Part shown: positions 1 to 64,000 of the stretch, one piece after another
How the letters are laid out: every line of letters begins with the position of its first letter
Numbering within the stretch: position 1 is the first letter of the stretch
Assembly: GCF_018413645.1 (NCBI RefSeq)
Contig: NZ_JAHCDA010000003.1
Location: 1 to 64,000 of the forward strand
DNA from: Roseococcus pinisoli
GTDB lineage: Bacteria > Pseudomonadota > Alphaproteobacteria > Acetobacterales > Acetobacteraceae
Direction of reading: 5' to 3'
DNA: 64,000 bases
Translations under genes and position numbers: made by a program
The notes under the pieces: model-generated
What the model saw: the letters and a program-made list of their open reading frames with translations, nothing else
Told to the model about the DNA's origin: nothing
Databases searched by the model: none

Positions 1-682
1 GGGTTCGAGCTTCCAGGAGCATGACCTCGATGGCGAAACTCTCCTCGGAGACGGTCGTGCCGCCTGTCAGGACAAAATCGACGCCAAGTTTCGCAAGATA
101 TTCTCCTGAAATCATATTGTTCTCAGGGTCGATCCGACCGTCGGCAGCGAGAACGGAAAGATCCGTGAAGCGGGTCAGGGCGACAGTCACCTGGCGCGTG
201 AAGCCGCGCGCGAAGTTCGGGAAGGTCGACGATGCGCCGTCCTCGTCGAAGGCCGCCACCAGGATGGTGCAACCCGAGGGGCGATTGGCGCGCGCGGGCA
301 CTTCTGGCGGCGCATGGGCCGTCGTCACCGAAGCCGTTACCTCGAAGACCGGCACGTAGGAACCGCGCGGGAGTGTGATCACGACCGGGTCTCGCACACC
401 AGCCGTCAGGTAGTAGTGCTCCAGGGAGCGGCGGATCCGGCCGGCCTCGATCCGTACGATTGAATCCAGCTGCGGGTCAAAGCTCGCATCGCGACGAAAG
501 ACGGTGGTGGCGATCGTATAGGCTTTGACGCGGGCCGATCGACCTTCCAGGGCCTCCTCGACGACATAGGCCAGGAAATTCCGGTTCCGCTCGGATGCAT
601 CGAAACCGGGGGAGTCCAGGATCCGGCGAAGCTGTTCTCGGACAGCATCTGGCGGCACGTCATTATTATGATCGTCGCCCAT
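1..682 (-). CDS. Adenylate-cyclase-type/TolB-like sensor protein, N-terminal part (runs off left edge)
   Basis: A minus-strand frame is open from an ATG at 682 to the left edge (227 codons). Residues about 15-115 match the N-terminal module common in rhizobial and acetobacterial cyclase or TPR proteins: VVEEAL near 40, FDPQLDSIVRIEAGR near 69-82, then LPRGSYVPVFE at 104-114. After it comes a TolB-N-like stretch (FARGFTRQVTVALTRF, about 160-175), the usual second module. The catalytic or TPR part would lie outside the window, so the final activity cannot be told. The start follows a GGGGGGCCGG purine-rich stretch. Frames read on the plus strand here (for example 21-359) are shadows. Family assignment is from remembered motif patterns. 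Confidence 0.75.
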   Translation of the reverse strand, partial: MGDDHNNDVPPDAVREQLRRILDSPGFDASERNRNFLAYVVEEALEGRSARVKAYTIATTVFRRDASFDPQLDSIVRIEAGRIRRSLEHYYLTAGVRDPVVITLPRGSYVPVFEVTASVTTAHAPPEVPARANRPSGCTILVAAFDEDGASSTFPNFARGFTRQVTVALTRFTDLSVLAADGRIDPENNMISGEYLAKLGVDFVLTGGTTVSEESFAIEVMLLEART

Positions 683-919
683 CCGGCCCCCCTGAACGGG
701 GCATATTTGCCCCCGTACTTCCTGGTGTCTTGGGCGCTGTCCGACAGCAGGAGGGTTTTGGCGCAAAATAAGACGGAGGCGCAATGATTTTGGAGGGGAT
801 CTGCGACCTGAAGACCGTGGGCGGATCGGTCAGGCCACACGGGTGGCCCTTGCGCTAACTGTTACGTACGTGAGGCGATACCTCCCCGTGGCCAAGATCC
901 GTCTTGGACGGCGGCACGG

Positions 920-1252
920 TTGTCGATCGTCGCCTTGCTGTCTTTCGATCAAATGAACGCAGCCGATCGGATGCCCGCTCATCCGTGGGACGGAACCACC
1001 GTGGTCGATCCTTCACTCAGCCTGGACGCCGTCATCGCCCGGTTTCCCGAACACGGTCTGCTGATCCGCCTGCTCTGTCTGTCCGATCCCCGGTTCCGGA
1101 GCCTTTGCGAGGAGTACGGGCTCGCCTGCATGTGTCTCGCCAGGTTCGAGGGGCTGGGCGGCGTGGCACACGCATCGGAGATCGAGGAATACCGATCGCT
1201 GATCGCTTCTCTGGAAGCGGAGATCGCGCAGTTCTTCTTGAAATCCGCCTGA
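920..1252 (+). CDS. Small conserved hypothetical protein
   Basis: A 110-codon frame opening with TTG at 920; an ATG at 953 (MNAADRMPAH) is an equally possible start, and neither has a strong Shine-Dalgarno. The protein has a cysteine-containing middle (CLSDPRFRSLCEEYGLACMC, four Cys) and an amphipathic C-terminal helix (EIEEYRSLIASLEAEI). This layout is seen in short hypothetical proteins of Proteobacteria with no assigned function. It is divergent from the cyclase-type gene. Competing frames 904-1350 and the two minus-strand frames over it lack such organised sequence. No function is proposed. Confidence 0.55.
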   Translation: MSIVALLSFDQMNAADRMPAHPWDGTTVVDPSLSLDAVIARFPEHGLLIRLLCLSDPRFRSLCEEYGLACMCLARFEGLGGVAHASEIEEYRSLIASLEAEIAQFFLKSA

Positions 1253-1387
1253 ATTCAGCGCCGCAGGCACAGGCGAACGTCACCGTGAATGACATCGAAT
1301 ACCTCGTCGAAGCGTTGTTGCGCCTTCCCGACGTGCCGCATCGTTCGTGAAATCAAGTCTGCAGTGATCACGACGGGGGGGAACCTC

Positions 1388-1579
1388 ATGACTCGATCCG
1401 GAAAATTGCAGCCCCTGGTTTTGGCGGACGCGATCCTGTCTCGCCTCTCCGTCGTCGGTTCGGCTTTGGCACAGAAGGCGTGGGCGCCCGCGCCCTCTGT
1501 GGATGAATTGTCCACCGCGTGGACGATCCGGGGGCGGCGCAGCGCGCTACCCGTGCCGGATGATCAGAGCAATTTCTGA
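1388..1579 (+). CDS. Possible small protein, doubtful
   Basis: An ATG at 1388 sits 8 bases after a run of seven G and opens a 63-codon frame ending 15 bases before the decarboxylase gene. The N-terminal half is moderately hydrophobic (LVLADAILSRLSVVGSALA) and could be a signal peptide. The rest shows no recognised motif, and its codons overlap a palindrome at 1499-1524 that looks regulatory. It may equally be the untranslated leader of the decarboxylase operon. Confidence 0.25.
   Translation: MTRSGKLQPLVLADAILSRLSVVGSALAQKAWAPAPSVDELSTAWTIRGRRSALPVPDDQSNF
1499..1524. promoter_or_regulatory. Inverted repeat, possible operator of the decarboxylase operon
   Basis: A perfect 6-3-6 palindrome GTCCAC-CGC-GTGGAC at 1510-1524 is preceded by another half-site GTGGAT at 1499-1504. 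It lies about 70 bases upstream of the decarboxylase start. Operator function is inferred only from symmetry and position. Confidence 0.3.
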
Positions 1580-1594
1580 AATGGGAGATGTTTC

Positions 1595-4303
1595 ATGGCC
1601 AGCACATCGTCTCAGGTCGACGAATTCCTCCTGATCCACTCCAGCCGCCCCGATTCCTGGCGTGACCTGACACATCTCACCGATGGCTGGGCTCAGGGCT
1701 CCGCCAAGCGAGGTGACATTGAGGCCAAGCTGGCCGGTATGGAGGCCGGCGAAGGCTACCACGCCTATCCTGGCCCAGTGCTGTTCGGTGCCCTCGGAGA
1801 GAAATGCGCAGCCAGTGATGCGGCCGGTGCCGCACTCCTCGCGCGGCGGATTTCCAACGCCCTGCTGACACACTCCTACCGAGAGCGTCCCGCCGATTGG
1901 GACACTGACGACAAGAGCGCCGCCGAAACGGCCGAAGTGCTACCCCCAACGATGGGGGAGAGGGGCGCACGGCGCCCGTATTTCGAGGTGCTTTTCGTCA
2001 ACAGCCAGCCGGCATCGCATTGGCCGGCGCTCGCTGCGGAATTGCGCCGACTGCGCCGACCGGAGGACGACTTCGTCTACGAACCTGTCTTCGTCGGTTC
2101 CTTCGAGGATGCCGTCTGCGCGGTGGCCAGCAATCCCGACATCATCGCAGCCGTGCTCGCCGAGGGCTTCCCCTATCGTTCGCGCTATGACGTGCCGATC
2201 CTGCGCAGCCTGCTCGATCCCCTCGGAGAGCCGGACGCACCGGATATCTCCGCCTTGCGCCTGGGCCAGGTTCTGAAGCGCATCAGGCCCGAGCTCGATC
2301 TCTATCTCCTGTCGGACCACGACGTGGAGGCGCTCGCCGGTGACCCCGCCGCGGATGCGATGCGGCGTATCTTCTACCAGGTGGAGGAACCGCTGGAGAC
2401 GCATCTGGCGATCCTCGAAGGCGTGCAGGCTCGCTTCGAGACACCCTTCTTCGATAATCTGAAGAAGTATGCGCGAAGGCCCATCGGCACCTTCCATGCC
2501 CTGCCCATCGCGCGCGGCAAGTCGGTTTTCAACTCCGACTGGATCCGCGACATGGGCGAGTTCTACGGCATTAACCTCTTCCTTGCGGAGAGCAGCGCCA
2601 CGACGGGCGGGCTGGACAGCCTGCTGGAGCCCACCGGCAACATCAAGCGCGCGCAGGAGATGGCGGCGCGGGCCTTCGGGGCCGATCACGTCTTCTTCGT
2701 GACCAACGGCACATCCACCTCCAACAAGATGGCGGTGCAGGCGCTGACCGCGCCGGGCGACATCGTCGTGGTCGATCGCAACTGCCATAAGTCGCACCAT
2801 TACGGCATGGTGCTGACAGGGGCGCAGCCCTACTACGTCGAAGCCTTCCCGATGACGGAGTACTCGATGTACGGGGCGGTGCCGCTCGCCACCATCAAGG
2901 GCGCGCTGCTGGCTCTGCGCCGCGAAGGGCGGCTGGATCGGCTGAAGATGCTCGATCTGACGAACTGCACCTTCGACGGCCATATGTACAATGTGCGCCG
3001 GGTGATGGAGGAGTGCCTCGCCATCAAGCCCGACCTCATCTTCCTCTGGGATGAGGCCTGGTCCGGCTTTGCGCGCTTTTCTCCCTTCCTGCGCCCACGC
3101 ACGGGGATGGGTGCCGCCGCCGATATCGAGCAATGGCTGCGTGATCCGGCTTCCGTCACCGCCTATGATGCCCAGCGAGCGGAACTCGGCGAGGCCCCTT
3201 CAGACGAGACCCTACTGGCCACGCGGCTCATCCCCGATCCGCGCAAGGTGCGGCTGCGGGTCTATCAGACGAACTCCACCCACAAGTCGATGTCCGCCAT
3301 CCGCCAGGGCTCCATGCTGCTGGTCAAGGACGTCGATTTCCACACCGTCGAAGCCCAGTTCCACGAGGCGGTCTTCACCCATGCCTCGACGAGCCCCAAT
3401 CAGCAGCTGATCGCGAGCCTCGATGTCGCCAGGCGGCAGATGGAGCTCGAGGGCTACGGCCTCGTGATGAACGCCATCGAGATCGCGCTGCGGATCCGCC
3501 GCGCCGTGAACGAGCATCCGCTGATCTCGAAATACTTTCGGATGCTGGGGGCGGATCGCATGATCCCCGCGGAATACCGCCAATCCGGCTTCGCGGATTT
3601 CTTCGGGCCAGGCGTCAACTGGGGCACGCTGGTCAAGGCCATGCGGGAGGACGAGTTCTATCTCGACCCCACGCGCATGACGCTCGTCTGTGGCACAGCC
3701 GGCTTCGACGGCACGGAGTTCAAGGGGCTGCTGGCCAGCCGCTACAACATCCAGCTGAACAAGACCTCACGCAACAGCGTGCTGCTCCAATCCAACATCA
3801 ACAACACCCGCAGCGACGTGGCGCTCCTCATCCGCGTGATGGTGGAGATCTGCCGCAGCATCGAGAAACGCCTTGCCGACGGCGGCGCGGAGGTCGCGGC
3901 GACCTTTGCCGCGCGGGTCAAGTCGCTGATGACCGACGTGCCAGACCTGCCGAACTTCAGCCACTTCCATGAGGTGTTCCGCGGCGATGCCGGGCGCATG
4001 ACGCCGGAGGGCGACATGCGTAGCGCCTTCTTCGGCGCCTATCATCCGGAGCTCTGCGAATACGTTCCATTGATCGGCGCCGAATGCGACCGACGGCTGC
4101 GCGAAGGGCCGGAGATGGTCTCGGCAAACTTCGTCATCCCCTATCCGCCAGGCTTTCCCATCATGGTGCCCGGCCAGGTGCTGACGCAGGAGACGATCGA
4201 CTTCATGCGCAAGCTCGATGTGAAGGAGATCCACGGCTACGAGAAGGCGCGAGGCCTGAAGCTGTTGAAGCCAGAGGCGATTGCCGCCCGGGCCAAGCGT
4301 TAG
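1595..4303 (+). CDS. Orn/Lys/Arg decarboxylase family PLP enzyme (902 aa)
   Basis: A fold-type I PLP decarboxylase of the ornithine/lysine/arginine group. The N-terminal receiver-like wing domain spans about residues 125-245 (starting PYFEVLFVNSQP). The PLP core spans about 290-730, with the cofactor aspartate in DEAW (D486) and the Schiff-base lysine in STHKSMSA (K564). The C-terminal domain ends near GYEKARG. At 902 residues it is longer than typical inducible lysine or arginine decarboxylases (about 715-755), mainly through a roughly 125-residue N-terminal extension. ATG at 1595 follows GGGAG. Two AspT-type antiporters start 23 bases downstream, so it probably decarboxylates an amino acid they import and exports the product, consuming a cytosolic proton. 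The substrate cannot be read from the sequence. Confidence 0.9.
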   Translation: MASTSSQVDEFLLIHSSRPDSWRDLTHLTDGWAQGSAKRGDIEAKLAGMEAGEGYHAYPGPVLFGALGEKCAASDAAGAALLARRISNALLTHSYRERPADWDTDDKSAAETAEVLPPTMGERGARRPYFEVLFVNSQPASHWPALAAELRRLRRPEDDFVYEPVFVGSFEDAVCAVASNPDIIAAVLAEGFPYRSRYDVPILRSLLDPLGEPDAPDISALRLGQVLKRIRPELDLYLLSDHDVEALAGDPAADAMRRIFYQVEEPLETHLAILEGVQARFETPFFDNLKKYARRPIGTFHALPIARGKSVFNSDWIRDMGEFYGINLFLAESSATTGGLDSLLEPTGNIKRAQEMAARAFGADHVFFVTNGTSTSNKMAVQALTAPGDIVVVDRNCHKSHHYGMVLTGAQPYYVEAFPMTEYSMYGAVPLATIKGALLALRREGRLDRLKMLDLTNCTFDGHMYNVRRVMEECLAIKPDLIFLWDEAWSGFARFSPFLRPRTGMGAAADIEQWLRDPASVTAYDAQRAELGEAPSDETLLATRLIPDPRKVRLRVYQTNSTHKSMSAIRQGSMLLVKDVDFHTVEAQFHEAVFTHASTSPNQQLIASLDVARRQMELEGYGLVMNAIEIALRIRRAVNEHPLISKYFRMLGADRMIPAEYRQSGFADFFGPGVNWGTLVKAMREDEFYLDPTRMTLVCGTAGFDGTEFKGLLASRYNIQLNKTSRNSVLLQSNINNTRSDVALLIRVMVEICRSIEKRLADGGAEVAATFAARVKSLMTDVPDLPNFSHFHEVFRGDAGRMTPEGDMRSAFFGAYHPELCEYVPLIGAECDRRLREGPEMVSANFVIPYPPGFPIMVPGQVLTQETIDFMRKLDVKEIHGYEKARGLKLLKPEAIAARAKR

Positions 4304-4326
4304 CTGTCGGCGAAGGAGCCCGCGTC

Positions 4327-6027
4327 ATGCAAGTCTTCTTCCACTTCCTGGCCACCAACCCCTTCATCCTGCTGTTCCTCACCGTGGGCCTCGCCGTCTG
4401 GCTGGGTCGCCAATCGGTCGCTGGATATGGGCTCGGCATGGTGGCCGCGGCCATCATCGTGGGCTGCGGCCTCTCCGTCTGGGCCTCGGCCTATGGGGAG
4501 AAGCTCGAGCTCAACAACTTCACGAAGAGCCTCTTCTACTACCTCTTCATGTACGGGGTCGGGCTGCGCGTCGGCCCGTCCTTCGTGAACAGTCTGGGCG
4601 GCGACGGCATCAAGTTCACCTTCCTGGCCTTCGTCTCCTGCATCGTCGGGCTCACCCTCGTCGTGCTCGGCGCGAAGTTCTTCGACCTGCCAATGGGCGC
4701 GGCGGGCGGCATGCTCGCGGGCTCGCAGACCATGTCGGCCGCCATCGGCTCCGCCGAACAGGCGGTGCTGGCAGGTGCGGTCGCCCTGCCGCCGGGCTCC
4801 ACGCAGGAGCAGGTGAGCGCGATGATCGCGCTCTCCTACGGCATCACCTACATCTGGGGCACGGTCGGCATCATCCTCATCACGAAGTACCTGCCGAAAT
4901 GGTGGGGTATCGATGCCCGCGCGGCCGCCCGGGACTACGAGAAGGAGCACGGCGTGGCCTCCGGCGACGTGCCGGCGCTCTCGGGTTGGACGGCGGGCGG
5001 GCTGCGCTCCTATCGGCTGGAGAACGTGGACTGGCAGGGCCGCACCATGGGCGAGATGCTACGGCAATTCCCCGAGTACCGCTTCGTCAACCTCGTGCGG
5101 AAGGACGAGGTCCTGGGCGCAAACGAGGATGTTCCGCTGCAACTCGGCGACGTCATTGCGCTCGGCGGCCGCCGCGAGATCATGACCGAGAACATGGGGC
5201 TGATCGGTCCGGAGGTTTCCGAACGCAGTGCGCTGGACCTCCCGCTCGATCGTGCCGAGGTGCTCGTGACAAACGGCGCCCTCCTGAAGCAGACGCGCGA
5301 GGAATGGCGCGCGCTGCCGGGGGCCGATCACGTCCAGGTCGTGTCGCTCGAACGCTCGGGCGTGCCGATCCCCATCGGCGACAACACCAAGCTGCAGCGC
5401 ATGGACATCGTCACCGTCGTCGGACTGAAGAGCGCGGTGAGCCAGATCGGCGCGGCCTTCGGCCGGGTGATCCGCCCGTCCACCGCGACGGACCTGCTGA
5501 CGCTCTCGCTCGGCATGATCCTGGGTTTCCTGATCGGTCGGATCGACTTCCCGGCCTTCGGCGCCAAGGTCGGCTTGGGCAATGCAGGCGGGCTGCTGGT
5601 CGCGGGCGTGATCGTGTCGTCGCTGTCCTCCCGCCTGCGCTTCTTTGGCAATACACCCGCGGCAGCCCGCAACGTGCTGGAGGATCTGGGGCTGATCGTC
5701 TTCGTGGCCATCGTGGGCATCAACGCCGGCAATTCCCTGCTGGCTCAGCTCACCGGCATTCTGGCGCTCAAGATCTTCGTCGTGGGCTTCATTGCCTGCT
5801 CCATCCCGCCGATCATCGTCTGGGCCATCGGCTACCATGTATTCAAGATGAACCCGGCGGTGCTGATGGGCGGCGTGGCCGGTGCCCGGAGCCATAGCGG
5901 TCCGTGCCGTGAGGCCGCCGTGGAAATTCAGTCCAACGTGCCGTGGATCGGCTTTCCGGTGGCCTACGCCGTCTCCGGCATCCTGCTGACGGTGTTCGGC
6001 TACTTCGCGATGCTGCTCGCGCAGTAG
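4327..6027 (+). CDS. AspT/YidE-family amino-acid antiporter 1
   Basis: A 566-residue inner-membrane protein with the aspartate:alanine antiporter layout: hydrophobic half (about 1-175) with GGMLAGSQTMSAAIG, two TrkA-C (RCK_C) cytoplasmic domains (about 205-375, including ALGGRREIM and TVVGLKSAV), then a second hydrophobic half ending FGYFAMLLAQ. AspT proteins exchange an amino acid for its decarboxylation product and so generate proton motive force together with a decarboxylase. The start at 4327 has GGAG 8 bases upstream and gives a normal family length; an in-frame extension to 4084 would overlap the decarboxylase. The 23-base gap to the decarboxylase indicates one transcript. The substrate pair is inferred, not shown. 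Confidence 0.88.
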   Translation: MQVFFHFLATNPFILLFLTVGLAVWLGRQSVAGYGLGMVAAAIIVGCGLSVWASAYGEKLELNNFTKSLFYYLFMYGVGLRVGPSFVNSLGGDGIKFTFLAFVSCIVGLTLVVLGAKFFDLPMGAAGGMLAGSQTMSAAIGSAEQAVLAGAVALPPGSTQEQVSAMIALSYGITYIWGTVGIILITKYLPKWWGIDARAAARDYEKEHGVASGDVPALSGWTAGGLRSYRLENVDWQGRTMGEMLRQFPEYRFVNLVRKDEVLGANEDVPLQLGDVIALGGRREIMTENMGLIGPEVSERSALDLPLDRAEVLVTNGALLKQTREEWRALPGADHVQVVSLERSGVPIPIGDNTKLQRMDIVTVVGLKSAVSQIGAAFGRVIRPSTATDLLTLSLGMILGFLIGRIDFPAFGAKVGLGNAGGLLVAGVIVSSLSSRLRFFGNTPAAARNVLEDLGLIVFVAIVGINAGNSLLAQLTGILALKIFVVGFIACSIPPIIVWAIGYHVFKMNPAVLMGGVAGARSHSGPCREAAVEIQSNVPWIGFPVAYAVSGILLTVFGYFAMLLAQ

Positions 6028-6050
6028 TCCGGGCAGAAGGGAGGCCAGGA

Positions 6051-7742
6051 ATGTTGTGGTTTGAGGCGTTTCTCGTCAGGTACCCCGAACTCGCATTGTT
6101 CCTGGTCATCAGCATCGGATACGCGATCGGCAGGGTGAAGATCGGAGGCTTCGGCCTTGGGCCGGTGACCGGCTCGCTCTTCGCGGGCATCCTGATCGGG
6201 CAGTTTGCCCATGTGCCGGTTTCGGGCATGGCCAAGTCCTTCCTGTTCCTGCTGTTCCTGTTCGGCATCGGCTATTCGGTCGGGCCGCAATTCATGCAGG
6301 CGCTAAAGCGGGACGGGCTGAAGCCGGTGCTGCTCGCGATCACCTGCTGCGTTACAGGCTTGCTGACCGCGATTCTGGTGTCCAAGACGCTGGACCTCGA
6401 TGCGGGTTTCGCGGCCGGCCTCGTATCGGGGGCGCTCACCGAAAGCCCGGCCATGGGCACCGCCACGGAAGCCATCAACGCGCTGCCCCTGCCGGAGGTC
6501 GAGCGAGCACGCCTCGTGGCCCATATCGCGGTGGCGGATGCCGTCTGTTACATTTTCGGCGCGCTGGGAGTGATCCTGTTTTGCAGTCTCGTGGGCCCGA
6601 GGCTCTTGGATGTCGACCTGCGGGCCGAAGCCCTGGCGCTGGAACGTGAGCTCGGCATCGTCAGGAAGGCTCCGGGGACAGTTTCGGTATGGCGGCGCTT
6701 CGAGGGGCGCGCCTATCGTCTCCGGAACAACTCCCCCTATATCGGCCTCAGCGTCGCGGCCGCCGAAGCGAGCTTCGCGGAGCACCGCCTTTTCATCCTG
6801 CGTGTCCGGCGCGGTGGAGATATCCTGGAATCCGCGCCGAATTTCGTAATGGCGGCGGGCGACGTCGTCGTGCTCGCGGGGCGGCGGGATCTCCTGGTGG
6901 ATCTCATCGGTGCTCATGCCGAGGAAGTCGAGGATCGCGAACTTCTCGACATTCCGGTGAGTCTTGTGGACGTGCTGCTGACCAGCCGGGAGTTCGCCGG
7001 GCGCCGGGTTAAAGAAGCGAGCGAGATGGAGTGGGCACGCAGCCTCTATCTCCGTGAAGTCAGTCGCGGCGGCCTGGAGTTGCCGCTCAGTCCCGAACTT
7101 GTGCTGGAACGCGGCGACGTGCTGCGCCTGGTGGGACCAGAGCCAGTCGTCGCGCGCGCCGCAAGTCAGATCGGCACGATCGTCGCGCCCACGGCGACCA
7201 CGGACTTTGTCGTCCTGGGCCTTGCCATCTTCCTCGGTGGCCTGGCTGGCGTGCTCATCACCTTCCCGGTCGGGGATATGAGGATTTCGTTGAGCACCAG
7301 CGTCGGCACACTTTTGGCCGGTCTGGTCGTGGGGCATATGCGCACGAGGCACCCTCTGTTCGGAAGGATTCCAGATGGCGCCGTGGCCTTGATGACGGCC
7401 CTCGGCCTCGCGGCCTTCGTCGGGATGACGGGATTGCACGCAGGACCAATTTTCTTCTCTGCCCTGGCGGAGGCGGGCATCGGCCTGCTCGTCGGCGGTA
7501 TGATCGTCACGCTGATGCCGTTGATCGTGGGGCTCTATTTCGGCCGCTACGTGCTGCGCATGAACCCGATCCTGCTCCTGGGCGGCCTTGCCGGCGCACA
7601 GACCATGACTGCCGCGATGGCCGCCGTGCAAGACCGATCCGGCAGCCCAGTGGCGGTGTTGGGTTACACGCCAGCTGTCCCAATCGGCCATATCCTTCTT
7701 ACCACCTGGGGCACGGTCATTGTGGGGGTGATTGCCGGATAA
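6051..7742 (+). CDS. AspT/YidE-family antiporter 2
   Basis: A 563-residue paralogue of the preceding antiporter: hydrophobic N-terminal half (GYAIGRVKIGGFGLGPVTGS, about 20-40; LTESPAMGTATEAI in a re-entrant position), two central RCK_C-like domains (about 205-375) and a hydrophobic C-terminal half with GGLAGAQTMTAAM. The start ATG at 6051 follows GGGAGG, 23 bases after the first antiporter stops. The two copies are clearly diverged, so they may form a heteromer or transport different substrates. AspT relatives usually occur as one copy beside a decarboxylase, which makes the tandem unusual. Confidence 0.87.
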   Translation: MLWFEAFLVRYPELALFLVISIGYAIGRVKIGGFGLGPVTGSLFAGILIGQFAHVPVSGMAKSFLFLLFLFGIGYSVGPQFMQALKRDGLKPVLLAITCCVTGLLTAILVSKTLDLDAGFAAGLVSGALTESPAMGTATEAINALPLPEVERARLVAHIAVADAVCYIFGALGVILFCSLVGPRLLDVDLRAEALALERELGIVRKAPGTVSVWRRFEGRAYRLRNNSPYIGLSVAAAEASFAEHRLFILRVRRGGDILESAPNFVMAAGDVVVLAGRRDLLVDLIGAHAEEVEDRELLDIPVSLVDVLLTSREFAGRRVKEASEMEWARSLYLREVSRGGLELPLSPELVLERGDVLRLVGPEPVVARAASQIGTIVAPTATTDFVVLGLAIFLGGLAGVLITFPVGDMRISLSTSVGTLLAGLVVGHMRTRHPLFGRIPDGAVALMTALGLAAFVGMTGLHAGPIFFSALAEAGIGLLVGGMIVTLMPLIVGLYFGRYVLRMNPILLLGGLAGAQTMTAAMAAVQDRSGSPVAVLGYTPAVPIGHILLTTWGTVIVGVIAG

Positions 7743-7763
7743 CGCCTGGCGGCGGAGGTAACA

Positions 7764-8429
7764 ATGGACGGCTTGGTACTCTCGCGCATGGTGGGCGACT
7801 TCATCTTCGGCTTCGGCACGCTGTTCGCGATCATCAACCCCTACGGCCTTGCTTTCGTCTTTCTCGATCGGACGATGGGACTGTCGGAGGCGGAGCGTCG
7901 ACGCATCGCCAAGCGCATCGCGACCAATGCGCTGATCGTCCTGCTGGCCTCCCTGTTCGTAGGCTCGGCGATTCTGAGATTCTTCGGGATATCGCTGCCG
8001 GCGCTGCGAATTGCGGGAGGTCTCGTCGTCGCGCATGCCGGCTGGACCATGCTCAACGAGGCGTCGCATGGGAATGAACGCGGCGCCCGCGCGACGGGCG
8101 ACTACGAGAGTGCGCGGCTGGTGGCCTTCTTCCCGCTCACCATCCCGCTTACCACCGGGCCCGGCACGATTGCCGCGGCAATCGCTCTCGGCGCCGGGCG
8201 ATCCAGTGAGATAGAATCCTTCGTGCTATCCTCGATTGTGTCGCTCTTCGTGGCAGTGGCGATCGCGCTGACAATCCTCAATGCCTATGGCGGCGCGAGC
8301 TTCATGGCGCGTGTCGTCGGCGCGGAAGGCACCCGGGTGGTGACGCGGCTTTCGGCCTTCCTACTGCTTTGTGTCGGCGTGGAGATCATGCTGATCGGAG
8401 CCACGGATGCACTGCGCGCCCTGCAGTAG
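7764..8429 (+). CDS. MarC family integral membrane protein
   Basis: A 221-residue polytopic membrane protein. The opening FGTLFAIINPYGLAFVFL matches the MarC signature (F..LF.I.NP.G), and FFPLTIPLTTGPGTIAAAI is the second conserved block near residue 120. MarC-family proteins are six-helix inner-membrane proteins of unsettled function, once linked wrongly to multiple antibiotic resistance. It starts 21 bases after the second antiporter, with GGAGG before the ATG, and is probably the last gene of the decarboxylase operon. Confidence 0.87.
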   Translation: MDGLVLSRMVGDFIFGFGTLFAIINPYGLAFVFLDRTMGLSEAERRRIAKRIATNALIVLLASLFVGSAILRFFGISLPALRIAGGLVVAHAGWTMLNEASHGNERGARATGDYESARLVAFFPLTIPLTTGPGTIAAAIALGAGRSSEIESFVLSSIVSLFVAVAIALTILNAYGGASFMARVVGAEGTRVVTRLSAFLLLCVGVEIMLIGATDALRALQ

Positions 8430-8504
8430 GGCAGGCGAGATGTTCCCGGGAACCCAGCCCTTGGGCGCAAGCGGGCGCCTGTCGAGTTGTGTGGCGGAGT
8501 GGCC

Positions 8505-9476
8505 CTATTCCTCCGTCCTCGTCCAGCCAGGGCCGGGATCGAAGGTCCTGATCATTCGTGCTTCCCGTGCCGTGTCGGGGCCGAGGTCCTTCTCGTAGAC
8601 CACGCCGTCATGACTGATCATGAAGGTCTTGATGCCCGAGACGCCGTAGCGTGCCGGAACAGCGATGACGCCGAAGCCTCCGATCATCCGTCCAGTCACG
8701 ACGAAATCCGCTGTGCCTCCAACCGCGTGCGGCCCCTGCGATTCCAACATGCGGAAGAGATATCCGTGATAAGGCTGCGGCGGCTCGCCATTGCGCCGGG
8801 AATAGCCTTCCGCGCTCGCCGCCGCGACGAAGGGACCCAGCGGACTCGGCGCTTCACCCTCCCTCGTCGGCCAATAGAGGCCGTCCTGCCGGGCGGGGGA
8901 GGAGAAGAAGCGTCGGGCATAGGCCTGCAATGCACCCTGCCTCCCCGCCGTGCGGGCGTACTCGGCTTGAGCGTCGGCGATGGCGCGAAGCGTCTCGATG
9001 ACGTCGAGCTCATTGCGCCCGATCCGGCGGTCGGCGATCTCCTGGCCGCCCGCGGCAGCATCGAAGCGCCAGCCGCTTCCGGTTTGAAGCATCGGGATTG
9101 GCAAGGTCCAACCGTCCTCACCCACCTGCAGCACAGCGCGGCCGGGGCCGGGGTGAAGGATTTCGTTCTTCATGTCATAGGCCGATAGAAAGCGAGTTCG
9201 CGCATTTCGGTCCGCCACGGAATCACCGGAACGGATGAAGCCGGCGCCAACGCTGCCGAGGACGCGTATCGTCCCTGCCGTGTTCCGCGCCCGTAACGCG
9301 GCGACGAGGGCGGTGAAGCCCTGCTCGGGCGTCGGGAAGGACTGCGGCGGGACGGGGCGCGAAGCTTCCGGCCGCTCGGGCACAGGCGCCGGAGCCTGGG
9401 CGAAAGCGTCCACGTGAAGCAACAGGGCGGCGAGGCCCCCGAGGATCGTTGTCCGAAGCATGATCCGGTTCCTCAT
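8505..9476 (-). CDS. DUF2950 family secreted/periplasmic protein
   Basis: 323 residues starting with a Sec signal peptide (about 1-27, ending DAFAQA). The mature part has the DUF2950 pattern: QSFPTPEQGFTALVAAL after the signal, LDVIETLRAIADAQ in the middle, YHGYLFRMLESQG near 235, then KTFMISHDGVVYEKDLG at the C-terminus. The function of the family is unknown; it is periplasmic by signal peptide. Its ATG overlaps the stop of the upstream DUF3300 gene by 4 bases (ATGA), so the two are translationally coupled, as is common for this pair. Confidence 0.87.
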   Translation of the reverse strand: MRNRIMLRTTILGGLAALLLHVDAFAQAPAPVPERPEASRPVPPQSFPTPEQGFTALVAALRARNTAGTIRVLGSVGAGFIRSGDSVADRNARTRFLSAYDMKNEILHPGPGRAVLQVGEDGWTLPIPMLQTGSGWRFDAAAGGQEIADRRIGRNELDVIETLRAIADAQAEYARTAGRQGALQAYARRFFSSPARQDGLYWPTREGEAPSPLGPFVAAASAEGYSRRNGEPPQPYHGYLFRMLESQGPHAVGGTADFVVTGRMIGGFGVIAVPARYGVSGIKTFMISHDGVVYEKDLGPDTAREARMIRTFDPGPGWTRTEE

Positions 9477-11002
9477 CGCCGGCCGCCGCGACCGCCACCG
9501 CCGCCGCCACCACGGCCACCACCGCCAGCGGCTCGGGCGCCGCCTCCGCCGCCACCACCGGCCGCACGGGCACCGCCAGCCCGCGCGCCGCCGCCTGCGA
9601 ATGACGCGCCGCCGCCGGCCGGCCGGGCAGATGCGCGGTTTTGTGCCTGAGCCCTGGCGGCGGGCTGACCCTCGCGGCTCATCGCGCCGCGATTTGCGGC
9701 AGCGCGTTCCCGACCGCCATCCCCCATGCCCTGAAAGCCTTGCGGCCCCGCATTCTGCCGTCCCCGCCCTTGTGCCTGCGGTCGAGTGGAGTTGTGCTGA
9801 ACGGCAGGCCTCTGGGCGTCACCGCGCCCGCCCTGGCCACCGCGATCGCCCACGCTAGCGCGGTTGCCAGGGCTTCCACGATCACCCACGCCACCACGAT
9901 CGGCGAGGCCTTGCCCGCGCTGCGTCTGATCCATCCGACCACGGAATTGATCCCGCGACTGCGCACGTTCGCGATCAGCGGCGCCGGCGCGGGCACCATC
10001 GGGGCGGTTCGCATTCACCCGGTTGCGGACATCGTCACTGCGATAGGCTACGCCTTGCCGGTGCGTCGTATCGTGCCGCCATTGATTCCCGCTGATCTGA
10101 TTCCGGTTGGCATTGATGTTGTTATAGCGGCTCGCGTTGACGTTGATGTCGCCACCGCCCCAACCGGCGCTCGACCAGCCCGCGAGCGAGCCGATGATCG
10201 CCACCCCGCCAGCGAAGGCCATTCCGGTCAGCAGCGCACTGCCGACGCCCCAGCTAGCCGGCGGCGGGTAATAGGCCGGCGGACTCTGCGGATAGGGCCA
10301 GGCGCCATAGACCACATTTGGGTCGTAGGCGGGCACGTAGACAGTTTCCGGTTGAGTCGGCGCGATGGTGATGATCTGCGAGGGCGGCGTAACCACTGAA
10401 CCCTGGGCCGGGGCAGCCGCATTGGTGTTCTGCACCACGTTCACGGTCTGCTGGGGGCCGGATCGCAACGCACCGTTGGCCTGGGCACGGCCGCGCAGCA
10501 CCTGCATGGCGTTGAGTACGTCCTGCTGCTGAGCCAGCACGGCATCGCCAACCTGCTGGGTCCATTCCAGTTGGTCGTTCATCAGTTTCAGCAGGTCGGG
10601 AAAAGGCACAAGCGACTTAACCGAAGGATCCCAGGATTGCGTGCTCAGCGCCTGCACCAGAGCGTCGCCGCGCAATTGCGCGTTCTGTCCCTGGCTAAGC
10701 CAGCGATACGCCTGCACCACTTCAAGCGGGTAGGTGGAGGCCATCAGCATCTGCATCAGCAATTCGTCTGGGTAGAGCGCTATCGGCGCCAGCAACTGCT
10801 CGAGCTGCGCCTGCGTCAGGCGGTCCTGTTGCGGATTGTTGGCGATCGGTGCCGCTGCGGGCGGCCCCTGCCCGAAGGCAGAAGGAGGCGAGCCCATGCC
10901 CAGAGTCGCACCTCCGAAGGAGAGTGCGAGCATCAGGAAGGCTGCGCGGCGTGTATCGATAGGGTTCCGAGGCGAAGAAGCTCGTATGCGGTGAGATCGC
11001 AT
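9473..11002 (-). CDS. DUF3300 family envelope protein with Arg/Gly-rich tail
   Basis: 509 residues: an N-terminal hydrophobic export signal (about 18-45), then the DUF3300 core (LLAPIALYPDELLMQMLMASTYP at about 68-90, ETVYVPAYDPNVVYGAWPYP near 225). A short membrane-prone Gly/Ala stretch follows (about 255-280). The C-terminal 200 residues are low complexity, rich in Arg, Gly, Ala, Gln and Asn, ending in a Gly-Arg run. The family has no assigned biochemical role. The repeat-rich tail explains the long spurious plus-strand proline/arginine frames over it. It heads a two-gene operon with the DUF2950 gene and is divergent from the SulP gene. Confidence 0.87.
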   Translation of the reverse strand: MRSHRIRASSPRNPIDTRRAAFLMLALSFGGATLGMGSPPSAFGQGPPAAAPIANNPQQDRLTQAQLEQLLAPIALYPDELLMQMLMASTYPLEVVQAYRWLSQGQNAQLRGDALVQALSTQSWDPSVKSLVPFPDLLKLMNDQLEWTQQVGDAVLAQQQDVLNAMQVLRGRAQANGALRSGPQQTVNVVQNTNAAAPAQGSVVTPPSQIITIAPTQPETVYVPAYDPNVVYGAWPYPQSPPAYYPPPASWGVGSALLTGMAFAGGVAIIGSLAGWSSAGWGGGDINVNASRYNNINANRNQISGNQWRHDTTHRQGVAYRSDDVRNRVNANRPDGARAGAADRERAQSRDQFRGRMDQTQRGQGLADRGGVGDRGSPGNRASVGDRGGQGGRGDAQRPAVQHNSTRPQAQGRGRQNAGPQGFQGMGDGGRERAAANRGAMSREGQPAARAQAQNRASARPAGGGASFAGGGARAGGARAAGGGGGGGARAAGGGGRGGGGGGGRGGRR

Positions 11003-11364
11003 ATTCTTGTTCCTGGGCGGCTTCGACCAGTTTCATTTAAGCGCGGGTGGCCGCCGAATAGCCAGAAATCTTTCGTCGTGAGCGCGCGGTTTTGGGCTAC
11101 GAAGATGAGGTACTACACGCGCATATTAGGTGGGTTGTGGTTAAGGCGTCGGTCGAAATTTGACGCGGAACTCGTCCATGGCGCGCAGTCGAACGCATAG
11201 CAGCGACTGACGCCTGTTTCTCCAGTTGCGCGACGCAGGCCGACCAACTGCGCCTCCACGGCTCCGCCGGCACGATGGCCCAGGCGCCCGGTGGGAGATC
11301 GTCACCGATGACGTGGTGTGGACGCTGATGGAATGTCGAGAAGAAGCATAACCCTGAGAAGCTC
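11003..11364. other. Divergent intergenic region
   Basis: 362 bases between the DUF3300 gene (minus) and the SulP gene (plus). No convincing reading frame on either strand, no tRNA and no clear repeat was seen. It must carry the promoters of both flanking operons; I could not assign -35/-10 boxes with confidence. Confidence 0.5.
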
Positions 11365-13008
11365 ATGAAGCTGAATTCTCTCAGCTGGCTGGGGGACGTG
11401 TCGGCGCGGACGCTTCGGGCTGACCTCGTCGCCGGGCTCATGCTGGCAGCCTATATGGTGCCGGCGGCTCTGGCCGATGCGGCTCTGGTGGGGTTGCCTC
11501 CGCAGGCAGGCCTGAACGCCTGCATCTTCGCCGGTCTCGTGTTTTGGCTCTTCAGCGGGCCGGGGCGAACGGTCGTCACGGTCACCACCGGCCTGTCCCT
11601 CCTGCTCGGTCAGACCGTGGGCGAAATTTCCGGCGGCGATCCGGCCCGGCATGCCGCGCTGATCGCTACGGCCACGCTATGGGCCGCGGTCTTCGCCGGG
11701 GCGGCCTGGGCGCTCGGCGCCGGCGCGCTGGCACGGTTCGTCCCGGAAACCGTGATGATCGGCTTCAAGGCCGGCCTGGCCCTGCATCTGGCGGCGGCGC
11801 AACTCCCGAAGCTGCTGGGCTTCCGCGGTCATGGCGAGGATTTCTTCGACCGGATCACCCATCTGCTGACCCATCTGGGCGACACCCAGCCTTGGGCCTT
11901 TCTCCTGGGTCTCGCGGCCCTGGCACTGCTCCTGACCGGAAAGGCCCTCGCTCCTAAGGTCCCCATGGCCCTGCTGGTGATCGTTCTCGGGATCGGCCTC
12001 GGCGCACTACTGGACGTGGGCGCCCACGGCGTCGCGGTGGTGGGCGAGGTGCCGCAGGGTCTGCCGATGCCGGGGCTTCCCTCCGTCTCGCGAGAGGAGG
12101 TCCGGGCGATGTTGCCGATCGGCCTTGCCTGCTTTCTGCTCGCGATCGTCGAGACCTCCGCCATCGGGCGCATGTTCGCCCGGCGCGACGGGCGCCGCCA
12201 CGAGGCGGGACGCGACATGCTGGCGCTCGCCGCGGCCAACCTGGCGGCCGGGCTGGGGCGGGGCTTTGCCGTGGGTGGCGGTGGATCGCAGTCGGTCGTC
12301 AATGACGGGGCAGGGGCGCGCACGCCGCTCTCCGGGCTGTTCGGCGCGCTCACGCTGGTGGTCGTCGCGCTCTTCCTGACCGGCCTGCTCGCGCCGCTGC
12401 CGCAGCCGGTGCTGGCGGCGATCGTGCTGGCTGCGGTAACCGGGCTCGTTGATGTCGCGGCGTTCCGGCGAGCCTGGCGGTTCCGCCGGTCCGAGGGGAT
12501 GGTCGCGATCGCTTCACTTGCAGGCGTGCTGGCCGCGGGCCTGCTCCAGGGCGTCCTGCTCGGTGCCGCCTTGTCGCTTGTCCTGATCCTGCGGGCCGCC
12601 CTTGCCCCACAGGTCGTGGAGCTGGGCCAGCTGCCCGAGGGGCCCATCGTCGACCGGTCGAGATACCCCGAGGCCTCACCATGGCCGGAGGCCGTCGTCA
12701 TCGCCTGCCGCAGCGCCATTCTCTACATGAACGCGGAGCATGTCCTGGACGCGGTGGTCGCGCGGATGGCCGGCCTTCCGGTCAGCGGAGGACGCGTCGT
12801 GCTTGCGATGGGCGGCGTGAACAGGATCGACCTGGCCGGGGCCGAGATGATGATCGAGCTACAGGAGATGCTTCATGCCGGCGGGCGCAAGCTGGTGCTC
12901 GCCGAGCTGCGCGACGGAGTGGCCCGGACGCTGATGGATGCGGGCTTTTCGGAGGAGGCGGCTGAACTTTCGCCGCATCGATCCATCGAGGACGCACTCG
13001 CCGAATAG
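11365..13008 (+). CDS. SulP family anion transporter with STAS domain
   Basis: 547 residues. The transmembrane domain (about 20-415) begins with DLVAGLMLAAYMVPAALADAAL, the SulP sulfate-permease signature region, and contains GGGGSQSVVNDGAGARTPLSG (about 305-325). The C-terminal STAS domain (about 430-545) has LAMGGVNRIDLAGAEMM. It predicts an inner-membrane sulfate, bicarbonate or dicarboxylate transporter; the substrate is not readable. ATG at 11365 follows GAGAAGC. It opens the plus-strand run that continues with fabI, phosphate acyltransferase and acetate kinase, though a 221-base gap with a palindrome separates it from fabI. Confidence 0.9.
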   Translation: MKLNSLSWLGDVSARTLRADLVAGLMLAAYMVPAALADAALVGLPPQAGLNACIFAGLVFWLFSGPGRTVVTVTTGLSLLLGQTVGEISGGDPARHAALIATATLWAAVFAGAAWALGAGALARFVPETVMIGFKAGLALHLAAAQLPKLLGFRGHGEDFFDRITHLLTHLGDTQPWAFLLGLAALALLLTGKALAPKVPMALLVIVLGIGLGALLDVGAHGVAVVGEVPQGLPMPGLPSVSREEVRAMLPIGLACFLLAIVETSAIGRMFARRDGRRHEAGRDMLALAAANLAAGLGRGFAVGGGGSQSVVNDGAGARTPLSGLFGALTLVVVALFLTGLLAPLPQPVLAAIVLAAVTGLVDVAAFRRAWRFRRSEGMVAIASLAGVLAAGLLQGVLLGAALSLVLILRAALAPQVVELGQLPEGPIVDRSRYPEASPWPEAVVIACRSAILYMNAEHVLDAVVARMAGLPVSGGRVVLAMGGVNRIDLAGAEMMIELQEMLHAGGRKLVLAELRDGVARTLMDAGFSEEAAELSPHRSIEDALAE

Positions 13009-13108
13009 CGCTTCCGTTTATCCGCATCCGGACCCAGGAACAATTCAGTGGAATGGAATGCGGGACTGCGTATAGGCTCCTGCGAGGCGCGGAAAATTTG
13101 AGCGATCC

Positions 13109-13125
13109 ATCAACGTATCGTTGAT
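13109..13125. promoter_or_regulatory. 7-3-7 inverted repeat upstream of fabI
   Basis: ATCAACG-TAT-CGTTGAT is a perfect palindrome 105 bases before the enoyl-ACP reductase start. It contains TTGAT half-sites in the opposite arrangement to an FNR/FixK box, so it is not a classical anaerobox. A dimeric repressor or activator site is inferred. Confidence 0.4.
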
Positions 13126-13229
13126 TGCGAGAAAGCCATGACGCCATCGGTCTCCCGGCGCTTCGTCTCCTGCCCACCGGCTGGTTGGCCTCCCGCGCGG
13201 TCGGTTTAGGGCAACGGGAAGGCAGATCG

Positions 13230-14006
13230 ATGGAAGCCAGGAACCCCGTGCTGGCCGGCAAGCGCGCTTTGGTGGTCGGCATCGCGAACGACAGTTCGAT
13301 CGCCTATGGCTGCGCCAAGGCCTTTCGTGAGCTCGGCGCCAGCCTTGCGCTGACTCATCTGAACGAGAAGGCTAGGCGCTTCGTCGAACCGCTGGCGACG
13401 GAGCTGGGAGCCGACATCCTCGCGCCGCTCGACGTCTCGGTTCCCGGCGAGCTGGAGGCCGTGTTCGACGCCATCCGCGGGAGATGGGGCCGACTGGACA
13501 TGCTGGTTCATTCCATTGCCTTCGCGCCGAAGGAAGACCTGCAGGGCGGCCTGCTGAACTGCTCGGCTGAAGGCTTCGCCAAGGCCATGGACGTCTCCTG
13601 CCACTCCTTCGTGCGGATGGCGAAGCTGGCCGCGCCGCTCATGACCGAGGGCGGGAGCATGTTCGCCATGAGCTATTATGGCGCCATGCGCGTCGTGCCC
13701 AACTACAGCGTGATGGGCCCGGTGAAGGCCGCCCTTGAGGCCTCCTGCCGCTATCTGGCGCACGAGCTCGGGCCAAACGGAATCCGCGTCCACGCCATCT
13801 CGCCGGGGCCGCTGAAGACCCGCGCGGCCTCGGGGCTCAAGGATTTCGACCTGCTGCTGGTCGAGGCCGCGCAACGCGCGCCGCTGGGCGAGCTCGCCGA
13901 CATCATGGATGTCGGCTTCACCTGCGCCTACCTCGCCACGCCTTACGCCCGGCGCGTCACCGGCGGCACGATCTATGTCGACGGCGGCGCGAACATCGTC
14001 GCCTGA
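13230..14006 (+). CDS. fabI: Enoyl-[acyl-carrier-protein] reductase (FabI-type SDR)
   Basis: 258-residue short-chain dehydrogenase of the FabI group: reduces trans-2-enoyl-ACP with NAD(P)H in fatty-acid elongation. The nucleotide motif is ALVVGIANDSSIAYG (13-27), and the catalytic block SYYGAMRVVPNYSVMGPVK gives Y149, Y159 and K166, matching E. coli Y146, Y156 and K163. The start at 13230 follows GGGAAGG; an in-frame extension to 13125 would read through an apparent operator and has no conserved sequence. Its place next to phosphate acyltransferase and acetate kinase genes, away from other fab genes, suggests a second, specialised enoyl reductase of a redox or fermentation module. Confidence 0.9.
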   Translation: MEARNPVLAGKRALVVGIANDSSIAYGCAKAFRELGASLALTHLNEKARRFVEPLATELGADILAPLDVSVPGELEAVFDAIRGRWGRLDMLVHSIAFAPKEDLQGGLLNCSAEGFAKAMDVSCHSFVRMAKLAAPLMTEGGSMFAMSYYGAMRVVPNYSVMGPVKAALEASCRYLAHELGPNGIRVHAISPGPLKTRAASGLKDFDLLLVEAAQRAPLGELADIMDVGFTCAYLATPYARRVTGGTIYVDGGANIVA

Positions 14007-14022
14007 ATTCGGAGCGAGTCCC

Positions 14023-14973
14023 ATGGCCGAGCCGGAGAGCCGTCCCCGATACGATCACCTCATCGCGGCCTGTCGCGCCTATCCGCCTACCTCCGTCGCG
14101 GTCGTCCATCCCTGCGACGAGAGCTCACTGGAAGGCATGCTCGAGGCGCGCCGCCTCGGCATCGTCGAGCCGGTCTTGGTGGGACCCAGAGCGAAGATTC
14201 TGGCCGCGGCGGAGAAGGCCGGACTGGACATTGCCGGACTCCCGATCGAGGACTTCCCCCATAGCGACGCGGCAGCCGAGGCCAGTGTCGCGCTGGTCCG
14301 CAGCGGGGCTTGCGAGGCGCTGATGAAGGGCAGCCTGCACACCGACGAGCTGCTTCGCCCTGTCGTGGCCAAGGACGGGCTGCGGACCGGACGGCGCATC
14401 AGCCACTGCTTCATCCTGGATGTTCCGGGCCACGACGTCCCGCTCATCATCAGCGATGCGGCCATCAACATCGCGCCGACCCTCGCGGAGAAAATGCACA
14501 TCACCCAGAATGCCATCGACCTCGCCCATGCGCTCGGTCTCGCGGAGGTGCGCGTCGCCATCCTCTCGGCGATGGAGACGGTCAATCCCAACGTGCCCAG
14601 CACGCTGGAGGCAGCCGCGCTCTGCAAGATGGCCGATCGCGGACAGATCACGGGCGCCCTGTTGGACGGACCGCTCGCCCTCGACAACGCCATCAACCTC
14701 GCGGCGGCGACGACCAAGCGCATCGTCTCGCCCGTGGCCGGAAGGGCCAATGTGCTGATCGTCCCGGACCTCGAGGCCGGCAACATGCTGGCCAAGAGCC
14801 TGACCTTCCTGGCGGGCGCCACCGCCGCGGGCATCGTGCTCGGGGCTCGTGTACCCATCATCCTGACCAGCCGTGCCGACAGCCTGAAGACGCGCGTCGC
14901 CTCCTGCGCCGTCGCGGCCCTCGTCGCGGCCGCGCGGCGCGGCAATCCCGCCGCCGCGGCGGCAGGCGGCTGA
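14023..14973 (+). CDS. Phosphate acetyl/butyryltransferase family protein
   Basis: 316 residues, single PTA_PTB domain: converts acyl-CoA plus phosphate to acyl phosphate plus CoA. Motifs: CEALMKGSLHTDELLRPV (about 98-115), SHCFILDVPGHD (about 127-138), AILSAMETVNPNVPSTLEA (about 180-198), GALLDGPLALDNAI, and NVLIVPDLEAGNMLAKSLTF near 245-264. It lacks the extra N-terminal hydratase or DRTGG domains of longer relatives. ATG at 14023 has GGAGCG upstream, 16 bases after fabI. It is followed by acetate kinase 3 bases later, giving the classical acyl-CoA to acyl-phosphate to acid plus ATP pair. Acetyl versus butyryl preference cannot be determined. Confidence 0.88.
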   Translation: MAEPESRPRYDHLIAACRAYPPTSVAVVHPCDESSLEGMLEARRLGIVEPVLVGPRAKILAAAEKAGLDIAGLPIEDFPHSDAAAEASVALVRSGACEALMKGSLHTDELLRPVVAKDGLRTGRRISHCFILDVPGHDVPLIISDAAINIAPTLAEKMHITQNAIDLAHALGLAEVRVAILSAMETVNPNVPSTLEAAALCKMADRGQITGALLDGPLALDNAINLAAATTKRIVSPVAGRANVLIVPDLEAGNMLAKSLTFLAGATAAGIVLGARVPIILTSRADSLKTRVASCAVAALVAAARRGNPAAAAAGG

Positions 14974-14976
14974 GCC

Positions 14977-16161
14977 ATGGCGGATTGCCTCATCATCGTG
15001 AATGCGGGCTCCTCCAGCATCAAGTTCGCCATTCATGAGGCGGCGGCGCCCTTCGGCGTGCTTCTGCGCGGCCTGATCGAGGGCATCGGCACCGCGCCGC
15101 GCCTGCGGCTGCGCGACCCTGCGGGGCAAACGCTGGTGGAGCGCGACTTCCCGTCGGAGGGCTTCGGCCATGCCGCCGGCATGCAGGCGATCATGGCGCT
15201 CGGTCCCGAGTTCATGGTGGAGCTGGAGCCGCGCGCGATCGGCCATCGCGTCGTTCATGGGGGCATGCGCTTCACGGTCCCCGTCCTCGTCGATTTCTCC
15301 GTCGTGGAGGCGCTGGAGGCTCTCCAGCCGCTGGCGCCGCTCCACCAGCCTCACAACCTTGCCCCGATCCGAGCGGTCGCGGAATTGCGGCCCGGCCTCC
15401 CGCAGGTCGCCTGCTTCGACACCGCCTTCCATCGCAGCCAGGCCGAGATCGCGCAGGCCTTCGCGCTGCCACGCGCGCTGAGTGCGATGGGCATCCGCCG
15501 CTACGGCTTCCATGGCCTGTCCTATGAGTTCATCGCCTCCCGCCTGCCGGCGCTCGATGCCCGGTTGGTGTCGCAGCGCGTCGTCGTCGCGCATCTGGGC
15601 AATGGCGCTAGCCTCTGCGCCATGCAGGGCGGCCGGAGCGTCGCCAGCACCATGGGCTTCACCGCGCTGGACGGGTTGATGATGGGAACGCGCGCCGGCG
15701 CCATCGACCCTGGCGTGCTGATCCATCTGATGGACACGCAAGGCATGGACGCGCGGGCGCTCGAGCGAATGCTCTACCGGGAGTCCGGGCTGCTCGGCGT
15801 GTCGGGAATCTCCTCTGACATGCGGACGCTGCGCGGGTCGAAGGATCCCCGCGCAGCTGAGGCGACGTCGCTGTTCACCTACCGCATCATCCGGGAGATC
15901 GGCTCGATGGTGGCCGCGCTCGGCGGCATCGACGCCCTCATTTTCACAGGCGGCATTGGCGAGAACGACGTGGCCACGCGCGCCGAGGTGGCGGCGGGCT
16001 GCGCCTGGCTCGGCCTCGCGCTGGACGAGGGCCGCAATCACACCGGGGGCGGATGCATCTCGGCCGATAGCTCCGCCGTCGCGGCTTGGGTCGTTCCGAC
16101 GGACGAAGAGACGATGATCGCGCGGCACACGGCCCAGGTACTGCAACGATCTTCACCTTGA
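14977..16161 (+). CDS. ackA: Acetate/propionate kinase
   Basis: 394 residues of the acetokinase family (ASKHA fold): transfers phosphate between acyl phosphate and ADP. Motifs: IIVNAGSSSIKFA (6-18), IGHRVVHGG near 88, YGFHGLSYEFIA near 175, VVAHLGNGASLCAM near 206, GTRAGAIDPG near 235 and FTGGIGEND near 324. Length is normal. The gene begins 3 bases after the phosphate acyltransferase stop, so the two are surely co-translated and form a substrate-level phosphorylation pathway. Confidence 0.92.
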   Translation: MADCLIIVNAGSSSIKFAIHEAAAPFGVLLRGLIEGIGTAPRLRLRDPAGQTLVERDFPSEGFGHAAGMQAIMALGPEFMVELEPRAIGHRVVHGGMRFTVPVLVDFSVVEALEALQPLAPLHQPHNLAPIRAVAELRPGLPQVACFDTAFHRSQAEIAQAFALPRALSAMGIRRYGFHGLSYEFIASRLPALDARLVSQRVVVAHLGNGASLCAMQGGRSVASTMGFTALDGLMMGTRAGAIDPGVLIHLMDTQGMDARALERMLYRESGLLGVSGISSDMRTLRGSKDPRAAEATSLFTYRIIREIGSMVAALGGIDALIFTGGIGENDVATRAEVAAGCAWLGLALDEGRNHTGGGCISADSSAVAAWVVPTDEETMIARHTAQVLQRSSP

Positions 16162-16184
16162 GGCACCCGAAGGAGGAGGCGAGA

Positions 16185-16631
16185 ATGGACTCCAACGATT
16201 TCAGCGCAGCCGGGATCCGGGCGCGTCTGCAAAAGGCGCGCGAGGCCAAGCTGGTGGCGGAAGAGGCGCAGCGTACCGCCCATGCGGCGGAGCAGACGGC
16301 GCTGCGCGAAGCCTTCGAGGCGCAACAGCTCCCTCCCGACGCGATGGCCCGCGTCATCGCCATGGTCGAGCGCGCCATCCGGAACGGGCAGAAGGAGGCC
16401 CAGGTCTTCCAGTTCCCCAGCGATTTCATGAAGGACGACGGCCGGTCCATCACCTCGCAATACGGCGATTGGACCCAGCAGCTCACGGGAGCCGCCAGCC
16501 GCGCCTACGCCTTCTTCGAGAAGGAGCTGGCGCCGCGTGGCTTCGTGCTGCGGCCCCGCATCGTCACCTACAAGGAAGGGATTCCCGGCGATGTCGGGTT
16601 CTTTCTCGCTTGGGAGGAACTGCCGAAATAG
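16185..16631 (+). CDS. Conserved hypothetical protein of the pta-ack module
   Basis: 148 residues starting at an ATG with a very strong AGGAGGAGG ribosome site, 23 bases after ackA. The N-terminal half is a charged, probably coiled-coil helix (RARLQKAREAKLVAEEAQRT and AVEQ-like repeats, residues 11-50). The C-terminal half contains AFFEKELAPRGFVLRPRIV and a hydrophobic end (GDVGFFLAWEELPK). No known domain was recognised. Its tight linkage to ackA and the DUF3141 gene suggests a role in the same metabolic module; function unknown. Confidence 0.75.
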   Translation: MDSNDFSAAGIRARLQKAREAKLVAEEAQRTAHAAEQTALREAFEAQQLPPDAMARVIAMVERAIRNGQKEAQVFQFPSDFMKDDGRSITSQYGDWTQQLTGAASRAYAFFEKELAPRGFVLRPRIVTYKEGIPGDVGFFLAWEELPK

Positions 16632-16720
16632 CGTCGGTCGTCAGCCACTCTCGCTCGACATCGCTTCCAGTTCCGGTCCGGATCGCGGTAGGATCGGGGG
16701 GCGAAGGACACGATAGCCCG

Positions 16721-16738
16721 CGGGATCGCGCGATCCCG
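16721..16738. promoter_or_regulatory. 18-bp perfect palindrome between the hypothetical gene and the DUF3141 gene
   Basis: CGGGATCGC-GCGATCCCG lies 90 bases after one gene and 75 before the next, flanked by GGGGGG (left) and CCCCCC (right), which could extend pairing. No T-run follows, so it may be an operator or an atypical terminator. Confidence 0.35.
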
Positions 16739-16812
16739 TGCCCCCCGGTTCTGCGCCGCTTCCGACGTTCTTCGATTCAGCTTCCGCTACCAGACCATAT
16801 GGTGAGGATGCC

Positions 16813-19059
16813 ATGAACGTATCGCCCCCCAATGCACCTGCCTCCGCTCCTCCGACCGTCTCGATGGCACAGCCCCGAAGCGCGGGGGCTTTTCCCTCTC
16901 CCTTCGACTTCGTGCATGAGTACTGGGTGGACGCCATGCAGCGAACCGTCCTGGTGCTCGACGCCCTGCGCCAGCGCGGAGATACGCAGATTGAGCGTGC
17001 GGAGAGGCTCGCGCCCCATGTGCTGACCTTCGAGCGGGAGGTGCTGGTGGATGGCCGAACGCTGCCGCGTCCGGTGAACTACGCCTTGCTCCGCATCACC
17101 GCTCCCGAGGGCGTGGTGACCGACCCGCGCAAGCGTCCCTTCGTCGTCTTCGATCCGCGCGCCGGACACGGGCCGGGCATCGGCGGCATGAAGCAGGATA
17201 GCGAGATCGGCGTCGCGCTGCGCGCGGGCCACCCCTGCTACTTCGTCGGCTTCATGACCGATCCGGTCCCGGGCCAGACCATCGAGGATGTCTGCCGCGC
17301 GGAGGTGCATTTCCTCGAGCGTGTGATCGCCCTTCACCCCGAGGCCGAGGACAAACCCTGCCTCATCGGCAATTGCCAGGCTGGCTGGCAGATCATGATG
17401 ATGTGCGCGATGCGGCCGGACCTGCCCGGGCCCATCATGGTCGCGGGCGCGCCGCTCTCCTACTGGGCAGGCAAACGCGGCATGGGCTCCATGCGCTACT
17501 CCGGCGGGCTGCTCGGCGGAAGCTGGCTCACCGCGCTGACGAGCGACCTGGGCCGCGGCATCTTCGACGGCGCGCATCTCATCGCCAATTTCGAGGGCAT
17601 GAACCCCGCCAACACCTATTGGCAGAAGGCCTACAACGTCTACTCGAAGGTCGACACGGAGGCGGAGCGCTTCCTGGATTTCGAGACCTGGTGGGGCAGC
17701 CCCGTGACGCTGAACGGGGAGGAGATCCAGTTCATCGTCGACGAGCTGTTCATCGGCAACAAGCTCGCCTCGGGCGGCATCGCGAGCAGCGAGGGCGTGC
17801 GGGTGGATCTTCGCAACATCCGCTCGCCCATCATTGTCTTCTGCTCCTGGGGCGACGACATCACGCCGCCGCCGCAGGCGCTCGGCTGGCTGTTGGATCT
17901 CTACGACACGGATGAAGAGCTCGCGGCCTCCGGGCAGACCGTCGTCTACACGGTGCACCAGTCGATTGGGCATCTCGGCATCTTCGTCTCCGGCAAGGTC
18001 GCCACGAAGGAGCATGCCGGCTTTGCCAATGCGATGGACCTCATCGACATGCTTCCTCCCGGCCTCTACGAGGCGACCTTCGCCGACATTGACGAGGGCA
18101 CGGCGAACCCCGGGCTCATCCGGGGCGAATACCTCTTCCGCCTTGAGGGGCGGCGGCTCGACGACATCCGCGCCCTCGGCGTCAACGGCCCCGAGGACGA
18201 GCGCTGCTTCGAGACGGCAGCCAAGGTGTCCGAGGTCAACCGCGCGCTCTACGAGCAGACCATGGCGCCCGCAGTCCGCGCCCTGGCCAACGATGCCGCA
18301 GCGGAGCAGCTGCGGCGCCTGCACCCGCACCGACTGCGCTTCGAGGCCTTCTCCTCGCTCAACCCCTTCCTCACCGCCGTCCCGGGCCTGGCGGGGCTGG
18401 CACGCCGGCATCGGCAGCCGGTCGGCCCGGACAATCCCTTGCTGGCGATGGAACGGATGATGTCGCAGGCCGTCGCCGGCAGCCTCGAAGCTTTCGGCAA
18501 GGCGCGCGATGCCATGGCCGAAAGCCTGTTTCTCGGCATCTATGGCTCGCCCCTCCTGCAGGCGGTGGTTGGGCTGGACCCGTCGCGTGTCCACGAGGGA
18601 GCGCGGGGGATGCGGGATCTGGCGCGCGAAAGGGCCGCGCATGGCCTGAGGGCAGAGCTGGAACGCAACATGGAGCATGGCGGCCCGCTGGAGGCAGGCG
18701 TGCGCGGCTTGTTCCACGTTCTGCGCGCCGATAGGCGGATGGACGAGCGCGCAGCCGCCCTGCTGGAGACGCTGCGCGCCGCGCAGCCGGCCGAGCGACA
18801 TATCCCACGCGAGCGCTTCCGCCAGGTGCTTCGCGAGCAGGCGCTGACGCTCTGCCTCGACGAGGAACGCGCCGTTGCGGCGATCCCGCAGCTGCTGCCA
18901 CCGGACGCGCAGATCCGCCGTCGCCTGATGGACATCATCCGGCGTGTGGTGGAGGCCCAGGGCGCGCCATCGGAGGAGGCTGAGCGGCGACTTGCGCACC
19001 TGGAGGCCTTGTTCGATGCGGCACGCCCCGCCAGCAAGCAGCCGGCTCCATCCCATTGA
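16813..19059 (+). CDS. DUF3141 protein, PHA-synthase-like alpha/beta hydrolase
   Basis: 748 residues. The region about 90-430 resembles PhaC-type alpha/beta hydrolases: a nucleophile-elbow GNCQAGW with Cys188 (PHA synthases use G-x-C-x-G), an acid in SWGDDITPP (D348/D349) and a histidine in HQSIGHLGIF (H387). A long helical C-terminal part (about 440-748) follows, rich in Arg and Glu. The family is annotated only as DUF3141. Start ATG 16813 has GGTGAGG; the frame is open upstream to 16738 but across the palindrome. The Cys-His-Asp set suggests acyl-thioester transfer or hydrolysis, fitting the neighbouring acyl-CoA/acyl-phosphate genes. That activity is inferred. Confidence 0.85.
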   Translation: MNVSPPNAPASAPPTVSMAQPRSAGAFPSPFDFVHEYWVDAMQRTVLVLDALRQRGDTQIERAERLAPHVLTFEREVLVDGRTLPRPVNYALLRITAPEGVVTDPRKRPFVVFDPRAGHGPGIGGMKQDSEIGVALRAGHPCYFVGFMTDPVPGQTIEDVCRAEVHFLERVIALHPEAEDKPCLIGNCQAGWQIMMMCAMRPDLPGPIMVAGAPLSYWAGKRGMGSMRYSGGLLGGSWLTALTSDLGRGIFDGAHLIANFEGMNPANTYWQKAYNVYSKVDTEAERFLDFETWWGSPVTLNGEEIQFIVDELFIGNKLASGGIASSEGVRVDLRNIRSPIIVFCSWGDDITPPPQALGWLLDLYDTDEELAASGQTVVYTVHQSIGHLGIFVSGKVATKEHAGFANAMDLIDMLPPGLYEATFADIDEGTANPGLIRGEYLFRLEGRRLDDIRALGVNGPEDERCFETAAKVSEVNRALYEQTMAPAVRALANDAAAEQLRRLHPHRLRFEAFSSLNPFLTAVPGLAGLARRHRQPVGPDNPLLAMERMMSQAVAGSLEAFGKARDAMAESLFLGIYGSPLLQAVVGLDPSRVHEGARGMRDLARERAAHGLRAELERNMEHGGPLEAGVRGLFHVLRADRRMDERAAALLETLRAAQPAERHIPRERFRQVLREQALTLCLDEERAVAAIPQLLPPDAQIRRRLMDIIRRVVEAQGAPSEEAERRLAHLEALFDAARPASKQPAPSH

Positions 19060-19337
19060 GAGGGGGCGATGCTTCCGGATTTCTGACCGACGCAAAGTTC
19101 AGGAAGGGCTTCTGGCGAACGAACTACCGGTGCCGGCCGAACACCGCGATTTGGGCTGCCGGCAGGACGGCGACGAGGCTCCGCTGCGCGTTAAGAGGGA
19201 CGGTATGTGGACCGTCAATGCCGAGATGGAGAACGGAGCGGGCTGACCAGTGACGGCGCGATTACGGACGTCGCCACGGTGCTTCGCCAACCAAGCCGCG
19301 ATGTGGTGATCGCAAGCGCTATGTGAGTGCTTGGGTA

Positions 19338-19412
<75 letters not shown>

Positions 19413-19531
19413 ATGCTCACGCGGCGGGTGAATAGCGCCACATCGAGCACCTTGCAACTCCACGCCTTCGCACGGCGACGCATGCGCCCTATGTCCTGGC
19501 CGGCACCCCTCAGGAACTAGGCCGGAAAACC

Positions 19532-20443
19532 ATGACCCTGGAGTCTGATCTCCTCCTCGACCGTCGCCGCCTCAAGCGGCAGCTGGGCTTCTGGCGCGGC
19601 GCCCTGGTGCTGGGCGTGGTGGTGCTCGGCGGCCTCTGGCTGGGCCGTGGCCTCCCGGATGCCCTGGCCGGGGACCACGTCGCCCGCCTGCCCATCGAGG
19701 GCACCATCACCGACGACCCCAAGCTGCTGCGCGAGATCGACCGGATCCGACGCGATTCGCACACCCGCGCCGTCCTGGTCATGATCGACAGCCCCGGCGG
19801 CACCGTGGCCGGCGGGGAGGGGATCTACCGGGCCCTGCGGGCGCTGCGCGAATCGGGCAAGCCGGTCGTCGCGGTCATGCGCGGCACGGCCGCCTCCGCG
19901 GGCTATATGGTCGCACTGCCGGCCGAGCGGATCTTTTCCCGCGAGGCGACGCTGACGGGCTCGATCGGCGTGCTGCTGCAATCCGTCGAGGTTTCGGAGC
20001 TGGTCTCCCGCCTGGGCGTGCGGATGGAGACGCTGACCTCCGGCCCCCTCAAGGACCAGCCGAGCCCCTTCCGCCCCCTGAGCGAGGAGGGGCGGACCTC
20101 CCTGGCCGGCGTAGTGGACGACATGTATCGCCAGTTCGTCGCGATGGTGGTCGCGAATCGCCAGATGCCGGAGGAGCGCGTCCTCTCCCTCGCGGATGGG
20201 CGCGTCATGACGGGGCGCCAGGCGGTGGCGGCCGGTCTGGTCGACGAGATCGGCGGCGAGAACGAGGCCCGGAACTGGCTGGCGGCGAATCGGGGGGTGG
20301 CAGCGGAGCTTCCGGCGCGGGACATCGACTTCCGCAGCCTTAGCGAGCGGGCCTTGTCGATGGCCTCCTCCAGCTTCTGGCGGGGCGGCGTCGCGGCCTT
20401 CCGTGCCGAGGGGTGGTGGCCCGGGACGATTCTTCCGCGTTGA
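19532..20443 (+). CDS. sppA: Signal peptide peptidase SppA (S49 family)
   Basis: 303 residues: one N-terminal membrane anchor (about 23-39) and a single periplasmic S49 protease domain. The catalytic serine is S122 in GTAASAGYM and the general-base lysine K174 in [13 protein letters not shown], with IDSPGGTV (86-93) forming the oxyanion region. It digests signal peptides left in the inner membrane. It is the short, single-domain form. Downstream are ihfB and lapA, an order often seen in Alphaproteobacteria. Confidence 0.93.
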
Positions 20444-20528
20444 GGAACATTCCCGGATTTGCAAACTCCGGACTTGCAAATTTCCCTGCTACACTCTGCT
20501 ATCATCCTGGGACGCCTTGGGGACCTGC

Positions 20529-20831
20529 ATGACAAAAAGCGAGCTCATCGCGCATCTCGCCGCCCAGAACCCGCACCTGCGGCAACCGGATATCGAGCTC
20601 GTGGTCGGCACCATCTTCGAGGAGGTGAGCGCCGCCCTGGCCCGTGGGGACCGGGTGGAGCTGCGCGGCTTCGGTGCCTTCACCACGCGGCGGCGCGATC
20701 CGCGCCAGGGCCGTAACCCCCGGACCGGCGAGGCCGTGGCCGTCGCCGGCAAGGGGATGCCGCATTTCCGCCCCGGCAAGGAGCTGCGCGCCCGCGTCAA
20801 TGGCGGGCAGGATCCCGGGGAAGGCGAATGA
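20529..20831 (+). CDS. ihfB: Integration host factor beta subunit
   Basis: 100-residue HU/IHF protein that bends DNA as a heterodimer with IhfA. It opens [17 protein letters not shown], typical of IHF-beta, and has the DNA-binding arm region [20 protein letters not shown] and the RNPRTGE core with [17 protein letters not shown] 20529 gives normal length; the frame is open to 20403 but without conserved sequence. Its stop overlaps the lapA start by 4 bases. Confidence 0.93.
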
Positions 20832-21115
20832 TCCGCCTGCTTCCCGCGATCCTGGTCGCCCTGCTCCTCGGCCTCTTCGCCGTCGGCAACGGGCATCTAG
20901 TCTCGATCGCGCTCTGGCCGGGCGGCTGGACGGTGGAGCTGGCGCTCTGGCAGGCCGTGCTTGGCCCCTGCCTCATCGCCTTCCTGGCGGGCGCCCTGCT
21001 CGTGTGGTTCTCGCACCTGCCCCAGAAATGGAGCAACCGGCGCCTCCGCCGGACCGCGAAGCGCCTTGACGCCGAGCTGGCCGCGCGCGATGCGGCCGTC
21101 GCCAAGCTGAACTGA
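20828..21115 (+). CDS. LapA domain (DUF1049) membrane protein
   Basis: 95 residues with two hydrophobic segments (about 5-25 and 42-62) and a basic, amphipathic C-terminal helix ([20 protein letters not shown]). This is the LapA/YciS layout; E. coli LapA helps in lipopolysaccharide assembly by controlling LpxC turnover. The start overlaps ihfB (ATGA), indicating translational coupling. The family call rests on topology and synteny. Confidence 0.8.
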
Positions 21116-21128
21116 AAGTACCCCGCCC

Positions 21129-21842
21129 ATGCTGTCGCGTCCGGACGGTCCCAGGGGCCGGCTGATCGTCGCCATCGACACGCCCACGCTTCCGCGTGCC
21201 GAGACCCTGGCCGCGCAGGTGGCGCCCGAGGTCGGCCTGCTCAAGCTCGGCCTCGAGCTCTTCTGCGCCGCAGGCCCCTCCGCCCTTGCGCCGCTGCGCC
21301 AGCTGGCGCCGGTCTTCCTCGACCTGAAGCTGCACGACATCCCCAATACGGTGGCGGGGGCCCTCGGGTCGCTGGCGCCGCTCCGCCCGGCGATGGTCAC
21401 GATCCATGCCGCCGGCGGCCCGGCGATGATCGCCGCCGCCCGTCGCGCGGCCGAGGCAGCGGGCGGCGACCGTCCCATGATCCTGGCGGTGACCGTGCTC
21501 ACCAGCATCGACGCCGGGACGCTGCGCGCCATCGGCGTGGAGGCCGATCCGGTCGAGCAGGTGGTACGCCTGGCCCGGATGGCCCTCGAAGCGGGAGCCG
21601 ACGGCCTGGTCTGTTCCCCCCGCGAGGTCGCGCCCATTCGCGCCGCGCTGGGCGAGGGCCCCCGGCTCGTGGTGCCCGGCATCCGCCCGGCTGGCAGTGA
21701 CATCGGCGATCAGGTCCGCGTGGCGACCCCGGCCGAGGCCGTGGCCGACGGCGCCGACTGGATTGTGGTCGGCCGGCCCATCACCGGCGCGGCGGACCCC
21801 GCGGCCGCCGCTCGTGCCATCGTCGCCAGCCTGACGCGGTGA
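21129..21842 (+). CDS. pyrF: Orotidine 5'-phosphate decarboxylase
   Basis: 237-residue TIM-barrel enzyme converting OMP to UMP, the last step of pyrimidine synthesis. The catalytic charged network is in [12 protein letters not shown] (D65, K67, D70), the first strand is LIVAIDTPT (12-20), and the phosphate loop is [11 protein letters not shown] and VVGRPIT at the C-terminus. It begins 13 bases after lapA and runs directly into trpF, so it is likely part of the ihfB-lapA-pyrF-trpFBA operon. Confidence 0.95.
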
Positions 21843-21849
21843 TCGCGCG

Positions 21850-22488
21850 ATGACCGAGGTCAAGATCTGCGGCATCTCGACGCCCGAGGCCCTGCGGGTC
21901 GCGGCCGAGGCGGGTGCGGATCTTGTGGGCTTCGTCTTCTTTCCGCCTTCGCCGCGGGCGGTCACCCCCGCCCAGGCCGGCGCGCTCTCCGCCTCGCTGG
22001 AGGGTGGGCCGCGGCGCGTGGGCCTCTTCGTCGATCCGACGGACGAGCTGCTGGAGGCCACGCTGGCCGCGGCGCCGCTCGACATGATCCAGCTCCACGG
22101 CGGCGAGACGCCCTCGCGGGTCGCCGCGATCCAGGGGCGCTTCGGCCGGCCGGTCATGAAGGCGCTGGGCATCGGTACCGAGGCGGACCTCGCCGCCATC
22201 GACGATTTCGCGGGCGTGGCCGACTGGCTCCTGCTCGACGCCAAGGCGCCGCCCGAGGCGACGCGCCCCGGCGGCAATGCGCAGGCCTTCGAATGGCGCC
22301 TGGCGCGGCTCGCGCGGATTCCCGTCCCCTGGCTGCTCGCAGGCGGGCTCACGCCGGCCAATGTGGCCGAGGCGATCGCCGTCAGCGGTGCGCCGGGCGT
22401 GGACGTCTCCTCGGGCGTGGAGAGCTCCCGCGGCGTGAAGGATGCGGGCCTGATCCGCGACTTCGTCGAGGCCGTGCGCCGAATGTGA
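21850..22488 (+). CDS. trpF: Phosphoribosylanthranilate isomerase
   Basis: 212 residues, TIM barrel, Amadori rearrangement of PRA to CdRP in tryptophan synthesis. The opening VKICGISTPEALRVA contains the catalytic cysteine (C8), followed by GFVFFPPSPRAV, IQLHGGETP and the C-terminal GVDVSSGVESSRGVKD with the general-acid aspartate. The start is 7 bases after pyrF. A GTG-started trpB follows after a 69-base gap. Confidence 0.95.
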   Translation: MTEVKICGISTPEALRVAAEAGADLVGFVFFPPSPRAVTPAQAGALSASLEGGPRRVGLFVDPTDELLEATLAAAPLDMIQLHGGETPSRVAAIQGRFGRPVMKALGIGTEADLAAIDDFAGVADWLLLDAKAPPEATRPGGNAQAFEWRLARLARIPVPWLLAGGLTPANVAEAIAVSGAPGVDVSSGVESSRGVKDAGLIRDFVEAVRRM

Positions 22489-22557
22489 GGCTCGGGGTTG
22501 GGGAAAGCCCGGGCTTTCGCTATCAATCCCGCTTCACTGCCAGACCCGGGAGCACAA

Positions 22558-23820
22558 GTGAACAAGCCCGTGACGCCGCCCGTGCGGCCCAACACCTTCA
22601 AGAGCGGTCCCGATTCCGCGGGACGTTTCGGCGGCTTCGGCGGCCGGTACGTCGCCGAGACGCTGATGCCGCTCATCCTCGAGGTGGAGGCCGCTTATGC
22701 CGCTGCGAAGAAGGATCCGGGCTTCGACAAGGAATGGCGACGCTTACTCAAGGACTATGTGGGCCGGCCCAGCCCGCTCTGGCTCGCGGAGCGGCTCACG
22801 GAGCATTGCGCTTCCCTGGCGCCGCGCCGCGGTGACGGCGCGAAGATCTATTTTAAGCGCGAGGACCTGAACCACACCGGCGCCCATAAGATCAACGCGG
22901 TGCTCGGCCAGATCCTCCTGGCCCGGCGCATGGGCAAGAAGCGCGTCATCGCCGAGACGGGCGCGGGCCAGCACGGCGTCGCGACGGCCACGGCCTGCGC
23001 GCTCTTCGGCCTGCCCTGCACCGTCTTCATGGGCGCGACCGACGTGGAGCGGCAGAAGCCCAACGTCTTCCGCATGAAGCTGCTGGGCGCGGAGGTCGTT
23101 CCCGTGACGTCCGGCGCGGCCACGCTGAAGGACGCGATGAACGAGGCGCTGCGCCACTGGGTCTCGAATGTCGACGATACCTACTACTGCATCGGCACCG
23201 TCGCGGGCCCGCACCCCTATCCGGTGATGGTGCGCGACTTCCAGTCGGTCATCGGCGAGGAAGTGCGCTGGCAGTTGGCCGAGTTCGAGGGCGAGGGCCG
23301 CCTGCCCGACGTGCTGTCGGCGGCCATCGGCGGCGGCTCCAACGCGCTGGGGCTGTTCTACCCCTTCCTCGACGACCCCTCGGTCGAGATCTATGGCGTC
23401 GAGGCCGGCGGCCATGGCGTCGACACGCCCGAGCATGCGGCGAGCCTCACCGGCGGCCGCCCGGGTGTGCTGCACGGCAACCGCACCTACCTGCTGCAGG
23501 ACGAGCACGGCCAGATCCTGGAGGGCCACTCGATCAGCGCCGGGCTCGACTATCCCGGTATCGGGCCCGAGCATTCCTGGCTGCACGAGATGGGCCGCGT
23601 GAAATACGAGAACGCGACCGACAAGGAGGCGCTGGATGCCTTCCAGCTTTGCACGAAGCTGGAGGGCATCATCCCGGCCCTGGAGCCCGCGCATGCGCTA
23701 GCCCATGTGCTGCGCCTCGCGCCGACGCTGCCGGCGGACAAGATCATCGTGATGTGCATGTCCGGGCGTGGCGACAAGGACATCTTCACCGTCGCCGACC
23801 ATCTGGGGGTGAGCATATGA
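22558..23820 (+). CDS. trpB: Tryptophan synthase beta chain
   Basis: 420 residues; PLP enzyme joining indole and serine. The PLP lysine is K111 in [13 protein letters not shown]. Other blocks are [27 protein letters not shown] and [16 protein letters not shown] chose GTG at 22558 because GGGAG lies 6 bases upstream and the length is normal. The frame is open further to a TTG at 22498 with no conserved residues. Its stop overlaps the trpA start (ATGA), coupling the two subunits. Confidence 0.95.
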
Positions 23821-24638
23821 GCCGGATTGCTGCCCGCTTCGCGGAGCTGAAGAAGCAGGGCAGGGGGGCGCTGATTCCCTTCCTGGAAGCCTACGACCCC
23901 GATCCGGCGACCAGCATGGCCCTGCTGCGCGGCCTGCCGGGCGCCGGCGCCGACCTCATCGAGATCGGCGTGCCCTTCACCGACCCGATGGCCGATGGCC
24001 CGATCATCCAGCTCGCCAGCCAGCGCGCGCTGAAGGCGGGCGCGACCATGGCCGGCGTGCTGGCCATGGTGCGGGATTTCCGCACCGAGGACACGACGAC
24101 GCCGATCATCCTGATGGGCTACCTCAACCCCATCCTCTCCTACGGCGCCGAACGCTTCGTCACCGATGCGCAGGCGAGCGGCGTGGATGGGCTGATCGTC
24201 GTGGACATGCCGCCGGAGGAGGCGGAGGTGCTGGCGCCGACGGCCCTGGCCGCCGGGCTCGACATCATCCGCCTGGTCGCGCCGACCACGGATGACGAGC
24301 GGCTGCCGCTGGTGCTGAAGGCTTCCTCGGGCTTCGTTTACTACGTGGCGCTCGCGGGCATCACCGGCACGCGCAGCGCCGATCCCGAAGCGCTGCGCAA
24401 GGCCATCCCGCGCGTCCGCCAGCACACCGACCTGCCGATCGCCATCGGCTTCGGCATCCGCACCCCGGAGCAGGCGGGCGAGGCCTCGCGCATCGCCGAC
24501 GGCGCCGTCGTGGGAAGCGCGCTGGTCGACACGCTGCACAAGTCGCTGGACGAGCAGGGCCGCGCGCGGCCCGACAGCGTGCGTCTGGTCCTCGACCAGG
24601 TGCGCGGCCTGGCCGAGGCGGTGCGCTCGGGCGGCTGA
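23817..24638 (+). CDS. trpA: Tryptophan synthase alpha chain
   Basis: 273 residues, TIM barrel; cleaves indole-3-glycerol phosphate to indole and glyceraldehyde 3-phosphate. The catalytic residues are E49 in [11 protein letters not shown] and D60 in PMADGP. The phosphate site is [11 protein letters not shown] and GSALVDTL. It overlaps trpB by 4 bases and is the last gene before a strong hairpin terminator. Confidence 0.96.
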
Positions 24639-24642
24639 ATAG

Positions 24643-24666
24643 GGGCGGGGCGCCAGCGCCCCGCCC
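24643..24666. terminator. Hairpin terminator between convergent trpA and LLM oxidoreductase genes
   Basis: A 10-bp perfect GC stem GGGCGGGGCG / CGCCCCGCCC closes on a CCAG loop. It sits exactly between two convergent genes, so it probably works in both directions; there is no long T-run, as is common in GC-rich genomes. Confidence 0.65.
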
Positions 24667-24668
24667 TC

Positions 24669-25700
24669 TCAGGCCAGCAGCTCGCGGACGAGGGGGATCA
24701 CCTTCGTCCCGTAGAGCTCGATGCTCCGCATCAGCTTCTCATGCGGCAGCGCGCCGGCGCTGTATTTCAGCTGGAAGCGCTGCACGCCCAGCGCCTGCAC
24801 CGTCGCGGCGATCTTGCGCGCGACCGTTTCCGGCGATCCGACATAGAGGGAGCCGTGGTCGGCCTCACGGTCGTATTCCGCGCGGTTCATCGGCCCCCAG
24901 CCGCGCTCGGCCCCGATGCGGTCGCGCATGCGCTTGTAGTCGGGCCAGAGCTCCTCGCGCGCCTGGGCGTCGGTGTCGGCGATGTAGCCCGGCGAATGCA
25001 CGCCGATCGGGCGCAGGGGCTTCTGCAGCTTGTCGCAGGCCTGCCGGTAGAGATCGGCATAGGGCACGAAGCGCTTCGGATCGCCGCCGATGATGGCGAG
25101 CATCAGCGGCAGGCCGTGGCGCGCCGCGCGGACCACGGAGTCCGGGCTTCCGCCCACGCCGATCCAGGCTTTCAGCGGCGGGTTCTCCACCGGCGGGAAG
25201 ACGCGCTGGTTCTTGAGTGCCGGCCGCGTCATGCCGTTCCAGTCGACCGGGCCCTGCGGCAGCAGCTTCGTGAAGAGGTCCAGCTTCTCCTCGAACAGGA
25301 CCTCGTATTGGTCGAGCTCGTAGCCGAAGAGCGGGAAGGATTCGGTGAAGGAGCCGCGGCCGAGGATGACCTCCGCGCGCCCGCTCGAGGCTGCGTCGAG
25401 CGTCGAGAAGCGCTGGAAGACGCGGATGGGATCGTCCGAGCTCAGCACCGTGACCGCCGAGCCCAGGAGGATGCGCTTCGTGCAGCCGGCGATGGCCGCC
25501 AGCACGACCTCGGGCGCCGAGACCGCGAAATCCTCCCGGTGATGCTCGCCGACGCCGAAGAAGTCGATGCCGAGCTGATCCGCCAGCCGCGCCTCGGCGA
25601 TGACGTCGCGGATCACCTGGGCATGCGGCAGCAGCGCGCCGTCCGGCCCCGAGGTGACGTCACCGAAGGTGTCCAGGCCAAATTCGAGAGATGCGGTCAT
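24669..25700 (-). CDS. LLM-class flavin-dependent oxidoreductase
   Basis: 343 residues of the luciferase-like monooxygenase superfamily. LEFGLDTFGD opens the barrel, followed by GVGEHHREDF near 50, ILLGSAVTVLSSDDPIRVF near 77-95, and AEVILGRGSFTESFPLFGY near 110. Such enzymes oxidise a substrate with reduced flavin and oxygen; the substrate is unknown. Monocistronic; 86 bases from the next minus-strand gene. Confidence 0.88.
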   Translation of the reverse strand: MTASLEFGLDTFGDVTSGPDGALLPHAQVIRDVIAEARLADQLGIDFFGVGEHHREDFAVSAPEVVLAAIAGCTKRILLGSAVTVLSSDDPIRVFQRFSTLDAASSGRAEVILGRGSFTESFPLFGYELDQYEVLFEEKLDLFTKLLPQGPVDWNGMTRPALKNQRVFPPVENPPLKAWIGVGGSPDSVVRAARHGLPLMLAIIGGDPKRFVPYADLYRQACDKLQKPLRPIGVHSPGYIADTDAQAREELWPDYKRMRDRIGAERGWGPMNRAEYDREADHGSLYVGSPETVARKIAATVQALGVQRFQLKYSAGALPHEKLMRSIELYGTKVIPLVRELLA

Positions 25701-25786
25701 CGGTTCTCCGGCGCGCGGTTGTCCTGACGCAGAGCTATGGTCTTCCGCGCGCGCTGCAAGCTCGGATGCTGCCGGGAGGGCGCGCC

Positions 25787-26872
25787 TCAGCCCTTCATCA
25801 GGCCCTGAGCCGCGATCCAGCCCTGGATCAGCCCGGCGATCTCCTCCGAATTGTCGTCGTGCATGATCATGTGGGTGTTGCCCCGGATGCCGCGGGCCGG
25901 CAGCTCCATGAGGTCGACCTTGCCACCGGCCGCTGTCAGGGCCGCGGCGAAGCGGTCGACCGCCCGGCGATAGGCCGGCCAGGGATCCTGGTCGATGAAG
26001 TCGCCCCAGACCATGAGCAGCGGGATGTTGCGCATCCGCGCCATGTCCACCGTCGCCGGGTCTGGTGCGCCGGAGCCTTCCACGGCGACGATCGCCGCCA
26101 CCTTCTCCGGCGCCTCCAGCGCGGCGCGCAGCGCGAAGGCCACGCCCTGGCTATGCACCACGATCACCGAGGGCTCGGTCATCCGCGCGAGATAGGCGGC
26201 ATAGGCGCGCTGGGTGAAGGCGTCCGAGCTGGCCCAGCGCGGGATCGCGCCGCGGCCCAGATTTTCCAGCGCCGCCACCGGGAAGCGGGCCTCGGGATAG
26301 GGACGACGCTTGGCGGGATCGAGGTTGAAGCCGTCGGGCGGGCCGAAGCGGAAGGTGCGCCACGCCTCGAAGAGGCTGCGGAAGACCGGCTCGTCCGGCA
26401 GGATCTCGGGATAGCGCGGCCAGGAGGCGCGACCGCGCTCGAAGGCGTCGCTGACATAGACGTCGTGGCCGGCGCGAAGGAAGAAGGACTGCCAGCCCGG
26501 GCGGCCGTCGGGCGTGTCCTCCCAACAGGCGCCGGAGAGGCCGCCGCCGTGCCACAGCATCAGGGGATGGCGGGCGCTGGGCGCGGCGAGCTTGACGTAC
26601 TGCACGTACATCTGGCCGACCATGTAGTCGCCGTTGACCTCGATGCGTCGGACGGGGCCGGTTGCCGTCAGGCGCACCTCGCGAGGCGGCAGGCCGGTGA
26701 GCGTGCGCACCTCGCCGCCCACATGGAAGCCACCGATGGAGGCGACCCGCAGCGGGGCCGGAGCGGCGGGCACCTGGGCGGCGGCTGGCCCCGCCGCGGC
26801 CGCCAGCACGCCGGTCCCGAGCATGGCATGGCGGCGCGAGGCGACGCCGGGTGCGAGGTCCTTGCGATTCAC
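25787..26872 (-). CDS. Exported alpha/beta hydrolase (Tat signal)
   Basis: 361 residues. The N-terminus SRRHAMLGTGVLAAAAG is a Tat-like signal (RR followed by a hydrophobic stretch, cleavage around residue 32). The alpha/beta fold has HPLMLWHGGGLSGACW near 100 (oxyanion), a nucleophile elbow VVHSQGVA (serine near 237) and a C-terminal HMIMHDDN histidine. The esterase or lipase substrate is unknown. It is divergent from the dehydrogenase at 27035. Confidence 0.82.
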   Translation of the reverse strand: MNRKDLAPGVASRRHAMLGTGVLAAAAGPAAAQVPAAPAPLRVASIGGFHVGGEVRTLTGLPPREVRLTATGPVRRIEVNGDYMVGQMYVQYVKLAAPSARHPLMLWHGGGLSGACWEDTPDGRPGWQSFFLRAGHDVYVSDAFERGRASWPRYPEILPDEPVFRSLFEAWRTFRFGPPDGFNLDPAKRRPYPEARFPVAALENLGRGAIPRWASSDAFTQRAYAAYLARMTEPSVIVVHSQGVAFALRAALEAPEKVAAIVAVEGSGAPDPATVDMARMRNIPLLMVWGDFIDQDPWPAYRRAVDRFAAALTAAGGKVDLMELPARGIRGNTHMIMHDDNSEEIAGLIQGWIAAQGLMKG

Positions 26873-27034
26873 GTCTTGTCTCCCCGAAGGGCGCCTCGTG
26901 AGGGAAGGGCGCCGCGCCCGCCGAGCCTATCAGTCGCCAGCGGGCAGCTGGAAGCCGCATCTGGCCGGGGGGTGGCCTGGACAGCGCCCCGGGCGCCATC
27001 GGAACATGCCTGCAACAGTTGGGAGGAATTGATC

Positions 27035-27892
27035 GTGCAACAGGTGGGATTTGTCGGGCTCGGCATGATGGGGGCGCCGATGGCGCACAACCTCGTCTCC
27101 AAGGGCGTGCCGCTGACGACCTTCGACGCCGCGGGCGTCACCGTCCCCGGCGCGACGGCGGTGGAGGACGCCGCGGCGCTGGCGAAGGCCGCGACGCTCA
27201 TCATCCTCATGCTGCCGGACAGCCGGATCGTGGCCGCGGTGATGGAGAAGCTGGTGCCGGCGCTGCAGCCGGGCTCGCTGGTGGTCGACATGGGCAGCAG
27301 CGAGCCGGGCGAGACGCGGCGCTGGGCGGCCGCGCTGAAGGCGAAGGGCTGCGGCCTGCTCGACGCACCGGTCTCGGGCTCGGTGCCCAAGGCCAGCGCC
27401 GGCACGCTCGCCATCATGGTGGGCGGCGAGGATGCGGATTACGCGCGGGCCGAGCCGGTGCTGAAGGCCATGGGCGAGAAGCTGATCCGCACCGGCGCCG
27501 TCGGCAGCGCGCATGCCATGAAGGCGCTCAACAACTACGTCTATGCGGCCGGGCTGCTGGCGGTGTCGGAGGCCGCGCAGATGGCGGAGGCCCAGGGGCT
27601 CGACCTCGGCATCTTCGCCGCCGTGCTGAATGCGAGCTCCGGCCGGAACATCGCCTCCGAGACGAAGCTGGCGCAGGAGATCACCTCCGGCCGCTATGCC
27701 GGCGGCTTCCAGCTGGGGCTGATGCGCAAGGACCTGGAGACGGCGGGCAGCATCGCGGAGCAGACCGGCCTGCCGGCGGAACTGCTCCAGCTCTGCCGCG
27801 AGACCTGGACGGAGGCGCTGTCGGCCTTCGGCCCCAAGGCCGACAACACCGAAATCCATCGTTTCCTGAAGGAGCGTCCCGTCCAGGTGTGA
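27035..27892 (+). CDS. NAD(P)-dependent beta-hydroxyacid dehydrogenase (HIBADH family)
   Basis: 285 residues: Rossmann motif VGFVGLGMMGAPMAHNL (4-20), substrate block LLDAPVSGSVPKASAGTLAIM (109-129) and catalytic K163 with N166 in AMKALNNYVY. Reduces or oxidises a 3-hydroxyacid such as 3-hydroxyisobutyrate or tartronate semialdehyde. GTG at 27035 is chosen since GGGAGG ends 8 bases before it; the long frame reaching back to 25691 is the antisense shadow of the hydrolase. Next gene is a Bug-family binding protein, suggesting uptake and oxidation of an organic acid. Confidence 0.87.
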   Translation: MQQVGFVGLGMMGAPMAHNLVSKGVPLTTFDAAGVTVPGATAVEDAAALAKAATLIILMLPDSRIVAAVMEKLVPALQPGSLVVDMGSSEPGETRRWAAALKAKGCGLLDAPVSGSVPKASAGTLAIMVGGEDADYARAEPVLKAMGEKLIRTGAVGSAHAMKALNNYVYAAGLLAVSEAAQMAEAQGLDLGIFAAVLNASSGRNIASETKLAQEITSGRYAGGFQLGLMRKDLETAGSIAEQTGLPAELLQLCRETWTEALSAFGPKADNTEIHRFLKERPVQV

Positions 27893-27960
27893 GGCGGTGG
27901 GCTTGCCGGGCGCCCCGGCATCGGCAAGCCTGCGGCAACAACAAATGGGGGACTTCCATC

Positions 27961-28920
27961 ATGCTTCACCGCCGCCACCTGCTGGCCGCGCCGGCGCTGC
28001 TCGCGCCCGCGGCCGCCCTGTCGCAGCCGGCCTGGCCCGATCGCACCATCCGCATCATCATCGGCTTCCCGGCTGGCAGCGTGACGGACACTCTGGTGCG
28101 CAACCTGATCGAGCCGCTCACGCGCGAGCTCGGCCAGACGGTGATCATCGACAACCGGCCAGGCGGCAATGGCGTGGTCGGCACCATGGCGGTGAAGACC
28201 GCGGCGCCCGACGGCTATACCCAGGCCGTGCTCAGCGTGACCAACGGGGCGCTGAACACCTATCTCGTGCGCAACCTGCCCTATGATCCGATCCAGGATT
28301 TCGCGCATACGGGCTTCCTGGCGGAGACCTCCTACCTGCTGGTGGTGCCCAACAGCTCGCCCGCGCAGAACGTGGCGGAGTTCATCGAGCTGGCGAAGCG
28401 CCGCCCCGGCGAGCTGACCTTCAGCCATGGTAACTTCAGCTCGCTGATCGGCAGCGAGCGCCTGTGCCGCATGACCGGGACGCGCATGCTGGCCGTGCCC
28501 AGCCGCGGCGGGCCGGAGGCGCTGACCGAGGTCCTGGCGGGCCGGATCGACAGCACCCTGACCGACTTTGCGGCCGGTCTGGCCCAGGTGCGGGAAGGGC
28601 GGGTGCGGGCGCTGGGTGTGACCTCACCGGCCGCCTTCCCGCTGGCGCCGGACATCCCGCCCATCGCGGCGACGGTGCCGGGCTACGAGCTGAACGTGTG
28701 GTTCGGCCTGGCGGCGCCCGGGGGAACGCCGGCCCCGGTGGTGGCCCGCTTCAACCAGGCGCTGAGGGTTGTGCTGGGGCAGGCCGAGGCGCGCGAGCGG
28801 CTGGCACGGCTGGGCTACGTGCCGCGCGCCATGACGCCGGAGCAGTGGCGCGACTTCCTGCAGAACGAGATCACCAGCCTCTCGCGCCTCGCGCGGGAGA
28901 TCGGGCTGCAGCCGAGCTGA
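27961..28920 (+). CDS. Bug/TctC family periplasmic substrate-binding protein
   Basis: 319 residues with a signal peptide (about 1-21, ALSQPA) and the tripartite tricarboxylate transporter receptor pattern: WPDRTIRIIIGFPAGSVTD near the N-terminus, VIIDNRPGGNGVVGT near 62-76, then LAGRIDSTLTD and IPPIAATVPGYE. Bug proteins bind carboxylates; orphan copies without TctA/TctB, as here, are very common in this bacterial group. GGGGGA precedes the ATG. Confidence 0.92.
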   Translation: MLHRRHLLAAPALLAPAAALSQPAWPDRTIRIIIGFPAGSVTDTLVRNLIEPLTRELGQTVIIDNRPGGNGVVGTMAVKTAAPDGYTQAVLSVTNGALNTYLVRNLPYDPIQDFAHTGFLAETSYLLVVPNSSPAQNVAEFIELAKRRPGELTFSHGNFSSLIGSERLCRMTGTRMLAVPSRGGPEALTEVLAGRIDSTLTDFAAGLAQVREGRVRALGVTSPAAFPLAPDIPPIAATVPGYELNVWFGLAAPGGTPAPVVARFNQALRVVLGQAEARERLARLGYVPRAMTPEQWRDFLQNEITSLSRLAREIGLQPS

Positions 28921-28934
28921 GCTGCCGTGTAAAA

Positions 28935-28960
28935 TGCCCGGGCGGTGCTACGCCCGGGCA
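28935..28960 (-). terminator. Intrinsic terminator of the cupin gene
   Basis: Perfect 10-bp stem TGCCCGGGCG / CGCCCGGGCA around a 6-base loop. Read on the minus strand it is followed by TTTT, so it ends the cupin transcript; it lies between convergent genes and could also stop the plus-strand transcript. Confidence 0.8.
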
Positions 28961-28962
28961 AA

Positions 28963-28989
28963 GGTGGAACGGGAGGAGCTTGTTCCACC
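28963..28989. terminator. Second hairpin between convergent genes
   Basis: GGTGGAAC / GTTCCACC forms an 8-bp stem with an 11-base loop, 2 bases from the preceding terminator. On the minus strand it is followed by TTTG. Probably a tandem terminator. Confidence 0.45.
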
Positions 28990-29011
28990 GTCATTAAAAG
29001 TGAATAGACGG

Positions 29012-29464
29012 TCAGACCCATTCCGGCTCGGCGACGGCGTCGACCTTGATGTTCACCACCACTTCCTCGACGCCGCTGCGCACAAGGACGCAATGCAGCT
29101 CCTCCGTGTCAGAGGCGTTCAGCTCCTGGTGGGGGACGTAGGGGGGCACCAGGAAGAAGTCGCCGGGGCCGGCCTTGGTGATGAATTCCAGCCGCTCGCC
29201 CCAGCGCATCAGCGCATGGCCGCGAACGATGTAGATGATGCTCTCGAGGTCGCCGTGATGATGCGGGCCGGTCTTGGCGCCCGGCTTGATCAGGTTGGTG
29301 CCGGCCCAGAGATGGGAGGAGCCGCTGCGCTTGCCGCTGATGGCGACCAGACGGCCCATGCCCTCGGTCTCGGGCGTCTCGCCGCTCCGTTCCTCGGATT
29401 TTACGCGCTTGATGCCGTGGTCGCGCCAATAGGCAGCGTCGCGCTGGATCAGGCTATCGGGCAT
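29012..29464 (-). CDS. Cupin domain protein
   Basis: 150 residues with one cupin barrel: GPHHHGDLESIIYIVRGHALMRWG (motif 1 with two or three His and Glu, about 73-96) and GDFFLVPPYVPHQELN (motif 2 with His, about 106-121). The start ATG 29464 has GGAGG 7 bases upstream. Metal-binding is likely; the reaction is unknown. It is followed on the left by paired hairpins. It lies next to glyoxylate-metabolism genes on the same strand but with a 115-base gap. Confidence 0.85.
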   Translation of the reverse strand: MPDSLIQRDAAYWRDHGIKRVKSEERSGETPETEGMGRLVAISGKRSGSSHLWAGTNLIKPGAKTGPHHHGDLESIIYIVRGHALMRWGERLEFITKAGPGDFFLVPPYVPHQELNASDTEELHCVLVRSGVEEVVVNIKVDAVAEPEWV

Positions 29465-29578
29465 ATTACGTCCTCCAATCGTATGACTGAGGACATATAG
29501 CGCCAGGGGCAAGGGATGCAAATGCCCCGACGGTGAATTGTGTATTCACCGCCGGGATATGGGATATGCGAGGGCTGC

Positions 29579-30454
29579 TTAGCCGATCTTGTGGTCGGCC
29601 AGCTTCTCCAGGGCCTGGATCAGGCCGGAATGGTCCCAGCCCTTGCCGCCCATCGCCGCGCAGGCGGAGAAGAGCTGCTGGGCGGAGGCCGTGTTCGGCA
29701 GGGCCACGCCGAGCTCCTTGGCCGATTGCAGCGCCAGGTTGAGGTCCTTCTGGTGCAGCTCGATGCGGAAGCCCGGGTTGAAGGTCCGGTTGATCATGCG
29801 CTCGGCATGGACTTCCAGGATGCGCGAATTGGCGAAGCCGCCCATCAGCGCCGCGCGAACCTTGGCCGGATCGGCGCCCGCCTTGCTGGCGAAGACCAGC
29901 GCCTCGGACACCGCCTCGATGTTCAGCGCCACGATGATCTGGTTCGCAACCTTGGTGACCTGGCCCGCGCCGTTCTCGCCGACGAGCGTGATGTTCTTGC
30001 CCATCAGCTGGAACAGCGGCAGCGCGCGGTCGAAGGCGGCCTGGCTGGCGCCGATCATGATGGTCAGCGCGGCGTTCTTCGCGCCGACCTCGCCGCCCGA
30101 GACGGGCGCGTCGATGTAGTCGGCGCCGAGCGCGTTGACCTTCGCCGCGAAATCCTTGGTGGCGGTCGGGCTGATCGAGCTCATGTCGATGACGAGCTTG
30201 CCCTTGCTGAGGCCGGCCGCGACGCCGTTCTCGCCGAAGAGCACGCGCTCCACGTCGGGGGTGTCGGGCACCATCAGGATGATGATCTCGGCGGCCTTCG
30301 CCACGGCGGTGCCGTCGGCCACGACCTGGAAGGCGGCGCGGCTCTCGGCCGAGAGCGAGGCGCGCTCCGGCACGATGACCTCGTGGCCGCCCTTGGCGAG
30401 GTTCTGGGCCATGGGCAGGCCCATGATGCCGAGGCCGATGAATCCGATCTTCAT
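29579..30454 (-). CDS. garR: 2-hydroxy-3-oxopropionate (tartronate semialdehyde) reductase
   Basis: 291 residues of the beta-hydroxyacid dehydrogenase family: IGFIGLGIMGLPMAQNLAKG (NAD(P) binding, 3-22), DAPVSGGEVGAKNAALTIMIG (115-135), catalytic K168 and N171 in GQVTKVANQ. Closest in pattern to GarR/GlxR, which reduces tartronate semialdehyde to glycerate. The upstream hydroxypyruvate isomerase gene on the same strand makes this assignment much more likely than 3-hydroxyisobutyrate dehydrogenase. Confidence 0.88.
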   Translation of the reverse strand: MKIGFIGLGIMGLPMAQNLAKGGHEVIVPERASLSAESRAAFQVVADGTAVAKAAEIIILMVPDTPDVERVLFGENGVAAGLSKGKLVIDMSSISPTATKDFAAKVNALGADYIDAPVSGGEVGAKNAALTIMIGASQAAFDRALPLFQLMGKNITLVGENGAGQVTKVANQIIVALNIEAVSEALVFASKAGADPAKVRAALMGGFANSRILEVHAERMINRTFNPGFRIELHQKDLNLALQSAKELGVALPNTASAQQLFSACAAMGGKGWDHSGLIQALEKLADHKIG

Positions 30455-30592
30455 GTGTGCTTCTTCCTTACGAAGTGAGGGGCTGGCCGATGCCGGGAGC
30501 GCCAGGGGCGCCGGGGACCGGATCGGCCGGCCGGAAATCGCCTGCCGGCGGGCGGGTCCCCGAGGGGCCCGGCCCGGCCGGCCAGCGCGGGA

Positions 30593-31375
30593 TCAGCCCG
30601 CGCGGTACTTCGCGAACCAGCCGAGGCCGGCCAGGGTCTCGCCCTTGGGGCGGTACTCGCAGCCGATCCAGCCGCGATAGCCGCTGGCGTCGATGGCGTC
30701 GAAGACGAAGGGCCAGTTCACCTCACCCGTGCCGGGCTCATTCCGGCCGGGTGTGTCGGCGACCTGCATGTGCGCGATATAGGGCAGCAGCTCCTGCGCC
30801 TTGCGCGTCACGTCGCCCTCGGTGATCTGGCAGTGGTAAAGGTCGAACTGCAGGCCAAGCCGCTCGGGTCCGATCGCGTCGATGATGCGCGTGGCCTCCG
30901 TCGTCGTGTTGAGGAAGAAGCCCAGGATGTCGCGGTGGTTGATCGGCTCGATCACCGGCTTCACGCCGGCCTTGGCGCATTCCTCGGCCGCGAAGTCGAG
31001 GTTGGCGGCATAGGTGGCGAGCAGCGTGTCGCGCGGCACGCCGGCGGGGACCAGGCCCGCCATCACGTGCAGGCGGGGGCACTTCAGGGCGACGCTGTAT
31101 TCGAGGGCGTGCTTGATGCTTTCGCGGAACTCGGCGCGGCGGTCGGGCAGGGAGGCCGTGCCGCGCTCGCCATTGTTCCAGTCGCCGGGAGGGGCGTTGA
31201 ACAGCACGTTCTGGAGGCCGTTATCCTCCAGCCGCCGGGCGATCTCGGCCGCGGGATGCTCATAGGGGAAGAGGAATTCCACCGCCTCGAAGCCGGCCGC
31301 GCGGGCGGCGGCGAAGCGGTCGAGGAAGGGGACCTCGTTGAACATCATGGAAATGTTCGCGGCGAATTTCGGCAT
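30593..31375 (-). CDS. hyi: Hydroxypyruvate isomerase
   Basis: 260 residues, TIM barrel of the AP-endonuclease-2 type. MPKFAANISMMFNEVPFLDR opens as in Hyi; NAPPGDWNNGERG near 60-72 and PINHRDILGFFLNTT near 145 are diagnostic, with FDLYHCQITEGD and EYRPKG supplying metal-ligand and catalytic Glu/Asp. Interconverts hydroxypyruvate and tartronate semialdehyde. Start 31375 is preferred (GAGGGCGGGA upstream) over an ATG five codons earlier. Pairs with garR (218... bases apart is only the 138-base GC-rich gap) on the way from glyoxylate to glycerate. Confidence 0.9.
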   Translation of the reverse strand: MPKFAANISMMFNEVPFLDRFAAARAAGFEAVEFLFPYEHPAAEIARRLEDNGLQNVLFNAPPGDWNNGERGTASLPDRRAEFRESIKHALEYSVALKCPRLHVMAGLVPAGVPRDTLLATYAANLDFAAEECAKAGVKPVIEPINHRDILGFFLNTTTEATRIIDAIGPERLGLQFDLYHCQITEGDVTRKAQELLPYIAHMQVADTPGRNEPGTGEVNWPFVFDAIDASGYRGWIGCEYRPKGETLAGLGWFAKYRAG

Positions 31376-31566
31376 TGTTCCCGCCCTCAAGCGCCGGCCT
31401 CGCCGGCTGTTGTGTCGATGTCAGGGGGCGGCCGCGTCAGCGGGCCCCGATGGCGCGCAGACTGCCCAAGCACGCGCGGATTGCAAGGGCGCCACCTGGC
31501 GCCTTTGCCGGGCTAACCACGGCACTCCGGGGCGCGGGAAGCGCTCCGGAGTGGTCTCGCAGGGCC

Positions 31567-32751
31567 TCAGTTATTGCCCGCGATGTAGTCCATCGCCGCC
31601 TTCACGCCCTCGGGCTTGTGCGGGATGCCGGCCGCGCGCAGCCCCATCTCCACGCCCGAGAGCGTACCGACCAGCTGCAGCTCGCTGATGTCGCCCAGAT
31701 GGCCGATGCGGAAGACCTTGTCGTTCAGCTGGCCGAGCCCGTTGCCGAGCGACATGTTGAACTTCTCCAGGATCGTGCCGCGCAGCCCGTTGGCGCTGTG
31801 GCCCTCCGGCACGCGCACCGCCGTCAGCACCGAGGAGTAATGCCGCGGCTCGTCGCATTGGATTTCCAGGCCCCAGGCGCGAACGGCCCGGCGCGTCGCC
31901 TCGGCCATGCGGTCGTGGCGGGCGAAGACGTTCTCCAGCCCCTCTTCGAAGATCATGTCGAGCGCGGTATCCAGCGCGTAGAGCATGTTGGTGGCCGGGG
32001 TGTAGGGGAAATAGCCGGTCGCGTTGGAGGCGATCATCGGCTTCCAGTCCCAGAAGCTGCGCGTCGTCTTCGCCGCTTCGTTGGCCTTCAGCGCCTTGGC
32101 GCTGACCGCGTTGAAGGACAGGCCCGGCGGCAGCATCAGCCCCTTCTGCGAGCCGGAGACGGTGACGTCCACACCCCATTCGTCGTGCTTGAACTCCATT
32201 GAGGCGAGGCCGCTGATGGTGTCCACCAGCAGCAGGGCAGGGTGGCCGGCGGCGTCGATCGCGCGGCGGACCTCGGCGATGCGGCTGGTGCTGCCGGTGC
32301 TGGTCTCGTTGTGGACGACGCAGACGGCCTTGATCTCATGCGCCTTGTCGGCCCGCAGATGGGCCTCGATCTGCGCGGGATCGGCGCCGCGGCGCCAGTC
32401 GCCCTTGAGAACCTCGGGGCGGATCGCGAGGCGCTCGGCCATCTCGCACCAGAGGCTGGCGAAGTGGCCGGTCTCGCACATCACCACGCGGTCGCCGGGG
32501 CTGAGCGTGTTGACCAGCGCCGCCTCCCAGGCCCCGGTGCCCGAGGCGGGGAAGATGACCACATGGCTCTTGGTCTGGAAGATGGCCTTGATCTTCTCGA
32601 GGATCGCGCCGCCGAGCTTGCCGAAATCCGGGCCGCGATGATCCATCGTGGGGTTGTCGAGCGCGCGCAGCACCCGGTCCGGCACGTTGGAGGGCCCTGG
32701 GATTTGCAGGAAATGGCGTCCGGGCGTGGTCTTGGTGGTGAAATAGGCCAT
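31567..32751 (-). CDS. Serine-glyoxylate / alanine-glyoxylate aminotransferase
   Basis: 394 residues, class V PLP aminotransferase. It starts near GRHFLQIPGPSNVPDRVL (N-terminal signature of SGAT), has the cofactor aspartate in LLLVDTISGLASMEF (D177) and Schiff-base lysine K203 in SGSQKGLMLPPG. It transfers the amino group of serine (or alanine) to glyoxylate, giving hydroxypyruvate and glycine. Hydroxypyruvate is the substrate of the neighbouring isomerase. Divergent from the FAD/Fe-S dehydrogenase gene with a 124-base shared promoter region. Confidence 0.9.
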   Translation of the reverse strand: MAYFTTKTTPGRHFLQIPGPSNVPDRVLRALDNPTMDHRGPDFGKLGGAILEKIKAIFQTKSHVVIFPASGTGAWEAALVNTLSPGDRVVMCETGHFASLWCEMAERLAIRPEVLKGDWRRGADPAQIEAHLRADKAHEIKAVCVVHNETSTGSTSRIAEVRRAIDAAGHPALLLVDTISGLASMEFKHDEWGVDVTVSGSQKGLMLPPGLSFNAVSAKALKANEAAKTTRSFWDWKPMIASNATGYFPYTPATNMLYALDTALDMIFEEGLENVFARHDRMAEATRRAVRAWGLEIQCDEPRHYSSVLTAVRVPEGHSANGLRGTILEKFNMSLGNGLGQLNDKVFRIGHLGDISELQLVGTLSGVEMGLRAAGIPHKPEGVKAAMDYIAGNN

Positions 32752-32875
32752 GGCGGGCTCCTCTTGCTCCGGGAGCTATGCCCCGTCTGTCGGAAAGGCG
32801 CCAATGAGTTCGGCTCGTGCGCCCCATGAGGATTATCCATCTGACGGCGCGCGGGTCCCGGGATTAGATAGCGGC

Positions 32876-35746
32876 ATGAACGCCATCACGATTCCCAAAA
32901 GCAAAATCGGCGACTCCCGGCTTGCCGCGCGTCTCTCGCGCGAGACGGAAGGGGAGGTGCTGTTCTCCGCGCCGGATCGCGGCCGCTACTCGACCGATGC
33001 GAGCATCTACCAGATCGAGCCGGTGGGCGTGCTGGTGCCGAAGACGGCGGCCGATGTGGAGGCGGCGATGGCCATTTGCCGCGAGGAGGGCATCCCCATC
33101 CTCGCGCGCGGCGGCGGCACCAGCCAGTGCGGCCAGACGGTGAACCGGGCGCTGGTGCTGGACTGCTCGAAGTATCTGCGCCGCGTGCTCAGCGTGGAGG
33201 GCGATACGGCCCGCGTGGAGCCCGGTATCACGCTCGGCGCGCTGAACGAGGCCATCAAGGGCACGAAGCAGTTCTTCCCGGTGGACCCCAGCACCTGGCA
33301 GCGCTGCACCATCGGCGGCATGGCGGGGAATAATTCCTGCGGCGGCAAGTCGATCCGCTACGGGCTGATGGCCGACAACGTGCGCGCCATCGACGCGATC
33401 CTGGCCGATGGCTCGCGCCATATCTTCGGCGAGAACGCGCCGAACACGGATCTCGTGGCACGGCTGCATGCGCTGGGCGAGCGCGAGGCGGCGGAAATCG
33501 CGGAGAAATTCCCGCATCAGCTCCGCCGGGTGGGCGGCTACAATCTCGACGCGCTGACGCCGGATGCGCGCGCGAATGGGCGCGGCAATCTCTCGCGCCT
33601 GCTGGTGGGCTCAGAGGGCACGCTGGCCTTCTCCGCCGCGCTGGACCTGAAGCTCTGGCCGATCAAGCCGCGCAAGGTCGTGGGCATCTGCCAGTTCCCG
33701 ACCTTCCGGCGCGCGATGGAGGCCTCGCGCCACCTCGTCACGCTGGATCCCGAGGCGGTGGAACTGGTCGATCGCACCATGATCGACCTCGGCCGCTCCA
33801 TCCCGATCTACCGCGCGACCATCGACCAGATGGTGATCGGCGAGCCGGACAGCCTGCTCATCGTCGAGTTCCACGGGCAGGAGGACGGGCCGCTGCTGCA
33901 GCAGCTCGACCGGCTGGAGGAGATGATGGGCGATCTCGGCCTGCCGGGGCAGGTGGTGCGCGCGGTGGATGGCGGCTTCCAGGCCGCGATCGCGGAGGTG
34001 CGCGAGGCCGGGCTCAACATCATGATGTCCATGAAGGGCGACGGAAAGCCGGTCTCCTTCATCGAGGATTGCGCCGTCGGCCTCGACGACCTCGCCGACT
34101 ATACCGAGCGGCTGAACGACGTTTTCGCGAAGCATGGCACGAAGGGCACCTGGTACGCGCATGCCTCGGTGGGCTGCCTGCACGTCCGCCCCGTCCTGAA
34201 CATGAAGGACGGCGAGGACGTGCGGAAGATGCGCGAGATCGCGGAAGAATGCTTCGAGCTCGTGCGGGAGTACAAGGGCTCGCATTCCGGCGAGCATGGC
34301 GACGGCATCGTCCGTTCCGAGTTCAACGAGCCCATGTTCGGCTCCAAGATCGCCCGCGCCTTCGAGGCGGTGAAGGACGAGTTCGACCCCAACGCGCTGC
34401 TCAATCCCGGCCGCGTCGTGCGCCCGCCGAAGATGGATGACCGCTCGCTGTTCCGCTACGCGCCGGAGTATCAGGCGGACGTCTCGGTGAAGCCCGTGCT
34501 CGACTGGTCCGCCTGGCCCGGCCCGCAGGGCGGCCTGCTGAGCGCCGTCGAGATGTGCAACAACAACGGCACCTGTCGGAAGTTCGACGCGAATGTGATG
34601 TGCCCGAGCTATCGCGTGACGCGCGACGAGCAGCACCTCACCCGCGGCCGCGCGAATACGTTGCGCCTGGCGCTCAGTGGGCAGCTCGGGCCGGATGCCC
34701 TGGCGAGCCCGCAGGTGGGCGAGGCCATGTCGCTCTGCGTCTCCTGCAAGGGCTGCAAGCGCGAATGCCCGACCGGCGTCGACATGGCGAAGATGAAGAT
34801 CGAGCATCTCGCCGCGCGCAACGCCAAGCACGGCATCCCGCTGAAGGACCGGCTGGTGGCGGCGCTCCCGACCATGGCGCGTTACGCCCGTTTCGCGCCA
34901 TGGCTCGCGAATATCTGCGACAGCGTGCCGTTGCTGGCCCGGTTGTCCGAGCGTTTCCTGGGCCTGTCGGCCAAGCGCAGCCTGCCGCGCTTCCGCCGTG
35001 ACGTCTTCCGGGACGAGGAGGCGCGTGGCGATGGCTGGAAGGGCGAGGTCATCCTCTTCGGCGACACCTTCAACCGCTACTTCGAGCCCGAGAATCTGCG
35101 CGCGGCGGTGCGCGTGCTCTCGGCCTCCGGCTATCGCGTCACCGCGCCGAAGGCTGAGGGCCGGCCGCTTTGCTGCGGCCGCACCTATCTCGCCGCAGGC
35201 ATGGTGGATCAGGCCCGGGCCGAGGCACGGCGCACGCTGGAGGCGCTGTCGAAATCCGATGCGCCGGTGCTGGGGCTGGAGCCCTCCTGCCTCATGACGC
35301 TGCGCGACGAATTCGCCGCCCTGCTGCCCGGCAAGGAGGCCGAGGCCCTTTCGAAGCGGGCCTTCCTCATCACCGAATTCCTGGAGGCGAAGGACGCGCT
35401 GCCGGCGCTGAAGCCCGTCTCCGGCGCGGCGCATATCCACGGCCATTGCCACCAAAAGGCCTTCGGTGCCTTCCCGGCAGCCGTGAAGGCGCTGAAGCGC
35501 GTGCCCGGTATGGAGGTGAAGCCCATCCAATCGAGCTGCTGCGGCATGGCCGGCGCCTTCGGCTATGAGGCCAAGAACTTCGAGACCTCCGTCGCCATGG
35601 CGGAGCTCTCCCTGCTGCCGGCGGTGCGGGCGGCCGGGGCGGGGGATGTGATCGTCGCGGACGGTACCTCCTGCCGTCATCAGATCCAGGACCTCTCGGG
35701 CCGCGAGGCGATCCACTCGATCCGCCTGCTGGATCGCGCGCTGTGA
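32876..35746 (+). CDS. Fused FAD-linked oxidase / Fe-S oxidoreductase (GlcD-GlcF or YdiJ type)
   Basis: 956 residues. FAD-binding domain 4 lies about residues 45-225 (GVLVPKTAADVEAAMAICRE, ILARGGGTSQCG, GGMAGNNSCGGKSIRYG), FAD-oxidase C about 250-530 (GSHSGEHGDGIVRSEF), followed by two 4Fe-4S motifs (NNNGTCRKF...CP near 560 and CVSCKGCKRECP near 620) and two CCG domains (LCCGRTYLAAGM and SCCGMAGAFGYE). This is the layout of D-2-hydroxyacid dehydrogenases such as YdiJ that pass electrons to the respiratory chain. In this neighbourhood glycolate or another D-2-hydroxyacid is a plausible substrate. ATG 32876 has only a weak ribosome site; the frame extends upstream to 32750 without conserved residues. 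Confidence 0.88.
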   Translation: MNAITIPKSKIGDSRLAARLSRETEGEVLFSAPDRGRYSTDASIYQIEPVGVLVPKTAADVEAAMAICREEGIPILARGGGTSQCGQTVNRALVLDCSKYLRRVLSVEGDTARVEPGITLGALNEAIKGTKQFFPVDPSTWQRCTIGGMAGNNSCGGKSIRYGLMADNVRAIDAILADGSRHIFGENAPNTDLVARLHALGEREAAEIAEKFPHQLRRVGGYNLDALTPDARANGRGNLSRLLVGSEGTLAFSAALDLKLWPIKPRKVVGICQFPTFRRAMEASRHLVTLDPEAVELVDRTMIDLGRSIPIYRATIDQMVIGEPDSLLIVEFHGQEDGPLLQQLDRLEEMMGDLGLPGQVVRAVDGGFQAAIAEVREAGLNIMMSMKGDGKPVSFIEDCAVGLDDLADYTERLNDVFAKHGTKGTWYAHASVGCLHVRPVLNMKDGEDVRKMREIAEECFELVREYKGSHSGEHGDGIVRSEFNEPMFGSKIARAFEAVKDEFDPNALLNPGRVVRPPKMDDRSLFRYAPEYQADVSVKPVLDWSAWPGPQGGLLSAVEMCNNNGTCRKFDANVMCPSYRVTRDEQHLTRGRANTLRLALSGQLGPDALASPQVGEAMSLCVSCKGCKRECPTGVDMAKMKIEHLAARNAKHGIPLKDRLVAALPTMARYARFAPWLANICDSVPLLARLSERFLGLSAKRSLPRFRRDVFRDEEARGDGWKGEVILFGDTFNRYFEPENLRAAVRVLSASGYRVTAPKAEGRPLCCGRTYLAAGMVDQARAEARRTLEALSKSDAPVLGLEPSCLMTLRDEFAALLPGKEAEALSKRAFLITEFLEAKDALPALKPVSGAAHIHGHCHQKAFGAFPAAVKALKRVPGMEVKPIQSSCCGMAGAFGYEAKNFETSVAMAELSLLPAVRAAGAGDVIVADGTSCRHQIQDLSGREAIHSIRLLDRAL

Positions 35747-36309
35747 TCCACGAGGTCCTCGACTTCTGGTTCGCCGAAGGCCGGAACAGCACGCGCCCGG
35801 CCTGGTTCAAGCGCGACGACGCCTTCGACGCGACGATCCGCGCCCGCTTCGGCGAGCTCGTCGTCCCGGCGCGCGAGGGGGCGCTGGACGGATGGGCCGC
35901 GACCGGGGAGGGTGCGCTGGCACTGACCCTCGTGCTGGACCAGTTCCCGCGGAACCTCTTCCGCGGCTCGCCCGAGGCCTTCGCGAGCGATGAGGCCGCG
36001 CTCGCCCTGGCGCGCCGCCTGGTCCTGGAGCGGAGGGATCTCGGCATGACGCCGGTGGAGCGGGTCTTCCTCTACCTGCCCTTGGAGCATGCGGAATCCA
36101 TGACGGCGCAGAACCAGTCGGTCGCTGCCTTCGAGGGGCTGCGCGACGACCCGGCCAGCGCGGCGCCCGGTGGGGTGATCGAGTTTGCCTGGCGCCATTG
36201 GCAGGTCGTCCGGCGCTTCGGGCGCTTTCCCCATCGCAACGCGGTTCTCGGGCGGGAGAGCACGGCGGCGGAGCTGGCCTATCTCGCCCAGCCGGGCGCG
36301 GGCTTCTGA
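35743..36309 (+). CDS. DUF924 family protein
   Basis: 188 residues; GTG start overlaps the preceding stop by 4 bases (GTGA). VLDFWFAEGR at the N-terminus, LVLDQFPRNLFRGSPEAFASD near 62-82, VFLYLPLEHAES near 108 and FGRFPHRNAVLGRESTAAE near the C-terminus are the DUF924 hallmarks. All-helical, TPR-like soluble protein of unknown function. Translational coupling to the dehydrogenase gene may be only positional. Confidence 0.9.
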   Translation: MIHEVLDFWFAEGRNSTRPAWFKRDDAFDATIRARFGELVVPAREGALDGWAATGEGALALTLVLDQFPRNLFRGSPEAFASDEAALALARRLVLERRDLGMTPVERVFLYLPLEHAESMTAQNQSVAAFEGLRDDPASAAPGGVIEFAWRHWQVVRRFGRFPHRNAVLGRESTAAELAYLAQPGAGF

Positions 36310-36590
36310 TCCGCGCCAGGATCAGGGCCGGTTTGCAACGGATGGCCGGCAATACCTTCCGTTGCGAAGGCCAAACCATCGGCGCGCCGCCATAACTCGC
36401 TGAAAAATCGCCTGGATCGTGCCGGGAAACGCAGGTTCCGCGACGAGGCCCTCGGCCTAATGCCCGGATGTCGATCGTGGATATGCTGCATCGCACCAAA
36501 TAGGTGTTGACCCCTGTCCGATCTGGACCCAAATCAGGGTCGGACTTGGGAGTAAATCGCTGCACGGCTCCTGATTCAGAGGGGGCACGC
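36310..36590. other. Intergenic region before the DUF1194 gene
   Basis: 281 bases without a supported gene. It contains a GTCCGA...TCGGAC inverted repeat at 36516-36545 and a TTGACC box at 36507, which may be part of the DUF1194 promoter, but no good -10 box follows at the right distance. Confidence 0.4.
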
Positions 36591-37331
36591 ATGCACCGCA
36601 GATCGTTTCTTGCCGCCGGCCTCGCTGTACCGGCCATTCTGGGATCCCGCTCCGCCAGGGCCCTCGAGCCCGTGGATGTGGAACTCGTTCTCGCCGTCGA
36701 TGTCTCGCGCTCGGTCGATGCCGAGGAGCAGGAGATGCAGTTCAACGGCTATGCCGCCGCCTTCCGCGACGCGCGTCTCATCGACGCGATGATGCGCGGG
36801 CCGATCGGCTCCATCGCCTGCACCTTCTTCACCTGGTCCGACTGGAACATCCAGGAGCATCTGGTCCCCTGGATGAGGCTAGACGGCCCGGAATCCGCCG
36901 AGCGCTTCGCCCGCGCGATCGACGCCGCGCCGCGGCGGACGCATCTCTACACCTCCATTTCCGGCGCCATGGACTTCGCCGCCGGCCTCTACGGCCAGGG
37001 CTACGAGGGCACGCGCCGCGTCATCGACATCTCGGGCGACGGGATCAACAATTCCGGCCGCGACATCGGCGCCGCCCGGCAGGATCTGCTGAACCAGGGC
37101 GTGGTGGTGAACGGCCTCGCCGTGATCGACCGCACGCCGCCGCCCCCGGGCCTCGGCGCCATGCAGCCGCTGGACGAATACTACCAGGAGCGGGTGATCG
37201 GCGGCCCGGGCGCCTTCCTCATGGTGGCCGAGGGCTTCGAGAGCTTCGAGCAGGCGGTGCGGCGCAAGATCATCCGCGAGGTGGCCTCCGCGCCGCCGCC
37301 GGGCCCGCTGGTGGAGCGCGCCACGGCCTGA
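36591..37331 (+). CDS. DUF1194 / VWA-like exported protein
   Basis: 246 residues with a Tat/Sec-type signal (MHRRSFLAAGLAVPAILG, cleavage near 26). The mature part starts VDVELVLAVDVSRSVDAEEQ, a MIDAS-like DxSxS motif, and continues RRVIDISGDGINNSGRD near 142-158, the second VWA-type strand. Annotated as DUF1194; function unknown, probably periplasmic. Start 36591 has GAGGGGG; the frame back to 36504 is judged upstream leader. Confidence 0.85.
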   Translation: MHRRSFLAAGLAVPAILGSRSARALEPVDVELVLAVDVSRSVDAEEQEMQFNGYAAAFRDARLIDAMMRGPIGSIACTFFTWSDWNIQEHLVPWMRLDGPESAERFARAIDAAPRRTHLYTSISGAMDFAAGLYGQGYEGTRRVIDISGDGINNSGRDIGAARQDLLNQGVVVNGLAVIDRTPPPPGLGAMQPLDEYYQERVIGGPGAFLMVAEGFESFEQAVRRKIIREVASAPPPGPLVERATA

Positions 37332-37468
37332 CCCGGGGCGGCGCGGTTCTCCTTGCATGGCTGCCGCCGCGTCGTCATCGTTTCCTCCATCGCAGGAGGA
37401 CGTTCAGCATGCAGTTTCATCTTCGGCCCCCGGCAGGCGGCAGCCTTCGCCGCGCGGGCCGCTGAACC

Positions 37469-38107
37469 ATGGCCGAGATCGACCACATCGTCATCGGCGC
37501 GCGCACCCTCGAGGAGGGCGCGGCCTTCGTGGAGCGGGAGCTCGGCGTGAAGCCGCAGAAGGGCGGCACGCATGAGGGCGCAGGCACGCATAACCTGCTG
37601 CTGGGCCTCGGCCCCGACGCCTATCTGGAGGTGATCGCCCCCGATCCCGCCCAGCCGGAGCCCGCGCAGCCGCGCCTCTTCGACCTCGACGACCCCGCGA
37701 CCCGCACCATGCTGGATTCCGGCCCACGCCTGCTGACCTGGGTGGCGCGCACCAGCACCATGGACCCGGTGATGGCGCGCCTTGGCCCCCGCGGCGGCAC
37801 CATCCGCGAGATGCACCGGGGCGAGCTCTCCTGGCGCTTCGCCCAGCCGCCGCAGCGCCAGGACATGGACAACCTCATCCCCTGCCTGATCGAGTGGAGG
37901 GGGGAGCGTGCCGGAAAGCGCCTGCACGACAGCCACTTGCGGCTCGTGGCGCTGGAGGCGGAGCATCCCGATGTCGATGCCCTGCGGATGGCCCTGCGCG
38001 ACCGGGGCCTCGGCGACGCGCTGGAAGTCCGGCACGGCTCGCATCCCCGCCTGGTTGCGCGCCTCGCCACCAAGGAGGGCGCGGAAGTCACCCTCACCAG
38101 CGGGTAA
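37469..38107 (+). CDS. VOC-family (glyoxalase-like) protein
   Basis: 212 residues opening IDHIVIGARTLEEGAAFVERELGV, the standard glyoxalase_3/VOC start with metal-type His near residue 5, then GTHNLLLGLGPDAYLEVIAPDP near 40-60. The second half has IEWRGERAGKRLHDSHLRL. Enzymatic role unknown. Followed by a 12-bp hairpin terminator. Confidence 0.82.
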   Translation: MAEIDHIVIGARTLEEGAAFVERELGVKPQKGGTHEGAGTHNLLLGLGPDAYLEVIAPDPAQPEPAQPRLFDLDDPATRTMLDSGPRLLTWVARTSTMDPVMARLGPRGGTIREMHRGELSWRFAQPPQRQDMDNLIPCLIEWRGERAGKRLHDSHLRLVALEAEHPDVDALRMALRDRGLGDALEVRHGSHPRLVARLATKEGAEVTLTSG

Positions 38108-38139
38108 AGTTTTGGGACGCTGAGCCTAGCCTCCAAGTC

Positions 38140-38166
38140 GCCGAGGAGGGGCAACCCCTCCTCGGC
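38140..38166. terminator. Strong hairpin terminator between convergent genes
   Basis: Twelve perfect pairs GCCGAGGAGGGG / CCCCTCCTCGGC around a CAA loop, 33 bases after the VOC gene and 54 before the end of the convergent methyltransferase gene. Probably bidirectional. Confidence 0.7.
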
Positions 38167-38220
38167 AGGAAGCCGTCATGCTAAGGGCGAAGCATGTCAA
38201 ACGGCGCGAAGCGGCTGAAC

Positions 38221-38814
38221 TCAGGGACGATCCATGGGACGGTAACGCCAGACGCTCGCCGGCGGGAAGTTGGCGAGGGTGAAGGCCAGCCGCCGGCCCG
38301 TCATCCGCAGCTTCCGGTAGGGCAGCGGCGAGGTCGCGCAGTAGGTGTAGAGAAGGTAGCCCTTGCCCGGCGCCACGGCTTCCACCGCGTCTCGGAAGGC
38401 CTCCTGACGCTCGAAGGGCAGCAGCACCAGCGGAATGCCGCAGATGGCCGTGCCGATGCGGTGATGCATGGAGGCCGGCAGCGTATTCTTGAGGTCGAAG
38501 GCATCGCCGCAGATCACGTTCACGCCGGGCAGGCTCTCCCGCAGGAATTGGGCCATCTCCGGCACGATCTCGACGACGATGAGCTTGTTCGCCGGCACCC
38601 CCGCCGCGAGCAGGGCGCGGGAGATGACGCCCGTGCCCGCGCCGAGCTCCAGGACGTATTCGTCGCGGCCCCGTTCGACCACCGAGGCGATCTTGCGGCA
38701 CAGCGCCTGCGAGGACGGAATGATAGACCCCATTTGCAGGGGGTTGCGCAGCCAGCGGCGAAAGAAGAGGCTTTTGTTGGCCTGCGCTTCCGGTTGGAAG
38801 GTCATTTCAGACAC
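38221..38814 (-). CDS. Class I SAM-dependent methyltransferase (PmtA-like)
   Basis: 197 residues. FFRRWLRNPLQMGSIIPSSQALCRKIA precedes motif I EYVLELGAGTGVISRALL (about 52-69), then IVVEIVPEMAQFL (motif II) and VICGDAFDL (motif III). The pattern is that of phospholipid N-methyltransferases related to rRNA adenine dimethylases, often annotated PmtA-like; lipid methylation is inferred. Divergent from pleD with a 50-base gap. Confidence 0.78.
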   Translation of the reverse strand: MSEMTFQPEAQANKSLFFRRWLRNPLQMGSIIPSSQALCRKIASVVERGRDEYVLELGAGTGVISRALLAAGVPANKLIVVEIVPEMAQFLRESLPGVNVICGDAFDLKNTLPASMHHRIGTAICGIPLVLLPFERQEAFRDAVEAVAPGKGYLLYTYCATSPLPYRKLRMTGRRLAFTLANFPPASVWRYRPMDRP

Positions 38815-38864
38815 GTCATGCTCCTATTGCCGTTCTCGTCTGGCCTGAGAGGAATTCCTGTCTG

Positions 38865-40232
38865 ATGACCGCCCGCATTCTCGCGGTGGATGACATCGCG
38901 GCCAATCTCCGCCTGCTCGAGGCCAAGCTTCAGGCCGAGTATTACGAAGTGCTCCTGGCCTCCAGCGGTCCGGAAGCGCTGACGACAGCTTTCACGCAAT
39001 TGCCCGACGTCATTCTTCTCGATGTCATGATGCCGGGAATGGATGGCTACGAGGTGTGCAGGGCGCTCAAGGCCGATGCACAGACCCAGCACATTCCTGT
39101 CGTCATGATCACGGCCCTGACCGACAGCACGGAGCGAGTCCGTGGGCTGGAGGCGGGTGCCGACGACTTCCTCTCCAAGCCGGTGGACGACGCGACCCTT
39201 TTCGCCCGGCTCCGCGCCCTGCTCCGCGTGAAGCAGGTGCAGGACGCCTGGCGCCTGCGCTCCGAGACGGCGCGCGACCTCGGCATCGATTCCCCGCCCG
39301 ACCCGATGATCTCCGTCGCCGGTGCCCGCGCCCTCATGATGGGCGACCGCCCGGAGGAGGTGCAGCAGGTGCGGGAGGCGCTGGAGGCCGACGCCATCGA
39401 CGTCGTCACCGTCTCGAGCATCGAGGAGGCGCAGAAGCAGCTCGCCAAGGGCGACCACGACCTTGCCCTGCTGGCGCTGCCTCAGGACGCGGTGGAGGTG
39501 CTGCGGCTGGCCTCGCGGCTCCGTGCCCAGAATACGACGCGCGACCTGCCGCTGCTGCTGCTGGCCGATCCCGGGCAGAAGATGCAGGTGCTGCGGGGCT
39601 TCGACCTCGGCGCCAATGACCATGCCTTCCGCCCGCTCGACCCCAACGAGCTGCGGGCGCGGGCGCGCAACCAGATCCGCCGCCGGCGCTATCAGGAGCG
39701 GCTGCGGCAGGAGCTCGATCGCTCGCTGGAGATGGCCGTCACCGACCAACTCACCGGCCTGCGCAACCGCCGCTATGTGCGCCGCCACCTCGACGGGCTC
39801 CTGCGCACCGAAGAGGCGGCCGTCCTGCTGATGGATATCGACAAGTTCAAGTCGATCAACGACACGCACGGCCACAATGTGGGCGATGCCGCGCTGCGCA
39901 ACATCGCCGAGCGGCTGCGCATCCAGCTGCGCGCCGCAGATGTCGTGGCCCGCTATGGCGGCGAGGAGTTCCTGGCGGTGCTGACGGGTGCGCCCAGCGG
40001 CTATGCGCTGGCCGTGGCCGACCGGCTGCGCGAGGCCATCGAGGCCGAGCCGATGGAGACGGGCGGCCTGGCCGTGCCCATCACGATGAGCATCGGAGTC
40101 GCCGTGGGCGGGCCGGGCATCACCTCCGACCAGCTCATCGGCTCGGCGGACGAGGCGCTGTACCGCGCGAAGCGGGACGGGCGGAATCGGGCCTATCTGG
40201 CCGATCCGGCGCTGGACAAGTCCACCGCCTAG
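38865..40232 (+). CDS. pleD: PleD-type diguanylate cyclase response regulator
   Basis: 455 residues, the REC-REC-GGDEF layout of Caulobacter PleD. First receiver about 1-120 with phosphoacceptor D53 in LLDVMMPGMDG and K near 104 in FLSKPVDD; second receiver about 150-275, without a clear phosphoacceptor, probably the dimerisation adaptor; GGDEF domain about 290-450 with active site GGEEF at 365-369 and inhibitory site RAAD at 356-359, five residues upstream, as in product-inhibited enzymes. Makes cyclic di-GMP, controlling motility and surface life. Confidence 0.95.
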   Translation: MTARILAVDDIAANLRLLEAKLQAEYYEVLLASSGPEALTTAFTQLPDVILLDVMMPGMDGYEVCRALKADAQTQHIPVVMITALTDSTERVRGLEAGADDFLSKPVDDATLFARLRALLRVKQVQDAWRLRSETARDLGIDSPPDPMISVAGARALMMGDRPEEVQQVREALEADAIDVVTVSSIEEAQKQLAKGDHDLALLALPQDAVEVLRLASRLRAQNTTRDLPLLLLADPGQKMQVLRGFDLGANDHAFRPLDPNELRARARNQIRRRRYQERLRQELDRSLEMAVTDQLTGLRNRRYVRRHLDGLLRTEEAAVLLMDIDKFKSINDTHGHNVGDAALRNIAERLRIQLRAADVVARYGGEEFLAVLTGAPSGYALAVADRLREAIEAEPMETGGLAVPITMSIGVAVGGPGITSDQLIGSADEALYRAKRDGRNRAYLADPALDKSTA

Positions 40233-40652
40233 CCGGTCCGGCAGACCGAGGCCGAGCCGTATCCTGCAGGCGCGGCTGTCCCGAGGGCGGGTCTGTTCGA
40301 CGGATTCGCTAGGGGTGAACGGCTGATCGCGCTGGCTTCGATTGCGAAGCGGCTGGCGTCAATTGCCTGTCAACGAACGGCGTCTGCGCCATGCGCGCGC
40401 CGAAATCCATAAACGGGCCGATATGGATGCAGGGCATCCTGTACGTCGCCCCTCAGGGGACGTACCGCGTCTCAGGCAGAGGGTGTGCCAGACCGTGGCG
40501 CCAGCGGGACTTCCGCCGGGCCAGGTTCATGGCGTCAGCAGAAAAAGCGCCTGAAAGGCGCATCTCCGAACCAGCAGGGGGCACTTCCCGTGGCTGTCAC
40601 CGCTGGGCGGGCAGCCGGGCGGGAACCTCGCGGTTCCCGCGCCTCAAGTGAA
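40233..40652. other. Gene-free region between pleD and rpmG
   Basis: 420 bases between convergent genes. Only unconvincing short frames. It contains an imperfect hairpin at 40441-40465 (GTACGT...ACGTAC with inner CCCC-TCA-GGGG) and a perfect GCGGGAAC / GTTCCCGC hairpin at 40619-40640, likely the rpmG terminator. The rest shows no recognisable structure. Confidence 0.5.
40619..40640 (-). terminator. Hairpin after rpmG
   Basis: An 8-bp perfect stem GCGGGAAC / GTTCCCGC with a 6-base loop, 13 bases past the rpmG stop codon on the minus strand. No T-run. Confidence 0.5.
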
Positions 40653-40820
40653 TTACTTGATCTTGCCTTCGCGGTAGACGACGTGCTTGCGCACCTTGGG
40701 GTCGTACTTCATCAGCTCGAGCTTGCCCGTGGCCGTGCGGGTGTTCTTCTTCGTGACGTAGAAGTGGCCCGTGTCGGCGCTGCTGATCAGCTTGATAAGG
40801 ATCGTGTTGGCCTTGGCCAT
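40653..40820 (-). CDS. rpmG: 50S ribosomal protein L33
   Basis: 55 residues, [20 protein letters not shown] at the start and [18 protein letters not shown] at the end; this is the cysteine-free bacterial L33 form. The protein binds 23S rRNA near the E site. It is shorter than 60 codons, and a competing frame (40597-40905) overlaps it on the same strand. The gene order rpmG-rnr-topA-dprA is typical of Acetobacteraceae. Confidence 0.96.
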
Positions 40821-40923
40821 GGTCTCTGCTTTGCTCTGTGTACGCGAAGGGCGCGCAGGCGCCGGAAAGGAAGGCGTGTTCTAGCGACCCAGGCCGCCGG
40901 GTCAAGTCTTTTGGCCGCGCAGG

Positions 40924-43365
40924 CTATCGGCGCTTCCGATCCCGGCCGCCGCGCAGCCGCGCCGGGGCACCACCCATCATCAGCTCGAAGACCAGGCTGC
41001 CCGTCTGGGCATTGGCCTCGCGCAGGCGAGCCTCCACCTCGTCGCCCAGGCGCAGCACCTGCCGGGAATGCCGGCCGACCACGCTGCGCTTGTCGTCGGA
41101 GACGATCCAGTGGTCGTTCGGCAGCGCCTTCATGGGCACGAAGCCCGAGGCGCCCGTCTCGCTGAGCTGTACGAAGACGCCGAAGGGGTGGATGCCGGAG
41201 ATCCGGGCCGCGAATTGCGCGCCCACCCGGTCCGCCAGATAGGCCGCCAGGTAGCGGTCCACGGCGTCGCGCTCGGCCATGGCGGCCCGGCGCTCGGTGG
41301 CGGTGATGTGCTCGGCCGTTTCCGGGAATCGGGCCAGCTCCGTCTCGACGATGCCGTCCGTGCCGAGCTTGAGCCCGCGGATCAGCGCCCGGTGTACCAG
41401 CAGGTCAGCATAGCGGCGGATCGGCGAGGTGAAATGCGCGTAGCGCGCCAGGGCCAGGCCGAAATGGCCGATATTGTCGGGGTCGTAGGCCGCCTGGGAC
41501 TGGCTGCGCAGCACGGTCTCGTTGACCATCCGTGCCTCGGCCGTGTCCTTCACCTTCTCGAGCAGCGTCGCGAAGTCGCGCGGCTGGAGCTGGCCGACCG
41601 GGTTGATGGAAAGCCCCAGCGTGCCCAGGAACTCCTTCAGCGAGGCGAGCTTCTCCTCGGAGGGCGGGGCGTGTACGCGGTACATGCAGGGCTGGCCCAG
41701 CCGCTCCAGCTCCTCTGCGGCGCAGACATTGGCCGCCACCATGAACTCCTCGATGAGGCGATGGCTGTCGAGGCGCGGGCGGGGGATGACGGCCGTCACC
41801 TGGCCCTCGTCATTCAGGATGACGCGGCGCTCCGGCAGGTCGAGGTCCAGCGTGCCGCGGCGCTCGCGGGCGGCGAGAAGGGCACGGAAGGCGCCGTAGA
41901 GACGGCCGACATGGCCCTCGGCCAGGCCTTCCGGATCCTCGCCGGCATCGGCGGCCGCCTGCACCTGCTCATAGGTGAGCCGGGCGACGCTGCGCATCAG
42001 CCCGCGTCCGAACTTATGCCCGGTCTTGAGGCCCGACTTGTCGAAATGCATCTCGACGAAGAGGCAGCCCCGATCCTCCTGCGGCCTGAGGCTGCACCAG
42101 CCGTTGGAGAGGGCCTCCGGCAGCATGGGCACCACGCGGTCGGGGAAGTAGCAGGAATTGCCCCGCGTCCAGGCCTCGCGGTCCAGGGCCGAGTTGGGCG
42201 TCACGTAATGGGCCACGTCGGCGATGGCGACGAGGATCTTCCAGCCCTCCCCCTCAGGCTCGGCGAAGACGGCATCGTCGAAGTCGCGCGCGTCGTCGCC
42301 GTCGATGGTGACCAGGGGGATCTCGCGAAGGTCCGTCCGCTTGCCCAGCGGCGTGCCGCGGGCATGCTCGGCCTGCTGCACGGCCTCGGGCGGGAAGACG
42401 TCCGGGATGCCGTGGGCATGGATGCAGATGAGCGAGACCGAGCGCGGCTCCCCCATCATCCCCAGCCGCTCGACGATCTTCGCCGGGCGCAGGCCGAAGC
42501 CGGTGGAGGGCAGGGCCTCGGCAAGCACGATTTCGCCGGCCTGGGCGCCCCCTGTCTGGCCGGGCGGCACCGTCCATTCCGCCTTTTGGCGCCGGTCGGT
42601 GGGGATGATGCGGCCATTCTCGAAGACGCCGAGGATGCGGCGGCGGTCCTCGACGGCGCCGAGGCGCTTCAGGGTGCGCCCCTCGTACTTCTCGCCCGAG
42701 ATGTGGCGCAGGCGGGCCAGCACGCGCTCGCCGGCGGCCAGGGCGGTCTGCCCGCGCCGCTCGGGGTGCATGTAGATGATGGGCTTGCCCGTACCCTCCC
42801 AGCTGACGGGGCGGGCGATCGGATCGCCGTCGGGATCCGTGCCGAAGACTTCCACCACCGCCGTCTCAGGCAGGCGTTCGGGCGCGGAGGGGCGCTCGCG
42901 GCCGCGCGGCCGTTCCAGGGCGGCGAGGTCCTCGGCCGTCGTCTCGACGCGACGGGGAGGGGCGGACCGGGGCGGCGTGGCGCTGCCGTTCCCGCGCGCG
43001 ACCTCGACGGAGGGCGCCGGACGGCCCTGGAAGGTGCGCTTGCCGACCGGCTTCGCCGAACCGTCGAAGCGCATTTCGGAGAGCATCTGGCGCAGCGCCG
43101 GGCGGAGCTCGGTCGCCAGGCCGAAATGCCGCGCGATCTCGGTCTTGCCGACGCGGCCCTGCACGCTGTCGAGGAAGGCCCGCAGCTCCACCTTGCTGGG
43201 CAGGGGCTGCCCTTTGGGGGCGGTCTTCACTTTGGCGCGCGGATTGGCGCGCGGGGCGCCCTTCACGCGCTTGGGGGCAGCGGCGGCGGGAGCCTCGCCC
43301 TCGCGCCGCTTCGCATTCGACTTGCGGGCCTTCTGTCCCTTCTTCGGAGGCCCGATGCGCGGCAT
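40924..43365 (-). CDS. rnr: Ribonuclease R
   Basis: 813 residues, RNB family 3'-5' exoribonuclease: basic N-terminal tail (1-45, Lys/Ala/Arg rich), winged-helix region (about 60-125), cold-shock domains (about 170-310), RNB catalytic domain with IDGDDARDFDDAVFAEP (about 355-370) holding the metal-binding aspartates, and a C-terminal S1 domain (about 690-790, HPFGVFVQLSETGASGFVP). Degrades structured RNA, with roles in rRNA quality control and trans-translation. It starts one base from the topA stop. Confidence 0.95.
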   Translation of the reverse strand: MPRIGPPKKGQKARKSNAKRREGEAPAAAAPKRVKGAPRANPRAKVKTAPKGQPLPSKVELRAFLDSVQGRVGKTEIARHFGLATELRPALRQMLSEMRFDGSAKPVGKRTFQGRPAPSVEVARGNGSATPPRSAPPRRVETTAEDLAALERPRGRERPSAPERLPETAVVEVFGTDPDGDPIARPVSWEGTGKPIIYMHPERRGQTALAAGERVLARLRHISGEKYEGRTLKRLGAVEDRRRILGVFENGRIIPTDRRQKAEWTVPPGQTGGAQAGEIVLAEALPSTGFGLRPAKIVERLGMMGEPRSVSLICIHAHGIPDVFPPEAVQQAEHARGTPLGKRTDLREIPLVTIDGDDARDFDDAVFAEPEGEGWKILVAIADVAHYVTPNSALDREAWTRGNSCYFPDRVVPMLPEALSNGWCSLRPQEDRGCLFVEMHFDKSGLKTGHKFGRGLMRSVARLTYEQVQAAADAGEDPEGLAEGHVGRLYGAFRALLAARERRGTLDLDLPERRVILNDEGQVTAVIPRPRLDSHRLIEEFMVAANVCAAEELERLGQPCMYRVHAPPSEEKLASLKEFLGTLGLSINPVGQLQPRDFATLLEKVKDTAEARMVNETVLRSQSQAAYDPDNIGHFGLALARYAHFTSPIRRYADLLVHRALIRGLKLGTDGIVETELARFPETAEHITATERRAAMAERDAVDRYLAAYLADRVGAQFAARISGIHPFGVFVQLSETGASGFVPMKALPNDHWIVSDDKRSVVGRHSRQVLRLGDEVEARLREANAQTGSLVFELMMGGAPARLRGGRDRKRR

Positions 43366-43366
43366 G

Positions 43367-46078
43367 TCAGACTTTCTTTGCTGCGGGTTTCTTCGCCGCC
43401 GGCTTCTTGGCTGCGGGCTTCTTCGCGGGCGCCTTCTTTGCCGCCGGCGCCGCCTTCTTGGCCGCGGCGGCCTTCACCGGCTTGGCCTCGGCCGGCGCCT
43501 TCGCCGCGCCGGCCTTGGGCGCGGCCTTGCGGGCCGGCGCCTTCTTCCCGCCCTTGCCGCGCGGCGGCAGCTCCTTGCCCTTCTCGGCCAGCAGCGTCAC
43601 CGCCTCGTCGAAGGTCACGGCCTCCATCTCGGTCCCGCGCGGCAGATTCGCGACGCGGTTGCCGTGCATCAGGAAGGGGCCGAAACGGCCGCGGCGCACC
43701 TCGACGGGGCCGCCCTTCGGGTGCTCGCCCAGGGTGATGCCGCGCGGCTTGGCGCCGGCCATCAGGTCCACGGCGCGGTTGAGGCCGATGGTCAGCGGAT
43801 CGTCGTCACGATCCAGCGACTTGCTGAGCGCGCCCATCTTCAGATAGGGGCCGAAGCGGCCGAGGTTGGAGGTGATCTCCTCACCCGTCTCCGGATGCAA
43901 GCCCACCACGCGGGGCATGGAGAGCAGCGCCAGCGCCGCCTCCAGCATCATGACCTCGGGGTCCATCCCGCGCGTCAGGCTGGCGCGCTTGGGCTTGGTG
44001 GGCTTGCCCTTGGCATCCGTGCCGCCCTCGCCGAGCTGGGCGTAGATGCCGTAGGGGCCGCGCCGCAGCGTGACCTCCAGCCCGGTTTCAGGGTCGGTGC
44101 CCAGCACGCGCACGCCGTCGGCCAGCGCGCCGCCGCCCTCGCCCTCGGCGCCCGGCACCGCGAGCGGGCGGGTGAAACGGCATTCGGGGTAGTTCGAGCA
44201 GCCGATGAAGGCTCCCGTCCGCCCGAGGCGCAGGCCGAGCCGGCCGGCGCCGCAGGCAGGGCAGAGGCGCGGATCGCTGCCGTCATCGGCCTTGGGGAAG
44301 AAGTGCGAGCCCAGCTCGTCATCGAGGCGATCGATGACATCGCTGATCTTGAGATCCTTGGTCGCGTCGATCGCGTCGCGGAAATCGTTCCAGAACTGCC
44401 GCATGACCTCGCGCCACTCCGCCCGGCCGCCCGAGATGTCGTCGAGCTGCTCCTCGAGGCCGGCGGTGAAGCCGGTGTCCACGTACTTCTCGAAGAAGGC
44501 GACGAGGAAGGCCGTCACCAGCCGCCCGCGGTCCTCCGGCGTGAAGCGCCGCTTGTCGAGCTTCACGTATTCGCGGTCCTGCAGGACCTGCAGCACGGAG
44601 GCATAGGTGGAGGGCCGCCCGATGCCGAGCTCCTCCATCTTCTTGACCAGCGAGGCCTCGGAATAGCGCGGCGGCGGCTGGGTGAAGTGCTGCGCGGCCT
44701 CCACGCCCTGGCGCTTCAGCGGATCCCGCTCGCGCATGGGGGGCAGGATGCGGCTGTCCTCGTCGGCATCGTCAGGCGCGTCGTCCTGGTCCTCGCGGTA
44801 GAGCTTGAGGAAGCCGTCGAAGGCGATGACGCTGCCGGTGGCGCGCAGCTTGGTCTTGCCCGAGGGCTCCACCAGCTCGACGCTGGTCTGGTCCAGCTCG
44901 GCCGACTGCATCTGGCTGGCGACGGCGCGCTTCCAGATCAGCTCGTAGAGCTTGCGCTGCTGGTCGTTGAGGTAGCGCGCGACCTTCTCCGGCGTGCGGG
45001 AGACGTCGGTGGGCCGGATCGCCTCGTGCGCCTCCTGGGCGTTCTTCGCCCGGCTGGAATATTCGCGGGGCGCGCCGGGGATGTAGTCCTCGCCGAACTC
45101 CGACTTGATGTGGTTGCGCAGCTCGGCGACGGCCTCGCGGGCCATCTGCACGCCGTCCGTTCGCATATAGGTGATGAGGCCGACGGTCTCCCCACCGATG
45201 GCCACGCCCTCATAGAGGCCCTGCGCTGTGCGCATCGTCGCCTGGGCACCGAAGCCCAGCTTGCGGCTGGCCTCCTGCTGCAGGGTGCTGGTCTGGAAGG
45301 GGGCGGGCGGGTTGCGCTTGACGCGGCGCTTCTCGACCGAGCCGACGCTGAACTCCGCGGCCTCGACGGCGCGCTTGGCCGCCATGGCCAGCGCCTCGTT
45401 CGGCAGGTCGAACTGCTCGAGCTTGCGGCCTTCGTGATGGGTCAGCCGGGCGGAGAAGGGGGCACCGGCCGGGGTCATGAACCGCCCCTGGATGGTCCAG
45501 TACTCGCGGGCGATGAAGCGCTCGATCTCCGATTCGCGTTCGCAGATCAGCCGCAGCGCGACGCTCTGCACGCGGCCCGCGCTCTTGCTGCCGGGCAGCT
45601 TGCGCCAGAGCACCGGGGAGAGGGTGAAGCCCACGAGATAGTCGAGCGCGCGGCGGGCCAGGTAGGCCTCGATCAGCGGCAGGTCGAGCTCGCGCGGATG
45701 GGCGATGGCGTATTGCACCGCGCGCTTGGTGATCTCGTTGAAGGTGATGCGCTGGACGTCGACGCCCTTCAGCGCGCCGGCCTTCGCCAGCATGTCCTTC
45801 ACGTGCCAGGAGATGGCCTCGCCCTCGCGATCCGGGTCGGTTGCGAGATAGAGGTGCTTGGCGCCGCGCAGCGCCTGGGTGATCGCCTTGACCTGCTTCT
45901 GCCCGCGGTCGTCGGACTCCCAGTCCATGGCGAAGTCCTCGTCCGGACGGACGGAGCCGTCCTTCGCGGGGAGATCGCGCACATGGCCGAAGGAGGCGAG
46001 AACCTTGAAGTCGGCACCGAGATACTTCTCGATGGTTTTCGCCTTCGCGGGGCTTTCGACGACGACGATGTTCGTCAC
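43367..46078 (-). CDS. topA: DNA topoisomerase I
   Basis: 903 residues, type IA. The TOPRIM domain begins IVVVESPAKAKTIEKYLG with DPDREGEAISWH near 110; the active-site tyrosine is Y304 in GLITYMRTDG. One zinc-finger-like segment (CPACGAGRLGLRLGRTGAFIGC...YPEC, near 595-625) is followed by topoisomerase C-terminal repeats with FGPYLKMG and FGPFLMHG. The last 50 residues are a Lys/Ala/Pro-rich DNA-binding tail with AAKKP repeats. GTG start at 46078. Relaxes negative supercoils. Confidence 0.96.
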   Translation of the reverse strand: MTNIVVVESPAKAKTIEKYLGADFKVLASFGHVRDLPAKDGSVRPDEDFAMDWESDDRGQKQVKAITQALRGAKHLYLATDPDREGEAISWHVKDMLAKAGALKGVDVQRITFNEITKRAVQYAIAHPRELDLPLIEAYLARRALDYLVGFTLSPVLWRKLPGSKSAGRVQSVALRLICERESEIERFIAREYWTIQGRFMTPAGAPFSARLTHHEGRKLEQFDLPNEALAMAAKRAVEAAEFSVGSVEKRRVKRNPPAPFQTSTLQQEASRKLGFGAQATMRTAQGLYEGVAIGGETVGLITYMRTDGVQMAREAVAELRNHIKSEFGEDYIPGAPREYSSRAKNAQEAHEAIRPTDVSRTPEKVARYLNDQQRKLYELIWKRAVASQMQSAELDQTSVELVEPSGKTKLRATGSVIAFDGFLKLYREDQDDAPDDADEDSRILPPMRERDPLKRQGVEAAQHFTQPPPRYSEASLVKKMEELGIGRPSTYASVLQVLQDREYVKLDKRRFTPEDRGRLVTAFLVAFFEKYVDTGFTAGLEEQLDDISGGRAEWREVMRQFWNDFRDAIDATKDLKISDVIDRLDDELGSHFFPKADDGSDPRLCPACGAGRLGLRLGRTGAFIGCSNYPECRFTRPLAVPGAEGEGGGALADGVRVLGTDPETGLEVTLRRGPYGIYAQLGEGGTDAKGKPTKPKRASLTRGMDPEVMMLEAALALLSMPRVVGLHPETGEEITSNLGRFGPYLKMGALSKSLDRDDDPLTIGLNRAVDLMAGAKPRGITLGEHPKGGPVEVRRGRFGPFLMHGNRVANLPRGTEMEAVTFDEAVTLLAEKGKELPPRGKGGKKAPARKAAPKAGAAKAPAEAKPVKAAAAKKAAPAAKKAPAKKPAAKKPAAKKPAAKKV

Positions 46079-46153
46079 TTCAGGTTCTGTCCTTACCGCC
46101 TTCGTGGCAACGGCGCACGGAAGACGCTCCAGAGAATTGATTTCGCACGTAAC

Positions 46154-47218
46154 TCAGACCAGTGCCACCCGGTTGCCAGGCAGGGTCTCGACGCGTCCGG
46201 CCATCTCCAGTTCCAGGAGCAGGGCCGAGAGCCTCGGGGCCGATAGCTGGCAGCGCCGCCCCAACTCGTCAACCGGTATGGGAGTAGAACCCATCATATC
46301 AAGGACTTGTGCGGCCTCTCCGGAGGGGGCTGGGGCGTCCTGGGCGGGTTCCTCCGGCAGATCGGCCAGTTGGGAGGCCCGGAAAAGGGAGGTTTCCGCG
46401 GGTGCTTCCGGCAGGTGGAGCAGGATGTCCTCCACCGTCTCCGCCAGCCGGGCGCCCCGGCGGATGAGATCGTTGGAGCCGCGCGAGCGGGGATCCAGCG
46501 GATGGCCCGGCACGGCGAAGAGCTCGCGCCCCGCCTCGGCCGCCAGGCGCGCGGTGATCAGCGTGCCCGATTGCAGCGCGGCCTCGATCACCACCACCCC
46601 CAGCGACAGGCCGGCGACAATGCGGTTCCGGCGGGGGAAATGCCGCGGGAGCGGCGCGGTGCCGAGCGGCGCCTCGCTCAGCACCAGGCCGCCCTCGGCG
46701 GCGATGCGCTCCTGGAGCTCCGCGTTCTCGCGCGGATAGGGGCGGTCGAGACCGCCGGCGACCGCCGCGATGGTGGTGCCGGAGCGGAGGGCGCCGAGAT
46801 GGGCGGCGGCGTCGATGCCGCGGGCCAGGCCCGAGACGATGCAGACGTCGCGCACCGCCAGCCCATCCGCGAGATCCTCCGCGAAACGGCGGCCCATGCC
46901 GCTGGCGTTGCGGGCGCCGACCACGGCCACGCTGCGCCGGTTGAAGGCGGCGAGGTCCCCGCGCGCGGCCAGGACCAGCGGGGCATCCTCCAGCAGGGCG
47001 AGAAGCGGCGGGTAATCCGGCGCGCCGAGGAAGAGGAGCCGTGACCCCAGGGCCTCCAGCCCCGCCAGCTCCCGCAGGGCGGCGTCTCGGGGCCAGGCCC
47101 GGCTGCCGAGGGCCTCCAGCGCGGCCTCGGGGCTGCCGTGCCGGGAAAGGAGGCGGCGATGCATGACCCGGCCCACGCCCTCGGTCCGCGCGAGGCGCAG
47201 CCGGGCGAGGGCGTCCAA
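46154..47218 (-). CDS. dprA: DNA-processing protein DprA
   Basis: 354 residues. The Rossmann core contains SVAVVGARNASGMGRRFAEDLA and VSGLARGIDAAAHLGAL (near 105-145), followed by PLGTAPLPRHFPRRNRIVAGLS, and a C-terminal winged helix (DprA_WH, about 290-350). It loads RecA on incoming single-stranded DNA during transformation. The reading frame starts at TTG 47218, immediately after the plsY stop; no better start is visible. Confidence 0.93.
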   Translation of the reverse strand: MDALARLRLARTEGVGRVMHRRLLSRHGSPEAALEALGSRAWPRDAALRELAGLEALGSRLLFLGAPDYPPLLALLEDAPLVLAARGDLAAFNRRSVAVVGARNASGMGRRFAEDLADGLAVRDVCIVSGLARGIDAAAHLGALRSGTTIAAVAGGLDRPYPRENAELQERIAAEGGLVLSEAPLGTAPLPRHFPRRNRIVAGLSLGVVVIEAALQSGTLITARLAAEAGRELFAVPGHPLDPRSRGSNDLIRRGARLAETVEDILLHLPEAPAETSLFRASQLADLPEEPAQDAPAPSGEAAQVLDMMGSTPIPVDELGRRCQLSAPRLSALLLELEMAGRVETLPGNRVALV

Positions 47219-47221
47219 GGC

Positions 47222-47803
47222 CTACTTGCCCTGGCCGATGCGCGGCTCGGTGCCGGCGAGCAGACGCTGGATATTGCCTTTATGCCGCCAGACGACGACC
47301 GCACCGAGCAGCAGCAGTCCCAGCGCCGCCTGCGGCGTGGCGAAGATCAGGGCGGCCAGCGGGGCAATGACGATGGCCGAGAGCGAGCCGGCGGAGGACC
47401 GCTTGGAGAGCTTCGCGACCGCCAGCCAGGTCAGGCTCGAGACCACGAAGATCGGCCAGGCCAGGCCCAGCATCACGCCGAGCGCGGTCGCCATGCCCTT
47501 GCCGCCCTGGAAGCCGAGCCAGGGCGTGTAGCAATGGCCAAGCACGGCCGCGACGGCCGCCCAGGGCGCGTAGGTCGGGGCGATCCAGGCGACCAGCCAG
47601 ACGGCGGCGGCGCCCTTCAGCATGTCCAGCAGCAGCGTCGCCGCCGCCAGCTTCTTGTTGCCGGTCCGCAGCACATTGGTCGCGCCGATATTGCCTGAGC
47701 CGATGCTGCGGATATCGCCCAGCCCGGCAGCCCGGGTCAGGAGCAGTCCGAAGGGGATGGAGCCCAGCAGCGCCGCCAGGAAGATCGCGAGCGTCGCTTC
47801 CAT
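47222..47803 (-). CDS. plsY: Glycerol-3-phosphate acyltransferase PlsY
   Basis: 193 residues with five hydrophobic segments: LAALLGSIPFGLLL near the start, SGNIGATNVLR (motif 1, about 37-47), GFQGGKGMATALG (motif 2, about 99-111) and a third block near WRHKGNIQRLL (about 172-182). Acylates glycerol 3-phosphate from acyl phosphate. ATG 47803 shares one base with the stop of the upstream dihydroorotase-like gene (TGATG). Confidence 0.95.
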   Translation of the reverse strand: MEATLAIFLAALLGSIPFGLLLTRAAGLGDIRSIGSGNIGATNVLRTGNKKLAAATLLLDMLKGAAAVWLVAWIAPTYAPWAAVAAVLGHCYTPWLGFQGGKGMATALGVMLGLAWPIFVVSSLTWLAVAKLSKRSSAGSLSAIVIAPLAALIFATPQAALGLLLLGAVVVWRHKGNIQRLLAGTEPRIGQGK

Positions 47804-49074
47804 CAGGCGGCGAAGACCCGGCGGCCGGCCTTGAAGGTCGCCATGACCTTGCCTTCCAGCGCGCGGCCGTCGAAGGGCGAGTTCTGCGCCTTGCCGGCCA
47901 GGGCGCCGGCCTTCACCTGCCAACCGCGGTCGAGCCAGAAGAGGCAGAGATCGGCGGGCGCGCCCTCGGCCAGCCGCCCGGCCTCGAGGCCGAGCAGCTT
48001 CGCGGGCTTGTGGGTCAGCAGGGCCAGGGCCTCGAGCAGCTTCAGGTCCTCGCCATGCACGCGGGCCAGGGTGATGCCGAGCAGCGTCGCCAGGCCCACG
48101 CCGCCGGCCTCGGCCTGGGCGAAGGGCAGGCGCTTGTCGTCGGCGTCGCGCGGCTGATGGTCGGAGGCGATGGCGTCGATCGTGCCGTCCGCCAGCGCCG
48201 CGACCACCGCCAGCCGGTCCTCGTCGCGCCGCAGGGGCGGGGAGAGCTTGGCATAGGTGCGGTAGTCGCCGATCGCCGTCTCGTTCAGGTCGAAATAGGG
48301 GGGCGCCGTGTCGCAGGTGACCTTGAGCCCCTCCGCCTTGGCGGCGCGGATGAGGTCGAGCGCGGCGGCCGTGCTGACATGGCCGAAATGCACATGGCCC
48401 GAGGTGAGCCGGGCCAGCGCGATGTCGCGCGCGACCAGGATGGCCTCCGCCGCGGCCGGGATGGCGGGCAGGCCGAGGCGCGTGGCCAGCTCGCCCTCGG
48501 TGGCGGCGCCGTTGCCGGCCAGGCTCGGCTCCTCCGGGTGCTGCACCACCATGGCGCCGAAGTTGCGGGCATAGGAAAGGGCGAGGCGCATGGTGCGCGC
48601 ATTGGCGATGGCATGGCTGCCGTCGCTGAAGCCGACGGCGCCGGCCTCGCGCAGCAGGCCGAACTCGGAGAGGTCCTTGCCCTCGCAGCGCTTGGTCGCG
48701 GCGGCGAAGGGCAGGAGGGTGAGGCTGCCCGTCGCCTCACCGCGGCGGATGACGAATTCGACGAGCGCGGGGTCATCCAGCGCGGGCTGCGTGTCGGGCA
48801 GCACGGCCACGGTCGTGATCCCGCCGGCCGCCGCGGCCTGGGCGGCGGAGGCGATGGTCTCGCGATGCTCGCCGCCGGGCTCGCCGATGCTGGCCCGCAT
48901 GTCCACGAGGCCCGGGCTGAGGCAGGCGCCGGCGGCGTCGAAGGTATCGGCGCCCTCGGCCGGCGCGCCCTTGAGGCTCGCGATCCGCCCGTCCTGGATC
49001 AGGAGGGAGCCCGTCGTGTCGAGGCCCGAGGCGGGGTCGAGCAGGCGGGCATTGGTGATGAGGATCGGCTTCAC
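47803..49074 (-). CDS. pyrC: Dihydroorotase-like protein, probably non-catalytic PyrC'
   Basis: 423 residues of the amidohydrolase superfamily. Where active dihydroorotases have the zinc-binding HxH (D-x-H-x-H-x-R-x-P-G), this protein reads VDMRASIGEPGGEHRET, without both histidines; the region around the carboxylated lysine is also altered (AAATKRCEGKDLSE). Some later landmarks remain (FGHVST, ASDHQPRDADDK). This is the state of the inactive PyrC' subunits that assemble with PyrB aspartate carbamoyltransferase in Pseudomonas. It lies in the same operon as pyrB here. GTG start overlaps the upstream GNAT stop. A true dihydroorotase would have to be elsewhere. Confidence 0.88.
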   Translation of the reverse strand: MKPILITNARLLDPASGLDTTGSLLIQDGRIASLKGAPAEGADTFDAAGACLSPGLVDMRASIGEPGGEHRETIASAAQAAAAGGITTVAVLPDTQPALDDPALVEFVIRRGEATGSLTLLPFAAATKRCEGKDLSEFGLLREAGAVGFSDGSHAIANARTMRLALSYARNFGAMVVQHPEEPSLAGNGAATEGELATRLGLPAIPAAAEAILVARDIALARLTSGHVHFGHVSTAAALDLIRAAKAEGLKVTCDTAPPYFDLNETAIGDYRTYAKLSPPLRRDEDRLAVVAALADGTIDAIASDHQPRDADDKRLPFAQAEAGGVGLATLLGITLARVHGEDLKLLEALALLTHKPAKLLGLEAGRLAEGAPADLCLFWLDRGWQVKAGALAGKAQNSPFDGRALEGKVMATFKAGRRVFAA

Positions 49075-49511
49075 AGGTGCTTCTCCATGAAGACGCGGCG
49101 GTGCCCGCCTTGTTCGGCCCGGTGCGTCTCGGCATAGCCCAGCCGGGTGTAGATCGCGATGTTCTCGACCATTTTCTCGTTCGTATAGAGGTAGATCCGG
49201 CGGTGATGGCGCCGGCGCGCCTCGGCTTCGGCGAAATCCATCAGGGCCCGGCCGAGTCCCAGGCCGCGCGCGGCCTCGGCGACGGCGATGTTGTCGATCA
49301 GCAGGCTGTCCTCATGGTCCTCCAGGACGAGGACGGCGACGGGCACGCCGTCGGCCTCCTCGACCCAGGCCTGGCCGGCGGCGATGCGGGCCGCGTAGTC
49401 GTCCGTCATCGGCGCGGGCTCGCGGCCCAGGCGCGGGACGTAATGCGCGTAGGCGGCACGCACGAGGTCGCGCAGCGCCGTTTCCTCGCCGGAAGCCGCG
49501 AGGCGCGGCAT
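49071..49511 (-). CDS. GNAT family N-acetyltransferase
   Basis: 146 residues with the GNAT core: LLIDNIAVAEAARGLGLGRALMDFAE (about 77-102, motif A with R-G-x-G-x-G-R) and IYLYTNEKMVENIAIYTRLGYAETHR near 115-140. Acetyl-CoA-dependent acylation of an unknown amine. It overlaps the stop of pyrB by one base and the start of the dihydroorotase-like gene by 4, so it is locked into the pyrimidine operon. Confidence 0.88.
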   Translation of the reverse strand: MPRLAASGEETALRDLVRAAYAHYVPRLGREPAPMTDDYAARIAAGQAWVEEADGVPVAVLVLEDHEDSLLIDNIAVAEAARGLGLGRALMDFAEAEARRRHHRRIYLYTNEKMVENIAIYTRLGYAETHRAEQGGHRRVFMEKHL

Positions 49512-50461
49512 CAGGCGTTGCGCCGCAGGTCGCGCGAGAGGACGTCCAGCACGGCCATGCGGACGGCGACGCCCATCTCCACCTGCTCGCCGATGACGCT
49601 CCGCTCGGGATCGTCGGCGACGGCGCTGTCGATCTCGACGCCGCGGTTCATGGGGCCGGGATGCATGACGATGGCGTCGGGCTTGGCGCTGGCCAGCTTG
49701 GCCGCGTCCAGGCCGTAGAAGCGGAAGTATTCGCGCGGCGAGGGTACGAGGCCGCCGCTCATGCGCTCCTTCTGCAGGCGCAGCATCATGACGACGTCCG
49801 CGCCGTCGAGTCCCGCGCGCATGTCGTGGAAGACCTCGACGCCCAGGCGGCCGCATTCGGCGGGGATGAGCGTCGGCGGGCCGACCACGCGCACCCGCGC
49901 GCCCATGGCCGAGAGCAGGTGGATGTTGCTGCGGGCCACGCGGGAATGCAGCACGTCGCCGCAGATGGCGACGACGAGGCTGTCCAGCCGGCCCTTGTGG
50001 CGGCGGATGGTGAGCGCATCCAGCAGGGCCTGGGTGGGGTGCTCATGCAGGCCGTCGCCCGCATTGATGACCGCGGCGTCCACCTTCTGGCTCAGCAGGG
50101 CCGGCGCGCCGGACTGCGAGTGGCGGATCACCAGCAGGTCGGTGTGCATGGCGTTCAGGGTGGAGGCGGTGTCGAGCAGCGTCTCGCCCTTGTTCACGCT
50201 GCTGTTGGAGACCGACATGTTGATGACGTCGGCGCCCAGCCGCTTGCCGGCCAGCTCGAAGCTGGTGCGGGTGCGGGTGCTGTCCTCGAAGAAGAGGTTG
50301 ATCAGCGTCCGGCCGCGCAGCAGGTCGCGCTGGGTCTTCCCCTGGCGATTCAGCAGCGCATAGCTTTCGGCCAGATCCAGCAGCGCGGAGATGTGCGGCG
50401 CTTCCAGCCCCTCGATCGCGAGGAGATGGCCGGTGGGGAGAATGGGATAGGAAAAGGACAT
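49511..50461 (-). CDS. pyrB: Aspartate carbamoyltransferase catalytic subunit
   Basis: 316 residues. Carbamoyl-phosphate motif [20 protein letters not shown] (about 54-73), [12 protein letters not shown] near 140, and aspartate-binding [11 protein letters not shown] near 265. Condenses carbamoyl phosphate and aspartate in pyrimidine synthesis. The start ATG 50461 agrees with family length; the frame is open to 50518. Together with the PyrC-like gene two positions on, it may form a dodecameric PyrB:PyrC' holoenzyme. Confidence 0.95.
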
Positions 50462-50572
50462 CGTCGCTCGGCCAGGTGACGGGGGCGGACGATAGCCGCG
50501 ACCTCGGCGAGCGTCCAACCCGTGTCTTCGCAGAACAGGATTGCCGGCAGCCCGGGGAGGCGCCGGCCGGGA

Positions 50573-51040
50573 TCACCCCCGGGCCGAGGCGTCCAGGGCC
50601 GCCTGGAGGGTATAGGCCGCGGCAGCGGCGTCGACGGCGGCGGCCCGGCGCTTCCGCGTCAGGTCGGCCTCCTCGATCATGGCGCGGTTCACGGCGGCGC
50701 TGGACATCCGCTCGTCCCACATGGCCACCGGCAGGCCGGTCGCCTCGCTCAGCGCCAGGGCCCAGTCGCTGGCGGCCTGGGCGGCCGGGCCGCGCGAGCC
50801 GTCCATGGAGAGCGGCAGGCCCACCAGCAGCCCGCCGGCGCCCTCCTTGGCGCAGATGGCCATGATCTCGGCCGCGTTCGCCTTCAGCTTTCCGCGCTTC
50901 AGGCTGCCATAGGGGCTGGCCAGCATCAGCGTCACGTCGCTGAGCGCGACCCCGATGATCTTGCTCCCGGGGTCGAGCCCGACCACCCGTGCGTGGCGGG
51001 GCAGGGCGGCACGCAGATCGGCCATGTTGAAGAGAGGCAT
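50573..51040 (-). CDS. ruvX: RuvX/YqgF-type Holliday junction resolvase
   Basis: 155 residues, RNase H-like fold: VVGLDPGSKIIGVALSD (about 19-35, catalytic Asp), LLVGLPLSMDGSRGP (about 75-89) and MWDERMSSAAVNRAM (about 107-121, Glu and Ser), then a C-terminal Asp in VDAAAAAYTLQ. Associated with 16S pre-rRNA 5'-end maturation and recombination. Divergent from gatC, with a 46-base spacer. Confidence 0.93.
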   Translation of the reverse strand: MPLFNMADLRAALPRHARVVGLDPGSKIIGVALSDVTLMLASPYGSLKRGKLKANAAEIMAICAKEGAGGLLVGLPLSMDGSRGPAAQAASDWALALSEATGLPVAMWDERMSSAAVNRAMIEEADLTRKRRAAAVDAAAAAYTLQAALDASARG

Positions 51041-51086
51041 GCGCGGCCTTATGGTCCGGCCCCTTCAAGAACGGAAGTGGATCGTA

Positions 51087-51380
51087 ATGTCGCTCGATGC
51101 CGCGACGGTGCGCCGCGTCGCCAATCTGGCCCGCCTGCGCCTCGATGAGACCGAAGTCGAAAAACTCCAGACCGAACTCAACGGCATCCTGGGCTGGATC
51201 GAGCAATTGCAGACCGTCGACACCGACGGCGTCGAGCCCATGGCCGGCGGCTCGCCGGTGCCCGTGGCGCTGCCCTGGCGGCAGGATGCCGTGACCGATG
51301 GCGGCCAGGCCGACGCCGTCCTGCGCAACGCGCCCGACCGCGAGGGCGAGTATTTCGGCGTGCCGAAGGTGGTGGAATGA
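51087..51380 (+). CDS. gatC: Asp-tRNA(Asn)/Glu-tRNA(Gln) amidotransferase subunit C
   Basis: 97 residues: [20 protein letters not shown] (about 8-27) and [23 protein letters not shown] near 52-75, ending [14 protein letters not shown]. Stabilises the GatA-GatB interface. ATG 51087 follows GGAAGTGGATCGTA; its stop overlaps gatA by 4 bases. Confidence 0.95.
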
Positions 51381-52861
51381 TGCGCCCGACCGATTACACG
51401 ATCGCCGGCGGCCTGCGCGCGCTGGAGAAGCGCGAGATCAGCGCCGTCGAGCTGACGGAAGCCTATGTGAAGGCCATCGAGGCCCATAACCCGCGGCTGA
51501 ACGCCTATATCACCGTGACGGGCGAGCAGGCGCTGGCGGAGGCCCGCGCCTCCGACGCGCGTCGCGCGAAGGGCGAGGCCGGGGCGCTGGAGGGCATTCC
51601 CCTCGGCATCAAGGACCTCTTCTGCACGGCGGGGACGCGGACGACGGCGGCCAGTCGGATCCTGGGCGACTTCGTGCCGCCCTATGAGAGCACCGTCAGC
51701 GGCAACCTCAAGCGCGACGGCGCCGTCTTCCTGGGCAAGCTGAACCTGGACGAATTCGCCATGGGTTCGGCCAATACCACCAGCGCCTTCGGGCCGGTGG
51801 AGAACCCCTGGTCGCGCGCCAACGACCCCACGAAGCGGCTGGTGCCGGGCGGTTCCTCGGGCGGCTCGGCGGCGGCGGTGGCGGCGCGGCTGGCCATGGG
51901 CGCGACGGCGACGGACACGGGCGGCTCCATCCGCCAGCCCGCGGCCTTCTGCGGCATCGCCGGCATCAAGCCGACCTACGGCCGCTGCTCGCGCTGGGGC
52001 ATCGTGGCCTATGCGAGCTCGCTCGATCAGGCGGGCCCCGTGGCCCGCAATGTCGAGGACTGCGCCATCCTGCTGCGCAGTATGGCGGGCTTCGACCCGA
52101 AGGACAGCACGAGCGCGAACGTGGCGGTGCCCGACTTCGCCGCCGCCTGCGCGCGCGGCGTGAAGGGCCTGCGCATCGGCGTGCCGGCGGAATACACCCT
52201 GCCGGGCCTGGCGCCGGAGATCGAGGCGCTGTGGCAGCAGGGCTTCGCCTGGCTGAAGGATGCCGGCGCGGAGATCGTGCCGATCAGCCTGCCGCACGCG
52301 AAATACGCGCTGCCGACCTATTACGTGGTGGCGCCGGCCGAGGCCTCCTCCAACCTCGCGCGCTACGACGGCGTGCGCTTCGGCGCGCGCACCGCGGAGC
52401 GCGATTCGGACCTGCGCGACCTTTACGAGCGGACGCGCGCGGCCGGCTTCGGCGCCGAGGTGCGGCGGCGCATCATGATCGGCACCTATGTGCTGAGCGC
52501 CGGCTACTACGACGCCTATTACCTGAAGGCGCAGAAGGTCCGCGCCCTCATCGCGCGCGACTTCGCCGAGGCCTGGGCGAAGGTGGACGCCATCCTGACG
52601 CCCGCCACGCCGACCTCGGCCTTCGCGATGGATGAGCGGCAGGACGATCCGGTCACCATGTACCTCAACGACGTCTTCACCGTGACGGCGAATCTCGCCG
52701 GGCTTCCGGGCCTCTCGGTGCCGGCGGGGCTGGACGGGCAGGGGCTGCCGCTCGGCCTGCAGGTCATCGGCAAGCCCTTCGACGAGGAGACGGTCTTCGC
52801 CGTCGGCGGCGCGCTGGAGCGGGCCGCGAATTTCACCGCAACGCCGCAGGTGATGGCATGA
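51377..52861 (+). CDS. gatA: Asp-tRNA(Asn)/Glu-tRNA(Gln) amidotransferase subunit A
   Basis: 494 residues, amidase-signature family. The catalytic Ser-cisSer-Lys set is visible as K79 (PLGIKDLF), S160 (VPGGSSGGS) and S184 (DTGGSIRQP). Releases ammonia from glutamine for transfer to misacylated tRNA. The start ATG overlaps gatC (ATGATG; the second ATG three bases on is an alternative), and its stop overlaps gatB. Confidence 0.97.
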
Positions 52862-54306
52862 GCTACACGTTGGAGGGGGATACGGGCCCCTGGGAAGTCG
52901 TCGTGGGCCTCGAGGTCCATGCGCAGGTGCTGTCCGAATCCAAGCTCTTCTCCGGCGCGGCCACGGCCTTCGGGGCCGAGCCGAACAGCCAGGTGAGCTT
53001 CGTGGATGCGGGCTTCCCCGGCATGCTGCCGGTGATCAACGCCGAATGCGTGGCGCAGGCCGTGCGCACGGGCCTCGGCCTCAACGCGCAGGTCAACCTC
53101 TGGTCCCGCTTCGACCGGAAGAACTACTTCTACGCCGACCTGCCGCAGGGCTATCAGATCAGCCAGTTCGCCCACCCCATCATCGGGACCGGCGTGATCG
53201 AGATCACGCTGGGCGACGGCAGCACGAAGAACATCGGCGTCACGCGCCTGCACCTCGAGCAGGATGCGGGCAAGTCGGTGCACGACCAGCATCCCAGCAA
53301 GTCCTTCATCGACCTGAACCGCAGCGGCGTCGCGCTCATGGAGATCGTGAGCGAGCCCGACATGCGCAGCCCGGAGGAGGCCGGCGCCTACCTCTCCAAG
53401 CTGCGGCAGATCGTGCGCTACCTCGGCACCTGCGACGGCAACATGGACGAGGGCTCCATGCGGGCCGACGTGAATGTCTCCGTCCGCAAGTCGGGCGAGG
53501 AGTTCCGCACGCGCTGCGAGATCAAGAACGTGAACTCGGTCCGCTTCGTCATGCAGGCGGTGGAGGCCGAGGCGCGGCGCCAGATCGAGGTCTGGGAATC
53601 AGGCGGCACGGTGGAGCAGGAGACGCGGCTCTTCGACACGGCGCGCGGCACCACGCGCTCCATGCGGTCGAAGGAGGATGCGCATGACTACCGCTACTTC
53701 CCCGATCCCGACCTGCCCCCGCTGGTGCTGGAGCAGTCCTGGGTGGATGAGCTCAAGGCCAATCTGCCCGAGTTGCCCGATGCCCGGCGCGCCCGCTACG
53801 TCGGTCTCGGCCTCTCGCCCTACGATGCGCATGTGCTGACGATCGAGAAGGAGACCGCGGCCTTCTTCGAGATCGTGGCCAAGGGGCGCGACGCGAAGGT
53901 CGCGGCCAATTGGGTGACGGGCGACTACTTCGCCGCCCTCAACCGCCTGAAGCGCGACATCTCCGACAGCCCGGTGAGCGCCGAGAATCTCGGCGGGCTG
54001 CTGGACCTGATCGCCGACGGCACGCTGTCCGGCAAGCTGGCCAAGGACGTCTTTGAGGCGATGCTGGAGGCCGATGAGTCGCCGGCGTCGATCGTCGAGA
54101 AGCGCGGCCTGCGCCAGGTGACGGATACGGGCGCGATCGAGGCGGCGGTGGATGCGGTCCTTGCGGCCAATGCCGACAAGATCGCGCAGTATCAGGGCGG
54201 CAAGGTCGGCCTGTTCGGCTTCTTCGTCGGCCAGACGATGAAGGCCATGGCCGGCAAGGGCAATCCGGCCCTGGTCAACGACGTGCTCAAGAAGCGGCTG
54301 GGCTGA
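52858..54306 (+). CDS. gatB: Asp-tRNA(Asn)/Glu-tRNA(Gln) amidotransferase subunit B
   Basis: 482 residues. N-terminal cradle domain with [19 protein letters not shown] (about 15-33), [31 protein letters not shown] near 135 and [15 protein letters not shown] near 160; C-terminal YqeY-like helical and tail domains (about 330-482) with [13 protein letters not shown]. It activates the tRNA-bound Asp/Glu and performs the transamidation. Completes a standard gatCAB operon, which implies this organism forms Gln-tRNA and/or Asn-tRNA indirectly. Confidence 0.97.
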
Positions 54307-54314
54307 GACGGGAA

Positions 54315-54337
54315 GGGGACGGCATCGCGCCGTCCCC
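54315..54337. terminator. Hairpin terminator after gatB
   Basis: GGGGACGGC / GCCGTCCCC, 9 perfect pairs with a 5-base loop, 9 bases past the gatB stop and just before the end of a convergent gene. Confidence 0.65.
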
Positions 54338-54350
54338 GCCCCACGGAAGG

Positions 54351-54596
54351 TCAGCCCTTGGCGGGGACGTCCTCGCCTTCGTCGGCCTCGTCCTCGTCCT
54401 CTTCCTCGTCGTCCTCGTCATCCAGCTCGAGGACGTCGGCATCGCGCACGACGGCGAGGCAGGCGGCATAGGTCTCGAGGTACCAGCCGCGATCGCCCTC
54501 CTCCTCCTTGCCTTCGGCGACGGCGATCATGCGCAGCAGCGCCAGGGCCACGGCGGCATCGCTGTCGCCTTCGATTTCGATCTTCACGTCCGACAT
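54351..54596 (-). CDS. Small acidic hypothetical protein
   Basis: 81 residues, starting MSDVKIEIEGDSDAAVALAL at an ATG with GGAGG 8 bases upstream. The middle (WYLETYAACLAVVRDADV) looks folded; the last 25 residues are almost only Asp and Glu (LELDDEDDEEEDEDEADEG). No known family recognised. Confidence 0.75.
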   Translation of the reverse strand: MSDVKIEIEGDSDAAVALALLRMIAVAEGKEEEGDRGWYLETYAACLAVVRDADVLELDDEDDEEEDEDEADEGEDVPAKG

Positions 54597-54670
54597 GTTC
54601 AAGTCCTCCAGTAGGTTCGGCCACACCTAGCCCACATACGATGACCGAAATATCGCAGGATGGGGACAAT

Positions 54671-54985
54671 TCAACGCGTGAGGCGGTCGATCAGCCGGGC
54701 GTTGTGGCGTTCCGTCATTCCCGGGATGAGCAGCGCGTCGAGCAGCCACCACAGGATGATGAGGCCGAGGCCCAGATAGCCCACCAGGATCACCGTCAGC
54801 AGCATCGAGACGCCGAAGAGCATCAGCATCAGCAGGCCCGAGATCCAGCGCTGCAGGTACATCCGGTGCACGCCGCCATAGCCCAGGAAGAACCAGAGCA
54901 GATAGGCGACGACGACCGATCGGCTCGCCGCCTCGTAGCGCAGGCGCGCGATCATGTCGTCGGAGGGGCCGGCAGGTGTCGTCAT
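54671..54985 (-). CDS. TM2 domain membrane protein
   Basis: 104 residues: a soluble N-terminus, then two hydrophobic helices with the TM2 signature SVVVAYLLWFFLGYGGVHRMYLQ (about 23-45) and GLGLIILWWLLDALLIPGM (about 70-88). TM2 proteins are small inner-membrane proteins of unknown role. ATG 54985 has GAAGGACG upstream; the frame extends to 55048 without conserved sequence. Confidence 0.85.
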   Translation of the reverse strand: MTTPAGPSDDMIARLRYEAASRSVVVAYLLWFFLGYGGVHRMYLQRWISGLLMLMLFGVSMLLTVILVGYLGLGLIILWWLLDALLIPGMTERHNARLIDRLTR

Positions 54986-55074
54986 GGGCGTATCGTCCTT
55001 CAGGCGCCCGCTTTCCGGGCGAAGCGTTCCGGTCATAAGGTGGGGCAAACGATTTCTCGCGAAAAGGCACGTCC

Positions 55075-55707
55075 ATGACGATTGAACTGCACACCTGGAA
55101 CACGCCCAACGGCCGGAAGATCAGCGTGGCGCTCGAGGAAATGGGCCTCCCCTATACGGTGAAAACCGTGAACATCAGCAAGGACGAGCAGTTCGAGCCG
55201 AGCTTCCTCGCCTTCTCGCCCAACAACCGTATCCCGGCCATCAAGGATCCGGACGGGCCTGACGGGAAGATGATCACCGTCTTCGAAAGCGGCGCGATCC
55301 TCTACTACCTCGCCGAGAAGACCGGGAAGTTCCTGCCGAGGGACCTGCGCGCGCGGGTCCAGGTGATGGAGTGGCTGATGTGGCAGATGGGCGGCTTCGG
55401 CCCCATGCCCGGCCAGGTGCACCACTTCCTGATGCAGCCCGAGGGGCCGGCGCGCGACTATGGCTTCAACCGCTACCACAAGGAGACGAAGCGTCTCTAT
55501 GGCGTGCTGGACCGCCGCCTGGCCGGGCGCGATTTCGTGGCGACGGAAGGCGAGCCCAGCATCGCCGACTTCGCGATCCTGGGCTGGGCTTGGCGGCACG
55601 AGCGGCACGAGGTGCCCTTCGACGATCTCCCCAATGTCGCGGCCTGGTACGCGCGGATGATGGCCCGCCCGGCGACGGCGAAGGGCTTCGAAGTCGCGCT
55701 GAGCTAA
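55075..55707 (+). CDS. Glutathione S-transferase family protein (YfcG-like)
   Basis: 210 residues. Thioredoxin-like N-domain with ELHTWNTPNGRKISVALEEMGL (4-25), the cis-Pro segment NNRIPAIKDP (about 49-58) and FESGAILYYLAEKTGKF (about 69-85), then the helical C-domain. The TxN start is that of the Nu-class/YfcG disulfide-bond oxidoreductases. Detoxification or thiol redox role. Followed by a 9-bp hairpin and tRNA-Ser. Confidence 0.88.
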   Translation: MTIELHTWNTPNGRKISVALEEMGLPYTVKTVNISKDEQFEPSFLAFSPNNRIPAIKDPDGPDGKMITVFESGAILYYLAEKTGKFLPRDLRARVQVMEWLMWQMGGFGPMPGQVHHFLMQPEGPARDYGFNRYHKETKRLYGVLDRRLAGRDFVATEGEPSIADFAILGWAWRHERHEVPFDDLPNVAAWYARMMARPATAKGFEVALS

Positions 55708-55714
55708 GAATCGG

Positions 55715-55747
55715 CAGGGGGCGTTTGACGTGAGGAGGCGCCCCCTG
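55715..55747 (+). terminator. Hairpin terminator after the GST gene
   Basis: CAGGGGGCG / CGCCCCCTG, 9 perfect pairs with a 15-base loop, 7 bases past the GST stop and 42 bases before tRNA-Ser. Confidence 0.6.
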
Positions 55748-55789
55748 TATCAACCCACTCGCATACGTCGTGTGAACTTCAAGCCCTGC

Positions 55790-55882
55790 GGAGGGGTGGC
55801 CGAGTGGCCGAAGGCGGCGGTTTGCTAAACCGTTAAAGGGAGATAATCCCTTTCGTGGGTTCGAATCCCATCCCCTCCGCCA
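55790..55882 (+). tRNA. tRNA-Ser (anticodon GCT); likely island attachment site
   Basis: Complete class II tRNA with a long variable arm. Acceptor GGAGGGG pairs with CCCCTCC; the anticodon loop TTGCTAA carries GCT; the variable arm is AGGGAGATAATCCCTT-like; the T arm contains GGTTCGAATCC; discriminator G and encoded CCA (55880-55882). Foreign phage-like DNA begins directly after its 3' end, as at tRNA attachment sites used by tyrosine integrases. Confidence 0.97.
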
Positions 55883-55925
55883 TCCCTTATTTTCTGCGAC
55901 TTACAGCGTGATTGAGGCTCTCCTG

Positions 55926-56040
55926 GGCTATACCCCGGAAACCACTTGTAGCGGCGGCTATACCTCCGGCTATACCTGAGCCCTATCGGTATCGCTCCAT
56001 CATCCCCCTCACCGAGGCCGGCTATACGCCCTGGCTATAC
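55926..56040 (+). repeat. Five direct copies of GGCTATAC next to tRNA-Ser
   Basis: Octamers at 55926-55933, 55956-55963, 55968-55975, 56020-56027 and 56033-56040, all in the same direction, with spacings of 30, 12, 52 and 13 bases. They lie between the tRNA 3' end and the first island gene. They could be arm-type integrase/excisionase sites or repressor sites; both are inferences from position. Confidence 0.6.
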
Positions 56041-56076
56041 TGGCAATAGGGGCCCGAAAGGGACCAGGGGACGACC

Positions 56077-56490
56077 TTGCAAGAGAGCTACACCTGCCAC
56101 GACGGCCGTAAAGTCGAACTCCTCTACGACGAGGAATGCTACGAAGCCCGGGCATTCACCTGCGAGGGGCAACGAATCGGAAGCCTAATCTTCCGCTTTA
56201 TTGAAAGCGGGCACGGCCCAGGCGAGCTGTATATCTCAAATTGCAACCTTGTCCCGTCTTGGACGCGGCAGGGTATCGGAGAGCAGCTCCTGCGCCTCGT
56301 CTACAGATCATCCGGGATTAGGCCGAGTGCTGCCGAGGATGACGGGCAAAAATTAGAAGATGGGTCTCACCTAACCGGTGATGCCCCAGGCTTCGTGGCT
56401 AAGATGCGATGCCTGGGACTGCTGCAGCCGTCTAAATGGAATTCCGGGGACCGGCCTTCATACCAGCCAGGATCTTCCGAAGACGAATGA
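56077..56490 (+). CDS. GNAT-like acetyltransferase fold protein (island)
   Basis: 137 residues, TTG start with AGGGGAC 5 bases upstream. The segment ISNCNLVPSWTRQGIGEQLLRLVY (about 50-73) resembles GNAT motif A with R-x-G-I-G. The C-terminal part is charged and without landmarks. It is the only plus-strand gene near the tRNA end of the island and converges with the small gene at 56432, overlapping its end by 59 bases. Confidence 0.55.
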   Translation: MQESYTCHDGRKVELLYDEECYEARAFTCEGQRIGSLIFRFIESGHGPGELYISNCNLVPSWTRQGIGEQLLRLVYRSSGIRPSAAEDDGQKLEDGSHLTGDAPGFVAKMRCLGLLQPSKWNSGDRPSYQPGSSEDE

Positions 56491-56602
56491 TACCGAAAGT
56501 CGAGTCGTTGCCGGGGCGGCTGCACATCTCGACGACGGTCTTGAGTAGGGCGGCCGGCACCACGACCATTTTTTCCATTGGCTGGCGGGGTGGGGTTTTC
56601 AT
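56432..56602 (-). CDS. Small hypothetical island protein
   Basis: 56 residues from ATG 56602, MKTPPRQPMEKMVVVPAALL..., with an amphipathic helical middle. The ATG overlaps the stop of the 30-residue frame upstream (ATATGA), so translation is coupled. A longer frame to 56782 is rejected because it overlaps two upstream genes. Function unknown. Last gene of the minus-strand operon. Confidence 0.55.
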   Translation of the reverse strand: MKTPPRQPMEKMVVVPAALLKTVVEMCSRPGNDSTFGIIRLRKILAGMKAGPRNSI

Positions 56603-56691
56603 ATCAACCGTACCCCGCACGCCCCAAGGGTTGCGACGATGAGCATCGCCGCCCCTGCCGCAGCTCGCATCCAGATTAGAGCGCGTTCCAT
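56599..56691 (-). CDS. 30-residue lipoprotein-like peptide
   Basis: ATG at 56691 shares a base with the stop of the preceding gene (TGATG) and has GGGAGGGG directly upstream. The peptide is MERALIWMRAAAGAAM then LIVATLGACGVRLI: a basic start, a hydrophobic stretch and LGAC, which fits a lipobox. It is too short for most gene callers. Such peptides in phage operons are often lysis (Rz1-like) or membrane-active proteins, but nothing here proves that. Confidence 0.5.
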   Translation of the reverse strand: MERALIWMRAAAGAAMLIVATLGACGVRLI

Positions 56692-57299
56692 CACGCCCCT
56701 CCCTCGGCCTGCTCCCCGGTCGTGGGCGTGCGGGCGCGGATGGTGCCGGCGATACTGCCCCACTCCTCCATCCACTCATCACCGTTGCCAGGATACTCGG
56801 TCACCCCGGTGCTGTGGTCGTAGATGCCGTGCTCGTTATCGTAGGCGGCTGCCCGCGCCTCGACGATCCGAGCACACGCCTCCCGCTCCTCCCTGCGCGC
56901 CTGCTCCAGCGCGGTGGCCAGCGCCGGGGCGTCGGGGATGGGGAGGGCGCGGGTAGCAGCGATTAATTCATGGGGCGTCATCCCCGGTGTGACCTTCACC
57001 AGCCGCTCATGCTGCGTAGACCACGCCATCCCCGCGACCGGGTTGTCCTCAACGACCTGCGCACACGCCTCCCTCATGGCCAGCGCCCCCGCAGCACTGG
57101 CGGCGCCGAGGTCGGCGTCGGTGCGGACGGGGCCGGCATAGACGCGACCGGCAAACACCTTGGCGCTGAGGAAACGGCCAGCGTGGTCCTTCCAGTTCTG
57201 GAGAGACGCGATCCAGCCGAAGGGTTGCCCATCAACGACGTGCCACCCATCCACATCCGCCCGCAGCGGCACGCCGTCCCAGGGCGTCGCGGCGCTCAT
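56691..57299 (-). CDS. Hypothetical phage-like protein
   Basis: 202 residues, ATG overlapping the stop of the upstream gene by 4 bases. The N-terminal part contains DGWHVVDGQPFGWIASLQNW, the middle MREACAQVVEDNPVAGMA, and the C-terminal half is helical with RREEREACARIVEARAAAY, a pattern frequent in phage proteins with REACA repeats. No function known. Confidence 0.7.
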   Translation of the reverse strand: MSAATPWDGVPLRADVDGWHVVDGQPFGWIASLQNWKDHAGRFLSAKVFAGRVYAGPVRTDADLGAASAAGALAMREACAQVVEDNPVAGMAWSTQHERLVKVTPGMTPHELIAATRALPIPDAPALATALEQARREEREACARIVEARAAAYDNEHGIYDHSTGVTEYPGNGDEWMEEWGSIAGTIRARTPTTGEQAEGGA

Positions 57300-57715
57300 G
57301 CGCGGGGCTCCAGGGCGGCGCGGGCATGGAACCGAGCGGCCTCACGGAACTTCGCGTGGCTGAGATCGTCCCCGTACATGGCGAGGACCATCCGCAATCC
57401 TGCCTCCAGCTCCGCGATGCGCGCGGCCTGGGCGTCGGTGTGGGCGCCCCAGGCGAGGATGGCAGCGGGGTTGGAGGCGGCGATGTGGGCCGCGTCATGG
57501 ACGCAGGCAGGATCATCGGCGACGTCTTCCGATGTGACCAGCGCAACGACGCGCTTCCCGTCTCTCACAGGCACCCAGGTGTAGCCGGCGGACTCGTAGT
57601 TCGCGACCTCCCAGTCGCCGGGCGAGAGATACTTCCCGTCCTTCCCTTTATGCCGCCAGGATTGGCCGCCGGCCTTCTTCGCCGCTTCGATCAGCGGGGT
57701 CGGGTCGAAGCTCAT
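57296..57715 (-). CDS. Ead/Ea22-like family phage protein
   Basis: 139 residues from ATG 57715. DDPACVHDAAHIAASNPAAILAWG (about 80-103) followed by a coiled AQAARIAELEAGL is the Ea22-like signature found in many phage early regions. Role unknown. The N-terminal part (WRHKGKDGKYLSPGDWEVAN) may be a separate small domain. Overlaps both neighbours by 4 bases. Confidence 0.65.
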   Translation of the reverse strand: MSFDPTPLIEAAKKAGGQSWRHKGKDGKYLSPGDWEVANYESAGYTWVPVRDGKRVVALVTSEDVADDPACVHDAAHIAASNPAAILAWGAHTDAQAARIAELEAGLRMVLAMYGDDLSHAKFREAARFHARAALEPRA

Positions 57716-58212
57716 GCCCCACCTCCCGCCGCGTAGGGCGAGGCGGCGAGCTGGGCCTTTCGGTTCTTGATCCAGCCCCGCCATTCGGGCACCCGGAGGT
57801 AGCCATCATGGCGGTAGTCACCCTCGACCCAAGACGGGTTAACCGGGTCGTGCGCCCATCCGATGCACGGCACGTCGACCCAGTGTCGAGGCCCCTTTCC
57901 GATCCACATGATGGTACGCGGCTGGGCCCGGCCGGAGGTCGGAACCCAGGTCTGCCCGACAGCGAACTCCGGCAGAATGTCGCCCGGCAGCATGGTCACG
58001 ACCGCCTCGCCGCGCAGGACGGCGCCGATGCGGGGGTGGAGGGTGGTCAGGGCGATGGCGATACCCTGGCGCATGGCGGACAAGCCGCCGGCCATTTCGG
58101 CATAGGCCATCGCGTGGTCGTAGGCGTCCCGCACTACCGCGTCCGGGATGAGGGCCGCCATCGCCTCGACGGCGGCGCGCTCGGTGTCCTGGGGTTGGGC
58201 TTTTTCGTTCAT
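57712..58212 (-). CDS. Hypothetical phage-like protein
   Basis: 166 residues from ATG 58212 (MNEKAQPQDTERA); the upstream ATG at 58233 lies inside the SD hairpin and is not preferred. Contains a helical N-terminal half and QTWVPTSGRAQPRTIMWIG, a short beta segment. Heads a coupled run of five genes down to 56432. Preceded by hairpin copy 1 and a palindrome at 58286. No family recognised. Confidence 0.65.
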   Translation of the reverse strand: MNEKAQPQDTERAAVEAMAALIPDAVVRDAYDHAMAYAEMAGGLSAMRQGIAIALTTLHPRIGAVLRGEAVVTMLPGDILPEFAVGQTWVPTSGRAQPRTIMWIGKGPRHWVDVPCIGWAHDPVNPSWVEGDYRHDGYLRVPEWRGWIKNRKAQLAASPYAAGGGA

Positions 58213-58216
58213 TATC

Positions 58217-58232
58217 TGACCCTCCTTGGTCA
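58217..58232 (-). promoter_or_regulatory. SD-in-loop RNA hairpin, copy 1
   Basis: Minus-strand TGACC-AAGGAG-GGTCA: 5 Watson-Crick pairs, hexaloop AAGGAG is the Shine-Dalgarno of the gene starting at 58212. Confidence 0.75.
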
Positions 58233-58265
58233 TCTGAATGATGTCTTCGTCGTAGCTTTGGCCGG

Positions 58266-58301
58266 CCTGGGTGCAAGAGAAATGCGTGCACCTGGGTGCA
58301 C
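58266..58301. promoter_or_regulatory. Palindromic operator-like site with adjacent half copy
   Basis: GTGCACC-TG-GGTGCAC at 58286-58301 (7-2-7 palindrome), with CCTGGGTGCA repeated at 58266-58275. The same palindrome recurs, reversed, at 63468. Both lie just upstream of hairpin-led minus-strand genes, so a shared island repressor is likely but unproven. Confidence 0.55.
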
Positions 58302-58305
58302 AGAA

Positions 58306-58536
58306 TCAGGTGTCGCGTCGAAACTTCAGGCCATTGAACCAACGCCTGATGCAGTACGATCGGGCGAGGCTGATCAGCGTGAACCAGGCGCCGATTTCCA
58401 GATGCGTGGAGAGGTTCTGGGGCGGTATGCCGACCATCGGGAAGACGACGAGCTGCGAGGCGATGGCCACACCGAAGCCGACGACTATGTTCGCGCCGCT
58501 CTCGACGAGAGACATAAAGCGGGTCTGACCACTCAT
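58306..58536 (-). CDS. DUF7220-type small membrane protein
   Basis: 76 residues with two hydrophobic segments (about 14-36 and 45-60). The sequence SLVESGANIVVGFGVAIASQ and FTLISLARSYCIRRWFN matches a family of two-helix phage proteins widespread in alphaproteobacterial prophages. Role unknown. Overlaps the upstream zinc-ribbon gene by 4 bases. Confidence 0.75.
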   Translation of the reverse strand: MSGQTRFMSLVESGANIVVGFGVAIASQLVVFPMVGIPPQNLSTHLEIGAWFTLISLARSYCIRRWFNGLKFRRDT

Positions 58537-58700
58537 CGAGCATGGCTCCTGATTTCGGCGGGGCCGATTGCGGGATGCGGCGGGGCCTCACAGACGGGGC
58601 AAGGCCACGCGATGAACCGTAGGCCTTTGGGTCGCTCTGCTCGGTAGACCTCGATGCCGCCGGTGCCGAGGCACGTCCAGCAGAACGGGGCCAGGATCAT
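58533..58700 (-). CDS. Small zinc-ribbon protein
   Basis: 55 residues, below 60 codons. MILAPFCWTCLGTGG opens with CxxC, and WPCPVCEAPPHP supplies a second CxxC 29 residues later, a zinc-ribbon layout typical of phage operons. Both ends overlap neighbours by 4 bases (ATGA), strong support that it is translated. Confidence 0.7.
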   Translation of the reverse strand: MILAPFCWTCLGTGGIEVYRAERPKGLRFIAWPCPVCEAPPHPAIGPAEIRSHAR

Positions 58701-59017
58701 ACCTTGCGGCTCCGCTGAATTGCGTTCACGGCGGTGATGAAGGCTCTGATCGTGGCCTTCATCAACTCCTTCTTACCATTCTCAGGCCGATCTGCGAGGA
58801 CCGCGTCAGTGGCCTCGTTGAAGACGTTCTGCTTGAGCAGTACATCGGCGTTCGTCAGCGCCCTGGCCCTAACATTCGTCGGGTCGCCCGGCTGTCCGAT
58901 GGACGCCTTGCCGTACCGGATGAGATCCCCGATGCTTTTGGCCTGATCGGTACGGGTCGTGTCTGGCGGCAGGTCCAGAGAGACAAGGAAATGAACTCGG
59001 CGGGTCTTCTTCGGCAT
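58697..59017 (-). CDS. Hypothetical island protein
   Basis: 106 residues, MPKKTRRVHFLVSLDLPPDTTRTD at the start; a lysine/asparagine-rich helical second half (FNEATDAVLADRPENGKKEL). Preceded by hairpin copy 2. No family recognised. Confidence 0.65.
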   Translation of the reverse strand: MPKKTRRVHFLVSLDLPPDTTRTDQAKSIGDLIRYGKASIGQPGDPTNVRARALTNADVLLKQNVFNEATDAVLADRPENGKKELMKATIRAFITAVNAIQRSRKV

Positions 59018-59022
59018 GCGAT

Positions 59023-59038
59023 CGGCCCTCCTTGGCCG
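59023..59038 (-). promoter_or_regulatory. SD-in-loop RNA hairpin, copy 2
   Basis: Minus-strand CGGCC-AAGGAG-GGCCG, five Watson-Crick pairs, 6 bases before the ATG at 59017. Confidence 0.75.
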
Positions 59039-59049
59039 TGGGGATCAGC

Positions 59050-59337
59050 TCAGCACCAGGGAAGCTGGGGCTGCTTCGGTGTTAGGGCGGAAAGCGGTGG
59101 GTGCACCACGAGCTTCAGGCCCGACTCCTTCAGTAGGACAACCATGTCCTCGTCCAAGTAGAATTTCATCTCCCGGTCGAAGGGAAATCCGACGACGACG
59201 TACTGCGAGAACTTCGGCGCGGTGTGGTACACGACGTCTCGCACGACACCCGACATGCCGATCTTCAGACGTGAGTCGGCCTCATTCCATCGACGTATGA
59301 CGATGACCTCCTTTCCGATGGCATCTGCGGTGATCAT
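59050..59337 (-). CDS. Hypothetical island protein
   Basis: 95 residues, MITADAIGKEVIVIRRWNEADSR then a beta-rich region (KIGMSGVVRDVVYHT, YVVVGFPFDREMKFYLDEDM), possibly a small SH3-like barrel. Overlaps the upstream gene by 4 bases. Family unknown. Confidence 0.65.
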   Translation of the reverse strand: MITADAIGKEVIVIRRWNEADSRLKIGMSGVVRDVVYHTAPKFSQYVVVGFPFDREMKFYLDEDMVVLLKESGLKLVVHPPLSALTPKQPQLPWC

Positions 59338-59531
59338 GCCGGCACCAGGTGTTCAGGCTTCCACCGGCTCAGGTGGACGGAGTCACGAGTTGGGTGTGTC
59401 CACACGACCTCGACCTCGCCCTTCACCCCGGGAGGCCCTACGACCTCCCCCTGCCATCCGGCGAACGACTTGAAGACCTTCACCTGGCTGTCGTGCAGCT
59501 TCACCTTCATGCCGACGGCAATCGTCGTCAT
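59334..59531 (-). CDS. Small beta-barrel (KOW/SH3-like) island protein
   Basis: 65 residues, MTTIAVGMKVKLHDSQVKVF, AGWQGEVVGPPGVKGEVEVVWTH: alternating strands with the G-x-V-x-G pattern of KOW-type barrels. ATG 59531 shares one base with the upstream stop (TGATG); a GTG one codon earlier is less likely. Confidence 0.6.
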   Translation of the reverse strand: MTTIAVGMKVKLHDSQVKVFKSFAGWQGEVVGPPGVKGEVEVVWTHPTRDSVHLSRWKPEHLVPA

Positions 59532-59797
59532 CACAGGGCCTTCACGAGGCCGAAGGTTGTGCCTTCGAACTTCTCGACCGACTTGCGCAGCGAGGCGAGC
59601 TTGGCCAGGCGCATCTCCTCAGCTCGCTTCTGGGCGGCTTCGAGGGTGAGGTGCCACTCCCGGCCTTCTCCGTGGTAGTGATGGTGAAGGGTGTCCTTCT
59701 CGCCCTTGAAGCGGATCATGTTGCCGCTCTGCTTGACCTCGCCGTCGAACGACCAGATGCCAGTCGTCAGGGCATGCTTGGTGATGAAGACGAGCAT
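59531..59797 (-). CDS. Hypothetical island protein
   Basis: 88 residues, MLVFITKHALTTGIWSFDGEV with a His-rich turn (LHHHYHGEGREWH) and a long C-terminal helix (EAAQKRAEEMRLAKLASLRKS). Pattern seen in short phage proteins. Starts at the TGATG overlap with the SANT-like gene. Confidence 0.6.
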   Translation of the reverse strand: MLVFITKHALTTGIWSFDGEVKQSGNMIRFKGEKDTLHHHYHGEGREWHLTLEAAQKRAEEMRLAKLASLRKSVEKFEGTTFGLVKAL

Positions 59798-60261
59798 CAC
59801 GCAGCATGACTCAGATCGAGAGTCGGGAGCGATGCCCGCTCTTTCTGCACAGCTTCATGGTCGCCGGTACGGGGCTTCAGGTCGAGCTTGAGCATCTGCG
59901 CGTAGACGGACCCGCAGTTGCGCCTCAGAGCGCCGGCGATGGTCTCGATAGAAGTGCGGGTGCCGTGCCCATTGCGCAGGAGTTCGTTCTCCTCTTCGGT
60001 CCAGGCGCGGCGGCTCTCGGGGCCGGCCCGTCCACCTTGGGCTGGAGACGTGCGGGAACGGCGCGAAGGCTGGGGGGTGAGGTTGGTAGCCTGCGTTGCT
60101 GGGGAGGCCTCCTCGGGTGTGAGGCGGGCCTTCAGCAGACTGCAGAGGCCGTCGATGGTCTCGGCCACACCGATCAGGTCGAGGACCTGGGCAGGATGGC
60201 CGGCATCCTGCTGGACGATCCACCCGTTGGGAGCAGTGACGATGACAATGTTCTTGGACAT
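59797..60261 (-). CDS. SANT/Myb-like DNA-binding protein
   Basis: 154 residues. N-terminal small domain (VIVTAPNGWIVQQDAGHPAQ); proline/arginine linker (about 60-85); C-terminal helix-turn-helix-like region AWTEEENELLRNGHGTRTSI with IAGALRRNCGSVYAQMLKL (about 86-128), where the spaced tryptophan/acidic start and the R-x-x-x-S-V-x-x-x helix resemble SANT/Myb or GcrA-type modules. Possible regulator of the island. Preceded by hairpin copy 3; its ATG directly follows the upstream stop. Confidence 0.65.
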   Translation of the reverse strand: MSKNIVIVTAPNGWIVQQDAGHPAQVLDLIGVAETIDGLCSLLKARLTPEEASPATQATNLTPQPSRRSRTSPAQGGRAGPESRRAWTEEENELLRNGHGTRTSIETIAGALRRNCGSVYAQMLKLDLKPRTGDHEAVQKERASLPTLDLSHAA

Positions 60262-61101
60262 TCAACCCTCCTTGGCTGCGTTGCGGACCTGCTCTTGGGC
60301 GAAGGCGATCGCGTCGTTGTACTGGCGGTCGCTGAACCCCTTGAAGCTCCCTGTGTAGGTGATGTGGGCCTGCAGGGCGTGCGGCAGGGCCTCCTTGTCG
60401 GTCCCCTTCTCTGTTGCCATGCCGGTGTCCAGATCGAAGCCGATGTTCCAGCCACCGTTGATGACTTGCGCCCTGATCCAGTTGCCCTGCTTCGTCGCAA
60501 CGACGCACCAGAGCGGTCCGACGCCATCAGCCAAGAAGGTCGAGTGTATCTTCAGCCGGGAAGGGTCACAGAGCTCGGTCGTACCAACGGCCTTCTCGAT
60601 GACACGGGAACTGATCTCCTCGTCGTCCTCGTCTTCTGCGGTGCCGTCGTCTTCGTCGTCCTCCCCCACTTGCAGGGGCCATAAACTGGCCCAGGTGTCA
60701 TGCCCCATGGGCGGGGCCGCACCGAGCGCGTCGAGCTCCTTGGCAATCTCGTGCAGCTCGTTCGCGTTGACGTTAGCGTCGCGCTGGTCGCCAACCGGGT
60801 TCTCGAGGTCGTCGTCGTACATCCAGGCGTTCTGCAGGAGGCCGCGCAGTAGGGTCTCGAGCTTCTGCTCCCGGGTCTCGACCGTGGGCTTCTCACGGAA
60901 GGCCATCAGCTCACGACCCGCCTTCGCGACCTCGTTGCAGTAAATCGCGAGGATCTTGCTGAAGCTGCCTTCCTGCGGCACCGCCTTCGACATGGCGCCC
61001 AGGCCCGCTGCGATGCTGGCGAGGCGGTCCCCTGCATAATCACGGTCGCACAACTGCTCGAACAGCAGCCGCTCTCCCTTGTCTTCCGGCGCGTCGGTCA
61101 T
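60262..61101 (-). CDS. Hypothetical island protein with acidic segment
   Basis: 279 residues from ATG 61101. N-terminal half helical (LASIAAGLGAMSKAVPQEG, SKILAIYCNEVAKAGRELM), central acidic stretch (EDDEDDGTAEDEDDEE, about 149-164), C-terminal half with WNIGFDLDTGMATEKG. It ends in AAKEG: the last codons are also the hairpin copy 3 of the next gene. No family recognised. Confidence 0.7.
   Translation of the reverse strand: MTDAPEDKGERLLFEQLCDRDYAGDRLASIAAGLGAMSKAVPQEGSFSKILAIYCNEVAKAGRELMAFREKPTVETREQKLETLLRGLLQNAWMYDDDLENPVGDQRDANVNANELHEIAKELDALGAAPPMGHDTWASLWPLQVGEDDEDDGTAEDEDDEEISSRVIEKAVGTTELCDPSRLKIHSTFLADGVGPLWCVVATKQGNWIRAQVINGGWNIGFDLDTGMATEKGTDKEALPHALQAHITYTGSFKGFSDRQYNDAIAFAQEQVRNAAKEG
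60263..60278 (-). promoter_or_regulatory. SD-in-loop RNA hairpin, copy 3
   Basis: Minus-strand CAGCC-AAGGAG-GGTTG (one G-U pair), lying inside the last codons of the upstream gene and directly before the ATG at 60261. Confidence 0.7.
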
Positions 61102-61105
61102 GATT

Positions 61106-61681
61106 TCAGCCCTCCTTGGCTGTGGTGGACACCCAGGTGCCGGACGCGACGACCTGAGCAAGCTTGTCGGCGGCCCAGGCGCGCATCAGCGGCGGGGCCT
61201 TGGTCAGTATCGGCAGAAGCTGCTGCTTCTCATTCAGATAGACGGGCGCAAACTTGGGATCGTGCAGCACGATCGAGCGCGTGTTCGAACAGAGGTCGGC
61301 GATCTTGATCGTGTGCGCTCGCCCGCTGCAGTTGCCGAGGCGGGCGGCTTCTCGGGCCTTGCGAGCTGCGCGGTTGCCGTGCTCGGGGCCGGTGAACTGG
61401 TCGGTGAGCTCCCACACCACATCAGCGACCTCGTGGCCGAAGATGGCCTGGATCGCCTGGTGCTCGACGGGCGTGTCCTCGACGACGTCATGCAGCAGCG
61501 CGGCCTGCAGCGTCACGGGATCGTCCGTGTAGCCGGTCACGATGTTGTGCACTTCGATCAGGTGGAAGACATAGGGCTCACCAGAATACTTGCGATTCTG
61601 ATAGCGGTGTGCCCGGTCGGCGAAGTCAATGGCGAAGTCCGCCGACTCGGTTCGTCTGAACAGCAACTTTCTCATGGACAT
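61106..61681 (-). CDS. MESH1-like (p)ppGpp hydrolase (HD domain)
   Basis: 191 residues from ATG 61681. HD-domain pattern of RelA/SpoT hydrolases and small alarmone hydrolases: AHRYQNRKYSGEPYVFHLIEV (24-44) with H40, AALLHDVVEDTP (60-71) with H64, D65, E68 and D69, and KIADLCSNTRSI (126-137) with D129 and N133. No synthetase, TGS or ACT part follows, so it is a stand-alone hydrolase. Substrate could be (p)ppGpp, (p)ppApp or NADPH as for other small enzymes of this type. Ends AKEG within hairpin copy 4. Preceded by hairpin copy 5. A role in neutralising alarmone-based phage defence is an inference. Confidence 0.8.
   Translation of the reverse strand: MSMRKLLFRRTESADFAIDFADRAHRYQNRKYSGEPYVFHLIEVHNIVTGYTDDPVTLQAALLHDVVEDTPVEHQAIQAIFGHEVADVVWELTDQFTGPEHGNRAARKAREAARLGNCSGRAHTIKIADLCSNTRSIVLHDPKFAPVYLNEKQQLLPILTKAPPLMRAWAADKLAQVVASGTWVSTTAKEG
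61107..61122 (-). promoter_or_regulatory. SD-in-loop RNA hairpin, copy 4
   Basis: Minus-strand CAGCC-AAGGAG-GGCTG, five Watson-Crick pairs, within the final codons of the hydrolase gene and 5 bases before the ATG at 61101. Confidence 0.75.
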
Positions 61682-61684
61682 TTT

Positions 61685-61702
61685 GCGACCCTCCTTGGCC
61701 AC
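61685..61702 (-). promoter_or_regulatory. SD-in-loop RNA hairpin, copy 5
   Basis: Minus-strand GTGGCC-AAGGAG-GGTCGC, six pairs with two G-U, 3 bases before the ATG at 61681. Confidence 0.7.
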
Positions 61703-61760
61703 GACGTCTGTCTTTCTTCTGGGCTGCCGCCTGCATATTGGCAAGAGGTATTTGGAGGTA

Positions 61761-61931
61761 TTACGGGTGATCCCCGTTGCAGCTCGGGCAGTGCAAGGGG
61801 CGCTCGCGCAGCTTTTGAAGGTCGACCAGCGCGTTCAGCAGCTCGTCGCGGTGGACGACCCAATTCACGAACCCTCCCGCGTGGTGGTCACGCAGGTAGC
61901 CGATCAGGTACTCGAGACGCTCATCGTCCAT
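61761..61931 (-). CDS. Small island protein with CxxC motif
   Basis: 56 residues: MDDERLEYLIGYLRDHH, FVNWVVHRDELLNALVDLQK, ending LHCPSCNGDHP, a Cys-x-x-Cys-x5-His tail that may bind zinc. ATG 61931 shares one base with the upstream stop (TAATG). It is shorter than 60 codons; the long plus-strand frame across it is a shadow. Confidence 0.65.
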   Translation of the reverse strand: MDDERLEYLIGYLRDHHAGGFVNWVVHRDELLNALVDLQKLRERPLHCPSCNGDHP

Positions 61932-62125
61932 TAGGAGGCTTCCTTGCGAGCGTGCGCGAGGGCCTTGGCCTTCGTGTCGAAATACTCGTTCTGGAGGTAG
62001 TCGCCATCCTCGTCGATGACGGAGCAGCGCCAGTCACCCGCACCGGTCTGCTGGATGTCCCAGCCGTTGCACTGGTAAGCGCCGTTCTGGTCGGGACCGG
62101 TCGGCTGGGAAATCTGCTGGCTCAT
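61931..62125 (-). CDS. Small hypothetical island protein
   Basis: 64 residues from ATG 62125: MSQQISQPTGPDQNGAYQCN, WRCSVIDEDGDYLQNEYFD, then a helix (KAKALAHARKEAS). The beta pattern with W and Y resembles small phage DUF proteins. The in-frame ATG at 62146 is within the hairpin region and is not preferred. Preceded by hairpin copy 6. Confidence 0.65.
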   Translation of the reverse strand: MSQQISQPTGPDQNGAYQCNGWDIQQTGAGDWRCSVIDEDGDYLQNEYFDTKAKALAHARKEAS

Positions 62126-62129
62126 CGTT

Positions 62130-62145
62130 CGACCCTCCTTGGCCA
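62130..62145 (-). promoter_or_regulatory. SD-in-loop RNA hairpin, copy 6
   Basis: Minus-strand TGGCC-AAGGAG-GGTCG, five pairs including two G-U, 4 bases before the ATG at 62125. Confidence 0.7.
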
Positions 62146-62386
62146 TGTGGTCGCCTTCGTGCCTGGTCTATCGAAGTGTGCAAGATGAAATACGCAGGCG
62201 CTTGCTTTAGCCTGATAACGACGCAACGAATCTGCTGTCGAACGTCTATGCGCTGCACCCCAACAGATTGATTCGGCTTTCTAAAATTTCTGGGGTTTCT
62301 GAGGATGTCGGGGGCAACGGACACTTCGCCTATTGCAGCTAAACCCAGAATCGGCCTCTAATTGGGGCTCTCAGGGGCGACCGGAT
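62146..62386. other. Divergent island promoter region
   Basis: About 240 bases, more AT-rich than its surroundings, between the minus-strand gene at 62125 and the plus-strand gene at 62419. No tRNA or convincing frame. It must contain promoters in both directions, but no clear -35/-10 pair could be assigned. Confidence 0.4.
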
Positions 62387-62409
62387 CTTCCTGCTTTTTT
62401 AGGAAGGAG
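62387..62409 (+). promoter_or_regulatory. SD-sequestering hairpin before the plus-strand membrane peptide
   Basis: CTTCCT (62387-62392) pairs with AGGAAG (62401-62406) across an 8-base T-rich loop, burying the start of the AGGAAGGAG ribosome site of the gene at 62419. The T-run could also make it a weak attenuator. Confidence 0.4.
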
Positions 62410-62418
62410 TCCGCTTGC

Positions 62419-62601
62419 ATGTCGCCCCTCATCCACTTCATCGCCTACTTTTTGCTTCTGGCCGGCTACAGCGTGTTCGCCGTGCATTACGCCGTGGAGG
62501 CCTTTCACCAGGCTTTCCCCCAGCACCAAGCTCGTGACGAGACGCCGGCGCCTTCCGAGCCGGAACCGCCCGTGATCAGCATCCGTCATCATGTGGATTG
62601 A
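62419..62601 (+). CDS. Small single-helix membrane protein (island)
   Basis: 60 residues: MSPLIHFIAYFLLLAGYSVF forms one transmembrane helix (about 4-28), followed by a charged tail rich in Pro and Glu. AGGAAGGAG lies 9 bases before the ATG. It is one of only two plus-strand genes in the island, and its 3' end overlaps the end of the convergent gene by 26 bases. Function unknown. Confidence 0.55.
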   Translation: MSPLIHFIAYFLLLAGYSVFAVHYAVEAFHQAFPQHQARDETPAPSEPEPPVISIRHHVD

Positions 62602-62797
62602 GTGGCCTCGGGAAGGCGGCCCGTATGTGCTCTGGGCCTCCCCACACAGCGACAGTCCGCTCTTTGCCGAAGATCACGCACTTGCGCGGGGTCGGCCGGG
62701 AGCCGTCCGCCCAGCCCTCCTTCTGGTAGAGCGTCAGCAGCTTGTGGGCGAGCAGCAGGTCGTCGCTGTCTTTCGCGTGATAGATGGTGATCTTCAT
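62576..62797 (-). CDS. Small hypothetical island protein
   Basis: 73 residues from ATG 62797: MKITIYHAKDSDDLLLAHKL, YQKEGWADGSRPTPRKCVIF, VWGGPEHIRAAFPRPL. A compact alpha/beta fold is likely. Frame continues upstream to 62938 but overlaps the next gene. Preceded by hairpin copy 7. Confidence 0.6.
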   Translation of the reverse strand: MKITIYHAKDSDDLLLAHKLLTLYQKEGWADGSRPTPRKCVIFGKERTVAVWGGPEHIRAAFPRPLNPHDDGC

Positions 62798-62799
62798 GG

Positions 62800-62817
62800 C
62801 CGGCCCTCCTTGGTCGG
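62800..62817 (-). promoter_or_regulatory. SD-in-loop RNA hairpin, copy 7
   Basis: Minus-strand CCGACC-AAGGAG-GGCCGG: five pairs and one A-C mismatch, the weakest copy; 2 bases before the ATG at 62797. Confidence 0.6.
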
Positions 62818-62825
62818 TTCGATTG

Positions 62826-63440
62826 TCAGGACCACCACGTGCAAACGTAGGGGCGGAGCTGCTTCCAGTCTCCGAAGCGGAGCTCCTCGGCGATAAGCAG
62901 GATGACCTCGGGTGGCAGCGGCACGGGCGCGTGGCCATGATCTTCGACGTAGCGCTTGCGGTCGCTGATGTTCGAGTAGTGCTCCAGCTTCTCGCCGGTC
63001 ACCGGGTCCATCCAGTTGAGGTAAGGGTAGATCGGGACGGGCAGCTCCTTGACCACGGTCACCAGCGGATCTTCCAGGCGCTGGGCCTGGACCTCCGTGT
63101 AATCGAGGATGTCATCGAACCGGAACCAATAGGTGGCCTGGCTGGGCGGTATGATCAGGCTCAGCCCCCCATCCGTGTCGGTGTACTCGGCGTACCGCAC
63201 CGTCTCCGAGAAGGTCTTGGGGTAGCGCTCCCGATCCTTCTCGCTCATGTGCTGGTGGAGGCAATCGAAGCCGAGCTGTGACCAGCCCCTCTCCTTGCTG
63301 TCGGCCTGGCGCCTGTAGTGCCCTCTCACGAAGGCATCGACCTCACCCGGCTTGTCGTCCGTGTACAGGCGCTGGTCGAGCCAGGGCCGGTCCGGATGCA
63401 CCATGCCGTAGCCCATTGCCTTGTGAATTCGTGTGCTCAT
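62826..63440 (-). CDS. Hypothetical island protein
   Basis: 204 residues from ATG 63440: MSTRIHKAMGYGMVHPDRPWL, a central QLGFDCLHQHMSEKDRERYPK, and an aromatic-rich C-terminus ending KQLRPYVCTWW. No family recognised. The longer frame to 63584 would read through the palindrome and the preceding gene and is rejected. Preceded by hairpin copy 8. Confidence 0.65.
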   Translation of the reverse strand: MSTRIHKAMGYGMVHPDRPWLDQRLYTDDKPGEVDAFVRGHYRRQADSKERGWSQLGFDCLHQHMSEKDRERYPKTFSETVRYAEYTDTDGGLSLIIPPSQATYWFRFDDILDYTEVQAQRLEDPLVTVVKELPVPIYPYLNWMDPVTGEKLEHYSNISDRKRYVEDHGHAPVPLPPEVILLIAEELRFGDWKQLRPYVCTWWS

Positions 63441-63444
63441 CGTT

Positions 63445-63460
63445 CGACCCTCCTTGGCCG
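63445..63460 (-). promoter_or_regulatory. SD-in-loop RNA hairpin, copy 8
   Basis: Minus-strand CGGCC-AAGGAG-GGTCG (one G-U), 4 bases before the ATG at 63440; nearly identical to copy 6 including the GTCGAACGATGAGC context. Confidence 0.75.
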
Positions 63461-63467
63461 TGGTTTC

Positions 63468-63483
63468 GTGCACCCAGGTGCAC
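63468..63483. promoter_or_regulatory. Palindromic operator-like site, second copy
   Basis: GTGCACC-CA-GGTGCAC, the reverse complement of the site at 58286-58301. It lies 28 bases upstream of the start at 63440 and 5 bases after the preceding stop codon. Confidence 0.55.
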
Positions 63484-63487
63484 AGTC

Positions 63488-63733
63488 TTAATTTCCTTGC
63501 CGTGACCTCAGCCAGGCCCGGCCAATGTCTGTCAGACCCCATCCTGATGCGGTCGTCCGACTGGCGACCAGAGGGCCGCGCCAAGCCACCAGGCCATCGA
63601 CGGCCAGGTCGTTGAGAAGGCTCAGCTCGGTCGGATCGTCCGTGCGGAACAGTTCGGCTGCGGCCGCAAGTCGGGTGAGCATCGGGCGGATCTCCCCCTC
63701 AGTTCGTAGGAAGTCGTCATTCGCGGGCTTCAC
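63488..63733 (-). CDS. Winged-helix-like small protein (island)
   Basis: 81 residues from GTG 63733, which overlaps the upstream stop (GTGA). LSLLNDLAVDGLVAWRGPLV and GWGLTDIGRAWLRSRQ (about 45-80) resemble the recognition helix and wing of winged-helix proteins. DNA-binding is inferred. The ATG at 63775 would overlap the preceding gene more deeply. Confidence 0.55.
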   Translation of the reverse strand: MKPANDDFLRTEGEIRPMLTRLAAAAELFRTDDPTELSLLNDLAVDGLVAWRGPLVASRTTASGWGLTDIGRAWLRSRQGN

Positions 63734-63996
63734 GCGAGTTCCTTCGAAATATTCTCTCGGGCCTTTTGCTCCCACTGACGAACTCGGGCCATGTCGGTTC
63801 GGAAAATGCAGTCAGCCGCCAAGAAGGTCCCCAGAAACGCCTTGCGGCCGGCATTGAACTTCTCCGGTGACAAGTGGCTGTACTCCTCCCGCAGACGCTC
63901 CGTGTTGCGGTCGAAATAGGGGCTGGCAAGCGGCTCGAGGTCGAGGTCGAGGAACCAGGAGCCCCATCGGTTCATCATGGGCCGGACGGTTCGCAT
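63730..63996 (-). CDS. Hypothetical island protein, start uncertain at window edge
   Basis: 88 codons from ATG 63996; MMNRWGSW at 63978 is another possible start, and the frame may continue beyond the right edge. Contains WFLDLDLEPLASPYFDRNTE, NAGRKAFLGTFLAADC and a charged end. Its stop overlaps the next GTG start. Function unknown. Confidence 0.55.
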   Translation of the reverse strand: MRTVRPMMNRWGSWFLDLDLEPLASPYFDRNTERLREEYSHLSPEKFNAGRKAFLGTFLAADCIFRTDMARVRQWEQKARENISKELA

Positions 63997-64000
63997 TCCG

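Follow-up and report, generated by a model that had tools for sequence, protein, structure and literature searches.

Why do neighboring genes at one end of a bacterial genomic island carry their Shine-Dalgarno (SD) sequence in the loop of an RNA hairpin, and what reads these hairpins? The window, the whole 64,000-nucleotide stretch of Roseococcus pinisoli DNA analysed here, contains eight such elements on the minus strand. All eight had been reported in an initial annotation made from the sequence, which placed two of them one nucleotide away; as it described, CC[AAGGAG]GG is common to all copies and an A-C mismatch occurs in copy 7 alone. Hairpin 1 (58217..58232, TGACC[AAGGAG]GGTCA) heads the ORF at 57712-58212 together with the overlapping ORFs 57296-57715 and 56691-57299. 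Hairpin 2 (59023..59038, CGGCC[AAGGAG]GGCCG) precedes ORF 58697-59017 and the overlapping ORFs 58533-58700 and 58306-58536, and hairpin 3 (60263..60278, CAGCC[AAGGAG]GGTTG) precedes ORF 59797-60261 and three overlapping ORFs (59531-59797, 59334-59531 and 59050-59337). Single ORFs follow hairpin 4 (61107..61122, CAGCC[AAGGAG]GGCTG; ORF 60262-61101) and hairpin 5 (61686..61701, TGGCC[AAGGAG]GGTCG; ORF 61106-61681, with an HD_4 domain). Hairpin 6 (62130..62145) has the same sequence as hairpin 5 and heads ORF 61931-62125 with the overlapping ORF 61761-61931. The mismatched hairpin 7 (62801..62816, CGACC[AAGGAG]GGCCG) heads ORF 62576-62797, and hairpin 8 (63445..63460, CGGCC[AAGGAG]GGTCG) heads ORF 62826-63440. 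The motif CCAAGGAGGG occurs 10 times in the window against 0.17 expected, and eight of these occurrences are the hairpin copies.

The window holds the left end (55883..64000, minus strand) of a ~98-kb prophage, which extends beyond it to C6:153981 (C6 denotes the same contig numbering). A tRNA-Ser(GCT) on the plus strand (55790..55882) is the left attachment site: 67 bp from 55816 recur exactly at C6:154011, outside the window, within a second tRNA-Ser(GCT) at C6:153982, giving a direct repeat at both borders. Known RNA families, searched at gathering scores, yielded nothing but the tRNA at the left end. Further hairpins lie outside the window, from 65599 to 153458, and the eight window copies are part of this larger set.

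Loop code and covariation across the prophage

Of the 62 start-proximal ANGGAG sites of the prophage (N = A, C or T), 37 form a hexaloop with 4 bp or more of stem, versus 6.4 expected from permuted arms. This count requires at least four unbroken pairs; it includes seven of the eight window hairpins and excludes hairpin 7 with its mismatch. Within the eight window copies alone, both sides change at 2 of 5 pairs and covariation is weak, the observed score being reached by 37 of 500 shuffles. Over the 62 sites, which were not selected beforehand for pairing, the score is 0.567 compared to 0.193 (sd 0.030) after shuffling, a value reached by 0 of 500 shuffles, and sliding the stem yields no score above 0.174. 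Paired cells make up 69.3% versus 45.0% in the shuffles, and double changes are seen at all five pairs, a number not above the shuffles. Thus, the compensatory change first proposed from eight copies is strong over the prophage, and those copies did not prove it.

The loop across the prophage is A[A/C/T]GGAG, wider than AAGGAG alone, and the closing CC/GG is dispensable, as in CGAAA[AAGGAG]TTTCG and CAGCA[ATGGAG]TGCTG. Loops of the form A.GGA[A/C/T] are slightly overrepresented in the island (4 vs 1.1). The code described for RsmE and CsrA is an ANGGAN hexaloop (PMC7652899, PMC3791407). The initial annotation had seen a fit to this code, and it was right: the prophage elements have A at position 1, GGAG and exactly six loop bases, on a short stem that overlaps the SD, as expected for a CsrA-type operator. 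We rejected an operator acting on DNA: the loop lacks symmetry, the stem sequences vary freely, and the sites are found at start codons on the coding strand.

The hairpins are unevenly distributed among the genes, which were called with our own script; most gene roles are based on a single profile hit. The structural module, with borders set by us, contains 1 of the 37 hairpins in 33 of 98 kb. An overlap with the preceding gene is seen in only 2 of 35 hairpin genes but in 40 of 72 other non-structural genes; hairpins typically mark the first gene of an overlapping block. The proposed targets include many small accessory ORFs, a UvsX-like recombinase, a PPDK-like gene and a phosphatase-like gene. 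Together with the blocks that they head, hairpin genes account for 64 of 107 non-structural genes (~60%). The host flanks show no excess, with 1 hairpin in 38 sites. Two tandem hairpins at C6:153458 and 153494, upstream of an HTH gene, have no start codon at the usual distance.

A CsrA-like protein encoded by the prophage

The candidate reader is a 98-residue protein, g113 (C6:132581-132877, minus strand, outside the window), encoded directly downstream of the PPDK-like gene (132891-135011); its own gene has no hairpin. PF02599 is its sole Pfam match at E<=10 (E 1.8e-5), at 25.1 bits, which is under the gathering cut-off of 27 bits. None of 22 phage records exceeds this cut-off. Fourteen of the 22 need the permissive limit of E<=10 to match PF02599, and with it 9 of 14 control genomes match too. 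Among g113 family members, 19 of 21 match at E<=1 (best 3.5e-7). In a search of PDB profiles at E<=10, all 11 matches were CsrA/Rsm proteins (E 0.0017-0.099), and hhalign, in one comparison, gave E 1.7e-5 with probability 78 over 26 C-terminal columns. By profile methods, homology to the CsrA family is significant, with the strong match confined mainly to the C-terminal half. The equivalent of A36 is conserved in 21 of 21 members and those of P37 and R44 in 20 of 21 each. The L4 equivalent in strand 1 is M in g113 and variable among members. In two phages that lack a hairpin excess, G385 and KarBoss, K replaces the R44 equivalent.

Of 22 phage records, all but G388 match the CsrA-like gene (21 records, E<=10 and mostly below 1e-11; DLP5 is counted twice, as G396 and W03). 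By BLAST, g113 is present in all 13 hairpin-rich phages and in 3 of the 6 hairpin-poor ones. With a simple score it is the island gene that tracks the hairpins best, with four tail genes close (6/13 and 0/6). The protein score correlates with hairpin excess (Spearman 0.83; 0.73 with hairpin fraction; n=20), a correlation confounded by kinship. In the host we found no recognisable csrA, in a search that also misses the divergent phage gene; the family exceeds the cut-off in 30 of 144 genomes of the class, the host not among them. A csrA-type gene, which the initial annotation had proposed to look for in the island or its host, was found as a CsrA-like gene in the prophage, with none recognisable in the host. 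Given the covariation, the ANGGAN fit and the element-encoded CsrA-like protein, the annotated idea of a regulon under such a protein is the best reading; the anti-defence switch that the annotation also named is at present speculative.

Hairpins in related phages

Over 22 phages (the prophage and 21 relatives), we counted 215 hairpins at 1274 sites versus 37.2 expected, with an excess at p<0.01 in 15 of the 22. The census covered 20 of 77 kb for G392, DLP5 minus 8.2 kb, KarBoss in pieces of mixed orientation and nearly the whole length of the others; the 71.8-kb record G388 was left out. A scan of 24 loop geometries (21 phages, both strands, stem of at least 5) placed the main excess at two bases before GGAG and none after (133 vs 42.8). 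A second excess, at three bases before and one after (82 vs 42.5), arises because the same helix is read one pair out. A at loop position 1 matters: loops of the form B-NGGAG are found 53 times versus 53.5 expected (coding strands summed over 20 phages, KarBoss left out). ACGGAG loops are used in TM16 and Y1_11. Structural genes carry 0 of 15 hairpins in RcZahn, 0 of 13 in TM16 and 0 of 14 in Y1_11.

A hairpin with a different stem is kept at some orthologues (g110, 10 of 20; g114, 6 of 20; g111, 3 of 20), and most have no conserved hairpin (g57, 1 of 19; g61, 1 of 17; g108, 0 of 19; g90, 0 of 10; g32, 0 of 4). G385, G391, G402, G398, DLP5, KarBoss and the partly read G392 have the CsrA-like gene and no hairpin excess at p<0.01; therefore, the protein does not require such an array. 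KarBoss has no hairpin at 47 ANGGAG sites, both strands counted. No other loop geometry around GGA was clearly enriched in DLP5, G398, KarBoss (again in mixed orientation), G402, G385 or G391, in a scan (stem of at least 5, any GGA) that is insensitive because it missed the RcZahn array too. In the flanks of 90 capsid loci, from 80 listed of 131 capsid-matching viral stretches, hairpins occur at 33 of 523 ANGGAG sites, compared to 0 of 137 on the other strand and 19 of 1226 with other loops; these fetched flanks are mostly structural region. Four phages with a canonical CsrA show no such array apart from a weak signal on the plus strand of PA8 (hairpins at 3 of 12 ANGGAG sites with p 0.009 and at 4 of 43 ANGGAN sites with p 0.002, among 30 tests; 50 of 63.7 kb covered), so a general rule of arrays in such phages is unsupported.

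Proposed control of phage translation and alternatives

We interpret the hairpins, with a probability of about 70%, as operators of a phage-encoded Csr-type translational regulon that represses the phage's own non-structural genes. From the sequences we infer that g113 binds the hairpins and represses rather than activates, and likewise the coupling and timing. Each hairpin would expose the SD in an A-N-G-G-A-G hexaloop on a short, evolving stem; the CsrA-like protein would bind the loop in its stem context and compete with the 30S subunit. Since a hairpin typically heads a block of overlapping genes, a single site could control the whole block via translational coupling. As the protein accumulates, non-structural synthesis would fall and ribosomes would be freed for structural mRNAs, which would be spared because head and tail genes are almost without sites. 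The role would resemble that of T4 RegA, although the two proteins are unrelated.

That the protein instead activates or stabilises the mRNAs, or that the sites are a sponge titrating it from host mRNAs, is unlikely. CsrA can activate, stabilise and be titrated by GGA-rich RNAs (PMC7652899, in the text available), and the tandem hairpins without a start codon would suit a sponge; no other CsrB-like cluster of sites was found in the island. Against this, the sites coincide exactly with the SDs of individual genes, which in known cases is how 30S binding is blocked, and a host without recognisable csrA has no obvious Csr regulon from which the protein would be titrated.

Quite unlikely is a protein-free role, in which the hairpin merely keeps the SD single-stranded for efficient ribosome loading on phage mRNAs. 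The stem is short, and in folded 96-nt contexts the mean probability that the loop is unpaired is 0.84 at hairpin sites versus 0.51 at other start-proximal sites, a contrast partly by construction because hairpin sites were picked by their stems. However, for pairing with the ribosome neither an A in the first loop position nor a loop of exactly six bases is needed, while B-NGGAG lacks an excess and the hexaloop geometry stands out. In addition, ACGGAG, chosen in two relatives, is a weaker SD, and structural genes, expected to be highly expressed, almost lack the element.

We consider it improbable that a different phage or host RNA-binding protein or nuclease reads the hairpins. According to the available part of PMC3014915, RegB cleaves GGAG within early translation initiation regions and ~30 T4 mRNAs are repressed by RegA; the initial annotation had suggested a RegB-like nuclease. 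That suggestion failed: at E<=10, the 10 genomes or records searched contain no match to RegB (PF10715) or RegA (PF01818). The same source gives strong RegB sites an A-rich 3' side and describes RegA sites as unstructured, and by the score used g113 follows the hairpins more closely than any other island protein. Finally, the spread of one leader by recent duplication deserves next to no weight: TGGCC/GGTCG or CGGCC/GGTCG is common to several copies, but all five stem pairs vary, 54 distinct 16-mers occur among the 62 sites, and 15 of 22 phages share the architecture.

The proposed regulon resembles CsrA/RsmA/RsmE repression in loop code, hexaloop, short stem and SD overlap, and g113 appears to keep the A36-P37...R44 RNA-contact segment. 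It differs in that the protein is phage-encoded and highly divergent, with ~37 additional residues separating the first strands from the C-terminal ones, and in that dozens of covarying sites lie in the same element, in a host without recognisable csrA. RsmN/RsmF is related to CsrA and contains an inserted helix; for RsmN, binding to an AAGGAU-loop hairpin is described in the part of PMC3791407 available. This protein too has an insertion between N-terminal strands and RNA-contact segment, whereas that of g113 is longer and of other sequence, and RsmN and RsmF are weak matches among the PDB profiles (E 0.08-0.1). T4 RegA and RegB (PMC3014915) likewise exert phage-encoded control over many initiation regions, with GGAG as the RegB motif; they are unrelated to g113.

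On balance, and with odds slightly better than even, this ~100-kb phage lineage may run its lytic programme via a private Csr system, an independent counterpart of T4 RegA that pairs a fast-evolving CsrA with self-targeted, covarying SD hairpins on coupled blocks of ~60% of non-structural genes. The hairpins also form a large collection of naturally covarying CsrA-type operators. They may also serve to model the Start-Associated Sequences (SAS) of cluster K mycobacteriophages, which are so far unexplained; the available sections of PMC3203893 present SAS as a strongly conserved 13-mer, built around 7 central bases, whose reader is unknown. SAS is likewise a repeated element containing an SD. 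Its outer parts show inverted symmetry (GGG...CCC), and it lies a few nucleotides upstream of start codons, limited to the non-structural half and nearly always in one orientation. In contrast, the prophage stems are free and covarying, the loop has six bases and a candidate reader is encoded; the prophage elements thus do not match the SAS 13-mer GGGATAGGAGCCC.

If the proposed regulon is correct, phage-borne CsrA proteins would have a role on the phage's own mRNAs, not on those of the host. The sequence evidence points to the former as dedicated targets and supplies natural variants, a code open to testing and a candidate reader. Other phages reported to carry csrA genes (PMC7366521; PTXU04, PMC11879866; vibriophage J26, PMC12038007) differ in that the accessible parts of these reports propose host targets and describe no hairpins in the phage's own genes. 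J26 also encodes PPDK, and there ORF99 is annotated as CsrA and ORF100 as a tyrosine phosphatase (PMC12038007, same part).

Shine-Dalgarno hairpins across the prophage

The eight minus-strand hairpins at 58217-63460, which present AAGGAG as a hexaloop, lie where the initial annotation placed them (two coordinates were off by one) and are the leftmost members of a more extensive series in a prophage. This ~98-kb prophage occupies C6:55883-153981 (C6, contig NZ_JAHCDA010000003.1, of which the window is positions 1-64000) in a 4.79 Mb host genome; by our own gene calls, 142 of its genes lie on the minus strand and 2 on the plus strand. It is bordered by two tRNA-Ser(GCT) genes with a common 67-bp exact direct repeat, and encodes an integrase, a DnaB-like helicase, a primase, a UvsX-like recombinase, a family A DNA polymerase and a PPDK-like protein. 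Its kin are Rhodobacter phage RcZahn and Rhizobium phages RHph_TM16 and RHph_Y1_11, and more remotely the Stenotrophomonas DLP phages and Vibrio phage KarBoss. Under hairpin 5, an ORF at 61106-61681 (-) carries an HD_4 domain (PF13328, E 7e-15) and may be a nucleotide hydrolase. Also within the prophage, close to its right end and beyond the window, a gene for the exonuclease VII small subunit (C6:152254-152487 (+); PF02609, 63 bits) is on the strand opposite to most prophage genes.

We defined start-proximal sites as coding-strand ANGGAG (N = A, C or T) followed 2-13 bases past the loop by ATG or GTG. Of the 62 such sites in the prophage, 37 close a six-base loop with four or more uninterrupted pairs, against 6.4 expected when the 3' arms are permuted. 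The host flanks (75.7 kb, both strands) contain 1 hairpin at 38 sites. Covariation was assessed on an ungapped alignment of the 62 sites, chosen without regard to pairing. Pairing cells amount to 69.3% versus 45.0% after shuffling, and the covariation score is 0.567 versus 0.193 (sd 0.030), a value reached by 0 of 500 shuffles; sliding the 3' arm gives scores of at most 0.174. Each of the three outer stem pairs shows all six standard pair types. The initial annotation had deduced compensatory change from the eight window copies. Its outcome holds across the 62 sites, but the eight copies alone are under-powered, as 37 of 500 shuffles match their covariation. That the hairpins are real is close to certain.

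Loop code and spread among related phages

Our census covered 22 phages, namely the prophage and 21 relatives (G392 in part only), and found 215 hairpins at 1274 sites versus 37.2 expected. The excess has p<0.01 in 15 of the 22; the phages without excess at this level are G385, G391, G392, G398, G402, DLP5 and KarBoss. Orthologues keep a hairpin (stem at least 4 bp), with differing stems, at g110 (10/20), the PPDK-like g114 (6/20) and g111 (3/20), and mostly do not at g57 (1/19), g61 (1/17), g108 (0/19), g90 (0/10), g131 (0/5) and g32 (0/4). This patchy retention indicates turnover of sites from gene to gene within a persisting array. In G398 (L169-L173), the closing pair at start-proximal ANGGAG sites is below expectation (12/90 versus 25.6), as if hairpins were avoided. 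Pseudomonas phage PA8 (L185), which has a canonical CsrA, carries hairpins of this type in weak excess on its plus strand (3/12 sites; p 0.009, one among 30 tests).

The excess depends on an A at loop position 1: B-NGGAG sites yield 53 hairpins versus 53.5 expected on the coding strands of 20 phages summed, KarBoss left out. Start-proximal AGGGAG sites had no stem of at least 4 bp in the island (0/8), RcZahn (0/6) or TM16 (0/4), and A.GGA[A/C/T] loops number 4 versus 1.1 expected in the island and 1 versus 1.6 in each of RcZahn and TM16. In the Rhizobium phages, loops often read ACGGAG. Among 24 loop geometries scanned in 21 phages (both strands, stem at least 5), the top one was the hexaloop with two bases 5' of GGAG and none 3' (133 versus 42.8 expected). 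The second excess, a loop extended by one base at both sides (82 versus 42.5), is explained by the same helix being read one pair out. The RsmE/CsrA operator is described as a short stem capped by an ANGGAN hexaloop (PMC7652899, PMC3791407). Thus, the sites suit both the ribosome, through GGAG, and the CsrA code, through A1 and the hexaloop.

A CsrA-like candidate reader

A six-frame search with PF02599 found no recognisable CsrA in the host, and the same search also misses the divergent phage gene described here; canonical CsrA is present in 30 of 144 genomes of the class, this host not among them. The phage gene, g113 (C6:132581-132877), encodes 98 aa downstream of the PPDK-like gene. Its sole Pfam match is CsrA (E 1.8e-5), and since its 25.1 bits fall below the cut-off of 27 we call it CsrA-like rather than a CsrA member. 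CsrA is also the sole match of RcZahn gene 7 (4.2e-4), its TM16 counterpart (0.17) and the corresponding neighbouring genes of DLP5 (0.23) and KarBoss (0.01). The genes from RcZahn, TM16 and Y1_11 are annotated 'hypothetical protein'. PPDK-like (C6:132891-135011 (-), outside the window) and phosphatase-like genes adjoin the CsrA-like gene in the prophage, RcZahn, TM16 and Y1_11.

Searched at E<=10 with a three-member profile of the g113 family, 21 of the 22 phage records (two of them DLP5) give one match each, the weakest being DLP5 (7e-5), G398 (5e-5) and KarBoss (0.006). PF02599 itself matches 14 of the 22 records at E<=10, a threshold also passed by 9 of 14 control genomes, and none of the records lies above the cut-off; against individual family members it matches 19 of 21 at E<=1. 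In a PDB profile search, all 11 matches were CsrA/Rsm proteins (E 0.0017-0.099), and hhalign of the family against CsrA reached E 1.7e-5 in an alignment of 26 C-terminal columns. Across the 21 aligned members, A74 never varies, and P75 and R82 occur in 20; they align with CsrA A36, P37 and R44, the last described as important in RNA binding (PMC7652899). The family differs from CsrA by ~37 additional residues that separate the N-terminal strands from the RNA-contact segment.

By a simple score on BLAST distribution, g113 is the island gene that best tracks the hairpins, present in 13/13 hairpin-rich and 3/6 hairpin-poor phages, followed by four tail genes (6/13 and 0/6). The R44 equivalent is lysine in G385 and KarBoss, both hairpin-poor, but arginine in the likewise hairpin-poor DLP5, G398, G402 and G391, so this link is suggestive only. 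We put the probability that the phage CsrA-like protein reads the hairpins at roughly 0.85.

One survey lists csrA in 30 of 2517 phages (PMC7366521). Knockdown of one phage csrA is reported to give smaller plaques, in a study describing the role of the gene as previously untested (PMC11879866), and for a PPDK-carrying vibriophage host CRISPR is discussed as a target of an ORF annotated CsrA (PMC12038007). The SAS elements of cluster K phages are described as well conserved 13-mers that contain a Shine-Dalgarno sequence and precede non-structural genes, with no function assigned (PMC3203893). Neither the RcZahn nor the DLP3 paper uses the words CsrA, hairpin or Shine-Dalgarno in its main text, and a search by title and abstract, limited to openly accessible literature, yielded no report of a phage with CsrA-type operators in genes of its own.

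Organisation of the proposed regulon and its probable mechanism

With module borders of our own, the structural module holds 1/37 hairpins in the island (33 kb), 0/15 in RcZahn, 0/13 in TM16 and 0/14 in Y1_11. Per-site Fisher tests of this avoidance give 0.035, 0.034, 0.57 and 1.0, respectively, because ANGGAG sites are themselves scarce there. For the block analysis, based on our own gene calls, a hairpin required 4 pairs in a row or 4 of 5. Genes with a hairpin stand first in blocks of overlapping genes: 2/35 overlap the upstream gene, compared with 40/72 other non-structural genes (p 2e-7), and the next gene overlaps in 19 cases, has its own hairpin in 9 and does neither in 8. A hairpin is carried, or linked via overlaps, by 64/107 non-structural genes versus 1/35 structural genes. 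The island g113 has no hairpin of its own and starts 13 bp past the hairpin-headed PPDK-like gene, a position that would allow feedback.

We propose that binding of the loop by the phage CsrA-like protein would shut out the 30S subunit, turning down the head gene of a block, with the remaining genes following by coupling. When the protein is absent, the Shine-Dalgarno sequence would be displayed in the loop and usable; mean loop accessibility is 0.84 at hairpin sites versus 0.51 at other start-proximal sites, partly by construction. Such repression of translation is probable. As the structural genes are spared, its likely use would be in the shift from non-structural to structural genes, a timing role that we advance tentatively. 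This shift would resemble repression by T4 RegA, which is reported to act on ~30 mRNAs (PMC3014915).

Outside the window, tandem ANGGAG hairpins at C6:153458 and 153494 (-), 36 nt apart, lie 5' of an HTH gene (153054-153413). A start codon is missing at the usual spacing, and the pair is possibly a two-site leader.
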